Part shown: positions 1 to 48,622 of the stretch, piece by piece
How positions within the stretch are numbered: the stretch's first letter is position 1
How the letters are laid out: every line of letters starts with the position of its first letter
From: Acidobacteriota bacterium
GTDB taxonomy: Bacteria > Acidobacteriota > Blastocatellia > Pyrinomonadales > Pyrinomonadaceae
DNA length: 48,622 nt
NCBI GenBank assembly: GCA_003222945.1
Contig: QHXM01000068.1
Span: 1-48,622, forward strand
Reading direction: 5' to 3'
Made by a program: the position numbers and the translations under genes
Notes under the pieces: generated by a model
Database searches by the model: none
Told to the model about the DNA's origin: nothing
Seen by the model: only the letters and a program-made list of their open reading frames with translations

Positions 1-980
1 CGGACGGGATGCCAGCTTCCGGGAGGCGCGTTCGTGTTCGTGGGGCGATAATAGATCGTGTAGAGCGTGCGCAGGTTTGCCGCGACCTGCGCATAGAGCC
101 AGCCCAAATCTTCCAGATGACGAATTTCACTAAGGCGTCCGCCCGTACGGTCTGCTAATGATTGAAGGCGCGTGTGCGCCGCGCTGTAGATTGCCGTAAC
201 AACGGGGTCCAGATAAGGCAAGCGCGTAGGGTCGCCCGAAGGCAGAGCGAGCGGAAAGATGGTCACGCCCTCGTGGTCAGCAGCGCGAAGAACTTCGTTT
301 AGTGGACCGCTCGCGTTAGGTTTCACCAGAGCTATCGCTTCGTCGTTTGTGTGCGCGCTTGCGGCCTGTTGTCTGTCCAGCTTGCGCATCTCCGTGTCTA
401 TGCCATCGGTTAAGACAACTATGGCCTTGCGCCGCTTGCCTTCTTTGGTTAGTTGCGCGAGCGTGTATTTCAGAGCGTCGTAAAAATGCGTTTCGCCTCT
501 GCCATCTGCATACTCGATTGCCTTGGCTATCTTCTTGTGGTCCGTCGTGAAGCCTTCAATCGTCTTCACCTTTTCATTGAAAACAATCACGGCGACGCGG
601 TCATCCGGTGCAAGCGCATCAAGGAAACGATAGGCCGCCTGCTTTAATTGAGGACGGAAAGTAACAGTTGAGCCGGATAGATCGAGCAGGAGTACGAGAC
701 TGAAAGGCGCGGCAACAGGCTCGAAATCCGCTATGGGTTGAAGCACGCCGTCTTCATAAACTTTGAAATCGTTGCGTGAGAGATTCAGCGCGGCCTTGCC
801 CTGACGATCAACAACGCCAACGTTGAGTTGCACAAGCGACGTATTAATCCTCAACGGTTCATCCGGGTTGTCCTGTGCAAACACTGTGGACGCAGACAAA
901 AGGGCGCACGCGAGTATCAATGCGAAGGTGGTGCAGAAAGATTTAAGGTCAGGGAATGAAAGAAAACGAGAACGAATCAT
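1..980 (-). CDS. Exported VWA-domain protein (VWFA-related acidobacterial type), 3' end beyond window
   Basis: The minus frame opens with ATG at 978-980 and stays open to base 1, so the C-terminus lies outside the window. A signal peptide covers residues 1-35 (hydrophobic stretch ending in VFAQ). A short beta domain follows (about 45-85, with VYEDGVLQPI), then a von Willebrand factor A fold. The MIDAS motif DLSGS is at residues 100-104, with a conserved Thr in GRGETHFYDAL and an Asp in LTDGID, which are the expected metal-coordinating positions. The visible end (YTIYYRPTN) is typical of the C-terminal strand of the VWFA-related proteins expanded in Acidobacteria. Role inferred: exported adhesion or protein-interaction factor; the ligand is unknown. 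Confidence 0.85.
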   Translation of the reverse strand, partial: MIRSRFLSFPDLKSFCTTFALILACALLSASTVFAQDNPDEPLRINTSLVQLNVGVVDRQGKAALNLSRNDFKVYEDGVLQPIADFEPVAAPFSLVLLLDLSGSTVTFRPQLKQAAYRFLDALAPDDRVAVIVFNEKVKTIEGFTTDHKKIAKAIEYADGRGETHFYDALKYTLAQLTKEGKRRKAIVVLTDGIDTEMRKLDRQQAASAHTNDEAIALVKPNASGPLNEVLRAADHEGVTIFPLALPSGDPTRLPYLDPVVTAIYSAAHTRLQSLADRTGGRLSEIRHLEDLGWLYAQVAANLRTLYTIYYRPTNTNAPPGSWHPV

Positions 981-1140
981 TGCTCAAAATCAACCGCCAT
1001 TAAAGCGAGATTGTGCGAGTATGCACGCGGCCCGCGCCGTTTGGCAAGCAGGCAAAGTGAGCATGTCTCACGCTGTTTCAGTCGGACGCTTCGGGTAGGC
1101 TGAGAGTTGCTTTGAGCAAAGGGTAAATGTAGAGGCTGTC

Positions 1141-1219
1141 CGATTGCGGAATGCGGAATGCGGACTGAAAAGAAAGACTCTTTCGTCTTTATCAATCCGA
1201 AATCCGCATTCCGCAATCG
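1141..1219. repeat. Heptad-based inverted repeat (GCGGAAT family), terminator-like
   Basis: Bases 1141-1157 and 1203-1219 are a perfect 17-bp inverted repeat with a 45-bp spacer. Each arm is built from 7-bp units (ATTGCGG, AATGCGG, AATGCGG on the left). A smaller hairpin, GAAAG-ACT-CTTTC, lies in the spacer. It sits between the stop of the 1223-1822 gene and the start of the VWA gene, so it may also act as a terminator for the former. It resembles short tandemly repeated repetitive (STRR) heptanucleotides. Confidence 0.75.
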
Positions 1220-1222
1220 AAT

Positions 1223-1822
1223 CTATCTTTCGCCGATGGCTTTTGCTATGCGCGTTCGAGTGCGACGCGGCGGTTGGGCGGTTGCCGTGTTCACAGGCAC
1301 TACGGGCGCGAGCGGCGTTGGCGGCTCTACGGCTACGGGGCGAGGACGACGGCTAGTGCGGCGTGCTTCGGCGCGCTCCTTTTCGGCTGCTACGACTCGC
1401 TTGGCCTTCTCAATTCGCTTTCGCGGCACAAGCTGGTAGCGCAGTTCCATCTCTTGCGAGACCTTGTAGATGTTCTTAGCTTTTGCGCCGCGCTCAGCGC
1501 GACGTATTATCTCTTCGTGCTCAAGCAACTCTGCCTGATCGTCTTTTCCAATCCAGATGTAAAGTGCTTCGGCCATCTCTCTTTTCACCTCTAAACGAAT
1601 TAGCTCGCGCATCTCAACGTGCGTTTGTGCGAGAGCGAGTGGACGCTGCGGCGCTTCGTTGCGCTGAGCGAAATAGTCTTCAACGAGCGAGTCCACGTCC
1701 CGCCGGTTCGCGTCGTAAAAGAGCGCGAAATCCTGACAGCGCGTGCGATAAGGACAACTGACGGAACAGACCAGCGCGTCCTTGAAATGCGCGAAACGAT
1801 TGCAATAGAGTTTTAAGCGCAT
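1223..1822 (-). CDS. Hypothetical protein with N-terminal Cys cluster and Arg/Pro-rich tail
   Basis: No family is recognised. I chose ATG at 1820-1822 (199 aa, MRLKLYCNRF) because the conserved-looking part begins there; the frame is open upstream to 1897, and neither start has a clear ribosome-binding site. Four cysteines cluster near the N-terminus (C7, C19, C23, C29), suggesting a metal or Fe-S site (inference). The middle is helical and charged. The last 50 residues are Arg/Pro/Ala-rich and probably disordered. No signal peptide is present with this start, so the protein is probably cytoplasmic. It is transcribed toward the VWA gene, with the heptad inverted repeat between them. Confidence 0.6.
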   Translation of the reverse strand: MRLKLYCNRFAHFKDALVCSVSCPYRTRCQDFALFYDANRRDVDSLVEDYFAQRNEAPQRPLALAQTHVEMRELIRLEVKREMAEALYIWIGKDDQAELLEHEEIIRRAERGAKAKNIYKVSQEMELRYQLVPRKRIEKAKRVVAAEKERAEARRTSRRPRPVAVEPPTPLAPVVPVNTATAQPPRRTRTRIAKAIGER

Positions 1823-2079
1823 CGCTATATGAAGCTGAAGCGCCGCGCGGGGCGCTCCGTCACACACTCTTGAACGAAGCCTGAGCACGAAAGCCAAGAC
1901 TTCAAGAACGCGAACCGTTCGGGAGCGACTCGCACTATATCATACTTGTTCCATGCGTGCAACTTGCGCCCGCACGCGCAACATCGTCAATCTATCATAA
2001 AAAGCTTCTTTGAAATATAATTCGCCGCAGAAAATTCTGTCCCGATTGCTCCCCGCGATTTCGCAAAGCACAACTTCTC

Positions 2080-2478
2080 TTGCCATTGATTGCAAGCGTA
2101 ACGCTCTTCTCGATCGGACTCGTAGCGGGACGCGCGTTACGACCTGCGCCGCCACCTCTAATAGTGGAGCGCGGTGAACTTCCCCTGGCAACTGCTCAAT
2201 CAACTAAGAGCGAAAGCAAAGCATCTGAGACCGAAGACGCAGGGAGCACAGCTACAACAAAAGCGCCCAAGCCTGAGCCTGGCTACGGTGCGGACGGGAC
2301 AGCGACGGAACGCCCGACCGACCCTGAGGAGATAATCACAATCTGCGGCGCGCGAACGCAGAAGGGAACTCCATGCCAACGCCGTGTTCGCGGCACAGGT
2401 CGCTGCTGGCAGCATCGTGGAATGCCAGCGATGATTCCTCTGGAGAAGAGAATCGTGAAGAGCAAGGATGAAGGATGA
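2080..2478 (+). CDS. Small membrane-anchored protein with DUF5763-like Cys/His motif
   Basis: A 132-residue product starting at TTG; no in-frame ATG or GTG exists upstream before the stop at 2011. Residues 1-20 form one hydrophobic segment (anchor or uncleaved signal). Residues 25-85 are low-complexity Ser/Thr/Glu/Pro. The C-terminal part carries CGARTQKGTPCQRRV followed by GTGRCWQH, the Cys-Cys-Cys-His arrangement of the DUF5763 family, probably a small zinc site. The function of that family is not established. The last codons and stop lie in a tandem AAGGATG unit that leads directly into a heptad-type hairpin. The start codon is the weak point. Confidence 0.65.
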   Translation: MPLIASVTLFSIGLVAGRALRPAPPPLIVERGELPLATAQSTKSESKASETEDAGSTATTKAPKPEPGYGADGTATERPTDPEEIITICGARTQKGTPCQRRVRGTGRCWQHRGMPAMIPLEKRIVKSKDEG

Positions 2479-2488
2479 AGAGCGACGC

Positions 2489-2548
2489 GGGGACACGGCG
2501 AGAAAAGGATATTGATAGTAGATTCTATATTCTTTTCGCCGCGTCCCC
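2489..2548. terminator. Heptad-type hairpin / probable terminator
   Basis: The left arm 2489-2512 (GGGGACACGGCGAGAAAAGG and on) pairs with the right arm 2527-2548 almost completely, with a short AT-rich loop. The flanks continue as 7-bp units (AAGGATG, AAGGATG upstream). It probably terminates the small DUF5763-like gene before the kinase. It belongs to the same repeat style as the units at 1141-1219 and 13506-13593. Confidence 0.65.
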
Positions 2549-2697
2549 TCGGTCACCCACTCTCCGCGTCCTGCTTTTTTCTCTCTGGCGTGCCCCTACC
2601 TAACTCGGCTAGAATGCACAGGTCATTCTGTAGCGGTTAATCGGCTGTCAAAAGGTCTGCTTTTACGAGCGCGCGTCAAGGGTTGAATCAACACATC

Positions 2698-5652
2698 ATG
2701 GCCGAACCCATCCCCCAAGGCAAAGCAATCGGTCGTTACATCATAGAGCGTCAACTCGGCGCAGGCGGCATGGGCGAAGTGTACTTGGCGCGCGACACAC
2801 AGCTTGATCGTCTGGTTGCATTGAAGATACTGCCCGCCGAGATGGCCTTAGACCGCCAGCATATGAAGCGATTCATGCAGGAGGCCAGGACCGCTTCGGC
2901 TCTTAATCAATCAAACATCCTCACGGTCTTCGAGATCGGCGAGACCGATTCAACGCACTTCATCGCCACAGAGTTCATTGACGGCGAGACTTTGCGCCAG
3001 CACATGGCGCACAGGCGCCTCTCTTTGCACGAAGCCCTGGACATTGCCATGCAGGTCGCGTCCGCTCTTTCAGCAGCGCATAAGGCTGGCATCGCTCATC
3101 GTGACATCAAGCCTGAAAACATCATGGTGCGGCACGATGATGGAGTCGTTAAGGTCCTGGATTTCGGGCTGGCTAAACCTACTGAGAAGTTCTCGCAGCA
3201 GCGCACACCAGCAGATTCCGAAGCGGCGACGCGCGCGCTCGTCAACACAAATCCAGGCGTAGTGATGGGCACAGTCGGCTACATGTCGCCAGAGCAGGCG
3301 CGCGGGCTTAGCATTGATTGGCGAACAGACATCTGGTCGTTAGGCGTTGTGCTATATGAGATGATCGCAGGCCGCCTGCCGTTTGAAGGCCAGACGAGCA
3401 GCGACGTTATCTCCAACATACTGCAAAAAGAGCCGCCCGCTCTAACGCTTCTGTCAGATGAAGCCGACGAAAGATTGGACGAGATCGCGGCTAAAGCTCT
3501 CACGAAAGACAAAGAGGAGCGATACCAGTCCGCCAAAGACCTCTTCATTGATCTGAAGAGGATGAAGCAGCACCTTGATGTAGAAGCAGAGATAGAGCGC
3601 ACAGTCCCGCCGAAGCTTAGAAGCACGAAAGGTAAACCGGGCGGCGCGCATAAGACGCTGGCAACGGCGCATCAACAGCCCGCGCGAACTGCGGCAGCAG
3701 AAGACGCGCGCCCGACATCCAGTGTCGAATACATCATCACAGGAATCAAACAGCACAGGAAAGGTGCTCTACTGATTGCGTCGCTTGTTGCGATTCTCAT
3801 CGCGGCCACGATTCTCTTCATACGCTTTCGCGGCGCACATGTCCTGACCGAAAAGGACACGATCCTTCTTACTGATTTCGTGAACACTACCGGAGACACA
3901 GTCTTTGACGGAACGCTCAAGCAGGCGCTCGGAGTTCATCTCGGACAGTCGCCATTCCTGAACATCTACCCGGACGATCAGGTGCGACAGGCGCTCAAGT
4001 TCATGGGTCGCCAGCCGGACGAGCGCATCACAAAAGATGTGGGTCGTGAAATCTGCGAACGCCAAGGCATCAAGGCTCTTTTGACGGGCACGATCTCAAG
4101 CCTCGGCAGCCACTACGTCATCATGCTGGAAGCGTTGAATGCACAGACGGGCGATGCCATTGCGCGCGAACAAACTGAAGCGGAAAGCAAAGAACAGGTC
4201 TTGCAGAAACTCGGGATTGCCGCATCGAAACTGCGCGAGAAGCTGGGCGAAAGTTTGAGTTCGATTCAGAAGTTCGACGCGCCCGTAGAGCAGGCTACGA
4301 CCTCGTCGCTCGAAGCGCTCAAAGCCTTCGCGCTAGGCAACGAGCAGCGCAACAAGAATAGCTACTTGGAAGCCATCCCGTTTTATAAACGCGCGATTGA
4401 GCTTGACCCGAACTTCGCTTTGGCTTACGCGCGGATCGGAGTGATGTACGGCAACATAGGGCAGCCGCAGCTTTCCGCCGAATACTCGCGCAAAGCGTTC
4501 GAGCTGCGCGACCGCGTGAGCGAACGAGAGAAGTTCTACATCTCCTCGCATTACTACAGCAACGTTACGCGCGAGATGGAAAAGAACATTGAGACGCTGG
4601 AGCTATGGAAACAGGCCTACCCGCGTGACTACGTGCCGCGCAACAACCTCTCCGTCGCATATCAAGCCATAGGCCAGTACGAGAAAGCCGTCTCAGAATC
4701 AAATGAGGCCGTCCGCCTTAATCCGAACTCGGCCAACGTCTATGTGAACCTGGGGTTTTCGTTCCTCGCGCTGAATCGCTACGAAGAAGCGAAGACGGTC
4801 TTCACACAAGCAATGGCACAGAAGCCGGATTACCCGGATTACCACACAGGCCTTTACCTTGTCGCTTTTATCCAAGGCGACACCGCCGCCATGCAGCAGC
4901 AGGTCGCCTGGTACGCGGGCAAGCCCGTCGAATATGACATCTACGCTACGCAATCCGAGACAGCAGCCTTCTCAGGCCAGTTGCGCAAGGCTCGTGAATT
5001 CAACCAGCGCGCCGTAGAGTTAGCCGTCCAACATGACTTAAAAGAAGTGGCAGCAGGCATCGCTTCCATGCAAGCCGTGACGGATGCGCTTTACGGCGAC
5101 TGTAAGAGAGTCAAAGACGGCGCGGCGAAATCTCTGGCTCTGGCGCGCACCGTTGAATCGCTCCCCGCTTCGGCAACGGCCCTTGCTTTCTGTGGCGAGG
5201 CGGCGCAGGCTCAACCCATGATTGACGAAGCGGCAAAACTCTATCCGACAGATTCTGCGCTTAGCGCTATGGCGCTGCCGACGATTCGAGCCACCATTGA
5301 ACTGCGCCGCAACAACTACGCTCAAGCTATTCAACTGCTGCAATCGACCAATCGTTATGAAGGAAGAAGCCAACTCTGGGTGCGATACACTCGCGGCCTC
5401 GCCTATTTAGGACAGCACGCCGGGGCAGAGGCCGCAGCAGATTTTCAATACATCCTGGATCACAGGGGAGATTGGATCACCTCTCCCATGTACCCGCTCG
5501 CCCAACTCGGAATCGCACGAGCAGCGGCGCTCACAGGCGATACGGCGAAGGCGCGAAAAGCCTATCAGGATTTTCTGGCTCTCTGGAAAGATGCGGATCA
5601 GGACATTCCCATCCTGCAAGAGGCAAAGCAGGAGTATGAGAAGCTGAAATGA
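2698..5652 (+). CDS. Transmembrane Ser/Thr protein kinase with extracytoplasmic TPR domain
   Basis: Start ATG 2698 (984 aa) was preferred over in-frame TTG 2683 because AAGGG lies about 15 nt upstream of the ATG but abuts the TTG. Residues 13-290 are a complete Hanks-type kinase: Gly-rich loop GAGGMGEV (21-28), Lys43, HRDIKPEN with Asp136, DFG at 155-157, and GTVGYMSPEQ in the activation segment. A Pro/Ala linker precedes one membrane helix (about 357-377). The outer half begins with the module typical of acidobacterial kinases (ILLTDFVNTTGD, TLKQALGVHL) and continues with several TPR repeats (from about residue 540). It probably senses or scaffolds on the far side of the membrane and signals inward. 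The substrate is unknown. It appears monocistronic. Confidence 0.93.
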   Translation: MAEPIPQGKAIGRYIIERQLGAGGMGEVYLARDTQLDRLVALKILPAEMALDRQHMKRFMQEARTASALNQSNILTVFEIGETDSTHFIATEFIDGETLRQHMAHRRLSLHEALDIAMQVASALSAAHKAGIAHRDIKPENIMVRHDDGVVKVLDFGLAKPTEKFSQQRTPADSEAATRALVNTNPGVVMGTVGYMSPEQARGLSIDWRTDIWSLGVVLYEMIAGRLPFEGQTSSDVISNILQKEPPALTLLSDEADERLDEIAAKALTKDKEERYQSAKDLFIDLKRMKQHLDVEAEIERTVPPKLRSTKGKPGGAHKTLATAHQQPARTAAAEDARPTSSVEYIITGIKQHRKGALLIASLVAILIAATILFIRFRGAHVLTEKDTILLTDFVNTTGDTVFDGTLKQALGVHLGQSPFLNIYPDDQVRQALKFMGRQPDERITKDVGREICERQGIKALLTGTISSLGSHYVIMLEALNAQTGDAIAREQTEAESKEQVLQKLGIAASKLREKLGESLSSIQKFDAPVEQATTSSLEALKAFALGNEQRNKNSYLEAIPFYKRAIELDPNFALAYARIGVMYGNIGQPQLSAEYSRKAFELRDRVSEREKFYISSHYYSNVTREMEKNIETLELWKQAYPRDYVPRNNLSVAYQAIGQYEKAVSESNEAVRLNPNSANVYVNLGFSFLALNRYEEAKTVFTQAMAQKPDYPDYHTGLYLVAFIQGDTAAMQQQVAWYAGKPVEYDIYATQSETAAFSGQLRKAREFNQRAVELAVQHDLKEVAAGIASMQAVTDALYGDCKRVKDGAAKSLALARTVESLPASATALAFCGEAAQAQPMIDEAAKLYPTDSALSAMALPTIRATIELRRNNYAQAIQLLQSTNRYEGRSQLWVRYTRGLAYLGQHAGAEAAADFQYILDHRGDWITSPMYPLAQLGIARAAALTGDTAKARKAYQDFLALWKDADQDIPILQEAKQEYEKLK

Positions 5653-5662
5653 GATAATAAGC

Positions 5663-5689
5663 AGCAAGAACGAGAAAATTGCTCTTGCT
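5663..5689. terminator. Hairpin between convergent genes
   Basis: AGCAAGA at 5663-5669 pairs with TCTTGCT at 5683-5689 (7 bp, 13-nt loop), 10 bases after the kinase stop. It lies between the plus-strand kinase and the minus-strand amidohydrolase, so it may serve either strand. The T-run is weak. Confidence 0.45.
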
Positions 5690-5740
5690 TCCTACTGCCT
5701 TACGATTTCTATCTACTATCCTTCTAAATCCGCATTCTTC

Positions 5741-7162
5741 TCATCTCCTATTCTTAAACTGCTCGTATAGTTCTGTATGACGGCTAGTGAGCGGAAGCTG
5801 GCGGCCTTCTATGAAGAGATAGCGAACGTGCGTGCGCGCTTCCAAGAGGTCGCCGTCTGTGACCACGATGTTCGCCATCTTGCCCGCCTCGATTGAACCT
5901 AAGCGGTCCGCCACGCCCATGATTTGCGCAGGGTAGAGCGTCACAGCTTTCAACGCTTCATCTTTCGGCAACCCGAAGGCTGCGGCCATGCCCGCTTCAA
6001 ACGGAAGATTGCGCACCTGAGAGTTGGTCTCGGAATTTGTAAAGCCCGATGAGATGCAGAATCGAACGCCAGCCTGTTGAAGCCTCGCCGCGTTTGTGTA
6101 GAGCGTGTCGTAGTAATCGTCTTCGCGTAGAGGCAGATCGAGCGTGCCCGTAACTATCACTGGAACGTTGTGCTCTTTCAGAAAACTTGCAACCTTCCAT
6201 GCGTCGTCGCCGCCTAAGATAATCGGCTTCAAACGCATCTCTTCCGCGAAGCGCACGGCGGCGCGTATCTCGCTCTCGCGGTCTGCGCGAATCACGACGG
6301 GGCGCTCGCCGCGCACGAACGGGACGAGCGATGCGAGCACGACATCCTGACTCGGTCTCGGCAAGTTTTTATCATGCGCGTAAGCATCCTGCGCACGCCC
6401 GTAAGCTTCAGCATCGCGCAGGAGTTTACGAAGTTGCTCAACCTGACGATTGGCAGCCTCAATAGCCTGCGCGAGATTCGTTACACCTTGCTGCTCAGCA
6501 ATAAACTCTGCTCTGCGTCCTGCGGCGCGCGGGAAGGTTATGACGAGCGCGGCCTGTGGAACTACGGCCATCTCGCGCGGCGTCGTGCCGTTCAAGTTTA
6601 TGATTGCTGCCTGGCCTGAGATGATGCCGCCCTCTGGCATAGTCAGAACTGTCGTCACACCGTTGACGCGCGTGACAGCAATGTGCGCGCTGTGTGGATT
6701 GATGGCGACGAGCGCCTGCGCGTTCGGATTCATCTCGCCGATTTCTGATGCATCAACAGTTCCGGGCGCACCTTCAGGGACTTCTACAAGACCAAGCGAC
6801 GTGCCCGCGTCAATCATTCCCGGATAAACTCTGAGGCCGCGCGCGTCTATCATCTCAGCGCCCGAGGGAACTGTGACGTTCGCGCCTACGGCCTCAATCT
6901 TCCCGTTGCGAATCACAACCGTCCCGTTCTCAATCTCCGGTCCACTCACCGTTACAATCCGCGCATTGCGAATCGCATAAAATCCCATAGGCGGGAGTAC
7001 GCCCTGCTGGAAAGTCGGATCGGACGGCTGCTGCGCTTGAACGCTATCAACTGAACAAAATGAAACAGCGACCACTACGAAATAGATAACGCTGAACGAA
7101 ACAAAGCGCGCGTAACTGCCAACTGCCAACTGCCAACTGCCAACTGCTTTCCGCCTTCTCAT
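5741..7162 (-). CDS. Exported amidohydrolase-like protein lacking the HxH motif (third gene of operon)
   Basis: A 473-residue imidazolonepropionase-like amidohydrolase. ATG 7160-7162 overlaps the stop of the upstream gene (ATGA), with GGAGG 11 nt before it. A signal peptide ends near VQAQ (about residue 45); its basic n-region is encoded by a 7-bp tandem repeat. The composite beta domain is clear ([18 protein letters not shown]-terminal [19 protein letters not shown]). At the site where active relatives have PGxIDxHxH it reads [12 protein letters not shown], so both metal-binding histidines are absent. Catalysis by the usual binuclear or mononuclear mechanism is therefore doubtful. It may be a structural or binding partner of the intact enzyme encoded upstream (inference). 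Confidence 0.88.
7114..7147. repeat. AACTGCC heptanucleotide tandem array (about 4.9 units) inside a coding start
   Basis: Four exact AACTGCC copies (7114-7141) plus AACTGC (7142-7147). On the minus strand the array lies 13 bases inside the start codon of the 5741-7162 gene and encodes the repeated [11 protein letters not shown] of its n-region. Because the unit is 7 bp, gain or loss of one copy changes the reading frame. Confidence 0.9.
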
Positions 7163-8622
7163 CTCTGGTCAATACCTCCATCCCATTCATCGTCTGTGTC
7201 GTGGCTTGGTCGGCGTCGTGGAATCGTCGGCGCTGTTCCGCCTTGAGCGGGCGGGCGATTCGGCTCGGCCTGCTCAAGCTGCGCACGCTCACGCTCCATG
7301 TCTGCGCGGCGCGCAATGTCCTGCTGACGGTCAAAGAAGATTTCGCCGTCAATGAACGTGGTCTCCGGGCGCGAATAGACGCTCAGAGGGTGTCCATTCC
7401 AGATGACAACGTCTGCGTCTTTGCCTAAATCAATCGTGCCGACGCGATCCTGTATGCCTAGTTGGATCGCAGGATTCAGAGTGATTAATTTTAGCGCCTC
7501 TTCTTCCGTCAGATCGCCGTACTTCATCATCTTCGCGGCCTCTATGTTCAGCCGCCGCGCTAACTCATTTGAATCAGAGTTGACTGAGACGACAACGCCC
7601 GCGCGCATCATAATCGCAGTGTTGTATGGCGTCGCATCGTAAGCTTCAATCTTGTAGCCCCACCAGTCGGAGAAGGTAGAGCCGCCCGCGCCGTGCTCGG
7701 CAATCTCACGAGCGACCTTGTAGCCTTCGAGCACATGCTGGAATGTTCTGACTTTGAAGCCGAACTCATTGGCGACGTTGATGAGCATCAGAATCTCGTC
7801 TGCGCGATAACTGTGCGCGTGAACGTAGCGCTTGCCTTCCAGGACTTCAACGAGCGGTTCGAGTTGCAGGTCGCGTCGCGGCGGCAAGACACTCTTATCG
7901 CCGCGCTTTTGTGCAGCGCGATAATCATCCCAATCCTTCTTGTAATCAACTGCGCGCGTGAATGCGTCGCGTATGGTCTCTTCGACGCCCATGCGCGTTG
8001 CTGGGTATCGGCGTTGCAGACCGGGCAACGGAGGAAAATTTGAACGCTTCGGATTCTCGCCGAGCGCGAATTTGATGCCGGGCAGCGCGCCCGGAAAGAT
8101 GAACTCTGAAGCGGGACGCCCGTACTTGAGCTTAACGACAATCGTCTGTCCGCCGATGGAATTAGCTGAGCCGTGCAGGACATTCGCCGTCGTCGTCCCG
8201 CCAGCAAGCTCTCGGTAGATGGCTATGTCCGTAGGGTTCAAGACATCCTTGACGTTGACCATTGAACTGACAGAGACCGTTCCCTCGTTGATAGCATCGA
8301 TCATCGTGTGCGAGTGGCAGTCAATGATGCCGGGCATAACGTACTTGCCTGTGGCATCAATCACGCGCGCGCCTCCTCCGGCTTTCAGATTCTGCCCGAC
8401 GGCTGCGATCTTGCCACGACGTATCAGAACGTCTGAGTTCTGAAGTGTGCCGTGCGAGATAGTCAGTACGGTCGCATTGCGAATCAACGTCTCCGTCGGA
8501 GCTTCACGTCGTTGCTCTGCCTGGTTATCAGGCGTTCTCGTTTGTCCGTGGACCGGATTGATTGCGCTGAACATTGCCAGCGAGATGGTGAAAACAATCA
8601 GCCTCTTTATCTTATCTCTCAT
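7159..8622 (-). CDS. Exported metal-dependent amidohydrolase (second gene of operon)
   Basis: A 487-residue product. ATG 8620-8622 was chosen because it follows AGGAG by 8 nt, starts a good signal peptide (ending near VHGQ), and overlaps the upstream stop as TAATG; an open frame extends further upstream without such support. The metal site is intact: HSH in [11 protein letters not shown], further histidines in [11 protein letters not shown] and TFQHVLEG, and an Asp in SVNSDSNE. The C-terminal composite domain reads [16 protein letters not shown]. It is imidazolonepropionase/prolidase-like; the substrate is unknown. The C-terminal 50 residues are Gln/Glu/Arg/Pro-rich and polar. It sits between two homologues lacking the HxH motif, suggesting the three products act together (inference). 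Confidence 0.9.
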
Positions 8623-10775
8623 TATTTGCACTCCTGATAGCGCGTGCCAGCGAAAGCAACAGAGCCTAACGAAGATGTCACTGTCCCGCTCATGACAGCC
8701 ATAATCCCTTCCCCGCCACAAGGGGCGAGCGCTAAATCCAGATAGATTGTCCCTTCAAATTTCAAATCAACGCTATTGCCGCCAAGAACTACCGTTGAGG
8801 TGAAGCTAAACCTTTTTTCATTGGTGATCTGACCACTGATCTCTGCCGGTTCAAAAGGGCCTTCGATCATTCCACTTAGCCTCTTGCCTTGCTGCTTGAG
8901 CATCAACGTTGCGGGAACTTTCTGATCGTCAATTACAAGACTGATCTTCCATGTCCCTGAAGCTTCTGTGTCGGCCAGCGCTGCGCTCGCAAGAGTTTTT
9001 GAAGTTGAAGATGAAGCGGGCGGATTGCCGCTCGGCTGCTCAGGCGTAGGAGTGGGCTGCGCCTGCGGCGAAGAACTCGGTGCAGCCGTTGTTGGTCCGC
9101 CGCCCGCTCTTGTTCCTGTGAACGTGCCGGGCGAGAGGCCGACAACAGTGACGCTGCCGCTCATCTCGTTGCCGGCGATTCTGCCTGAAAGGGTCGCTTC
9201 ATGCGTCTGGCCTTGAAAGGTTATGGGAACGGTGATGCGCAGGTCGCCCGTCGGTCCAGCGGATGCGCTTGCAATCTGCGAGCTTCCTAGTTCGCCCTGA
9301 ATAGAGCCTCTAAGATTCTCGCCGTCCTGTTGAAGTATGAGCGTGATGGTCACGTCTCTGCTTTCCAGCTTGATGTTGACGGTCCACGAGCCGCTCGCGC
9401 CCGCGCCTCTGGGCGCAGCGATCACGGGTCTAAGTTCGACGGGCCGACCGTCAATGAAAACGTTTGTGATGCGCGCGTTGCGGTCAAGGATATTGCCGCG
9501 CGTGACTGTCAGGTTAGCGATCTTGCCGACCTCAAGACTGCCGAGTTGATTGCCGACGCCTAAAATCTCCGCCGCATTTATGGTCATCGCGCGCAAGGCT
9601 TCGTCACGCGCGAGTCCATTCTCGACCGCACGGATAGCATTGCCGATAAAATCTCTCATGTCCGTCATAGAGCCTGATTGAAATGCGAAGCGTACGTGCG
9701 CGGCTGCTAAACGACCGGCAGCCTTCGGCGCTTCTACGCGCTCGCGCAGGACACGCAAGGGTTCAGGGTCTGCTTCGGCAACTTGCGCAGTAGTGCGACG
9801 CGGAAAGTTGAGCGAGAGCAGCACGGGCACGTTCATCTCGCGCAAGCGATCCGTGACCTTCCAACTCTCTTCGCCTCCGGCGATGATGACTTTCAGATTG
9901 AATTCTTGCGCGAGATCGAGCGCACGACGAATCTCACGCTCAGTGTTGGCCTGCATAACGACGGGCATGTCGCGCGTAATCAAGGGAACGAGCGCTGCGA
10001 GCGAGCGGTCCTGCGTCGGGCGACGAATGCCGCGCGGGTTCTGTTCGTATGTCACGTGCGAATCGCGGTAACGCTGCGCGTCCAGAAGCATCTGCCTGAT
10101 GGAAGAGAAGACGCCAAGAAGCGAACCCGGATACGTGCCTGAGCGAAGCGGCGTAAAGCCTATGTGAAGCGCAACGGGCGAGCGCACGATCATCTGTCTG
10201 GGCGTGTCGCCTGAGAGATTGATGAAAGCGGACTGGCCTATGAAGATTCCTTCGCGCGGCGCGGTTAAGGCAGAAGTGATGCCAGCGTTGCGCTCTGCAT
10301 CTATCTGGTCGCTGCTTGTTTGTATAACATTCTCTGCCATGACTTCGGGTTGAAGTCCCGGAGGCTGCGCGGAGTTCGGCGCAGTGATGAGCGTTGCTTG
10401 CGGCGCTGCGAAGATAGAAGGAAGACCCGCGCCGCTTCGACCCGTAGCGGCTGAAGGCGACGGGCTTGGCTGCGGCATACCCAAAGTTGTGTTGGCGTCA
10501 ATCAGTCCCGGATAGACCGTTAGCCCCGCGCCGTCAATGACGCGCGCATCTGCCGGTGCCGCGACGTTAGCTCCGACGGCTGCGATCAGCCCGTTGCGTA
10601 TAACGATTGTGCCGCGCTGAATCTCCGGTCCGGTGACGGGAACTATGTGCGCGTTAGTGATGGCATAAGTGTCTATGGTGGCGCTGCGCTGCGCGTGTGT
10701 TGTCGGCGTGACGCGCGCGGTCAATGCAAAGAAGAGAGCGAGCACGCAGATGATTAGCAGTTGACGAATTCGCAT
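8622..10775 (-). CDS. Exported amidohydrolase-like protein with duplicated C-terminal beta domain, HxH absent (first gene of operon)
   Basis: A 717-residue product, long for this family. A signal peptide ends near THAQ (residue 29). The amidohydrolase part spans about 35-465. It has [12 protein letters not shown] where PGxIDxHxH is expected, so the metal-binding histidines are missing. The composite domain near 430-460 ([19 protein letters not shown]) is well kept. The C-terminal 250 residues hold two copies of a lipocalin-like beta module ([11 protein letters not shown]... to FTGTR, and [11 protein letters not shown]... to FAGTR), separated by a Ser/Pro/Thr linker. The stop overlaps the next start by one base (TAATG), and the AGGAG for that next gene lies within this one, giving translational coupling. 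Confidence 0.88.
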
Positions 10776-10790
10776 AAGTTTATTGGGCTT

Positions 10791-10826
10791 GAATAAAAAG
10801 GGCAGACTGCCCCACAGAAGCTGCCC
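10791..10826 (-). terminator. Terminator-like hairpin in the leader of the amidohydrolase operon (possible attenuator)
   Basis: Read on the minus strand, GGGCAG at 10826-10821 can pair with CTGCCC at 10805-10800, or GGGCAG at 10812-10807 with the same bases as a tight palindrome. Either is followed directly by TTTTTATTC (10799-10791). The structure ends only 15 bases before the first ATG of the operon and lies downstream of a TATAAT box, so it would be transcribed as leader. Two alternative stems sharing one arm fit a switchable attenuator (inference). Confidence 0.5.
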
Positions 10827-10843
10827 GATGTTTAAGCTTGAAG

Positions 10844-10849
10844 ATTATA
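10844..10849 (-). promoter_or_regulatory. Candidate -10 box (TATAAT) for the amidohydrolase operon
   Basis: A perfect TATAAT on the minus strand about 70 bases upstream of the first operon ATG, in an AT-rich stretch. No convincing -35 hexamer is present at 16-18 bases. It lies between the upstream terminator (10907-10944) and the leader hairpin. Confidence 0.4.
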
Positions 10850-10906
10850 TTGGGGAACTTAAAACGGTTCGTATATTAAATCAGAGGCGTGCACAGGCGC
10901 AAGAAA

Positions 10907-10944
10907 AACGAGCGAGCGTGCACAAGGCCGCGTGCTCGCTCGTT
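10907..10944 (-). terminator. Intrinsic terminator of the Cys-rich lipoprotein gene
   Basis: AACGAGCGAGC (10907-10917) and GCTCGCTCGTT (10934-10944) are a perfect 11-bp stem. On the minus strand it is followed by TTTCTT, giving a strong GC-rich stem and U-tract 45 bases after the lipoprotein stop codon. Confidence 0.8.
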
Positions 10945-10988
10945 AGAATTAATTTGGAGGCAGGTTGGCTGTTAAGAAGCTGAACGCT

Positions 10989-11420
10989 TTAGCCCTTCTT
11001 GCCAGCCGGAGCCGCTGTAGATTTCTCTCCGGTGTTCTTCTCTTCCATCGCAACCTTACCGGCTGTAGAGCAGCAGGCCGCATCGGCGCTTCCCTTGCTG
11101 GCGCAGCAGGACGATTTGCCGTCAACCATAGAAGAGCACTCGCCGTCTTTGCCGCAGCAGCCCTTCTCGCCAGCCTTTGTAGAGCACTTCATTCCGGCTG
11201 CCGAACACTTGCAGCCCTCTTTCGTGCCGCCGACTTCGCTCGTCGCGTCCGCTTTAGCAGCGACCGTATTCTCGTCCGGCTTCGAAGTGGTCGAAGAGGT
11301 CTTGTTCACGTTCGATGCGTTTGTGGAGTTGGTTGTGTTTGTTGAATTCGTTGATGCGCCGCCGCAACCCGCAAGGCTGAGCATCGTCGCTGCAAGAAGC
11401 GCAGCTAGTTTCATCTTCAT
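10989..11420 (-). CDS. Cysteine-rich lipoprotein
   Basis: A 143-residue product with ATG 11418-11420 preceded by GGGAG at 8 nt. A lipoprotein signal runs to LAGC (Cys19, the lipidation site). A disordered Asn/Thr/Ser tether follows (20-60). The next ~65 residues hold ten cysteines, partly as CC pairs (GCKCS, KGCCG, SSCCA, ACCS), in a Gly/Ser/Lys matrix. The end is Lys/Ala/Gly-rich. This is an envelope-anchored metal-binding or disulphide-rich protein (inference; no family recognised). A plus-strand frame over the same bases has no signal or domain and is a shadow. It has its own terminator. Confidence 0.85.
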   Translation of the reverse strand: MKMKLAALLAATMLSLAGCGGASTNSTNTTNSTNASNVNKTSSTTSKPDENTVAAKADATSEVGGTKEGCKCSAAGMKCSTKAGEKGCCGKDGECSSMVDGKSSCCASKGSADAACCSTAGKVAMEEKNTGEKSTAAPAGKKG

Positions 11421-11671
11421 CGATTTTCTCCCTATTCTGAGCCTATGAAATTTAGTGAACCTCGTTTGCGTGTCCGACCTTCTAGGACCAGCGCGAACGA
11501 GTTGCCCTGAGTCTTTAATAGCCTGATACTGAATCTCGGTTGGTCCGTGACGAATCGAAAATCAAAGCTCTGGAGCTTTTCGGTAAATCAGCATTGAATC
11601 CAGCCGAGCGATTCCTTAGGATGGCGGATGATACATTAGTTCGCGGCACGCGCGCAAGAGTTTATGATAAA

Positions 11672-13144
11672 ATGAGACGAAGAGAATTTTTGCAAAGAGG
11701 CTTGCTAAGTCTAGCTGCGATTCCTGCCTTCAGATTTGAGACGCTGGCTGCGGGCAAGGAATTGCGACGCCCGCGCACGCCGAAGAGAGTCGTTATAATC
11801 GGAGCGGGGCTTGCGGGTCTCTCCGCCTGTTATCAACTGACGCAGGCGGGCCACGACGTGACAATATTGGAAGCTAGAACGCGCGCTGGCGGTCGCGTTC
11901 ACACGCTGCGCGAGCCGTTCGCCGATGGTCTTCACGCGGAGGCGGGCGCGATGTTCATCCCCGATTCTCACGACCTGACGATGCATTATGTCAGGCTCTT
12001 TCGCATTCCTCTGATTCCTATCCCGATGCAGAAACGCTCGTCCGTTCTTTATCTCAATGGAAAGCGGTTCACCTCAGAAGATGAGCGCACAATCAATCGG
12101 CTTCTGACTCTCTCGCCCGAAGAGAAGAGATTGGGACTCGACGGCATGACCGATAAATATCTCATCCCGGTCTTGAACGAAATGGGCGATGCGAGGTCAA
12201 CGGATTGGCCGCCTGAGCGATTGAAGAAGTATGACCGTATCTCTTACGCGGAGTTCCTGCGTAGTCGCGGCGCGACGCCCGATGCGCTGCGCCTTCTCAG
12301 ATTGAACGACGCGGATTTGACGGGAGATGGAGTTGACGCGGTTTCTGCTCTGATGGTTCTGCGCGAATCGGCGCTCAATCAGAACGCCGTCGAGTTGTAC
12401 ACTGTGAGAGGCGGGACTGATCTTCTACCGAAGGCTCTGGCCGCGCATCTCGCGTCGAAGATTCGCTACGGCTCGCCCGTCACAAAGATAGAACAGGATG
12501 CGCGCCAGGTGCGCGTTTCGTTCTTGCAGGCAGGCAACCGAGAAACTGTTACTGCCGATTATCTAATCTCGGCGATTCCGTTCACCATTCTCAGAGAGAT
12601 TGAAGTCACACCGCAGTTTTCAGAGCAGAAGCAGAGGGCTATTAGAGAACTTCAGTACACTTCGGTTGTGCGCGTTTATGTTCAATCGAGAAGAGAATTC
12701 TGGACCGACGCCGGGCTTGGCGTCTCAGCCTACACGGATTTGCCTATCATGGCTATCATCAATTCGACTCTCAATCAACCGGGCACGCGCGGCATACTCG
12801 AATCCTACATGGCGGGCGAGAATGCAAGGCGCGCGGCGGCGATGAGCGAAGGCGAGCGATTAGATTTCACAGCTTCTGAGATGGAGAAGGTCTATCCGGG
12901 CGTTCGCAAAAACTTTGAGGGCGGCGCGTCCGTTGCGTGGGATGAGGACAGGTGGGCGCGAGGCGCTTACAGTTGGTTTAAGCCGGGACAGATGACGAAA
13001 CTTCTGCCACACATAGCGCGCACGGAAGGGCGCATACACTTCGCGGGCGAGCACACATCTTCCTGGCCCGGATGGATGCAGGGAGCATTTCAATCGGGCC
13101 ACCGCGCGGCGCGCGAAATCAATGAGGCTGAAGGAACAAGTTGA
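11672..13144 (+). CDS. Tat-exported FAD-dependent amine oxidase (monoamine oxidase-like)
   Basis: A 490-residue flavoprotein. ATG 11672 was chosen because it places a twin-arginine signal (MRRREFLQRG) at the N-terminus; the frame is open upstream to 11540. The Rossmann FAD motif is VVIIGAGLAGLSACYQL with the partner EARTRAGGRVHTL just after it. The C-terminal flavin-contact motif is IHFAGEHTSSWPGWMQGAFQSG. This architecture is the amino-oxidase family (MAO, polyamine oxidase, L-amino-acid oxidase); the substrate cannot be read from sequence. The product is folded with FAD in the cytoplasm and exported. No obvious operon partner; the next gene is separated by 148 bp. Confidence 0.9.
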   Translation: MRRREFLQRGLLSLAAIPAFRFETLAAGKELRRPRTPKRVVIIGAGLAGLSACYQLTQAGHDVTILEARTRAGGRVHTLREPFADGLHAEAGAMFIPDSHDLTMHYVRLFRIPLIPIPMQKRSSVLYLNGKRFTSEDERTINRLLTLSPEEKRLGLDGMTDKYLIPVLNEMGDARSTDWPPERLKKYDRISYAEFLRSRGATPDALRLLRLNDADLTGDGVDAVSALMVLRESALNQNAVELYTVRGGTDLLPKALAAHLASKIRYGSPVTKIEQDARQVRVSFLQAGNRETVTADYLISAIPFTILREIEVTPQFSEQKQRAIRELQYTSVVRVYVQSRREFWTDAGLGVSAYTDLPIMAIINSTLNQPGTRGILESYMAGENARRAAAMSEGERLDFTASEMEKVYPGVRKNFEGGASVAWDEDRWARGAYSWFKPGQMTKLLPHIARTEGRIHFAGEHTSSWPGWMQGAFQSGHRAAREINEAEGTS

Positions 13145-13292
13145 CTTTAGAAAGGAATCCGGCATACGCTTCATCTCGCAAGTGACAAGCATCTGGCGGA
13201 CCAGGTCACTTCGTTTAATCATCCAATGGTTAAAGTCTCTTGAAAGACTAAGACAAAAAACGTTTCCCTAAACATTAAGAAGGAGCTTTTCG

Positions 13293-13502
13293 ATGAAATC
13301 CACAATCTTGAGAGCAGTTAAAACAATTGCTCTATCCCTCGTGCTTACATTCGGCGCATCCGGCCTTGTCTTCGCTAACGGCGCAGGCAATGGCGCTGGC
13401 AAGAAGCCAGCCGCTCACGCCAACGGCGGCGGCAACGGCGCTGGCGGCAGCAGAAGAAGGACCAGGCATCACAGAGCAACTAGACACCACAGGAAACACT
13501 GA
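13293..13502 (+). CDS. Small exported Gly/Asn-rich protein with Arg/His-rich tail
   Basis: 69 residues with AAGGAG 8 nt before ATG 13293. A clean signal peptide ends at VFAN (about residue 29). The mature part is Gly/Asn/Ala-rich (GAGNGAGKK, GGGNGAGG) and ends in a strongly basic tail (SRRRTRHHRATRHHRKH). The mature protein is about 40 residues. Function is unknown. Binding of polyanions or metals in the envelope is possible (inference). Two other genes in the window (17361-17633 and 42698-43015) share the plan of a signal peptide followed by an Arg/His-rich mature part. Confidence 0.75.
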   Translation: MKSTILRAVKTIALSLVLTFGASGLVFANGAGNGAGKKPAAHANGGGNGAGGSRRRTRHHRATRHHRKH

Positions 13503-13505
13503 GGT

Positions 13506-13593
13506 AATTAAGAATTACAAATTAAGAATTAAAAATGGAAGATGAGAGGCGCGCTCTTTGTCTTCCATTTTTAATTCTTGACGTTTAATTCCT
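13506..13593. repeat. AATTAAG-type heptad repeat with perfect 19-bp inverted repeat (bidirectional terminator)
   Basis: From 13506 the sequence is a run of 7-mers: AATTAAG, AATTACA, AATTAAG, AATTAAA, AATGGAA, GATGAGA. Bases 13524-13542 and 13561-13579 form a perfect 19-bp inverted repeat with an 18-nt loop. It starts right after the stop of the small plus-strand gene and contains the stop codon of the convergent minus-strand gene (13585-13587). It probably terminates both. The style matches STRR heptanucleotide repeats. Confidence 0.85.
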
Positions 13594-14892
13594 AAGCGAT
13601 GTGGACTCACGCGCCCAGCGCTTCAGCATCGGCTCAACTTCCGGGAAACTCAACCTCTCATCACGCAGCGTGTATTCACACAGCCCGTTAATCGCAGTCT
13701 CTGTCGCGTGGTATCTCTCATAAACATCGTTATTATGCACGTCGCCCCAGCTACCATCCCTGTTCTGGTGTGCGAGCAGGAACAGTGTGCCCTTATTTAT
13801 CAGCGGGTCAGAGTCATCTAATCCGAAGGACTTCAACGAGTCCATTATCTCGCCTATCATGTCCGCGTCCCGCGCGGCCAAGGCTTTCGGCAGACTTGCT
13901 TTTAAGAATTCATGCTCTTGCGGAAGCAGTTGCGTGTCCAGGCGATAGGTCCAGAAATCGTTGAGCGTATAGACGAGGTGCGTGATCGAATAGACGGCGT
14001 CAATGAACTCCACATCCGTCCCGCGACCCTTAGCACGGTAAGGCGCAAGGGCGGGCAACCACCTGAGCACATCTGCGTAATGCGCGCCGAGCGTGATGCC
14101 GTAGTGGTCGCCCATGTGTGTAGTGACGAGCGCATCGTACCAAACATCGTAGCGCGTTCTCATCGCAAGCCGCCTCTTGCACACGTGACAGAACTTAGCG
14201 CCGCGCGGGTTGTCGTTCGCCCCGTCGTACTCGCACTCATCAGGCACGTCTGCTGGCGGCGGTTCGCCCTTTGGGTCGAAACTGAGAAAGTCGCGCGCCG
14301 TGAACCGTAAAGCCGCACGGCGTATCTCTTCTTTGAGTTGGTCGTCACGCAAGCCCAAGCTTTCGATTGCATCCAAGCCGGAGACGAAATCAATAATCGT
14401 ATCGGCGTCTGCGTCTTTTGGGAGCGCGCGGTGTGTTAGAAGCCATCTGCGTGCGCAGGCAATCGCCATGTCGCGCGCCATTTGGCGCAAGCGCTCATCC
14501 CGGACCGTGTTCGAGATGGCCGCGAACCACCACACGTAGTCCGAGCCGTAGTCTGCGAAGTTGGCAGGGCTACGCGCGGTGCGATAGACGAAACGCATCC
14601 CGCGCTCAATCGCGCCTTCACGCTCTGCATCGGCAAATCCATCTACCCGCTCGATTGAGCGGCTTTGTTCCTCTACTTGCCACTCCGAAGCTGGATGACG
14701 TTGCGTGATTTTAGGTTTGACGGGTAATGCTCGCGCCTTACTGAAACTTTCACCGAAGCGAAATAGAGTTGCTTGAGTAAACTCTTCGCGGATTTGAGTA
14801 AAGGTTTTTTTAGAAGAAGCGGCTTGGCTTATGTGAAACGCGCCCGCAGAGATGAGCGCCGTGAGCAAAAAAGAGATCGGCTTTCTGAGCAT
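13585..14892 (-). CDS. Secreted protein of unknown function, alpha-toroid (cyclase/prenyltransferase-like) C-terminus
   Basis: A 435-residue product. ATG 14890-14892 was chosen because it opens a signal peptide (MLRKPISFLLTALISAGAF... ending HISQA). The body is helical. Near the C-terminus HQNRDGSWGD followed by HATETAINGL resembles the QxxDGSWG helix-turn repeat of alpha/alpha toroid proteins such as terpene cyclases. A zinc-ribbon-like element lies mid-protein (CEYDG, NPRGAKFCHVCKR), in which one of the four expected ligands appears to be Asp. No DxDD cyclase acid motif was seen, so cyclase activity is not supported. Function unknown. Confidence 0.75.
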   Translation of the reverse strand: MLRKPISFLLTALISAGAFHISQAASSKKTFTQIREEFTQATLFRFGESFSKARALPVKPKITQRHPASEWQVEEQSRSIERVDGFADAEREGAIERGMRFVYRTARSPANFADYGSDYVWWFAAISNTVRDERLRQMARDMAIACARRWLLTHRALPKDADADTIIDFVSGLDAIESLGLRDDQLKEEIRRAALRFTARDFLSFDPKGEPPPADVPDECEYDGANDNPRGAKFCHVCKRRLAMRTRYDVWYDALVTTHMGDHYGITLGAHYADVLRWLPALAPYRAKGRGTDVEFIDAVYSITHLVYTLNDFWTYRLDTQLLPQEHEFLKASLPKALAARDADMIGEIMDSLKSFGLDDSDPLINKGTLFLLAHQNRDGSWGDVHNNDVYERYHATETAINGLCEYTLRDERLSFPEVEPMLKRWARESTSLRN

Positions 14893-15015
14893 AGCCAATA
14901 ACTTGCGGCGATAGGTACAAAGCTTAAAGCTGCGCACTCGTTTATCAGTTGAATCTCGATTGACAATTCCGCGCGTCTGCTCGTCAAAACCGTTCACATA
15001 GAGACTAAATTTGCA

Positions 15016-15297
15016 TTACCACTCGACGCTACCTTCTTTTGTGGTATCAATCTGCGCGAGTTCGTTTGAGCCGTAGAAGAAGGCTTTCATGTTGTCAAAG
15101 AGAAAGCCGTGTGTGTCCGGGTTGGAGAGGTCAAGTCCAAAGTGGTTGATAATCTGCGTCTGCTTCTGTAGCCACTCGGCCCAGCAGGGCTGACAGACTT
15201 CCGCTCCTATCTTCTGCCCTAGTTCGGTTGGAACGGGCGCGTATCCGAGCGCTGGACGTTTTTCGCCGCAACGCGCGCACCTGATCTTGTCTGACAT
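15016..15297 (-). CDS. YggX-like (Fe(2+)-trafficking protein family) small protein with extra cysteines
   Basis: 93 residues preceded by AAGGAGGAG. The pattern LGQKIGAEVCQPCWAEWLQKQ-TQIINHFGLDL follows the YggX/Fe(2+)-trafficking family, which protects Fe-S enzymes from oxidative damage in enterobacteria. The N-terminal CARC (C7, C10) and CQPC (C35, C38) would form a four-cysteine zinc or iron knuckle; classical YggX has fewer cysteines. It sits immediately downstream of a peroxiredoxin gene on the same strand (18-bp gap), so the two probably form an oxidative-stress operon. Cytoplasmic. The family call rests on motif spacing only. Confidence 0.7.
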   Translation of the reverse strand: MSDKIRCARCGEKRPALGYAPVPTELGQKIGAEVCQPCWAEWLQKQTQIINHFGLDLSNPDTHGFLFDNMKAFFYGSNELAQIDTTKEGSVEW

Positions 15298-15315
15298 AAA
15301 ACTCCTCCTTGCTGA

Positions 15316-15825
15316 TTACAATAGCACGCTGCGGCCAGCGCCTACACTTGCTCCGTCCGACTGCGCCATTCTGATAGCCTCTATCACCTGATTATCTTTC
15401 GGACGAAACAGAGAGAGCGGCTCGACCTTGCGATAGCGTATGACGCCGTTGGCATCTATTACGATGACCGCTCGTGCGCTTCTGTGTCTTAGCCACGAGC
15501 GCACGCCGTAGAGTTTCGTCACCTTCTCATACGGGTCTGACAAGAGTGTCATGGGAAGCTGGTGGTTTTCGCTGAACTTGTGATGCGATTCAACAGTGTC
15601 GGTTGAGATGCCGACTATCTCCGCGCCCGTAGCGACGTAATCGGTCCAGCGGTCACGCACGGAGCACAATTGTCTGGTGCAGATTGGCGTTTCGTCGCCC
15701 GGATAAAAGAGCAGAACTACGACCTGCCCGCGCCTATCCGCCAGACGCCAGTCTTCGCCAAGCCCATCCTTCAAGGTGAAGTCTGGAGCCTGTTCGTCAA
15801 CATGAATTCCAACGGGCCAACTCAT
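15316..15825 (-). CDS. Peroxiredoxin, Bcp/AhpC-TSA type
   Basis: 169 residues from ATG 15823-15825 (MSWPVGIHVDEQAPDF); a longer open frame upstream lacks conservation. The thioredoxin-fold active site reads YPGDETPICTRQLC: Pro42, Thr46 and peroxidatic Cys49, with Cys54 five residues on as in the two-Cys Bcp subgroup. Arg in the GVRSWLRHRSARAVIVID region fits the conserved arginine. It reduces hydroperoxides using thioredoxin-like donors. The YggX-like gene lies 18 bp downstream and thyA is divergent 163 bp away. Confidence 0.9.
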   Translation of the reverse strand: MSWPVGIHVDEQAPDFTLKDGLGEDWRLADRRGQVVVLLFYPGDETPICTRQLCSVRDRWTDYVATGAEIVGISTDTVESHHKFSENHQLPMTLLSDPYEKVTKLYGVRSWLRHRSARAVIVIDANGVIRYRKVEPLSLFRPKDNQVIEAIRMAQSDGASVGAGRSVLL

Positions 15826-15988
15826 ATTCGCTTTTTTGCAACTCTGGCGAGAGCAACGACGGTCAGGAAAATCCACTTCAGCGCTTTTGCCTTCTCTTAA
15901 GCTGTTGCCGAAAACTTTCCTTTATTGCGAAGCTCTTATAACATCGCATCGCTCTTTTTCCAAATTGCAGGGCCGCAAAGAGAAGTTG

Positions 15989-16846
15989 ATGAGCCGCATG
16001 AAACAGTATCAAGACCTGCTTAGATCGATTCTCGAAAATGGACGAGAACACCTTGACCGCACGGGCGTCGGCACAATCTCGCACTTCGGCTATCAAACGC
16101 GCTTTGACCTGAGAGAGGGCTTTCCCATTGTGACGACGAAGAAGATTCCGTTTCGCTGGGTTGCTGAAGAACTTTTTTGGTTTTTATCAGGCGACACGAA
16201 CGAATCGAATCTGCGTGCGCGCGGCGTGGACATCTGGAAAGAGTGGGCGGACGTTGAGCACACTGGCCGATTCGGGCGCGTTGAAGGCGACCTCGGACCG
16301 ATCTACGGTTACCTGTGGCGCTCCTTCGGCGGCAACTATCCAGCGAGAGACGGCGTGGACCAGATTGCGCGGCTCGTTGAGACAATTGAGAAGAGTCCAA
16401 ACTCGCGCCGACTGATAGTGACTGGCTGGGACCCGCGCGTCTCGGATGAAGTTGATCTTCCGCCATGTCACACGCTCTGGCAGATGAAGGTTGAAGGCGA
16501 GCGAGTTCTTCATTGCCAGCTTTATCAACGCTCGGCAGACGCCTTTCTCGGAGTGCCTTTCAATATAAGCTCCTACGCTCTGCTGACGCACATGATCGCG
16601 CACGTGTGCCGATTGGAAGTCGGAGAGTTCATCTACACGCTCGGCGATTATCACATCTACAAGAATCATCTCGCGCAGGTCGAAGAGTTGCTTGCGCGCG
16701 AGCCTTTGCCACTGCCGCGTATTGAAATAAGAGACGAAGAGAAAAGGCTTCGCGGCATGACGGGTCTGCTCAGTATGCGTTATGAGAACTTGAATCTAAT
16801 CGGATATGCTTCGCACGGAAAGATAGCTGCGCCCGTCGCGGTCTGA
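15989..16846 (+). CDS. thyA: Thymidylate synthase
   Basis: 285 residues from ATG 15989; a second Met at 15998 (MKQYQDLL) is nearly as plausible and matches the usual start of the family. It converts dUMP to dTMP using methylene-tetrahydrofolate. The motifs are in order: HLDRTGVGTIS, WFLSGDTN, GDLGPIYGYLWR, the active-site LPPCHTLWQ with Cys160, RSADAFLGVPFNISSYALL, and GDYHIYKNH for dUMP binding. Length is normal for the family. folA follows after 32 bp, which is logical because ThyA generates the dihydrofolate that FolA recycles. Confidence 0.97.
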   Translation: MSRMKQYQDLLRSILENGREHLDRTGVGTISHFGYQTRFDLREGFPIVTTKKIPFRWVAEELFWFLSGDTNESNLRARGVDIWKEWADVEHTGRFGRVEGDLGPIYGYLWRSFGGNYPARDGVDQIARLVETIEKSPNSRRLIVTGWDPRVSDEVDLPPCHTLWQMKVEGERVLHCQLYQRSADAFLGVPFNISSYALLTHMIAHVCRLEVGEFIYTLGDYHIYKNHLAQVEELLAREPLPLPRIEIRDEEKRLRGMTGLLSMRYENLNLIGYASHGKIAAPVAV

Positions 16847-16878
16847 AAATCTTTCGTGCGAAGTGAAATCTCAAAGTT

Positions 16879-17364
16879 ATGTCAATCATAGGCATCGTCG
16901 CTGTGGATAGACAGGGAGCAATCGGGAGGCGCGGCTCAATCCCCTGGCACTATTCTGCGGACCTGAAATTCTTTAAGCAGCAGACTGTGGGGCACGCCTG
17001 CGTGATGGGCTATCGCACGTGGCTTACTCTTAAAAAGCCTCTGCCGAACCGGCTAAATATTGTCATGAGCCGCTCGGCTGAGATAGAGGGGCAAGAGTCC
17101 GTGATAGTGTTGAGAGATAAGCTGTCGGTCCTTTCGCTAAAGCCGTATCTCGCTTGCGACCTCTTCATAATCGGCGGCGAGCAGGTCTATAGAACTTTTC
17201 TAGGCGAGATTGAGCGATGGATTGTCACAGAGATTCCACTTGCGGTCACGGACACGGACACTTTCATGCCGAAGGACTATCTGCAAGGATTTCGGCCTTA
17301 CAGCTCACAGGAGCTTGAAGAGAACCTAAAGGTTACGTTTTATGAGAGAGGAGAGAAACGATGA
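16879..17364 (+). CDS. folA: Dihydrofolate reductase
   Basis: 161 residues, full length for the family. It reduces dihydrofolate to tetrahydrofolate with NADPH. Visible motifs are the N-terminal IGIVAVDRQGAIGRRGSIPW, the catalytic acid Asp28 in HYSADLKFF, GYRTWLTL with the NADPH-binding MSRSAEI region, and FIIGGEQVY. Its stop codon overlaps the next ATG (ATGA), so translation of the small exported protein downstream is coupled to folA, an unexpected pairing. No strong ribosome-binding site is visible ahead of ATG 16879. Confidence 0.96.
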   Translation: MSIIGIVAVDRQGAIGRRGSIPWHYSADLKFFKQQTVGHACVMGYRTWLTLKKPLPNRLNIVMSRSAEIEGQESVIVLRDKLSVLSLKPYLACDLFIIGGEQVYRTFLGEIERWIVTEIPLAVTDTDTFMPKDYLQGFRPYSSQELEENLKVTFYERGEKR

Positions 17365-17633
17365 AACAGTATCTTCTAATTAAACGCTTGGTAGCTGCGC
17401 TCCTGAGCATACTCATGCTGCTTGGAGTTATGGGAAGCGTAAGTTTTGCTCAACGCCGTCATAGAAGGCATCACCATAGCAGAAGGAGAGGAGCGCTCGT
17501 AGGCGGTGCTGTCGGAGGCGTTGGCGGTGCTTTAATCGGCGGCAAGAAAGGCGCAGTGATAGGAGCTGGAGCTGGCGCTGGCACAGGCTATATGGTTCAG
17601 CGACACCGAAACCGAAGGCATCGCAGGCACTAG
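17361..17633 (+). CDS. Small exported glycine-zipper protein with Arg/His-rich flanks
   Basis: 90 residues, with GGAGAG upstream and a start overlapping the folA stop. A signal peptide ends at SFAQ (about residue 30). The mature part begins RRHRRHHHSRRRG, continues with a glycine zipper (GGAVGGVGGALIGGKKGAVIGAG...), and ends RHRNRRHRRH. Glycine zippers of the YMGG type insert in or line membranes. The basic, His-rich ends recall the 13293 and 42698 genes. Function unknown; an envelope location is inferred. Confidence 0.8.
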   Translation: MKQYLLIKRLVAALLSILMLLGVMGSVSFAQRRHRRHHHSRRRGALVGGAVGGVGGALIGGKKGAVIGAGAGAGTGYMVQRHRNRRHRRH

Positions 17634-17680
17634 AGCGTAGTTAGCCAAGAGGAATTAATCGAAAAGGACAATGATAGGCA

Positions 17681-17719
17681 CGAAAGAGAACAGAGGGCAT
17701 GGCTCTCTGTTCTCTTTCG
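17681..17719. terminator. Perfect 15-bp hairpin, bidirectional terminator
   Basis: CGAAAGAGAACAGAG (17681-17695) pairs perfectly with 17705-17719 across a 9-nt loop. It lies between the folA operon and the convergent exported protease gene, about 48 bp after the last plus-strand stop. Confidence 0.75.
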
Positions 17720-17751
17720 CAGATTACTCTTTATGATAATACCTTTTGACT

Positions 17752-18465
17752 TTAAGGCGCGGAGTTATAGTCGTCAAGAAGCTTCTGTGCTCTTGCTCCC
17801 GGGCTAATCAGCGCGACCTTCTTCAACCAGTCGTAGCCGCTAAAGACTCCTACGACCTCTGCCTTGTCGTTATAGACGGGGCTGCCCGAATAGCCGTCGC
17901 GCACGTCAATCTTTGCAGACAAATACTGCAGGCCGCGAAACTCATACGGACCGGAAAAGACTCCGTGCCTGACCATCTTGTCGCCGAAGGGACGGGCTAC
18001 CAGAAGCAGCTTCTCGTTTTCGCTGGTCGTGGCCTGAAAGGCTGGCGCTTTGCCATGCTTCTGCTGGCACACGCGCAGGAGCGCAAGATCCGCGCTCTCA
18101 TCTACCTTGAGCACAGAGGCTTCGCACCCGCCTACATACGCTTTGACTTCAAGCTCGTCGTTGGCGCTGAAGCCTAACTGCGCTTTCTTCGAGATGCTCA
18201 ACTCGCCTGAAACAACGTGGTAGGCCGTCATCACCAATCCTTTGCCTACGAAGAAACCTGTGGCGTGACCGTTCGGGCCGTAGTCGAAAAGGGCTACAAA
18301 GCGTTGTAGAGCGTTCGGCCTCTTCTTGCTGAACTTCAGGTCCAGAGAGACAGAGTAACCCTCATGCCTTGTGACCGCTTCCGCCGGGTCGTCCGCAGCA
18401 GATTTTGGCGCGAAGGCAGAGGCTAACAGTAGGGCAGCGGCGAGGCTGCAAATTATCCTTTTCAT
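17752..18465 (-). CDS. Exported trypsin-like serine protease
   Basis: 237 residues with AAGGAG ahead of ATG 18463-18465. A signal peptide covers residues 1-24. The chymotrypsin/HtrA-type triad is visible as His83 (VMTAYHVV), Asp126 (ESADLALLRV) and Ser193 (DGYSGSPVYN). No PDZ domain is present, and the protein is short compared with DegP-type proteases, so it is a stand-alone periplasmic or secreted protease domain. Cys114 and Cys133 could form a disulphide. Substrate unknown. About 360 bp separate it from the upstream radical SAM gene, and it probably has its own promoter there. Confidence 0.88.
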   Translation of the reverse strand: MKRIICSLAAALLLASAFAPKSAADDPAEAVTRHEGYSVSLDLKFSKKRPNALQRFVALFDYGPNGHATGFFVGKGLVMTAYHVVSGELSISKKAQLGFSANDELEVKAYVGGCEASVLKVDESADLALLRVCQQKHGKAPAFQATTSENEKLLLVARPFGDKMVRHGVFSGPYEFRGLQYLSAKIDVRDGYSGSPVYNDKAEVVGVFSGYDWLKKVALISPGARAQKLLDDYNSAP

Positions 18466-18719
18466 TGGGTCTCCTTTTGAACGAATGAACGAGTTACAGT
18501 TCCGTGTGCGCCGGGAATCAGAAAAAAGTATGGCGGACTTTATGTTAGACAGAAGACCGAAACCGGGCGAGGGTATCGAAAGTGGACTAGGGCAAGATAT
18601 TCCTACCGAAAGTGAGTGTCAAGATTTTTTCGACTGCGACATCTGTTTTTTCGTTCAAGAGACGGACACGAGAACTTTACGAAGCTAAGCCGCAAGGAGA
18701 GCTTGGGGCCTTGGCCCGC
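18466..18719. other. Intergenic region without recognised gene
   Basis: 254 bases upstream of the protease gene, up to the terminator of the radical SAM gene. The small plus-strand open frame crossing it has no domain or signal. The region presumably holds the protease promoter, but no clear -10/-35 pair was found. Confidence 0.5.
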
Positions 18720-18780
18720 CTTCCTGATTTGAGAGATGGATGAGAAAGCTCTTACGCTCTTAATCTCTCAGGTCAGGAAG
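18720..18780 (-). terminator. Long imperfect hairpin after the radical SAM gene
   Basis: 18720-18737 and 18763-18780 pair at 16 of 18 positions (CTTCCTGA... with ...TCAGGAAG), about 45 bases after the radical SAM stop on the minus strand. Confidence 0.55.
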
Positions 18781-18824
18781 AGTTATTTACCCGCGCTCTT
18801 CATCCTTACTTCTGGTTTTGATAC

Positions 18825-19844
18825 CTACTGAAAATCCCTTACGTCCTTAAAGGGCGTCTCCCGGTCTGTAAAATCAGGGCGATAGTAGTGCGAAGCAGTA
18901 TCGTACTCCTGCATCCAGCCCTCTTCCATCCCCAACTCGTCGAGCATGGAGAGAGCGCGCAGCCATTCTGATTCTGTAATGCGACGCGAGAGCAAGGTAT
19001 AACGCGCGTCCGTTGCCGCACGGTTCGTGGCGTAGTATTGAGCCATCATTGAGACGGCCACGCGCTGGCTCAAACTGTCCCTGATCCATTCCAAAGACTC
19101 GCGCACGCCCGCCAGATCGTTCGGTAGAACCAGAAGGCGAATCACAAGGCCGCGCTTTAGAAGACCATCAGCGTCGAAGACCAACGAGTCGCCCATCTGC
19201 CTGTACATCTCCGCAATAGCGCGGCGCGCATGGTCCGAGTAGTTTCTGACCTTTGAGTATTCGTAGCCCGCCTCGTTCTCTGCATACTTCAAATCAGGAA
19301 GGTAAACGTCAACTATGCCGTCTAAGAGTCTCAGGACAGCGATTGAATCGTAAGCGTTCGTGTTATAGACGATTGGAAGATGAAGACCCGCGCGCGCGGC
19401 CAGCAAGATGGAGCGCGCCATCTGCGGGACAAAGTGTGTGGGCGAGACGAAGTTTATGTTATGACATCCGCGCGCCTGCAATTCGAGCATAATCTCCGCG
19501 AGTCGTTCGTGCGTAATCTCGTTCTTAATCTGTTCCTTATGCGCCTGTGAGATTTGATAGTTCTGGCAATAGACGCAGCGAAGGTTGCAATTGCCGAAGA
19601 AGATATTGCCAGCGCCGTGCTTGCCCACCAGTGCAGGCTCTTCGCCGAAGTGCTGCGTGTAGGAAGAGACAATCGGCAGGCGTCCTGAATAGCAACGTGC
19701 AAGCTCATTCTCCACACGGTTGTTACCGCAATCGAGTGGGCAGACCGTACAGTTATAAAGTAGCTTTTCAAGAGTTTCCACTCTCTTGGCAAGCTCACCC
19801 GATTCATACAAAGCCAAGTAATTTGGTTGATACTCTGTAGTCAT
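18825..19844 (-). CDS. Radical SAM protein, PflX-type (putative pyruvate formate-lyase activating enzyme-like)
   Basis: 339 residues preceded by AGGGG. The radical SAM motif is GNCNLRCVYC, with Cys86, Cys90 and Cys93 (CxxxCxxC) binding the 4Fe-4S cluster and SAM. An N-terminal cysteine group (C32, C35, C39, C51 in NCTVCPLDCG... RCYSG) is characteristic of the PflX subgroup and may hold a second metal site. Other family motifs are FGEEPALVGKHGAGNIFFG, NINFVSPTHF and VYNTNAYDS. The family is annotated as glycyl-radical-enzyme activating, but no pyruvate formate-lyase is nearby, so the true substrate is open. Cytoplasmic, monocistronic. Confidence 0.9.
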   Translation of the reverse strand: MTTEYQPNYLALYESGELAKRVETLEKLLYNCTVCPLDCGNNRVENELARCYSGRLPIVSSYTQHFGEEPALVGKHGAGNIFFGNCNLRCVYCQNYQISQAHKEQIKNEITHERLAEIMLELQARGCHNINFVSPTHFVPQMARSILLAARAGLHLPIVYNTNAYDSIAVLRLLDGIVDVYLPDLKYAENEAGYEYSKVRNYSDHARRAIAEMYRQMGDSLVFDADGLLKRGLVIRLLVLPNDLAGVRESLEWIRDSLSQRVAVSMMAQYYATNRAATDARYTLLSRRITESEWLRALSMLDELGMEEGWMQEYDTASHYYRPDFTDRETPFKDVRDFQ

Positions 19845-20106
19845 AATTACCCCTGATGCTAATCTAAAACAATCTTCAATGATGGTCTTAAAGAGCGCTT
19901 CCTTCTGGTGCGAGGGTATTAAATTGCTCTACCCTTTTTACCTTGGATACTCGTTTACCTCATCTACTGTCAAAAAGGCTTGACGGCTTTCTAGCCTACA
20001 TTTCGTGTCTTCTCTAAATGTTACTATTCCCCGTGCTGGCATCAAATTTCTATTAGCCTAAGCGTCCCGTGAGCTTTATTAGTAGAAACAAAGTTTACCA
20101 TAATAT

Positions 20107-20467
20107 TTGCTTCACTCATCCATCGGGGAATTCGAGTGCGCGGAGTTCTGTCGGATTCTTCAGGTAGTTGAAGATGTGTCGTCGAAGAAGAAGCGAATTT
20201 TTGAAACGCACCTGCCTTACTTGGCCGAGTTTTTCCCTTTGCGCGGCGAGGCCATCCGGTGGGAAGAGTTGCGCGATGTCGTGCCCGTGAACTACAACGG
20301 CGGCAGATTACGTGATTCACATTAACCCCTGGTAGAATCCTGTGGTCGAGATGCAGGCCACAGATCGCACACACCGCATAGGGCAAGTCTGCTATTCGTT
20401 CAACGATCCAGTGTTTCTTGGTACTATCCTGCCACTCATAGCAAGAAGAAACTCAAGCAACGAATGA
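20107..20467 (+). pseudogene. Remnant of a SNF2-family helicase (C-terminal motif region, interrupted)
   Basis: In one plus frame 20291-20467 reads TTTAADYVIHINPW, then a TAG stop (20333-20335), then NPVVEMQATDRTHRIGQ. This is the SNF2 helicase signature TAADYVIHxDPWWNPAVExQATDRAHRIGQ with the second Trp (TGG) changed to TAG. Upstream, in another frame (20107-20325), the product contains SSKKKRIFETHLPYLAEFF, which could be a remnant of the helicase segment before motif IV, but this is weak. Most of the gene is missing. It is a decayed fragment with a premature stop and a frame change. Confidence 0.7.
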
Positions 20468-20503
20468 AACAACTTTGTCAAAATAGCGACATTCGTGGCA
20501 CAC

Positions 20504-20509
20504 TATAAT
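20504..20509 (+). promoter_or_regulatory. Candidate -10 box (TATAAT) for the molybdenum hydroxylase operon
   Basis: A perfect TATAAT 184 bases before the first ATG of the operon, in the only AT-rich stretch of the upstream region. TTGTCA occurs upstream, but the 23-base spacing is too long for a standard -35. Confidence 0.35.
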
Positions 20510-20611
20510 GCTTCCCCCAAATTAAGAAGAGCGGTCTTTCGGCGACGACGTTTTGCCTTTCGTCTTAGCGCGAATATGAGCCAGGAGTATCTGCACAGAT
20601 GCGCCGATTTT

Positions 20612-20630
20612 GAGCGCGTCATTTGCGCTC
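20612..20630 (+). promoter_or_regulatory. Leader hairpin upstream of the molybdenum hydroxylase operon
   Basis: GAGCGC (20612-20617) and GCGCTC (20625-20630) form a perfect 6-bp GC stem with a 7-nt loop, followed by TTGTTTG. It lies in the inferred leader, 62 bases before the start. It is too small to match the molybdenum-cofactor RNA motif. Confidence 0.35.
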
Positions 20631-20692
20631 TTGTTTGATGCGTTCGTCTGTAAGCGGGCAACAATCAATATAGAAATTCGAGGAGCACATTT

Positions 20693-21424
20693 ATGGGATG
20701 GGAAACGGAATACGAAGGATTTCTTGCCATGCTCGACGAGGCTGACAGTGAGTTGTTAGCCACAGAGGGCGCAGGGAGTGAAGAGATAAAAGCCTTCTTA
20801 TCGGAAGACGGCGAAGCGCGTCGCCGCTTCCTGAAACAGGCTTTGATTGCGGGCGGAGGCGTAGCGGCAGCGAATTTACTCTTGAGCTATAGGTTGAATC
20901 TGTTCGCGCAAACTGTGGAGAGCATGGCGAGTCGTTCTTCATCTACTGTGGAGTCTGCGGTAACTATACCTATCACGCTCCGCGTCAACGGGAAGACACA
21001 CGCGCTAAACCTTGAGCCGCAGGTGACGCTGCTTGATGCAATTAGGGAGAGAACGGGGCTGACGGGATCGAAGAAGGGTTGTGATCGCGGCCAGTGCGGA
21101 GCGTGCACAGTCTTGGCGGACGGACATCGCATCAACTCCTGTCTGGCACTCGCAGCCGCTTACGACGGCGTTGAGATTACGACCATCGAAGGTTTAGCAA
21201 ACGGCGACCAATTGCACCCTTTGCAAGAGGCTTTCATCAAGCACGACGGATTCCAGTGCGGCTACTGTACGCCGGGCCAGATAATGTCCGCCGCAGGATT
21301 GTTAAAGGAGGGCTGCCCTACGGGAATGGGAGTGCGTGAGTGCATGAGCGGCAACATCTGTCGCTGTGGCGCATACAACGGCATCGTCGCAGCAATCGAA
21401 GAAGTAAGAGGCAGGCAGGCTTGA
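20693..21424 (+). CDS. Molybdenum hydroxylase 2Fe-2S subunit (xanthine/aldehyde oxidase family, Tat-exported)
   Basis: 243 residues with GAGGAG before ATG 20693. An N-terminal extension of about 85 residues carries a twin-arginine-like signal (RRRFLKQALIAGGGVAAANLL), as in periplasmic PaoA-type subunits. Residues from about 90 form the plant-type ferredoxin domain with GCDRGQCGACTV and a distal Cys. The second 2Fe-2S domain has FQCGYCTPGQ and GNICRCGAYNG. It passes electrons from the Mo centre to FAD. It is the first gene of a four-gene operon with the FAD, Moco and XdhC-MocA genes. The long stretch before the Tat motif (about 42 residues) is unusual. Confidence 0.93.
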   Translation: MGWETEYEGFLAMLDEADSELLATEGAGSEEIKAFLSEDGEARRRFLKQALIAGGGVAAANLLLSYRLNLFAQTVESMASRSSSTVESAVTIPITLRVNGKTHALNLEPQVTLLDAIRERTGLTGSKKGCDRGQCGACTVLADGHRINSCLALAAAYDGVEITTIEGLANGDQLHPLQEAFIKHDGFQCGYCTPGQIMSAAGLLKEGCPTGMGVRECMSGNICRCGAYNGIVAAIEEVRGRQA

Positions 21425-21496
21425 TTGCTCATCAATTCTAACGCGTGGGCAAGCCAGCCAGTAATGTTCAAAACCTTCGGAATAAGGTGGAAAGAG

Positions 21497-22495
21497 ATGA
21501 ATTCGTTTACATACAAACGCGCGGCCAACGAGGCCGAAGCAATAAGAGAGGTCGCAGACAACAGGAGCGCGAAATTCCTGGCGGGCGGCACGAATCTCAT
21601 TGATTTGATGAAGATGAATGTGCAGCAGCCCAGTGAGTTGGTTGACATCAATCGCCTCGCTCTTAAAAAGATTGAAAGCATTCCGACGGGACTTCGCATA
21701 GGTGCGCTCGCAACGAACAGCGAGGTGGCGAATAACAAGTTGGTGCAGGAGGGTTTCCCGGTGCTATCGGAAGCACTGCTTGCGGGCGCGTCGCCGCAAC
21801 TGAGGAACATGGCGACCGTGGGCGGTAATCTATTGCAGCGCACGCGATGCTACTACTTCATGGACACGGCCTTCCCCTGCAACAAGCGCGTGCCCGGTTC
21901 AGGCTGCCCTGCCATCCCGGGCTTCAATCGCATTCACGCAATCCTGGGCGCGAGCGAGCATTGCATCGCCACACATCCATCGGATATGTGCGTAGCGCTC
22001 GCAGCCCTTGATGCTGTCATTAGAGTCGAAGGTCCAAAGGGTGCGCGCTCGATTGCAATCACTGACTTTCATCGCTTGCCGGGCGACACGCCAGAAATTG
22101 ATACCAACTTGCAGCCAGACGAATTGATCGTCTCTGTTGATCTACCTTCGTCCGCCTTCGCAAAGCGGTCCGGCTATTTGAAGATCAGAGACCGCGCGCA
22201 ATATGCCTTCGCGCTCGTTTCGGTCGCGGCGGCGCTCGACATTAAGAATGGAAGGATAGAAGCAGCACGGATTGCGTTGGGCGGCGTGGCACACAAACCC
22301 TGGCGCTCTACGGAAGCAGAGAAAGTCTTAACGGGCGCGCAATCGAACGCGCAGACTTTCAAAGCGGCGGCTGAAGCAGCCTTGCGCGGCGCTGTGCCGC
22401 AGAATCACAACGCTTTCAAAGTGGAGCTTGCGAAGCGCGCGATTGTGAGAATCTTGAACGATGTGTCTGGTAGAAGAGTAGGAGGTGCGGCGTGA
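21497..22495 (+). CDS. Molybdenum hydroxylase FAD-binding subunit with PaoB-type 4Fe-4S segment
   Basis: 332 residues from ATG 21497, chosen because AAGGTGGAAAGAG precedes it and MNSFTYKRA is the usual family start; the frame is open to 21425. The FAD-pyrophosphate motifs are AKFLAGGTNLIDLMK and NMATVGGNLLQRTRC. The segment RTRCYYFMDTAFPCNKRVPGSGCP plus EHCIATHPSDMCVAL supplies the extra cysteines of the PaoB/YagS and 4-hydroxybenzoyl-CoA reductase subgroup, which binds a 4Fe-4S cluster. The C-terminal CO-dehydrogenase flavoprotein domain follows. The stop overlaps the next start (GTGA), so the subunits are co-translated. Confidence 0.92.
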   Translation: MNSFTYKRAANEAEAIREVADNRSAKFLAGGTNLIDLMKMNVQQPSELVDINRLALKKIESIPTGLRIGALATNSEVANNKLVQEGFPVLSEALLAGASPQLRNMATVGGNLLQRTRCYYFMDTAFPCNKRVPGSGCPAIPGFNRIHAILGASEHCIATHPSDMCVALAALDAVIRVEGPKGARSIAITDFHRLPGDTPEIDTNLQPDELIVSVDLPSSAFAKRSGYLKIRDRAQYAFALVSVAAALDIKNGRIEAARIALGGVAHKPWRSTEAEKVLTGAQSNAQTFKAAAEAALRGAVPQNHNAFKVELAKRAIVRILNDVSGRRVGGAA

Positions 22496-24576
22496 GCGCT
22501 AATCAACAGAGCAGTAAAGCTATGAATCAGAATAAAGGAGTCGTGGGTCAACCCATCAACCGCGTTGACGGGCGATTGAAAGTGACGGGCGGCGCGCGTT
22601 ACGCCGTCGAATATCCTATCGAGAATATGGCTTACGCCGCGCTCATCGGCTCGACCATCGCCAACGGTCGAATAAAGAGCATAGACACGAGCGAGGCCAG
22701 GAGAGTGCCGGGCGTGCTTCACATAATGACACACGAGAATGCGCCGAAACTGAAACCCGTAATGACGAACCCTGCGGAAGGCGACGCGGCGGGCAAGCGC
22801 GTTCCGCTTCAAAGCCCGAATGTTTATTACAGCGGGCAGTACATCGCTCTCGTCGTAGCAGAGACTCTGGAGCAGGCGCGACGCGCAGCAGACCTTTTGC
22901 GCGTCACTTACGACGAGCAGCCACCAGCCACGGACATGGATAAGGAGCGCGGGCGTGCTTACATTCCCAAACAAAAGGTCGCGGGCAAGCCTGCGGACAC
23001 GACGCGCGGAAACCCGGATGCGGGATTGAGCGCAGCGGCTGTGAAGGTTGACGAGATTTACCGCACGCCGACTGAACATCACAACCCAATGGAGCCGCAC
23101 GCGACGACAGCCGTTTGGGAGGGCGAGAGGCTTACCGTCTATGACGCCACGCAATACACCTATGGCGTGCGCCACGCTATGGCCGCGACCTTCGGCATTC
23201 CTGAAGAGAATGTTCGAGTCATCTGTAAATTCACTGGCGGAGGCTTCGGCTGCAAGGGAACTGTCTGGTCGCACGTCTCTCTTGCTGCTGCTGCGGCGCG
23301 TGAGGTGAAGCGACCCGTTAGACTCGCAACCACTCGCCAGCAGATGTTCGCAAACATGGGCCACCGCGCAGAGACCGAACAACGCGTAGTGCTCGGTGCA
23401 ACGAGCGACGGGAAACTTACAGCCATCATTCACGAAGGGCTTTCGCACAACTCCACCTACGACGAGTTCGTAGAGCCTTTCAGCAAGCCCACGCACATGA
23501 TGTACGCCTGCGAAAATTTCAGAGCTTCGCAGCGCTTAGTCTCGCTAAACGTTGGCACTCCAACTTACATGCGCGCGCCCGGCGAAACCTCCGGCATGTT
23601 CGCGCTTGAATCTGCGTTGGACGAGTTGGCTTATAAATTAAACATTGACCCGGTTCACCTGCGTCTAATCAACCACGCGGACACAGACCCTGACGAGAAA
23701 CTGCCCTGGTCCACAAAGCTCTTGAAAGAGTGTTACAAAACGGGCGCAGAGCGTTTCGGGTGGTCGCGGCGAAAACCCACGCCTGCGTCAATGCGCGACG
23801 GGCGTTATCTAGTAGGCATGGGTATGGCGAGCGCAGTCTATCCCGTCAATCACTTCCCGTCTTCTGCTCGCGTAATCATCAAGCAGGACGGCACGGCCAT
23901 CGCCGAGAGCAGCACGCATGATCTGGGCACGGGCGCTTACACCGTCTTGACGCAAGTCGCAGCAGACACTCTGGGATTGCCCGTCGAGCGCGTGCGAGTT
24001 CGACTCGCGCATTCGGACAATGCTGCGAAAGGCGAAACCTATCAGGCTATATTGACGCGCGCAGGGTTGAAGGAGGTCGAGGGCGACTTCGACATGCAGT
24101 TCAACGACCGTCAGAAGACTCACTCGTCGCATTCTTTCGGCGCGCATTTCGCGGAGGTGCGCGTTGACCCGGACTTTGGCGAAGTGCGTGTGACGCGCGC
24201 GACGAGCGTCTTCGACATAGGGCGCGTGATGAACATGAAGCTGGCAGAGTCACAGATGCGCGGAGGCGTCGTCATGGGAATCGGCATGGCCTTGATGGAA
24301 GAGACTGTGATTGATAAAAATTCAGGGCGCATTGTCAATCGTGACCTGGCGGAATATCACGTACCGGTCCATGCAGATGTGCCGCCGATTGACATAGTGC
24401 TTCTGGATAACTTCGACGAGTACGCAAGCCCCATAGGTGCTAAGGGTGCTGGCGAGATCGGAATTGTCGGCGCGGCTGCCGCGGTCGCCAACGCAATCTA
24501 TCACGCGACGAATGTTCGCGTGCGCGACCTTCCGATTACGCCCGACAAGTTGATCGGGAAGGGGGCGCTGGCATGA
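22492..24576 (+). CDS. Molybdenum hydroxylase Moco-binding subunit (PaoC/YagR-like) with an internal deletion
   Basis: 694 residues; GTG start with AGGAGG, overlapping the previous stop. Family motifs are in order: VGQPINRVDGRLKVTGGARYA, MEPHATTAVWEG, FTGGGFGCKG, YMRAPGETSG, STHDLGTGAYTVLTQVAAD, and KGAGEIGIVG with the catalytic Glu at about residue 655. At about residue 507 the sequence jumps from VRVRLAHSDNAA to KGETYQAILTRAGLK. In PaoC-type relatives the intervening ~45-50 residues contain the Gly/Ser-rich AGSGG segment near the pterin cofactor. The frame is kept. This may be a divergent subfamily or a deletion that disables the enzyme. Confidence 0.9.
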   Translation: MSANQQSSKAMNQNKGVVGQPINRVDGRLKVTGGARYAVEYPIENMAYAALIGSTIANGRIKSIDTSEARRVPGVLHIMTHENAPKLKPVMTNPAEGDAAGKRVPLQSPNVYYSGQYIALVVAETLEQARRAADLLRVTYDEQPPATDMDKERGRAYIPKQKVAGKPADTTRGNPDAGLSAAAVKVDEIYRTPTEHHNPMEPHATTAVWEGERLTVYDATQYTYGVRHAMAATFGIPEENVRVICKFTGGGFGCKGTVWSHVSLAAAAAREVKRPVRLATTRQQMFANMGHRAETEQRVVLGATSDGKLTAIIHEGLSHNSTYDEFVEPFSKPTHMMYACENFRASQRLVSLNVGTPTYMRAPGETSGMFALESALDELAYKLNIDPVHLRLINHADTDPDEKLPWSTKLLKECYKTGAERFGWSRRKPTPASMRDGRYLVGMGMASAVYPVNHFPSSARVIIKQDGTAIAESSTHDLGTGAYTVLTQVAADTLGLPVERVRVRLAHSDNAAKGETYQAILTRAGLKEVEGDFDMQFNDRQKTHSSHSFGAHFAEVRVDPDFGEVRVTRATSVFDIGRVMNMKLAESQMRGGVVMGIGMALMEETVIDKNSGRIVNRDLAEYHVPVHADVPPIDIVLLDNFDEYASPIGAKGAGEIGIVGAAAAVANAIYHATNVRVRDLPITPDKLIGKGALA

Positions 24577-26258
24577 ACGAATTGCAAGCAATCGTCAACT
24601 TTTACGCGCAGGCGCGTGAACGGGGCGAGCGCGCCGCGTTGGCTACCGTCGTCCAAACGGAAGGCTCTGCCTACAGGCGTCCGGGCGCGCGCATGATTAT
24701 TACCGAAAGCGGTGATACATGCGGCACTATCAGCGGCGGTTGTCTTGAGCGCGACGTGGCATTGAGAGCTTCTGAGGTAATTGAATCCGGTTCGTCTCGT
24801 CTCATCGAATACGACACGCGCGGCAGCGAAGAGATCGTTTGGGGCTTGGGACTTGGTTGCAACGGTGTAGTGCGTGTTCTGCTTGAGAGCTTGCGCGAAG
24901 GAGTTGTGGGCGAACATGCGGTGCGGTTCATCGAAGACTGTTTGCTGAAGCGCCAAAGCGGGGTTGTAGCAACGCTGATAGCATACAAAGGCAAAAGGAG
25001 CAGCGGAGATTGCGGACCGGAACTCGGCGCGCGATTGCTGCTTAATGAAAAACTGAATGTCTGCGGTCAATCTCTCTTCGGCGAAGAACTCACAAGGCGC
25101 ATCAGCGAAGATGCGCTTGAGGTTCTGGCGGGAAAGCGAGCCGTGACGCGCTTTGTTGAAACTGATGAAGAACGAAGCGAAATCTTCTTCGATCTAATCA
25201 CACCGCCACGCCCTCTCATCATCTTCGGCGCAGAGCACGATGCCTTGCCGCTCGTTCGTCAAGCACACACGCTCGGCTGGCATGTCACAGTTGTTGACAC
25301 GCGTGCGCGCAATTCTTCGAGAGAAAGATTCGCAGAAGCAGACAAAGTTTTGCTCTGTCGCGCTGAGTGTGTGTCCGCGCATCTCCTTTTGACAGAGAGC
25401 ACGGCAATCGTCGTGATGACGCACAACTATTTGGATGACGTTGAACTCCTTCGAGCCTTACTGCCATCGCCCGTTTGCTATTTGGGCATACTCGGTCCAC
25501 GCAAGCGCACGCTGAAACTGCTCGAAGAGATAAGAACGGATAGTTTCAGTCCAGGGCAAAGCTTCCGTCGAGCAGTATGTAGCGGTCGGCGAAAGCGCAT
25601 TGCTCACTGTCTGCCATTCGTCGTGAATGAACCGCGCGTAGGCATCATCGTACTGGCCGCGGGCGCAAGCTCGCGCATGGGCGAGTCTAAGCAACTTCTG
25701 CCGTTTAGAGGCGAAAACCTGCTACACCGTGCAGTTCGCACGGCGATTGAAGCTGAATGTTATCCGGTTATCGTCGTGCTGGGAGCGGATGCGAATATAC
25801 TGCAAGGTGAGATCACTACTATTGAAGCGCACGCTGTCATCAATCAAGAGTGGACCGAAGGGATGAGTTCTTCGATTCGCTGTGGTCTGGAGGCGTTGGA
25901 AGCAAAGTCGCCAGAGAAAATTGACGCGGCGGTTTTTATGCTCTGTGATCAGCCGTTCGTCACCGACGTAGTTATACGGAGACTGGTTGATACATACCGC
26001 GCGAGGCAGGTATTGCTTGTAGCCTCCGAGTATGGGACCGAAGGAGAAAAAACGCGGGGCGTTCCGGCCCTCTTTAGTCGCGCTCTCTTTCCAGAGTTAA
26101 TGGCCTTGCGCGGAGCACAGGGCGCGAAGCTGATTATCGCGGATCATGCACGGGAAGCAGCCGTAATCGCTGTTCCCGAAGCTGCCTTCGATGTTGATAC
26201 GCCAGACGACTATCGCGCTCTGCAAAACAAAGTGGCGTCGGATTCTGAGCCTGCTTGA
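24573..26258 (+). CDS. XdhC/CoxI-MocA fusion: Moco insertion chaperone plus molybdenum cofactor cytidylyltransferase
   Basis: 561 residues, with ATG overlapping the previous stop. Residues 1-110 are the XdhC/CoxI N-terminal domain (SGGCLERDVAL, GLGLGCNGVVRVL). Residues 214-320 are its Rossmann domain (IIFGAEHDALPLV, YLGILGPRKRT). Residues 356-555 are a MobA-like nucleotidyltransferase (GIIVLAAGASSRMGESKQLLPF, LCDQPFV, RGVPALFS, FDVDTPDDY), as in MocA, which makes the CTP-derived cofactor. The protein would prepare and insert the cofactor into the operon's enzyme. The end of the Rossmann domain (321-353) is aberrant: the PVGL and EIA-SI-AE signature of XdhC is not recognisable. Confidence 0.9.
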   Translation: MNELQAIVNFYAQARERGERAALATVVQTEGSAYRRPGARMIITESGDTCGTISGGCLERDVALRASEVIESGSSRLIEYDTRGSEEIVWGLGLGCNGVVRVLLESLREGVVGEHAVRFIEDCLLKRQSGVVATLIAYKGKRSSGDCGPELGARLLLNEKLNVCGQSLFGEELTRRISEDALEVLAGKRAVTRFVETDEERSEIFFDLITPPRPLIIFGAEHDALPLVRQAHTLGWHVTVVDTRARNSSRERFAEADKVLLCRAECVSAHLLLTESTAIVVMTHNYLDDVELLRALLPSPVCYLGILGPRKRTLKLLEEIRTDSFSPGQSFRRAVCSGRRKRIAHCLPFVVNEPRVGIIVLAAGASSRMGESKQLLPFRGENLLHRAVRTAIEAECYPVIVVLGADANILQGEITTIEAHAVINQEWTEGMSSSIRCGLEALEAKSPEKIDAAVFMLCDQPFVTDVVIRRLVDTYRARQVLLVASEYGTEGEKTRGVPALFSRALFPELMALRGAQGAKLIIADHAREAAVIAVPEAAFDVDTPDDYRALQNKVASDSEPA

Positions 26259-26344
26259 GCTTTTGGTGAAAATGCGAGCCAGGCAGAACGGGATATCCGC
26301 GCCATAATTGTTAATCCGCAGCCGTAAACGATTGAACTATTATC

Positions 26345-28219
26345 TTATAAATTTAATACCTCGCGCACCTTACTTGTCAGAGCATTCGGAGTGAACGGCT
26401 TCTCTATGAAACTCATCCCTTCATCCAACACTCCGTGATGGACAATCGCGTCGTCTGTATAGCCTGACATATATAGCACTTTCGTTTCGCTTCTCAGTGT
26501 AACTAAACGCTCCGCTAACTCTCGACCACCCATTTGCGGCATCACTACGTCACTGAGCATCAAGTGGATTGGGCCTTTATGCTGGTTGGCAATACTTAAT
26601 GCCTCATGGCCGTGCTTTGCTTCTAAGACCTGATAGCCGCTCTCCTCAAGAATCTCTCTGGTCATCTTTCGCACCATCTCTTCATCCTCAACAAGGAGTA
26701 CGGTCTCAACACCCATCTGTAAATTGGTATCCTCAGAGTTTGTCGTAGGCTCTTCGGCAGGCTGGTCAACGCGCGGCAGATAAATCTTAAAGGTCGTCCC
26801 ACACCCTTCTTCCGAATAGACCCAGATGTTTCCGCCCGACTGCTTGACGATGCCATAGACGGTCGAGAGGCCAAGTCCCGTACCCTTGCCCACTTCCTTT
26901 GTGGTGAAGAAAGGTTCAAAGATTCGCTCCCGCGTTTTCGCATCCATCCCGCATCCCGTATCGCTCACAGCCAGCATGATGTATGAACCTGGACGGACTG
27001 AGATGTGATGACCAGCATAGTTTTCACTGAGATAAACATTGTCGGTCTCGATGGTCAGCTTACCGCCCGAAGGCATCGCGTCACGCGCGTTGACGGCCAG
27101 ATTCATGAGCACCTGCTCAATCTGGCTCGGATCGGCCTTAACTTTTCCCAAGTCGGGCGCAAGACCTATTAAAAGGTCTATATCTTCTCCTATGAGACGC
27201 TGTAATATCTTATTCGTCTCGAAAATGGCTTTATTAAGATCGAGCACTTTCGGTTGCAGCATCTGCTTGCGACTAAAGGCCAGGAGTTGACGGGTGAGGG
27301 AAGATGCTCGCCCTCCGGCTTCCTTGATCGCTTCGAGTTTGCGATAGAGCGGGTCATCCGGCTTCAGGCGTCTCAAAGAGAGATCGGTGTGGCCGTTAAT
27401 GATTGTGAGCAGGTTGTTGAAATCATGCGCTACACCACCGGCCAACTTGCCGACGGCCTCCATTTTCTGCGCCTGACGAAGTTGTTCCTCGGCCAGCTTA
27501 CGCTCAGCTACCTCTCTCTCCAGTTCACGATTGGCAGCGACAAGCTGTGCTGTGCGCTCGTTAACGTGATGCTCTAAGCCTGCATTGAAACTCTTGATCT
27601 CGGCTGTTCGTTCAGCGATGTTCCACATCTCGCTTACGCTGCGCTTGATGGCTATAAAGAGAAAGACATCTTCAAAGATAACCCAACCCGCATGTTCAAC
27701 CCAGCGCCACTGGCTAGCCGACAGCACGCCATAAACGGACTGCGGCCAGAAAATGCCGCGCAGGAAATGGTCCGCTGCTACGACGAGCGTCGCTGGAATA
27801 AGTACGCGCCAGTCTCTATAGAAAGAGAGAAAGGCTAAAGAGCCGAAGACATGAAAATGCGTCTCGATTCGCCCGCCCGTGAGATGAATCAGCAAAGCCC
27901 CAAGCAACATCTGTGATACCGCGATTGTGTAGCGGGTCGAAGCAAAGCCTGTGCGTGTGAGTGCGAGCGCGATAGGTAGAGAACTGATCGCGCCGCCCAG
28001 AAACATCGCAGCCCAGACGTGAATGTGTGTCTGGCTCGTCGTACCGACCCAACTCAGAGGAGAAATCCAGTGAGCGGCGACAATACCGGCCAGCCATTGA
28101 ATCAACATCAAGGCCGCGAACATACGGTCCGTATGTTGGTAGATACTTTGGCGCTGTTCGTTAAAGATGTCTGCGGCTTGCCGCACAACCTCTTTGCTCT
28201 GGGCTAAATCAGTATTCAT
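26345..28219 (-). CDS. Hybrid sensor histidine kinase with multi-span membrane sensor and receiver domain
   Basis: 624 residues from ATG 28217-28219; an in-frame TTG at 28261 is less likely because it would lie deep in the upstream gene. About five or six membrane segments fill residues 33-192 (including GGRIETHFHVFGSLAFLSFYRDW, common in integral-membrane sensor domains). A coiled coil follows (200-255), then a phosphoacceptor His265 in GGVAHDFNNLL. ATPase motifs are NLAVNARDAMPSGG, DTGCGM and GTGLGLSTVYG. The C-terminal receiver has VLLVEDEEMVR, the phospho-Asp in LSDVVMPQMGG, and a Lys in IEKPF. There is no output domain, so a partner regulator is expected elsewhere. The start overlaps the redB-like gene by 11 bp. 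Confidence 0.93.
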   Translation of the reverse strand: MNTDLAQSKEVVRQAADIFNEQRQSIYQHTDRMFAALMLIQWLAGIVAAHWISPLSWVGTTSQTHIHVWAAMFLGGAISSLPIALALTRTGFASTRYTIAVSQMLLGALLIHLTGGRIETHFHVFGSLAFLSFYRDWRVLIPATLVVAADHFLRGIFWPQSVYGVLSASQWRWVEHAGWVIFEDVFLFIAIKRSVSEMWNIAERTAEIKSFNAGLEHHVNERTAQLVAANRELEREVAERKLAEEQLRQAQKMEAVGKLAGGVAHDFNNLLTIINGHTDLSLRRLKPDDPLYRKLEAIKEAGGRASSLTRQLLAFSRKQMLQPKVLDLNKAIFETNKILQRLIGEDIDLLIGLAPDLGKVKADPSQIEQVLMNLAVNARDAMPSGGKLTIETDNVYLSENYAGHHISVRPGSYIMLAVSDTGCGMDAKTRERIFEPFFTTKEVGKGTGLGLSTVYGIVKQSGGNIWVYSEEGCGTTFKIYLPRVDQPAEEPTTNSEDTNLQMGVETVLLVEDEEMVRKMTREILEESGYQVLEAKHGHEALSIANQHKGPIHLMLSDVVMPQMGGRELAERLVTLRSETKVLYMSGYTDDAIVHHGVLDEGMSFIEKPFTPNALTSKVREVLNL

Positions 28220-28895
28220 TCTGTTTATCTTTTGTCTTTCTACATTCTGAGTTTTTGTCAAACAACGGGCAGCCGAAGACGCTGGTCTCCGTTCGCACAG
28301 CCGATCCTTTATTGACGAGCGAGACGATGGCGCTCTCTCCGTCGTTGTCGCCCAAGTGTCCGCGCGAAGCTGTGATTCCGCCGCTGAACATCAAACGTCC
28401 CTCATCGTCATAGAGAATAGTTTGGCCGGAGGTCTGAGAGTTGAAACGGCTGGCCTCCGCGCCATCATCATCAACCATGACATTGACTCCTGGAATGCTG
28501 GCGGCACTTTGCCATAGATCGGTCTTCTCCCAATCATCAACAAAACCTTCGGGCTTTAGGAACAGGACGTAAGCGGTCAAACGCCCCTGGCAGTGAGCCA
28601 TGAGTTCAGCCAATTCGCCAATAGTCGCTCGCGTGCACGGACAATGTGGATGAACCAGTATGACCAATGTATCGTGAGCGGGCGCACGTTGAATCTTGCT
28701 TTCGACAGGCCACAAGGCTGGAGGATTCGCACTCGCGCCCGGAGTACTCTCGTAGTTCCAGAGAACAGACAGCCCAATCCCGACTATGAGCAGCCATAAC
28801 ATCATGGATACGAGTAGAACTAAGCGGCCCCTTTTGGTCCGTAGTTGAGATGGTCTATCAATCTCTGTTGCGCAAGCCGATCTGAAAAACTTCAT
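28209..28895 (-). CDS. RedB-like membrane-anchored thioredoxin-fold protein
   Basis: 228 residues. One membrane helix (about 25-46) anchors an outer thioredoxin-like domain with the CxC motif HPHCPCTRATIGEL. Family motifs TSGQTILYD, RLMFSGGITASRGH, LGDNDGESAI and VFGCPLF match the RedB family. A CxC rather than CxxC centre suggests metal or persulfide chemistry rather than standard disulphide exchange (inference). Its 3' end overlaps the histidine kinase start, so the kinase is translationally coupled to it and may sense the state this protein creates. The C-terminal 20 residues are Lys/Asp/Glu-rich and coincide with the overlap. Confidence 0.85.
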   Translation of the reverse strand: MKFFRSACATEIDRPSQLRTKRGRLVLLVSMMLWLLIVGIGLSVLWNYESTPGASANPPALWPVESKIQRAPAHDTLVILVHPHCPCTRATIGELAELMAHCQGRLTAYVLFLKPEGFVDDWEKTDLWQSAASIPGVNVMVDDDGAEASRFNSQTSGQTILYDDEGRLMFSGGITASRGHLGDNDGESAIVSLVNKGSAVRTETSVFGCPLFDKNSECRKTKDKQNEY

Positions 28896-29230
28896 GATAG
28901 GTTCTGAAGAGGATGACTAAGAAAATTATCCGCTGATGGGCAGTAACCGTTTCGTTTTAGTGGTCGTCCGGGGCAGGTACGAATGGGAGTCAAAAAGAAG
29001 AGCCAGCAGTCAAGATGATAGCTGAATCGCTCATTTAGGCACGAATTTGTGCCTAACCCACCTTATCACATGATCTCAGCACATTCTATACCAAAATTTG
29101 TGAAAGAGCCGAGGGCATGTTCTCATCGGAGAGAGCTTTTCGGGCATTAAGACGAGCGGCATCTGAAGCACAGTCCTGACTTTAATAATGAAAGAGTTAC
29201 TGCGGCGCTCAAGCACGCTTTAGAGTTCTT
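28896..29230. other. Intergenic region with small hairpin and possible coding remnant
   Basis: 335 bases between the redB-like gene and the GH3 gene. TTAGGCAC (29035-29042) pairs with GTGCCTAA (29049-29056). On the plus strand about 29149-29250 an unstarted frame reads FNNERVTAALKHALEFF, coding-like, possibly the tail of a lost gene; no family can be named. Promoter elements for the redB-kinase pair should lie here but were not identified. Confidence 0.35.
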
Positions 29231-29265
29231 TGAAGTGAGAGTTAGTTAATGAGGTGCTCACTTCA
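29231..29265 (-). terminator. Hairpin spanning the GH3 stop codon
   Basis: TGAAGTGAG (29231-29239) and CTCACTTCA (29257-29265) form a perfect 9-bp stem that includes the stop codon of the GH3 gene. The T-run is weak. Confidence 0.45.
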
Positions 29266-31669
29266 GCGTAAATCTAGCCTTCAGTCCGCCGACCATTACG
29301 TCAAAGTCTCCAGGTTCGGCAACCGGTCTGTTATCGCTGCCAATGAACGAGAGGTCTTCGCGGCGTAGCTTGAAATTTAAGGCGCGGCTTTGGCCGGGTT
29401 GGAGCGAGATTTTAGCGAAACGCTTGAGTCGCTTAGCAGCCGGAGCTATCGAAGCAACAAGATCAGAGACGTAAAGTTGAACGACTTCCTGACCGGCGCG
29501 GCGACCAGTGTTGCTTACGGTCACGCTGACTAAAAGCTCTTCGTTTCCAGTGATAGTCTTCTTACTCAGACGCAGATCACTGTAGCTGAAACTCGTGTAG
29601 CTCAGACCAGAGCCAAATTCAAATTGAGGTCTGATGGGCAAATGCTCGCCTTCAGTCTCAAAAGCCCGGCTATCATAAGTTATCAGCCCGTTGACCGAGC
29701 GAGGATAAGTGAAGGGAAGTTTGCCGCTCGGATTGATGTCGCCAAAAAGTGCATCGGCCACGGCTTGTCCTCCTTCATTGCCAGGGTTGTAGGCCATCAC
29801 AATTGCTCCCGCTTTATCCACTATGCGATTGATAATTCTAGGGCGACCTTCGACCAATACGATCACGACGGGTTTGCCTGCGGCCTCTATGGCTTCGGCC
29901 AACTTGAGTTGAGGCTCTGGCAGAGTCAGATCGGAGATGCTGCCCGGTGTTTCGGTGTAAGAGCCTTCGCCCAGACACAACACGACAACATCAGCGTTGC
30001 TTGCAGCCTCGACTGCCGCCTGTATATTTACCTCTTCGTCTATGTTCGTGGGCGTGCTGTTGGATGGCGAGTCTGGCCGACGTGTAATTCTTGTGCCGGG
30101 TATATAAGTCACACGCGCCCCGCCCAATTTAGCTTCGATGGCTTGCCTGATAGTGGGTCTGTCTTTGGGATATAGCGACGGTTCAGAACCTTGCCAAACA
30201 TAAGTCCAGCCGTTATTCAATGAGATCAGCGAATCGGCGGTCGGACCGGTGACGAGAACCTTCCGATCTTTTGATAGAGGGAGCAGACCATTTGTATTCT
30301 TCAAAAGCGTGATGGATTCCTGTGCTGCCCGAAGACTGGTCTGTCTGGATTCCGGCAGACCTATTTTGGATTTCAGAGCAGCATCAGGCATCGAGTTATA
30401 GAAGAGACCAAGCTCGAACTTAACTCTAAGTATGCGCCGCACTGCTTCATCTATACGCGACTGCGGGACTGCGCCTTCTTTGACCAATTCGACCAGAAGG
30501 TCGGCAAAGCTATAGTCGCTCGGCACCATGCTCATATCCACACCAGCCATGACGGCCATGCGCGTCGCCTCCTTTTCGTTGGCCGCAACGTGCCAGTCCT
30601 GCACAAGCCTTTTAATATCGGCCCAGTCAGAAACGACGAAGCCTTGAAAGCCCAGTTCATTGCGCAGAATGTCTGTCAACAGATGATGGTTGGCATGAGC
30701 AGGAATGCCATTGATGTCGCCGGAATTGACCATCACAGTGTGAGCGTTGGCCTGAACTCCAGCCGCAAACGTCGGCAGGAAATATTCGCGCAGATAGTTT
30801 TCAGGAATCCATGCGGACGTGCGGTCTCTTCCATTGAGCGGAAAACTGTAGCCCATATAATGCTTCAACGAGACAGCAACGTGATCTTGTGAAGCCAGGT
30901 CAGAGCCTTCCATTCCGCGAATGAAAGCTACGCCCATGACTTTCGCAAGGTAAGGGTCTTCGCCGAACGTTTCCCAGAAACGCGGCCAGAGCGGTTGGCG
31001 TCCAATATCAAGAACGGGCGAAAAGCTCCATGGAATCCCGACCGCGCGTGTTTCCATTGCGCTGATTTCCGCAGCGCGTTTCATTAGCTCAGGATTCCAG
31101 GTGGCGGCCATTCCAATCTCTTGTGGAAAGAGCGTTGAGCCTTGAACATAGTTTGCGCCGTGAATCGAGTCTATCCCGTAGAGGACGGGAATACCTAGAC
31201 GAGTCTTTCGAGCGGCATTCTGTATCTGCGAAATAAGGTTCTGCCATTTGTCAGGCGTGAGGGCTTGCTCATAAACATTCAGGATTGAGCCTACGCCGTA
31301 CTGTCCAACTGCTTTCTGCAACTTTGCGGGATCAATCTCAATGTTTTGATCGCGCCCTTTGACGATCATGGAGAGCGTCAGTTGAGTCATCTGACCAACC
31401 TTCTCTTCAAGGGTCATCTGTTTCAAGAGCGCCTCGATCTTCGCAGAGTAATCACGCTTCACGCCGCGAGAGCGTAGAGCCTTCTGAAAAAACTCATCGC
31501 TATCGTTTATCTCTGCGATCATTGTTTGACCCTCGTTTGCGACAGCGGACGAAAGAGGAGAAGGAGTGTAGTTACTGAGCGATGGGTTTTGACTTGCGGT
31601 ACTGCCGCTCTGGGAGAGAAGACAGATTAAAATAGTAGTTGCGACCAGGACGGACATCGCTTTCTTCAT
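29258..31669 (-). CDS. bglX: Exported glycoside hydrolase family 3 beta-glucosidase (BglX-like)
   Basis: 803 residues. A signal peptide covers residues 1-26. The GH3 N-terminal barrel begins about residue 75 (LKQMTLEEKVGQM). Conserved KHY at 269-271 and the nucleophile Asp348 in GFVVSDWADI are present. The GH3 C-terminal domain follows (SITLLKNTNGLLPL, NADVVVLCLGEGSYTETPGS) and ends in a fibronectin-III-like domain (VTVSNTGRRAGQEVVQLYVSD). The length and domain set match periplasmic BglX. It releases terminal glucose from oligosaccharides outside the cytoplasm. It is 39 bp downstream of an unrecognised gene on the same strand and may be co-transcribed with it. The gene symbol is by similarity. 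Confidence 0.95.
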   Translation of the reverse strand: MKKAMSVLVATTILICLLSQSGSTASQNPSLSNYTPSPLSSAVANEGQTMIAEINDSDEFFQKALRSRGVKRDYSAKIEALLKQMTLEEKVGQMTQLTLSMIVKGRDQNIEIDPAKLQKAVGQYGVGSILNVYEQALTPDKWQNLISQIQNAARKTRLGIPVLYGIDSIHGANYVQGSTLFPQEIGMAATWNPELMKRAAEISAMETRAVGIPWSFSPVLDIGRQPLWPRFWETFGEDPYLAKVMGVAFIRGMEGSDLASQDHVAVSLKHYMGYSFPLNGRDRTSAWIPENYLREYFLPTFAAGVQANAHTVMVNSGDINGIPAHANHHLLTDILRNELGFQGFVVSDWADIKRLVQDWHVAANEKEATRMAVMAGVDMSMVPSDYSFADLLVELVKEGAVPQSRIDEAVRRILRVKFELGLFYNSMPDAALKSKIGLPESRQTSLRAAQESITLLKNTNGLLPLSKDRKVLVTGPTADSLISLNNGWTYVWQGSEPSLYPKDRPTIRQAIEAKLGGARVTYIPGTRITRRPDSPSNSTPTNIDEEVNIQAAVEAASNADVVVLCLGEGSYTETPGSISDLTLPEPQLKLAEAIEAAGKPVVIVLVEGRPRIINRIVDKAGAIVMAYNPGNEGGQAVADALFGDINPSGKLPFTYPRSVNGLITYDSRAFETEGEHLPIRPQFEFGSGLSYTSFSYSDLRLSKKTITGNEELLVSVTVSNTGRRAGQEVVQLYVSDLVASIAPAAKRLKRFAKISLQPGQSRALNFKLRREDLSFIGSDNRPVAEPGDFDVMVGGLKARFTLK

Positions 31670-31708
31670 CTATTTGCTCGCACGCTTACCTGCAATCGGT
31701 TTATAGCT

Positions 31709-33142
31709 CTAGGTCAATAGCCTGGTTGGGCGATCATCTTTCGCAGTTAGCGGGAGTTGGAGCATGTGACTACTGCTTTCGGCATTCCGAAGCATTTCAA
31801 ACTTTGTTCTAATCAAGCAAGCGACGCTGACTCCGAGGCTTGAGTCCAGTTCGCACAGTTGCTCCGTGAGTACTCTAGCGGAAGCGCGCTCGAAGGCACG
31901 ACGTAGTTCAGCCTCTGCGACGCTTACTCCTTCCGCGACGATCATTTCAAAATCGTTTCCGACGCGCTCAACTTGCTTCGAGAATCGCAGCAGATTCATC
32001 CGCGCCTCATTGTGGACCGCGCCCGTCACTACAATCACAAGATGCCGCGCCTCTGTCTCGATCTTAGCGTTGATCGCACGGCGCGCAAGAGCCGGAGTCA
32101 GGTCTCCGTCCCGCATCACAACAAGAAACAGTTCGCCGCAGACGCTTGCCAACAGTCGCGCCTCGCCATCGCCCGCCGGAGGCTCAATCGCAATCTCGCT
32201 TTCAGAGATGCCAAGCTGACGAAAAATTGTATGAAGCCTATTGACCAGCCACGCAGCGTCTTCCAATAAGACGGAAGAGAGTTGAGTCGGCGACAAGATT
32301 TCTTCTATCTTTTCGTCAGCGATACTCGCGCCGCACACGCTGCACGTAGCTTGACTAATGGTGATGACGGCCAGAGCATCGGCTGAAGGAAGATTGAAAA
32401 GAGTGTGGCCGGTTTTTCGGCAACTCACCAGCAGTTCACGCCGCAGCAGTCTGGTGTCCAAGAGTTCGTTCACTGTAAATTCAGATGGCTTGGTTGTCTC
32501 ATCCACCTGCGATTCCAGAGCGTAGCCCTCAGCGTATGCCTCCCTGGCGCGGCGTAAAAAGAGCCTTGCATAATCATCCTCTAACACTTTCGCCGCCCGA
32601 ACGCGTTCGCGCGAGTTCTCTCGGCAGGCAATCGTTGATAAAGTGTCCGCGTCCTGTTTGGCAACAAAGCGCATAAAGCCCTTGTGAAATGAGGAAGGGT
32701 CTTGTCGCCAAGTGGTCAACTGATTCCCGTCCTCTAAAGTGCCATCATCAGATTCGTTGCCCGCAAGGCAGAGACTTATCGTCTGACAAAAATAGTTCAG
32801 TTTCCTCAAGGGTTCAGCCGTCTGCGGCTCGTAAACTACACCTGCTCGTATCCTGGATGTGCGGCCTGCCTGATCTTCAAAGATAAGAAAGAGAAGGTAG
32901 TCGTTAAAGAAGAAGAGATCACCTTGAACGTAGTCGCGCCGCTGTTCGGAGTCAAAGAGGCCAGCGACCATCTGCTCCATCTCGTGCGCGCGATTCTGGT
33001 CCTCCGTCAGCATCTCGTAGAATTTCAAGCGCATCGAGCGAATCAGCGAGACGAAATTTCGCTCCCTTAACTTTTCCAGCAAGTCCAGGCGCGCTTCATC
33101 GCCAACGTCGTTCTCCAAAATTCTACTGGACAGGAGTAACAT
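31709..33142 (-). CDS. Protein of unknown function with a central CxxC element
   Basis: About 477 residues from ATG 33140-33142. An in-frame TTG at 33151 lies only 3 nt after AGGAGG, whereas the ATG lies 12 nt after it, so I prefer the ATG. No family is recognised. The N-terminal half is helical and acidic and includes RDYVQGDLFFFNDYLLFLIFED. A central SCRKTGHTLF... TCSVCGASIADEKIEEIL looks like a zinc knuckle. The C-terminal third alternates strands and helices (GELFLVVMRDGD, HLVIVVTGAV). There is no signal peptide or membrane segment. Neighbours are a DUF4388 gene 74 bp upstream and GH3 downstream; the shared strand suggests one transcript. Confidence 0.65.
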   Translation of the reverse strand: MLLLSSRILENDVGDEARLDLLEKLRERNFVSLIRSMRLKFYEMLTEDQNRAHEMEQMVAGLFDSEQRRDYVQGDLFFFNDYLLFLIFEDQAGRTSRIRAGVVYEPQTAEPLRKLNYFCQTISLCLAGNESDDGTLEDGNQLTTWRQDPSSFHKGFMRFVAKQDADTLSTIACRENSRERVRAAKVLEDDYARLFLRRAREAYAEGYALESQVDETTKPSEFTVNELLDTRLLRRELLVSCRKTGHTLFNLPSADALAVITISQATCSVCGASIADEKIEEILSPTQLSSVLLEDAAWLVNRLHTIFRQLGISESEIAIEPPAGDGEARLLASVCGELFLVVMRDGDLTPALARRAINAKIETEARHLVIVVTGAVHNEARMNLLRFSKQVERVGNDFEMIVAEGVSVAEAELRRAFERASARVLTEQLCELDSSLGVSVACLIRTKFEMLRNAESSSHMLQLPLTAKDDRPTRLLT

Positions 33143-33216
33143 ACCGCTCAAAAACCTCCTTATTCTCGTTGCCTCATTTGATGCCGGACCGTTTCGGACA
33201 GCTTCAACTTTCTATA

Positions 33217-34062
33217 TCAACCATGTGAGTTAATTCTGATTGACACTGTCTCTTCGCCCGAAGCATCTTGCGCATAATGGAGCGAGCGAGCAATCTTCAG
33301 CGCCATCGCTTCGTAGGCTTCCATTCCCGGCTGATGATTCTCAACGAAAGCTTCGGTCACACGTCCATGTTCAACGCGCACCCTGACTTTAACGATCTGC
33401 GAATTTGGACCGGCCTCTTCGCCCAAGACTCCGGCAGCAGTCTCTTTCTTTCCCAGCAGGGAGAGCGCCGTCGAAAGGTCTCTTTTAATGAGCCAATGCG
33501 TCAGAGCGGCAACCGTGATGAGGCTGACTAAGAGCGAGATGATAGCGCTAGCGATTAAGACATGACGGTTGCGGCGGCGAGTCGCAGGCTCCATGGGCGC
33601 TGGCGGCAGAGCAAGTAATTCTTTCGGCTCCGGCAGCGCCTCTTGATGAACTTCAAAAGAGGGCGTTACGACAACGTCCTGCGACGCAACGAGCGCGCCT
33701 GCGCTGCCGTTACCGGGAGAACTTGTAACGTCTATCTCCCTTTCTTCGTAGCATCCCAGCAACTCTAAAATAACCTTTTGCGACGATGCGCTGATTGAAT
33801 GGCGTGGCGGCTGTATAAGCGGATTGAAGTTAAAGGAGGCGTTTGGCTGCGAGAGCGCGAACATCACGGCTTGCAGACCATTCAGACTGTTGAGTTGCGC
33901 GTCAACCAGATTCCCAGCCAGAAAGTAGAAGGAGCACGGACCAGCCGGATATTCTATGAGCAGACGCCCGGTCTTATTACGCCGCCGCAAAATACTGACC
34001 AGATCGCCCAGCGGGTATTCATTCAAGTGACCCGTGAGCGCCACAAAATTCGTGCTCTGCAT
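33217..34062 (-). CDS. DUF4388 (PATAN-like) protein with membrane helix and TonB-like C-terminus
   Basis: 281 residues preceded by GAGAGGGAC. Residues 5-105 form a DUF4388 domain (LTGHLNEYPLGDLVSILRRR, GRLLIEYPAGPCSFYFLAGNLVDA), usually found in cytoplasmic signalling proteins. A Pro-rich linker precedes one membrane helix at 168-190. The C-terminus (about 210-281: VRVRVEHGRVTEAFVENHQPG, AYEAMALKIARSLHYA) resembles the TonB C-terminal fold. An inside DUF4388 joined to an outside TonB-like domain could pass information across the inner membrane (inference). It is flanked by same-strand genes at 55 and 74 bp. Confidence 0.8.
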   Translation of the reverse strand: MQSTNFVALTGHLNEYPLGDLVSILRRRNKTGRLLIEYPAGPCSFYFLAGNLVDAQLNSLNGLQAVMFALSQPNASFNFNPLIQPPRHSISASSQKVILELLGCYEEREIDVTSSPGNGSAGALVASQDVVVTPSFEVHQEALPEPKELLALPPAPMEPATRRRNRHVLIASAIISLLVSLITVAALTHWLIKRDLSTALSLLGKKETAAGVLGEEAGPNSQIVKVRVRVEHGRVTEAFVENHQPGMEAYEAMALKIARSLHYAQDASGEETVSIRINSHG

Positions 34063-34117
34063 TAAAGTCCCTCTCTTGCTCTACACCTAGAGTCGCTGCA
34101 AGCTGAACGCGGCAATC

Positions 34118-35122
34118 TTAATCCCTGCGCAACACTCTGAGGTCGCGCTCGCCAGCAATTTTCCAGCCCTCCTCGGTGCGCCGCCAGCGAAGCCAATCCA
34201 GAACTTCACCATGATGCTCGCGCCCGTCAATTTTGACGACGTATGTTTTGTGAAAGCGCATCGTCGCCGTGCTGTTATCGCTCGCCATCGTGGTTTCAAC
34301 TGCGCTCGCAGCCACTTCAATCGCCCCCGTTCGCTTAAACGAGCGCGTTTTATCATCACGCACAAAATCCCTTGAGACATTTTGCGCTCGGTAAAAAGTA
34401 TCCAGCTTAGAGTCGTAGAGCGTCATGAGCTTATCCACATCGCGCGCGTTGGTGGCGGCAATCCACGCGTCGAATGCGCCGCGCAAAGACTCCAAATCAC
34501 CCTGCGGGCGCTCGTCGTCTGCGTGGCTGTCTGTCGAAGGCAAATTTGATTCGGCGATGTCAACGATTGTCTGGTCCGCATAATAGGTGATATTCCTGTA
34601 AGTAACTTCCGTCGGCTGCTGTCTTACCTTGCCTCCACTGTAGATGGCAGTCGATGCGATCATCTTTGTCCAATTGCCGACCGCATCATACTCGTAGGTG
34701 TAAATCTCCTTGCCTAAGATGGTGTTGCTATCATCACGCACAGTCATCTCGCTAATGTTGCCTTTATCATTGTAGGCGTATTCATCCCGACCCATCGGAG
34801 AAGTGCTCGAAACCAGATAATAGGAGTTGTTAACTCTTTTGCCCTGACGGTCGTAGGTCGTTAACCCACACAACTCGCGCGGGCCCTCAATCAGTTTGCC
34901 TGACTTGGGGGAAAGCCTGGCGCTTTCGGTTATAACTCTGTTGACAGGCCCGAGAAGGCCGTCGTTATCTTTATCACTGCCGCGAGGAGGCATGGAAATG
35001 GTCGGCTGAACTCTGCCCGGGTCCGGCGTTGCCCTATCAGCGATCATGAAACCGATGACGAATCCAACACCGACAAGAAGAAGAATGCCGAGCGAACCCA
35101 GAATGTATTCTTTTCGGGACAT
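34118..35122 (-). CDS. Membrane-anchored protein with YD-repeat-like and SnoaL-like domains
   Basis: 334 residues. ATG 35120-35122 was chosen because it opens the membrane anchor (MSRKEYILGSLGILLLVGVG) and follows GAGAG; a longer upstream frame has no support. Residues about 60-200 contain beta-hairpin motifs reminiscent of RHS/YD repeats (YDRQGKRVNNSYY, EYAYNDKGNISEM, YTYEYDAVGNWTKM). The C-terminal 120 residues look like a SnoaL/NTF2-type cone fold (LRGAFDAWIAATNARDVDKLMTLY, WRRTEEGWKIAGERDLRV). No catalytic residues can be named. Probably anchored and facing the periplasm. Likely first gene of the run toward the DUF4388 gene. Confidence 0.75.
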   Translation of the reverse strand: MSRKEYILGSLGILLLVGVGFVIGFMIADRATPDPGRVQPTISMPPRGSDKDNDGLLGPVNRVITESARLSPKSGKLIEGPRELCGLTTYDRQGKRVNNSYYLVSSTSPMGRDEYAYNDKGNISEMTVRDDSNTILGKEIYTYEYDAVGNWTKMIASTAIYSGGKVRQQPTEVTYRNITYYADQTIVDIAESNLPSTDSHADDERPQGDLESLRGAFDAWIAATNARDVDKLMTLYDSKLDTFYRAQNVSRDFVRDDKTRSFKRTGAIEVAASAVETTMASDNSTATMRFHKTYVVKIDGREHHGEVLDWLRWRRTEEGWKIAGERDLRVLRRD

Positions 35123-35203
35123 TGAACAACTCTCTAATAAAACGAGAGCGCGAGTTTGGTTGCGAGCCACTCTATTAAAACAATTTGGCGCGCGTGCATG
35201 GAA

Positions 35204-35227
35204 CAACCTCTAACGAATTAGAGGTTG
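35204..35227. terminator. Tight hairpin between PAS and YD/SnoaL genes
   Basis: CAACCTCTAA (35204-35213) and TTAGAGGTTG (35218-35227) form a perfect 10-bp stem with a 4-nt CGAA loop, a stable tetraloop type. There is no U-run on either side. It lies 82 bases upstream of the YD/SnoaL start, so it may be a leader element or the end of the PAS transcript. Confidence 0.5.
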
Positions 35228-35420
35228 GAGTTCACCCCTGCGCGCGGGGTCTTAACCTGAATCCATTATTTAGCCTATATATCGTAGTAACCACAGGCCA
35301 ATATACTACATTTTGTAGAAAAGTAAGACGCCTAAAGTTTTTGCTCGACTTGCAACTCGATTCTTTATAGACCTTATAGCCTTTATGCTTGGTTTCTCTG
35401 ACCGCTCAAAGGTTAATAGC

Positions 35421-35717
35421 TTAAGGTTTCAGGCTATTGAGACTGTGCATAGCTGCGATCTGGCCCTGAGCGGATGTGAAAGTGAAAAACAGTCTTTCGT
35501 GTGTGTCCTGTCGCTTCATAAAATCGCGGAACTTCTTCTCACTCTCCTCTGCTTCAGCTACGGGCACGATCTCTTTGAAGAAGTCTCTGCCGATGACCTC
35601 TTCAGCAGGAATCTCTGAATAACTTTCATGAAGAGTGCTGAAACCTCGGACCTGGCCTTGCTCATCAAGTTCAAGCAGACCAAAAGGGAGCACATCAAGT
35701 GGGAGCTTATTGTTCAT
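35421..35717 (-). CDS. Single PAS-domain protein, photoactive-yellow-protein-like
   Basis: 98 residues from ATG 35715-35717, with AAGG at good spacing; an in-frame GTG at 35726 has none. The product is one PAS domain whose motifs LPFGLLELDEQGQV, AEEVIGRDFFKEIVPV and FRDFMK follow the order of the PYP group. Where PYP has PCT with the chromophore Cys, this protein has PVA, so the coumaric-acid attachment site is absent. The C-terminus is slightly short of a full five-stranded sheet. It is probably a cytoplasmic sensor or interaction module without a linked output domain. Separated by 298 bp from the next gene. Confidence 0.75.
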   Translation of the reverse strand: MNNKLPLDVLPFGLLELDEQGQVRGFSTLHESYSEIPAEEVIGRDFFKEIVPVAEAEESEKKFRDFMKRQDTHERLFFTFTSAQGQIAAMHSLNSLKP

Positions 35718-36222
35718 GCAATGCACCTTCAGAGATCGAAGATAACCGCGCGTGCGATTGAGGAGTAATTCGCCTTGGCTTTTAGTTAGTCGGGATGAGT
35801 AGATGGCTCAGCAGAAAACTTATCACGAAGGGAGAGAGAAAGTTTGGGGATGCTGAACCGCTGCCCGTAAAACTTTTGGGCAAGGGGAAATTAGCCGAAG
35901 TGCGACCCGAGTGTCAAACGAGAGTAATGGATTTTGGGTGTCAATGCTGGTTCTCTAATGAACGCATCTCTTACAGCCTTTTTATTATTTTAGTATGAAT
36001 TGGATACGCGCCTTGATTTGAATACTTAAGCGTAGAGACTCTTAATTGTGTGCTTGACTTAATGGTTAAAGGGATTTTAGCCGTCGCCTTCTCTTAACTG
36101 TAGCTGGCATGAACCTTGCTCAATGTCTAGACCGGATTGATAGGGCACGGGTCAGCGACACTATCGAATCTTCAACGGCAAAAGATAAAGGCTTGGGGGA
36201 GACTTCATCTCTTGGCGGTCGA
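35718..36222. other. Intergenic region without recognised gene
   Basis: About 500 bases between the divergent PAS gene and the leader of the exported kinase-like gene. Short plus-strand frames occur (for example 35795-35998) but lack ribosome-binding sites, signal peptides or recognisable motifs. Promoters for both flanking genes should lie here. No clear -10/-35 pair was identified. Confidence 0.45.
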
Positions 36223-36312
36223 AGAGCACCTGTTCGGCTGTTGGTTATCGGCTTGAGTCGGCAAGGGAAGAGGCCGATTCAGGTAATCAACAGCCGAAGG
36301 TTTATGTGCTCT
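36223..36312 (+). promoter_or_regulatory. Long structured leader hairpin upstream of the exported kinase-like gene
   Basis: AGAGCAC (36223-36229) pairs with GTGCTCT (36306-36312). TTCGGCTGTTG (36233-36243) pairs perfectly with 36288-36298. GAGTCGGC (36255-36262) pairs with GCCGATTC (36273-36280), with one G-U pair. Additional pairs lie between these blocks. The result is one long stem with small bulges and a ~10-nt loop. It ends 19 bases before ATG 36332, with GAGG between. No U-run follows, so it is not a standard terminator. It matches no riboswitch class I know. Confidence 0.65.
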
Positions 36313-36331
36313 ATAAAATTGAGGTATCAAC

Positions 36332-37351
36332 ATGCTGTTTCAGAAAAAGATTCGCGCTTTAGTTGTAATAATCTTTCTTTCAGCTATCTCATCACCAGCC
36401 TTCGCTCAGAGTAAACAGGAAGAAGATGATTCAAAACTAACGGGCACTCCCGTGCTATGGAAAGCGCCCGTCGATCTTCCGGCGCGCGACCTCTTTCTTG
36501 GTCCGGGAGGCGAGGAGATGAGGCCGGACTTAAGCCGCATTACTTTCGAGAGCGATGAAACAGGCGGCTACTCCGTTAAGTGGAACGTGAAGGATGGCTC
36601 TGGCAGGAAGTGGGTTGCGAAGCTCGGAAAAGAGTCTCAAGCCGAGACCGCAGCCGTCAGACTCCTTTGGGCCGTAGGCTACATGACTGAAGTCAATTAC
36701 CTTGTGCCGTGCCTTCACGTCGAAGGCGCACCCAAACCTCGCAAGAAGGTTCAGAGATGTGAGGGCGATGGCTTCGCAAACGTGCGATTGAAGTCCAGGC
36801 CGAAGGAGTTTAAGAAGGCGGGCAACTGGAGTTGGAAACAGAACCCGTTTGTGGGGACGAAAGAGTTTCAGGGACTTGTAGTAATGATGGCTCTTTTGAA
36901 CAACTGGGATTTGAAGGAAGAGAACAACAAAATCTTCTACGTGCCTTCGGGCGAAAATGGTGAGGGCGAGTTGCAGTACATGGTCACGGACCTCGGCGCT
37001 AGCTTCGGCCAAGTGAAGGTCAACGCGCCCATACTCTGGCGAATCTTGCGCAATCGAAACGACCCGAAGGATTACAGCAGGGACCCCTTCATTGACAGCG
37101 TGAAGCGCGGGCGAGTCTTCTTCTCTTACACGGGAAAGCAGGACGAGCTATTCGACGACATAAAGGTGGGAGACGCACGCTGGATCGCAAGTCTTCTATC
37201 GAAACTGAGCGACAGGCAGATCGGGGATGCCTTCCGCGCCGCCAACTACGCGCCCGAAGAGGTAAGGCTTCTGACAGATAGCGTTCGTTCCCGCATTAAC
37301 GAACTTGCTGAGATACGAACTGATGGACCGTTGGCTAAAGGAGAGAAGTGA
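36332..37351 (+). CDS. Exported protein with atypical kinase-like motif order (CotH/FAM20/HipA-like fold suspected)
   Basis: 339 residues with GAGG before ATG 36332. A signal peptide ends at AFAQ (residue 26). No named family is recognised with certainty. The order of motifs fits a protein-kinase-like fold: a basic strand GRKWVAKLG (Lys97), a helix with Glu105 in QAETAAVRLLWAVGY, then LLNNWDLKEENNKIFYV (Asp193, Asn198/199), then MVTDLGASFG (Asp220). This recalls the N-D-N and D-x-D/DFG elements of CotH, HipA and FAM20-type kinases. Cys127 and Cys143 may form a disulphide. If active, it would be an extracytoplasmic kinase or nucleotidyl-transferase (inference). Confidence 0.75.
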   Translation: MLFQKKIRALVVIIFLSAISSPAFAQSKQEEDDSKLTGTPVLWKAPVDLPARDLFLGPGGEEMRPDLSRITFESDETGGYSVKWNVKDGSGRKWVAKLGKESQAETAAVRLLWAVGYMTEVNYLVPCLHVEGAPKPRKKVQRCEGDGFANVRLKSRPKEFKKAGNWSWKQNPFVGTKEFQGLVVMMALLNNWDLKEENNKIFYVPSGENGEGELQYMVTDLGASFGQVKVNAPILWRILRNRNDPKDYSRDPFIDSVKRGRVFFSYTGKQDELFDDIKVGDARWIASLLSKLSDRQIGDAFRAANYAPEEVRLLTDSVRSRINELAEIRTDGPLAKGEK

Positions 37352-37407
37352 TGGCTGTTAAAAAGCTATCAGGCAAAGAGCAGAGAAATTACATAATGAG
37401 CAGGTCC

Positions 37408-37442
37408 CGGAAGTAGGGAAAGGAGATTTCCTTACGCTTCCG
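37408..37442. terminator. Two-tier hairpin between convergent genes
   Basis: CGGAAG (37408-37413) pairs with CTTCCG (37437-37442), and inside it AAGGA (37420-37424) pairs with TCCTT (37429-37433). It lies 57 bases after the exported kinase-like gene. Confidence 0.45.
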
Positions 37443-37587
37443 ACCGATTAAAAGTGTAGATCGTTGAAAACAAGTAACCGAGAGCAGAGGCCAACGACAT
37501 TGGTTCAACTATATGATTGCGCGCTCGTAGGACGTTGACGGATATTTTCAAACAAAATTATCCAAATAGTTTTCTTACTCCCGACAC

Positions 37588-39180
37588 TCATCTCCTTTTA
37601 TCGACGAGATTTTGTGCATTCGCCAGCAAACTCTTTCTACTTTTCGACAGAGGTGCCTTTTGCAGATTCATTCGCCGGAAGAAATGATTGTAGAAACTTA
37701 TAGCTGACTTGATGAGCAGTCTCGTTCCGATTCCCATCTCTTTCTTCCGCACGCTGTCCGCCGCCATCCCATATCCAGCATATGCTTGTCTGAACAAGAT
37801 GCACACCATCATATAGGCCATCTTCTTGGCTGGCGACCAGGACTTGGCGCGTCCATGTTTCGTCCGCTTAAAGCTTTCTCTCAAAGAGTAGAAGCTGTCC
37901 CAGCACTTCTTATTTTCAAGATGCAGGTCATCCTTACTGATATTGGGATGTTTGATAATATCTACAGGCCTCATAGGAGTCAGCCAGTAGTCGTCAGTTA
38001 ATATCTGTGTCTTATGTTTGGGACTGAACCCCGGCTTTTCAAGATTCTTTTTGTCGCTCATCATTTCATAAAAGTCTTTGGTGCCAGGGTACGGATTATA
38101 GACCGTGAACTGAGCAAACATGGTGCCTGACTCAGTCGCAAACTTCCTCATAGTTTGGATCGTGCCAACCGTATCTGATTCCAGACCGCAAATGATTGAG
38201 CTTAGCACCAGAATCCCGTTGTCCTGGATTTTCTGGATGGCCTCGACCATCCTCTCTCCGACCGGATTCCACAGCTTGCCTGCGCTTTTTAACCCTTCTT
38301 CAGAAAAAGATTCCACTCCGATTAACGCTGTTCTGATTCTCATCTTCTCAGACATGGCGCGCAGGTACTCGTCATCGCTTACAGCCTCCGTGGTCATCTG
38401 GGCAAAACCAAACATGTCTTTGGGGACTGAGCGGTCGTATTCCTCAAAGAAGCGCAAGCGACTTTCACGTAGCTTTTCAAACTCACGCCTTTTCTGCTGA
38501 TTAGACTCACGCGCTATGCGGCCTAAAGTCGAGGGATTGAAATTATCGTCGGCAAAGACAAGATAACGAAACCCTAGAGCATGAAGCTCGTTGACTTCTT
38601 CAATGACTTTCTCGTCAAGGCGCAGGCGCGGTTGGCGTCCCTCGGTCACCCAGACGGAACAGAAGCTGCAATTCTCCGGGCATCCAGCAACGGTTTGAAC
38701 CGAAGGAAAGATGTATTTGGTCGGGTCGAGTAGCTCCCATCTGGCCTTGAGCATAGCTTCGCCAGAGACTCGCCCTCCGTTGTATTGGCGCTCTAAGCGA
38801 TTCTCCAGCGCGTCTTTGATGACCTTGCTCCAGATCACATCTCCGCCGCCAGTGACCACAGAATCCGCTCCCATCTGAAGCGGCTCATCCGGGAAGATCG
38901 TGGCGTGAATGCCTCCCATGATGACAGTTGCGCCCTTGAGCTTGGCCTCTCTCAAGACACGGTAACCGGGAAGACAATTGCCGCTGCTGATGCCGATGCC
39001 GACGATATCTCCCGGGTTGAGAATATCGGGATCAAATCTTTCAATCGCTTCGTCGATGAGGACAGGATCGCCGACCAGATCAACCGGAGTTGCTTGAGCC
39101 AATACGAAGAGCCATCGCGGGGTGATAAAGCTGTAGCCGACGGTTGATAAGGACGGATTAACGAGCACGACTTTTGGCAT
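37588..39180 (-). CDS. B12-binding-domain radical SAM protein
   Basis: 530 residues. ATG 39178-39180 was chosen over in-frame GTG 39192 because GAGGTGAGG lies just upstream of the ATG. The N-terminal ~140 residues form a cobalamin-binding Rossmann-like domain (VGIGISSGNCLPGYRVL, GATVIMGGIHATIFPDE). The radical SAM motif is AGCPENCSFCSVW (CxxxCxxC) at about residue 165, followed by YLVFADDNFNP and a class-B-like barrel. Such enzymes methylate or rearrange unreactive carbons, for example in hopanoid, tetrapyrrole and natural-product synthesis. No substrate clue exists nearby. The C-terminal 130 residues are basic and helical. Monocistronic. Confidence 0.9.
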   Translation of the reverse strand: MPKVVLVNPSLSTVGYSFITPRWLFVLAQATPVDLVGDPVLIDEAIERFDPDILNPGDIVGIGISSGNCLPGYRVLREAKLKGATVIMGGIHATIFPDEPLQMGADSVVTGGGDVIWSKVIKDALENRLERQYNGGRVSGEAMLKARWELLDPTKYIFPSVQTVAGCPENCSFCSVWVTEGRQPRLRLDEKVIEEVNELHALGFRYLVFADDNFNPSTLGRIARESNQQKRREFEKLRESRLRFFEEYDRSVPKDMFGFAQMTTEAVSDDEYLRAMSEKMRIRTALIGVESFSEEGLKSAGKLWNPVGERMVEAIQKIQDNGILVLSSIICGLESDTVGTIQTMRKFATESGTMFAQFTVYNPYPGTKDFYEMMSDKKNLEKPGFSPKHKTQILTDDYWLTPMRPVDIIKHPNISKDDLHLENKKCWDSFYSLRESFKRTKHGRAKSWSPAKKMAYMMVCILFRQAYAGYGMAADSVRKKEMGIGTRLLIKSAISFYNHFFRRMNLQKAPLSKSRKSLLANAQNLVDKRR

Positions 39181-39284
39181 TCTATACCTCACCTCATAAG
39201 GATTTTCGTTGGCATGTTCGCCTTTAGGGGAGGCAAAATACCTGATCTAATGATACCTACTCAATCTGAGATGCAACTTCTAGA

Positions 39285-39755
39285 CTATTCAGGATGAGCC
39301 AATCTCTTCCCATCTGGCCCGACTTGAATCTCGCGGCGCTTCGCTCCCATTCTGACCACAGCCTCGTAGGCGATCAGCTTCCCCTTTTTCGTGAGCGATT
39401 CGACTTTGCTGATCATGCCCGCACCTGCCGCCTTCGTCAATCCCGCTTTCACCTCGGCAGGTAGTGAATCAAGCGAGACCTCTTCCTCCACCTCTACGAC
39501 GTTGCCCTGCTCATCCATAGAGATGTCTTTGCTATGTCCGTTGATTGTGAGTTCCGCTTCGTAAAGTCTCTTGCCCTTTTCAACTTCGGTGGAGAACCCT
39601 CGAATCTGCGCGCCCTGGCTTTCCGCTGTGACCGTTTTCTCAACGGCTGGAGGCAGTTGCTCCCGTTTAATCTTTCTCTCTTGCGCCTGGACGATTGAAA
39701 ATATCATCAACCCGGTAATAATCATAGCGACAAGTAATTTGTTGCGTAGGTTCAT
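39285..39755 (-). CDS. Exported PepSY-like protein
   Basis: 156 residues with AAGGAG before the ATG. A signal peptide ends at VQAQ (residue 24). The mature part has two similar halves: LPPAVEKTVTAESQGAQI... YEAELTINGHSKDISMDEQGNVVEVEEE, and LPAEVKAGLTKAAGAGMI... YEAVVRMGAKRREIQVGPDGK. This is the pattern of the PepSY-like/BLIP fold, associated with protease inhibition or small-molecule binding in the envelope. Target unknown. It is divergent from the outer-membrane barrel gene across about 210 bp, so the two may share a control region. Confidence 0.85.
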   Translation of the reverse strand: MNLRNKLLVAMIITGLMIFSIVQAQERKIKREQLPPAVEKTVTAESQGAQIRGFSTEVEKGKRLYEAELTINGHSKDISMDEQGNVVEVEEEVSLDSLPAEVKAGLTKAAGAGMISKVESLTKKGKLIAYEAVVRMGAKRREIQVGPDGKRLAHPE

Positions 39756-39964
39756 CTGTCTGCTCCTTAAGCTTAGGTTATGACTTGTTAGTTCAACCAG
39801 TATATCCTGCCGACGATGACGGAAAGATTACATTATGAGATTATTACATTGCTCTTGATAAGATTTAGGGAGTGCGTAGCCTTAATGCTCTCGTCATCCG
39901 CCTTGTGTAAGATATATCGCTGATCTTCAAATAATAGCTTTCAACTTCGGCAGGAGTTTTGCTC

Positions 39965-42529
39965 GTGTATCGTTCCATTTGGCTGGCGGTTCTACTAATC
40001 GTTATACCTGTTACCAGCTTCTCTCAATCTTCTTCAGATCGCTCTACCTTGATAGGCATCATCCATGACCAGACAGGGGCAGCCATTGTAGGCGCGAAAG
40101 TCGAACTCCGTAGCGATAATATTTTGAGACAATCCACAACTACAGATCAGTCCGGCAGTTTCAGATTCAACCGCCTTCCGCCCGCTAAATATCAAGTCCA
40201 AGTGACATCTCAAGGGTTTGAGCCATTGACCGTAGATGTGGTGGTCGGATCGCAGCCCCAAGCTCCACTAAATATTTCGCTAGGGGTCGCGGGCGTTCAA
40301 GCAGAGACTACTGTCACGAGCGAGACCACACAAATCAGCACCGAATCAAGCGAGAACAAAGATAGCGTTACTTTAAGCGAACAGTCCTTGAGCAATCTAC
40401 CCGTCTTTGACCAGGATTACATCGGCGCGATGTCAAGGTTTCTTGATCCTGGCAGCGTCGGCACCAGTGGCGTCTCGCTCGTCGTTAACGGGATGGAGGT
40501 GAATAATCTTGGAGTTTCATCTTCGGCTATCAAAGAGATAAAGATCAACCAAGACCCGTATTCGGCGGAGTATCAACGCCCCGGTCGCGGGCGCATCGAA
40601 GTGACCACCAAGCCCGGCTCAACCGACTATCATGGAAGTTTCAACTTCATCTTTCGTGATGCCCATCTAAATGCTCGTGACCCTTTCGCTCTGGTGCGAC
40701 CTCCCGAACAGCGGCGCATCTATGAAGGTTATCTGAGCGGTCCAATCCGACATAGTAAGAAGACATCCTTCCTTGTTTCTGTCAATCGCAGTGAAGAAGA
40801 CCTTCGGGCAGTGGTCTTCGCACAGGGACCAACGGGCATTATTCAGGAGAACGCCCCTGCTCCCGCCCGCAGACTACTGTTTGCGGCGCAAATCAGTCAC
40901 GCACTTAGTGAGACCAACAGCTTTTCGGTGCGCTATTCATATCTCGGCGAAAGTGTGTCCAATCAGGGAGTCGGCGGCACAACGCTACCCGAAGCTGGCA
41001 TCAACTCACGGGATATGGAGCAGGAGATAACCTATAGCCAGCAGACCGTGCTCTCACCGAAACTGGTTAACAACTTTCGGCTCCTGCTCGGAGTCGAACG
41101 ACACTCGACGGCGAGCGTAACTTTCGCGCCCAAGATTATCGTTCTAGATGCTTTCAATGCTGGCGGCGCACAGGCTGATCTTCTTAGAACTGAATATCAT
41201 GCTCAACTGATGGAGATGCTCTCGTACTCTACTGGAAAGCACTTGATTAAAGGGGGTATTAACGTTCCCGATTGGAGTCGTCGTGGGATGGATAACAATC
41301 TTAACTCAGGCGGGACGTTCTATTTTTCCAGTCTCGCAGATTATCTGCAACGCCGACCCTTTTCCTTTACTCAGCAGCAAGGCGACGGCCATCTTGTTTT
41401 TCTAGAAAAAATAGTCGGACCATTCATTCAAGATGAATATCATCTGCGCAAGAATCTGATGATCTCACTGGGACTTCGCTACGACTGGCAAAACTATTTC
41501 CACGATAACAATAACTTTGCCCCGCGCCTTTCATTCGCTTACGCGCCGGGCAAGAATCAAAAGACTGTGATTCGTGGTGGCGCAGGCTTCTTCTATGATC
41601 GCACAGGTCCTAGGCCCATTCAGGATATTTTGCTCTTTAACGGTTCCAGGCTACGCCTATATGTGCTACCCAATCCTGGATTCCCTGATCCGCTAGGCGC
41701 AGGAGCATCGTTAACAGCCCAGCCCGTTAGCGTGACACGACTCGATCCGAACGTCCATATTCCATATATCATGCAGTACAGTCTTGGAGTAGAAAGAGAG
41801 CTAAAGAAAGGGATGACGCTGGCTGTCGCTTACCTGGGTTATCGCGGAGTAGATCAATTCCTGTCGCGCGACAGGAATGCGCCGTTACCGCCGAATTACT
41901 CAATACGACCTGACCCTTCAATCGGTGTGCTACGTGAAATTGAATCTGCGGGACGCAGGGCGAGCGACTCCTTTGAGGTCACTTTTCGTGGCAACGTTAC
42001 ACGATACTTCAACGGGATGGCGCAGTACCGATTGGCTTCCGCTCACGACAACACGAGCGGCATTAACTACTTCCCACCGAACACGTATGATCTTTCGGGC
42101 GAGTGGGCGCGCTCTGACTTTGATCGCCGTCATCGCTTTGAACTGCTTGGCACCATCAATCTGGGCAAACTATTTAACCTCGGCGTCTCACTATCGCTTT
42201 ACTCAGGTCAGCCTTATACGTTGACCACTGGCCTAGATGAATTTCACACGGGCATGGCAAACGCACGACCGGCTGGAGTTTCCAGAAATAGCTTAGAGGG
42301 TCCGGGTTACATGGACTTGGACCTGCGCTGGTCGCGTGATTTCTCTTTGACGAAAGGGAAGAAGAAAGATGAAGGCATAAAGGCGACTATAGCTATTGAC
42401 GCATTCAATGTTCTGAACCAGGTAACTTATGTCAGCTTCGTGGGGAACTTAAGATCGCCATTCTTCGGGCAAGCTGTAGCCGCCCAGCCAGCGCGAAGAC
42501 TTCAGCTCTCTTTTCGATTGAAGTTTTAG
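39965..42529 (+). CDS. TonB-dependent-receptor-like outer-membrane protein with carboxypeptidase-regulatory domain
   Basis: 854 residues from GTG 39965, which lies 8 nt after AGGAG; in-frame TTG 39959 lies only 2 nt after it. A signal peptide ends at SFSQ. Residues about 28-110 are a carboxypeptidase-regulatory-like (Cna-B-type) domain (GIIHDQTGAAIVGAKVELRS, GSFRFNRLPPAKYQVQV). A plug-like region follows (NGMEVNNLGVSSSAIKEIKI, SAEYQRPGRGRIEVTTKPG). A long beta-barrel runs to the terminal aromatic strand LQLSFRLKF. This is the family greatly expanded in Acidobacteria, often linked to glycan uptake. No obvious TonB box. A terminator follows. Confidence 0.92.
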   Translation: MYRSIWLAVLLIVIPVTSFSQSSSDRSTLIGIIHDQTGAAIVGAKVELRSDNILRQSTTTDQSGSFRFNRLPPAKYQVQVTSQGFEPLTVDVVVGSQPQAPLNISLGVAGVQAETTVTSETTQISTESSENKDSVTLSEQSLSNLPVFDQDYIGAMSRFLDPGSVGTSGVSLVVNGMEVNNLGVSSSAIKEIKINQDPYSAEYQRPGRGRIEVTTKPGSTDYHGSFNFIFRDAHLNARDPFALVRPPEQRRIYEGYLSGPIRHSKKTSFLVSVNRSEEDLRAVVFAQGPTGIIQENAPAPARRLLFAAQISHALSETNSFSVRYSYLGESVSNQGVGGTTLPEAGINSRDMEQEITYSQQTVLSPKLVNNFRLLLGVERHSTASVTFAPKIIVLDAFNAGGAQADLLRTEYHAQLMEMLSYSTGKHLIKGGINVPDWSRRGMDNNLNSGGTFYFSSLADYLQRRPFSFTQQQGDGHLVFLEKIVGPFIQDEYHLRKNLMISLGLRYDWQNYFHDNNNFAPRLSFAYAPGKNQKTVIRGGAGFFYDRTGPRPIQDILLFNGSRLRLYVLPNPGFPDPLGAGASLTAQPVSVTRLDPNVHIPYIMQYSLGVERELKKGMTLAVAYLGYRGVDQFLSRDRNAPLPPNYSIRPDPSIGVLREIESAGRRASDSFEVTFRGNVTRYFNGMAQYRLASAHDNTSGINYFPPNTYDLSGEWARSDFDRRHRFELLGTINLGKLFNLGVSLSLYSGQPYTLTTGLDEFHTGMANARPAGVSRNSLEGPGYMDLDLRWSRDFSLTKGKKKDEGIKATIAIDAFNVLNQVTYVSFVGNLRSPFFGQAVAAQPARRLQLSFRLKF

Positions 42530-42570
42530 GGCGCTCGATAATCTCCAGACACTATGGCAGACCATAAGGA

Positions 42571-42597
42571 AATGCCGCGATTGATGGTCGCGGCATT
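42571..42597 (+). terminator. Terminator hairpin after the outer-membrane barrel gene
   Basis: AATGCCGCGA (42571-42580) and TCGCGGCATT (42588-42597) form a perfect 10-bp stem with a 7-nt loop, 41 bases after the stop. The downstream U-run is poor. Confidence 0.65.
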
Positions 42598-42697
42598 CCA
42601 CTTGTTGCAACAACGCTTTCCACTATAAGATAAAAGAACGTTCCCCAAAACGCACCCCTTTGAGATTTTCCACGTTGGTACTAAGAGGAGAAGAACT

Positions 42698-43015
42698 TTG
42701 ATTAAGAAATACAGTCTTGTGCTGGCGCTGCTATTTGCCTTCAGCATTGGACAATCCATCTTTGCGCTGAACATCAATCGCACGACGGCCACAGCACAGG
42801 AGAATCAAAACCGTCGAGACCGCGATAGAGATCGAGACAGGCGAGGCGACAGAAGAGAAGATCGAGACCGAAACATGCAAAGCAATCGAGACGATCAGGG
42901 ACGACACAGACGCAGAGGCAGACACGGTCGTCGCAGAGGGCAACGGCATGAAAGAAGAGGCCGTCGTCATGGCAGAGGCAGGCGTGGTGATGAGAGGAAC
43001 GAGAATCGCCAATAA
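42698..43015 (+). CDS. Small exported Arg-rich protein (RD/RGH repeats)
   Basis: 105 residues starting at TTG 42698, preceded by AAGAGGAG at 7 nt; no better start exists. A signal peptide covers about residues 1-35 (LVLALLFAFSIGQSIFAL). The mature region is almost only Arg, Asp, Glu, Asn, Gly and His: an RD-repeat block (RRDRDRDRDRRGDRR) followed by RGRH/RRGRR blocks. It is intrinsically disordered and highly basic. Function unknown. Nucleic-acid, polyphosphate or polysaccharide binding outside the cytoplasm is conceivable (inference). It is the third such protein in the window. It has its own strong terminator. Confidence 0.75.
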   Translation: MIKKYSLVLALLFAFSIGQSIFALNINRTTATAQENQNRRDRDRDRDRRGDRREDRDRNMQSNRDDQGRHRRRGRHGRRRGQRHERRGRRHGRGRRGDERNENRQ

Positions 43016-43092
43016 CCTGTTTCAAGAGCCAGAGAGCTTTTCGTGGGAAGAATTCTCCTCTTTCTTCTCAAAGAGTCAATTCTCAATTTAAA

Positions 43093-43130
43093 AAAGAGCA
43101 CCTAATCCTTTATGAAGTTAGGTGCTCTTT
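43093..43130. terminator. Strong intrinsic terminator (13-bp perfect stem)
   Basis: AAAGAGCACCTAA (43093-43105) pairs perfectly with TTAGGTGCTCTTT (43118-43130), with A-tract and T-tract flanks that make it work on either strand. It lies 78 bases after the small Arg-rich gene and next to the PRC-like fragment on the other strand. Confidence 0.85.
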
Positions 43131-43134
43131 CTAT

Positions 43135-43287
43135 CTACAAACTCTCGTCAGGCATTCGTACTACCAGACCAACCAACTCCCCTTTCGCCGCATCAACGAT
43201 TAGATCATGAAGTTGTCCAAGCTTAACTTTATCTGAGTTTGGGCTAAAAATGTGGCGGTTATGTAATGATGCCAAGCCGCCACACAT
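43135..43287 (-). CDS. Short PRC-barrel-like open reading frame (probable fragment)
   Basis: A 50-residue minus-strand frame from ATG 43285-43287 to TAG 43135-43137. Residues 19-45 read DKVKLGQLHDLIVDAAKGELVGLVVR, the pattern of the first half of a PRC-barrel domain. A full PRC barrel is about 70-80 residues, so this is either a minimal version or a decayed remnant. No clear ribosome-binding site is present. It ends right beside a strong terminator, which argues that it was or is transcribed. Confidence 0.45.
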   Translation of the reverse strand: MCGGLASLHNRHIFSPNSDKVKLGQLHDLIVDAAKGELVGLVVRMPDESL

Positions 43288-43459
43288 TCAAAGTAGCGAT
43301 AGCTTCAATGGACCGTTTCTTTCATAACACTTCTTTCTTTTTCTGGCCTACCTCTAGCCCGCTTAAATCATCATAGGAGGCTAACGCCGTGGCGAGGCGT
43401 GCCCCCCCGAACAGCCTCTCGCAGCTTCGAGGCTATCTCTTTTCCTTTGGAAGGTAGTT

Positions 43460-44692
43460 ATGAAAGAAAGAAAAGCTCATCCGACTCTCCTCATCGCAGG
43501 CACACTTTCGGTCGCTCTGATCGCCGCACTGATACTCATGCCGCTTGGGTTGAAACGCCGCTCACAAGACAGCTTTATGAACATGCTCGTGCCTGCGCCT
43601 GCGGACGCAGAGGCCGCGGAGGTTAGCTCTTGGACGCAGGCCGTGCGCCGTGTTACAGAGGACAGGAGCGAGCCTGTCGGCAATAAGGCCAAGGTTGACA
43701 CTCCGCCTGAGCTTCGCCAGTACGGCGATAGGCGTCGCTTCCTTGCCGTGCAGGTCGCAGAGCAGCGAGAGCACAAGGTTGCATCCCCGCGTGATTTCGT
43801 TGACCTAGCCGCAATGCTCAAAGACGGCCAGATGGTTGAGCTTCAACCCTTGACGCGTGACTACATTCTCTTCGGCGTCGGCGGCAGCGCAGACCTTGAG
43901 CCTTTCACTCGCTACGAGATGGGAGCGAGTATTCCACTTTATGATGAGGCTGGACTCAAACAAGCGTATGATCAGATAGCTCAGTCGCGCGAGACAATCG
44001 AGAATGAAGTCAGTAGTCTCAAACAGAAACTCAATTCACTAGGCAGGCGTGAGCGGCAAGAGCGCACGAAGCTTCAAAACGAGATAAGCGAACAGGAGAA
44101 GGCGCTTCGTGCTGAGGTTGAAAGCAAACAGCTGCTCGACCGCTATTACGGCGACGCCGAAGGCAGGCTGCAACTCTTCCTTGACTACGCTTCTCTTGAG
44201 AACATAGCCGGGAGTTTTGCGGACAAGAGCTACGACGTAAGTGACCCGCGCTCTCGCCGCGAACTGAAAGTGCGCCTGCTAAGCTCCCTGCGCCCGGAAG
44301 CCGTGAAGATTCTGGAAGAGGTGGCGTCGGCTTACCGGGAGAAGTTCGACCGCCCGCTCCCCGTCAGTTCGCTGGTCCGCCCGAACGAGTACCAGAAAGC
44401 TCTAAGCCGTGTGAACCCGAACGCCACGCGCATAGAGACGCCGCCCCACTCTACGGGGCTCGCCTTCGACATCAACTACCGCTACATGACTGCCGACGAG
44501 CAGGCGTTTGTGATGGATTGTCTGGCACGGCTGAAGGATGAGGGGCGCATAGAAGTTCTGCGCGAGAATAGAGACAACTTTCACGTCTTCGCATTTCTTG
44601 ACGGGGCCGCGCCGGACGAGACTTTCGTTCACGCCTCATTAACCGCAGTCTCGCCCGAAGGGAAGACTAAGGAGGCGGAAGCGAGCGAATAA
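43460..44692 (+). CDS. Membrane-anchored DUF5715 / M15-like putative peptidase
   Basis: 410 residues with GGAAGG before ATG 43460. An N-terminal membrane anchor (about 10-30) is followed by a linker and a coiled coil (about 170-228). The C-terminal domain contains HSTGLAFDINYRY (His330, Asp337) and ENRDNFHVFAF (His375). This His-Asp-His arrangement matches zinc D,D-carboxypeptidases of the M15/VanY type and DUF5715, together with VSSLVRPNEYQ ahead of it. It probably acts on peptidoglycan in the periplasm, with the coiled coil positioning it (inference). Monocistronic; a small AGCCTC/GAGGCT hairpin lies in its leader near 43412-43433. Confidence 0.85.
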   Translation: MKERKAHPTLLIAGTLSVALIAALILMPLGLKRRSQDSFMNMLVPAPADAEAAEVSSWTQAVRRVTEDRSEPVGNKAKVDTPPELRQYGDRRRFLAVQVAEQREHKVASPRDFVDLAAMLKDGQMVELQPLTRDYILFGVGGSADLEPFTRYEMGASIPLYDEAGLKQAYDQIAQSRETIENEVSSLKQKLNSLGRRERQERTKLQNEISEQEKALRAEVESKQLLDRYYGDAEGRLQLFLDYASLENIAGSFADKSYDVSDPRSRRELKVRLLSSLRPEAVKILEEVASAYREKFDRPLPVSSLVRPNEYQKALSRVNPNATRIETPPHSTGLAFDINYRYMTADEQAFVMDCLARLKDEGRIEVLRENRDNFHVFAFLDGAAPDETFVHASLTAVSPEGKTKEAEASE

Positions 44693-44768
44693 GCTCAAGT
44701 AGGGACGAACTGCGCGACGTGTAATAAAGCTTTACAAAAGTATCGCACGCGGACACTTTGATTCGCTT

Positions 44769-44924
44769 TCATAGCCTCTTGCCACCGCGAGCGCGCGGCA
44801 CGAGGTGCTCGATTTCGAGTTGACCCATCACCAAGCGCTGTGGGCTGAGGCAGTAGCCACAACGCTCTCCTGTTGCCGCACGAACACGTTGTCGGACTGC
44901 CTCTGTAATGTCCGACCCACTCAT
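44769..44924 (-). pseudogene. Truncated HNH endonuclease
   Basis: A minus-strand frame from ATG 44922-44924, overlapping the upstream stop (ATGA), to TGA at 44769-44771. The 51 residues read VRAATGERCGYCLSPQRLVMG, then LEIEHLVPRARGGKRL and stop. This is the N-terminal zinc CxxC and first catalytic His region of HNH nucleases. The second half (ENLWLACRLCN and on) is missing, and no continuation was found in other frames. The gene is therefore broken after the GG turn and probably inactive. Confidence 0.75.
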
Positions 44925-45244
44925 GCCTGTAACGGCTTACGCAGCAGTCCGAGCTCATAGAGCCGCATCATTTCATCCAGTCCACGTTGACTATCTGCGT
45001 CAAGCGTCCCCTCTCGGTTCCGCCCAAGCAACTCGCTTAGGCTTGCATCCTGCTCGTCGGTGAGATGGAGTTCGGCGAGGGCCAGCACTTCATCATCCGA
45101 CAACTCTTCGACGGGTCTTTCGGTTGTTACCGATTCTAGCCACGCAGCTAAGATGTCTTCGACACTGCGCTGTGTTTGAGCAGCAACTTGGGCGGCTTGT
45201 CGAATTAAGTGCTCGGATACTTGAATTGTTACTTGCTGACTCAT
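44921..45244 (-). CDS. Small partner protein of HNH endonuclease (antitoxin-like)
   Basis: 107 residues from ATG 45242-45244, with AGAGG at 8 nt; the frame is open to 45271. The N-terminus (MSQQVTIQVSEHLIRQAAQVA, RSVEDILAAWLE) looks like a ribbon-helix-helix-type element. An acidic helical part follows (ELSDDEVLALAELHL), then LDEMMRLYELGLLRK. Proteins of this type are commonly encoded directly upstream of HNH nucleases in cyanobacteria and other bacteria with repeat-rich genomes. Here the partner nuclease is truncated. The C-terminus after LLRK appears shortened relative to that pattern (from memory). Role unproven; an antitoxin or regulator is inferred. Confidence 0.7.
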   Translation of the reverse strand: MSQQVTIQVSEHLIRQAAQVAAQTQRSVEDILAAWLESVTTERPVEELSDDEVLALAELHLTDEQDASLSELLGRNREGTLDADSQRGLDEMMRLYELGLLRKPLQA

Positions 45245-45655
45245 AATCCAGACCTCTACATCAACGGGCATTAACTTACTTCATGTCTTACGCTATGCTC
45301 TCCACGAGTCAATTATATTTATGCTCAAACAGAAGGTTGAGATTAATCCACTGTGGGGAGATTTGTGGGGACTATTTGCATCGGGCGAACGAAAAATATA
45401 GTTCTTATAGACCGGCTGGAACGTCCGCCTGAGGGTCTGATTTCATGCATTCCGCCAATACGATAAACCGAGAACCCATCCACACAAGCCATGCCTCGCA
45501 AATTCCATTGATTCAAAACAAGGCGGAGTATAATCGGGCCACAATTCGCTGGAGCCTTCACAAGCTGGGCGCGTCCGGGCCGAGGCTTCTTAGGTTACAT
45601 TCGACACTCCCAATTCGGAACATGTCGGCGGAAGTCCGAAACTCGCATTCCGTGA
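45245..45655. other. Intergenic region without recognised gene
   Basis: About 410 bases between the S9 peptidase stop and the HNH partner gene. Short frames on both strands lack domains and ribosome-binding sites. No strong hairpin was seen after the peptidase stop. Confidence 0.45.
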
Positions 45656-48247
45656 TTATTTTGTTTCCGCCCTGTCGCCTCCTTTGCGTGGCGGCGCGTT
45701 CTTCACGTACTTGTCGAACCAGTTAATCATCTCGTAGAGCACGTGCTCGGTTGACTCGCGCGCGTTATAGCCGTGCGCTTCGAGCGGGAGCGTGACATAG
45801 CGGACCGTCCCGCCGTTGCCGCGTATGGCGGCGTAGAGGCGTTCGGACTGTATGAGGAAGGTGCCTGTATTGTTGTCCGCCTCGCCGTGTATGAGGAGGA
45901 TCGGCGCTTTAATCTTGTTCGCATAGACGAAGGGCGACATCTTGATGTAGAGATCGGGTGCTTCCCAGAAAGTCCGCCGCTCGCTCTGGAAGCCGAAGGG
46001 CGTGAGCGTGCGGTTGTAAGCGCCGCTCCTGGCAATACCAGCGCGGAAGAGGTCCGAGTGCGCGAGCAGGTTCGCCGTCATGAACGCGCCGTAGGAGTGG
46101 CCGCCGACGCCTACGCGGTCGGGGTCTGTGACGCCCATCGTGACGGCCTTGTCAATCGCCGCCTTCGCGCTCGCCACGATCTGCTCGACGTAGGTGTTGT
46201 TCATCGTCTCGGGGTCGCCGATGACGGGCATCGTGGCGTTGTCCAGGACGGCGTATCCTTCGAGCAGGAAGAAGAGGTGCGAGTAGCCGTTGATGGTCGT
46301 GTAGTGCTGAGTGGAGCCTGTCACCTGCCCGGCGGTGTCCGCGTCGTTGTATTCGAGCGGGTAGGCCCAGAGCACCGTCGGCAGACGCGTGCCCTCTTTG
46401 TAGCCGGGCGGAAGGTAGAGCGTGAAGGAGAGGTCAACACCGTCGGCGCGCTTGTAACGGACGAGTTGCTTCTTGATGCCTTGAAGCTGCGGAGTCGGGT
46501 CACTGAACCGCGTGAGCGGAAGAAGCGCGGCGCTCGCGTTGCCGTCGCTGCCGCTTGTGCCCCCGCTCACGGAGAGCGTGCGGACGTAGTAGTTCAAAGG
46601 CTCTATGGGGCGCTCGCGGCGCGTGACGATGCGACGGGCGTCGTCGTCCAGGAGCGCGTTGAAGGTCTCGTATGCGTCGGCGTCCGAGCGGAAGAGGCGC
46701 TCGCTCTTAAAGGTCTTTAAGTTCCAGCGGTCCAGGAACGGGCGGTCGCCTTCGGGGGAAGAGCCTGCGCCTGCTGTGTAGATGAAGTCGCCGCGCTCGA
46801 GGATCGCGGACTGTCCGTTGGGGAGAATGCGCGTGATGGGCGCGCCGGGGTCTTTGTAAGCGTCGCGCTCGTTGCGCTCCCAAAGAGTTTTCGCGCTCGC
46901 TTGCGCGCTCGAAAGGTCGAGAATCTGAGTGCGTATGCGCCGACGGTCGCGGTCGTAGTCGTTGACAAAGGCCGTGTCGCCGCGCTCGCCCCAGTTGATG
47001 CCGCGGAAGCGGTGCTCGGTCTTGAAGAGTTCCACGGGGTTTGTGACGCCTGGCATCTTCGCCGTCATGATCTTGTCGCGGAAAGGAACCTTCTTGCGCG
47101 GGTCGCCGCCATCGAGGGCTTCGGCCCAGACGAGCGTCGCTGGCTCGGTCGGTCGCCACTCGAAGTCGCGCGGCCCCGTGCGCACGCCTTGCGGCGGAAT
47201 CTGGTCGGCGAGCGGTAACTCCGCGACCTTGTAGGCGTCGCCCTTCTTTCGGTCGAGGACGACGACCGTTTCCGGGAAGTTGTTCACAGTGTGCAGGTAC
47301 GAGTAGGGGCGGTGGACCATCGAGACGAGCACATAGTTGCCGTCGGGCGAGGGGCTAACGTCGTCAAAGATTGTTGGCTTGCCAATAGGAGTTGCCTTGC
47401 CCGTCGCCGTGTCAACGAAGGCGAGTTGCGAGGTCGCGTAGTAGTCGAAGAGGTCTTCGTCGTAAGGCGACTTCAGAAGGTCTTCGTAGGTGGGCGTCGT
47501 GTCGCTCTTACCGGAACTCTCCTGTATGTTCGGCCCCGTCGGTACGGTCGGCGGCGCGGGCGGCACACCGTGGTTGGCAACCATCTCGACGAGCAGCGTC
47601 TTGTTGTCTGGCATCCACTGGACGGGCACGCCCGTGACGGCGTTTACATGGATGCCCTTGATCTGCCGGATCGCGCCTGTCTCCGTGTCGCCGACCCAGA
47701 GTTCGCTCCCGCCCTGGGCCGTGTTCATGAAGAAGAAGTGGCGACCGTCGGCGCTCCAAGCCCTCCACGTCCCGCCGAAGCCGCGTGTGGGAAAGTTGAT
47801 CTTCGCCCCGGCGGGGAGCGCGACCTTACGCTCCGACCCGTCCGCGATTTTCTTAATGGTGAGCGCGACGTAGTAGGGCGAGCGCCCGGCGAGTCCGCTC
47901 AGGTGCTGCGAGTAGTAGTTCGGGTTGATGCGAAGGCCAGCGAGGCGTAGCATCGGCTGCGCGAGTTCCGCAATCGAGGGGTAGCGTATCCCTGTTGCCA
48001 GAAGCATGTAGTCGCGCGTAGGGCTGATGGAGCCTACGGGCGTTACGGGAGCGTTCAGAACGTCCTCAACCTCCTTCGGGGGCTTCTGATATGTGGTCTG
48101 CGCAGAGACGCCGGTGGCGATAAGGAGCAACGATAGGGCAGCGACAAGCCGGAGCGCGTGCGCGATACTTCGGCCACAAACTTGTTGCACGCGGTCGCAG
48201 AGGCGGAAGACTAGATTTGTTGACGGATTTTCGTTTCGTGAAGTCAT
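45656..48247 (-). CDS. Exported S9 family prolyl-oligopeptidase-type serine peptidase
   Basis: 863 residues from ATG 48245-48247, with AAGGA at 9 nt; an in-frame TTG at 48277 is less likely. A signal peptide ends near VSAQ (about residue 50). A beta-propeller-like region fills about 60-600 (WSADGRHFFFMNT, SPSPDGNYVLVSM). The C-terminal alpha/beta-hydrolase has the triad Ser718 (GVGGHSYGAFMT), Asp791 (LLIHGEADNNTGT) and His825 (LPLEAHGYNARES). It resembles glutamyl-peptidase/dipeptidyl-peptidase-like S9 enzymes and would trim peptides in the periplasm. Codon use is markedly GC-rich, producing long antisense shadow frames. Confidence 0.95.
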   Translation of the reverse strand: MTSRNENPSTNLVFRLCDRVQQVCGRSIAHALRLVAALSLLLIATGVSAQTTYQKPPKEVEDVLNAPVTPVGSISPTRDYMLLATGIRYPSIAELAQPMLRLAGLRINPNYYSQHLSGLAGRSPYYVALTIKKIADGSERKVALPAGAKINFPTRGFGGTWRAWSADGRHFFFMNTAQGGSELWVGDTETGAIRQIKGIHVNAVTGVPVQWMPDNKTLLVEMVANHGVPPAPPTVPTGPNIQESSGKSDTTPTYEDLLKSPYDEDLFDYYATSQLAFVDTATGKATPIGKPTIFDDVSPSPDGNYVLVSMVHRPYSYLHTVNNFPETVVVLDRKKGDAYKVAELPLADQIPPQGVRTGPRDFEWRPTEPATLVWAEALDGGDPRKKVPFRDKIMTAKMPGVTNPVELFKTEHRFRGINWGERGDTAFVNDYDRDRRRIRTQILDLSSAQASAKTLWERNERDAYKDPGAPITRILPNGQSAILERGDFIYTAGAGSSPEGDRPFLDRWNLKTFKSERLFRSDADAYETFNALLDDDARRIVTRRERPIEPLNYYVRTLSVSGGTSGSDGNASAALLPLTRFSDPTPQLQGIKKQLVRYKRADGVDLSFTLYLPPGYKEGTRLPTVLWAYPLEYNDADTAGQVTGSTQHYTTINGYSHLFFLLEGYAVLDNATMPVIGDPETMNNTYVEQIVASAKAAIDKAVTMGVTDPDRVGVGGHSYGAFMTANLLAHSDLFRAGIARSGAYNRTLTPFGFQSERRTFWEAPDLYIKMSPFVYANKIKAPILLIHGEADNNTGTFLIQSERLYAAIRGNGGTVRYVTLPLEAHGYNARESTEHVLYEMINWFDKYVKNAPPRKGGDRAETK

Positions 48248-48622
48248 AGAATTTTCCTTACGTTTAAGACGAGTCAAGTTTTAGTTCTTTAAGATGGCGG
48301 AGTGCGATTGCGGGCATGAGTTTCATGTATCGCGGGCTTCAAAGTCAACTTCGGCGCGGGCGGGCCAGAAAGCGCCCGTCACGGAATCTGATGTTAATGA
48401 AAAGAATCCAGGCCCATAATACCAGAGTGTCGCATCTAATAGACGTTCTAGCCAATGTCATAACAGCATATTTAGAATTGCTGAAAATAACTCTTCTCAG
48501 CAATCCTGGATAGGTCATTAACATTCAATTGAGAATAAAACATTACAGATGCAGTAAAGTTTGAAAATCGGTGCTGGTTCGATCATTAAAAAGGTAGAGA
48601 AGGGGATTCAACTCCAACTCAC
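48248..48622. other. Upstream region of the S9 peptidase; one small hairpin
   Basis: 375 bases to the window edge. ATTGCTGA (48477-48484) pairs with TCAGCAAT (48497-48504). From about 48390 the DNA is clearly more AT-rich than the adjoining peptidase gene. No gene, tRNA or promoter pair is supported. Confidence 0.45.

What the first reader, a model, noticed from the sequence alone, without database searches (positions are those of the whole stretch)
36332..37351. Exported protein with CotH/FAM20/HipA-like kinase motif order
A signal-peptide protein carries, in order, a Lys strand (WVAKLG), a helix with Glu105, NNWDLKEENN (Asp193, Asn198/199) and VTDLGASFG (Asp220). This is the catalytic layout of atypical kinases (CotH spore-coat kinases, secretory FAM20 kinases, HipA). 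Extracytoplasmic kinases are rare in Gram-negative bacteria, so a new family is possible. Motifs are seen in the sequence; the fold and activity are inference.
Basis: partly seen in the sequence, partly recalled or inferred. Interest (0 to 1): 0.8.

Follow-up and report, generated by a model that had tools for sequence, protein, structure and literature searches.

The report
Exported HipA-like kinase family
This soil-bacterium gene encodes an exported protein that is confidently predicted to fold as a protein kinase and belongs to an unnamed Acidobacteriota family whose members often sit in an operon with the enzyme that makes polyphosphate, hinting at phosphorylation outside the cell membrane.

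Summary
Window 36332-37351 (+) is a 339-codon ORF with a signal peptide and Lys97, Glu105, Asp193, Asn198/199 and Asp220 where stated. It is one of three copies in a Pyrinomonadaceae-type Acidobacteriota genome. No Pfam, NCBIfam or PDB sequence matches it. Across 126 homologues Lys97, Glu101, Asp193, Asp220 and Gly222 never vary. The AlphaFold model (pLDDT 93) matches kinases in Foldseek: CtkA, Rio2, Fam20C, PI4K. Distant exported relatives link it by sequence to Pfam HipA_2 ("HipA-like kinase"); direct similarity to CotH is no better than unrelated controls. So: an exported, probably active HipA-like kinase family, unnamed so far.

The neighbourhood adds most. In 28 of 79 homologue loci the gene directly follows ppk1 (polyphosphate kinase). 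A DUF4956 membrane protein or ABC transporter usually comes next, and often a convergent exported CX5R phosphatase. The genome's only detected ppk1 sits in such an operon with a paralogue. Acidobacterial CotH genes sit with VTC polyphosphate polymerase and DUF4956, so two kinase lineages share a polyphosphate/DUF4956 setting. The window copy itself stands alone, followed by the remnant of a DUF347 membrane-protein gene. Substrate, phosphate donor and activity are untested.

The parts
36332..37351 (+). Exported atypical (HipA-like) kinase-fold protein, 339 aa
   Evidence: ORF; AlphaFold model pLDDT 93, Foldseek to kinases; 126 homologues
36332..36406 (+). Signal peptide, residues 1-25, cleavage AFA|QS
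   Evidence: Read by eye from the translation; hydrophobic N-terminus in 118 of 125 homologues
36557..36580 (+). Gly-loop region between beta1 and beta2, ETGGYSVK (Gly79 invariant in the superfamily, Lys83 116/126 in the family)
36620..36622 (+). Lys97 codon, beta3 lysine
   Evidence: 126/126 conserved; strand 93-98 in the model
36644..36646 (+). Glu105 codon, alphaC glutamate
   Evidence: 123 Glu + 3 Asp of 126; nearly invariant in the superfamily; helix 101-114 in the model
36908..36928 (+). Catalytic loop DLKEENN: Asp193, Asn198/Asn199
   Evidence: Asp193 126/126; Asn198 112 Asn + 11 Gln; Asn199 120/126; Asp-x4-Asn spacing as in HipA sequences
36989..36997 (+). DLG: Asp220-Leu-Gly222, D-x-G metal-binding motif
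   Evidence: Asp220 and Gly222 126/126; invariant across the superfamily
37351..37461 (+). Remnant of a DUF347 membrane-protein gene overlapping the kinase stop codon; first about 74 bp and last about 50 bp kept, middle about 700 bp missing
   Evidence: blastn 88% to both ends of the intact DUF347 gene behind the paralogue on contig C259 (L136:9254-10057)

Best explanation
The gene encodes an exported, catalytically intact atypical kinase of the HipA-like branch of the protein-kinase-like fold. It belongs to an undescribed family, found here in Acidobacteriota only, that works outside the cytoplasmic membrane. After Sec export, Lys97 and Glu105 would hold the nucleotide phosphates, Asp193 would be the catalytic base, Asn198/199 and Asp220 would bind metal, and the enzyme would transfer phosphate to an envelope or secreted target. 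The family's ancestral-looking setting is ppk1 - kinase - DUF4956 (or ABC exporter), with a convergent exported CX5R phosphatase that plausibly reverses the mark. The window copy is a stand-alone paralogue that has lost the membrane-protein gene behind it. Shown: the fold by prediction, the motif conservation, the neighbourhood. Inferred: export, activity, substrate, donor, reversal by the phosphatase, and any functional link to polyphosphate.
For: Model pLDDT 93.1, pTM 0.91 with kinase order of elements. All significant Foldseek hits with E<=1e-3 in PDB are kinases, CtkA first at 6e-5, prob 1.00, then Rio2; Fam20C and PI4KIIa follow at 4e-3. Viral structures agree. Catalytic residues invariant in 126 homologues. 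Distant exported relatives match the family profile (hhalign 98.9%, 2e-17) and in turn HipA_2 (hmmscan 9e-4; hhalign 87%, 4e-6, against 0.1 or worse for unrelated controls). 28 of 79 loci have ppk1 directly upstream, 26 of those with DUF4956 or ABC downstream and 19 with the exported phosphatase. The only detected ppk1 of this genome is next to a paralogue. Superfamily members fused to an Omp85 barrel or a PAP2 phosphatase support an extracytoplasmic site.
Against: No coordinates were available, so pocket geometry was not measured. TM-scores to solved kinases are modest (0.25-0.52), so it is a divergent member. The direct profile match of the window family to HipA_2 (0.027) is within noise; the link runs through intermediates. 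The periplasm has no known ATP supply. The window copy lacks the operon, so the polyphosphate link is a family property, not one of this gene. The second structure job (single sequence, no alignment) gave a useless model.
Confidence: 0.75

Rival explanations
1. Exported kinase-fold enzyme with another chemistry or target: a small-molecule, lipid or glycan kinase, or a non-phosphotransfer activity such as AMPylation, as other kinase-fold families show.
For: The fold alone does not set the substrate; PI4KIIa and Rio2 score like protein kinases in Foldseek. Neighbouring DUF4956, ABC and PLD-like genes fit envelope polymer or lipid work as well as protein phosphorylation.
Against: A convergent exported tyrosine/dual-specificity-type phosphatase in 26 loci fits a protein mark better, although related phosphatases also act on inositol phosphates.
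Confidence: 0.35
2. Diverged member of the CotH family, acting like CotH.
For: Acidobacterial CotH genes sit with VTC and DUF4956, and Gram-positive cotH genes with a polyphosphate polymerase and DUF4956 (PMC7112168), paralleling ppk1-kinase-DUF4956 here. The best local profile alignment puts the two Asp motifs in register.
Against: No Pfam CotH match. The profile-profile E-value of 0.011 is no better than an unrelated control (0.009). No CotH structure among the 50 best Foldseek hits.
Confidence: 0.08
3. Pseudokinase: fold kept for binding, no catalysis.
For: The extracytoplasmic site lacks known ATP; Asn198 is Gln in 11 and Asn199 differs in 6 of 126.
Against: Lys97, Asp193, Asp220 and Gly222 never vary and Glu105 is always acidic; pseudokinase families normally lose some of these.
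Confidence: 0.12
4. The window copy is a decaying paralogue with no current role.
For: It stands outside the ppk1 operon and the gene overlapping its stop codon is a deletion remnant.
Against: The reading frame is intact with every catalytic residue and the signal peptide present; stand-alone homologues are common (20 rows in the tree).
Confidence: 0.1

Closest known systems
HipA_2 (PF20613) and HipA_C (PF07804) kinases
   Same: Kinase-like fold; Lys strand, Asp-x4-Asn and D-x-G; reached by profile comparison through exported intermediates
   Different: Exported; below the Pfam cut-offs; no HipB partner seen; sits with ppk1, DUF4956 and a phosphatase or alone, not in a toxin-antitoxin pair
CtkA of Helicobacter pylori (PDB 3AKJ/3AKK/3AKL)
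   Same: Best solved structural match, E 6e-5, probability 1.00, 11-13% identity
   Different: No detectable sequence similarity; unrelated setting and organism
CotH kinases (PF08757)
   Same: Extracytoplasmic or coat kinases; in Acidobacteriota and Gram-positives encoded beside a polyphosphate polymerase and DUF4956 (PMC7112168)
   Different: Different sequence family; partner polymerase is VTC there and PPK1 here
FAM20 secretory-pathway kinases (Fam20C)
   Same: Secreted atypical kinases; weak fold match E 4e-3
   Different: Not matched by sequence; eukaryotic

Membership tests
Protein-kinase-like fold superfamily | Two-lobe kinase fold | tested here: met
   AlphaFold pLDDT 93; Foldseek PDB hits with E<=1e-3 are all kinases
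Protein-kinase-like fold superfamily | Lys (beta3), Glu (alphaC), catalytic Asp, Asn, D-x-G Asp conserved | tested here: met
   126 homologues; superfamily alignment
Protein-kinase-like fold superfamily | These residues converge in one pocket | tested here: inconclusive
   No coordinates given; inferred from element order and fold match only
Protein-kinase-like fold superfamily | Phosphotransfer activity | not testable with these tools
   Needs biochemistry
HipA-like kinases (HipA_2 / HipA_C) | Sequence match above the Pfam cut-off | tested here: not met
   No match for the window protein; a distant relative reaches HipA_2 at 9e-4, below cut-off
HipA-like kinases (HipA_2 / HipA_C) | Homology by profile-profile comparison | tested here: met
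   Only through intermediates: family to exported 580-aa relatives 2e-17, those to HipA_2 4e-6, controls 0.1 or worse
HipA-like kinases (HipA_2 / HipA_C) | HipB-type antitoxin gene beside it | tested here: not met
   No recurrent small DNA-binding neighbour recognised among 79 loci; ORFs under 80 aa were not compared
CotH (PF08757) | Pfam match | tested here: not met
CotH (PF08757) | Profile-profile similarity above controls | tested here: not met
   E 0.011 against 0.009 for an unrelated control
CotH (PF08757) | Encoded with a polyphosphate polymerase and DUF4956 (a frequent, not a defining, setting) | tested here: met
   In the family (ppk1 instead of VTC), not at the window locus
FAM20 | Pfam match (Fam20C) | tested here: not met
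   No match; weak fold match only

The most novel reading that the evidence does not exclude
The ppk1 (or VTC) - DUF4956 - exported kinase sets are one kind of machine: polyphosphate made in the cytoplasm is moved out through DUF4956 or an ABC exporter and used by the exported kinase as phosphate donor, or attached to a target, solving how a compartment without ATP carries out phosphorylation; the exported phosphatase removes the mark.
Probability: 0.12. Interest if true: 0.92.

Novelty: new variant of a known kind. Interest (0 to 1): 0.66.

Why it matters
Phosphorylation outside the bacterial inner membrane is poorly understood, partly because no ATP source is known there. A large unnamed family of exported HipA-like kinases that repeatedly follows ppk1 gives a concrete, testable system. 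It also parallels the CotH-VTC-DUF4956 sets, so two kinase lineages point to the same unexplained link between polyphosphate, a membrane protein of unknown function and exported phosphorylation.

Tried and rejected
Direct CotH homology: an apparently in-register hhalign match was dropped after controls. Direct HipA_C homology: none. PDB sequence searches with the protein, the family and the superfamily profile gave only noise. Not found on plasmids or in viral contigs; no PADLOC defence model. A second structure prediction without an alignment failed and is not used. Other phyla could not be searched systematically: the single genome-contig scan returned its best 80 hits, nearly all from records titled as Acidobacteriota lineages (two loci come from one record titled only 'bacterium'). 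Literature searches for exported HipA-like kinases found nothing relevant.

Full report
OBSERVATION. The ORF at 36332-37351 (+) is real: 339 codons, ATG, TGA. The N-terminus reads as a signal peptide (by eye). The window lies on contig C200 of a 4.74 Mb genome in 325 contigs, about 90% complete. Its nearest named relatives are Acidobacteriota gp4 / Pyrinomonadaceae metagenome assemblies.

FAMILY. The protein matches no Pfam or NCBIfam model and no PDB chain by sequence. It has homologues in 30 of 60 related genomes and 16 of 149 phylum-wide genomes. A profile finds 61 of 297, including distant or partial matches. Several paralogues per genome are common; this genome has three: the window, C259 and C45. 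Among 126 distinct homologues Lys97, Glu101, Asp193, Asp220 and Gly222 never vary; Glu105 is 123 Glu + 3 Asp; Asn199 is 120 of 126; Asn198 is 112 Asn + 11 Gln. Across more distant relatives at about 20% identity, Gly79, Asp193, Asp220 and Gly222 stay invariant and Lys97 and Glu105 nearly so, while Glu101 is not kept. Glu105 is therefore the better alphaC glutamate. The Asp193-x4-Asn198 spacing equals that of HipA sequences.

FOLD. AlphaFold2 on 89 homologues gave mean pLDDT 93.1 and pTM 0.91. The order of elements is that of a kinase: beta1-beta2-beta3(Lys)-alphaC(Glu)-further strands-hinge-alphaE-catalytic loop-two strands-DLG-C-lobe helices. In the PDB all seven Foldseek matches with E<=1e-3 are kinases: CtkA of H. 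pylori (six chains, best 6e-5, probability 1.00) and Rio2 (3e-4). Fam20C and PI4KIIa follow at about 4e-3. The viral library also returns many kinases. TM-scores of 0.25-0.52 mark it as divergent.

PLACEMENT. The family profile reaches two further exported groups: a Cys-richer group of about 390 aa and a group of about 580 aa with NHDDSRAQN and DFGSTFG motifs. The latter matches Pfam HipA_2 at 9e-4 in one member. Profile-profile comparison gives 2e-17 between the family and the 580-aa group and 4e-6 between that group and HipA_2; unrelated controls with that group give 0.1 or worse. These are pairwise E-values, not database-calibrated. Direct comparison of the family with CotH (0.011) is no better than an unrelated control (0.009), so CotH membership is not claimed. 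One superfamily member is fused to an Omp85 barrel (L185) and one to a PAP2 phosphatase (L182). Both support work outside the cytoplasm.

NEIGHBOURHOOD. In 28 of 79 homologue loci the gene directly follows ppk1 on the same strand. In 25 a DUF4956 membrane protein follows it, in 7 an ABC exporter, and in 26 a convergent exported phosphatase (HCxxGxxR[TS]G in 24 of 27 examined) lies nearby. On a tree of 69 members the ppk1 setting is spread over deep branches of the Pyrinomonadaceae-rich side; a Terriglobia/Bryobacterales branch has PLD-like, metallophosphatase and ABC neighbours instead. In this genome the only detected ppk1 is on C45, followed by a paralogue, an ABC exporter and the phosphatase. 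Acidobacterial CotH genes lie beside VTC and DUF4956 in three of seven loci (L138, L140, L144; VTC by Pfam in all three, DUF4956 by Pfam or by similarity), and beside DUF4956 in a fourth (L142). A published survey reports cotH, a poly-phosphate polymerase and DUF4956 together beside Gram-positive Pel operons (PMC7112168). So a polyphosphate polymerase, DUF4956 and an exported kinase recur together with different polymerases and different kinase families.

THE WINDOW COPY. It stands alone on the + strand: the genes on either side (a short PAS-type ORF upstream, a radical-SAM-type gene downstream, both named by eye) run on the - strand. Overlapping its stop codon is the start of a DUF347 membrane-protein gene of which about 74 bp at the 5' end and 50 bp at the 3' end remain (37351-37461, 88% identical to the intact gene behind the C259 paralogue). 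The polyphosphate link is therefore a property of the family, not of this locus.

MECHANISM. Best explanation: an exported atypical kinase that phosphorylates an envelope or secreted target and is opposed, in the operon versions, by an exported phosphatase. Kinase fold about 0.95, active phosphotransferase about 0.75, functional polyphosphate link of the family about 0.5 (my estimates). The most novel reading, polyphosphate as donor outside the membrane, is speculation that the data do not exclude.

VERDICT. It is a new variant within a known fold class rather than a new kind of system; the operon context raises its interest.

Noticed in passing
37351-37461: Deletion remnant of a DUF347 membrane-protein gene overlapping the kinase stop codon; an intact copy follows the paralogue on contig C259.
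   Followed up: yes
L137:5784-11733 (same genome, contig C45): ppk1 - kinase paralogue (with about 60 extra residues) - ABC exporter - convergent exported phosphatase; the genome's only detected ppk1.
   Followed up: yes
L185:2230-4692: Kinase-family domain fused to an Omp85 outer-membrane barrel in one ORF.
   Followed up: partly
L182:1779-4004: Related kinase-like domain fused to a PAP2 membrane phosphatase, a kinase-phosphatase fusion.
   Followed up: partly
L175:1506-3245 and similar 515-835 aa ORFs: A second, larger exported kinase-like family, common in Acidobacteriota, not covered above cut-off by any Pfam model.
   Followed up: partly
L138, L140, L144: Acidobacterial CotH genes sit with VTC-domain and DUF4956 genes.
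   Followed up: partly
L057:7120-7806: Exported protein of unknown family recurring beside the kinase and a metallophosphatase in one branch.
   Followed up: no
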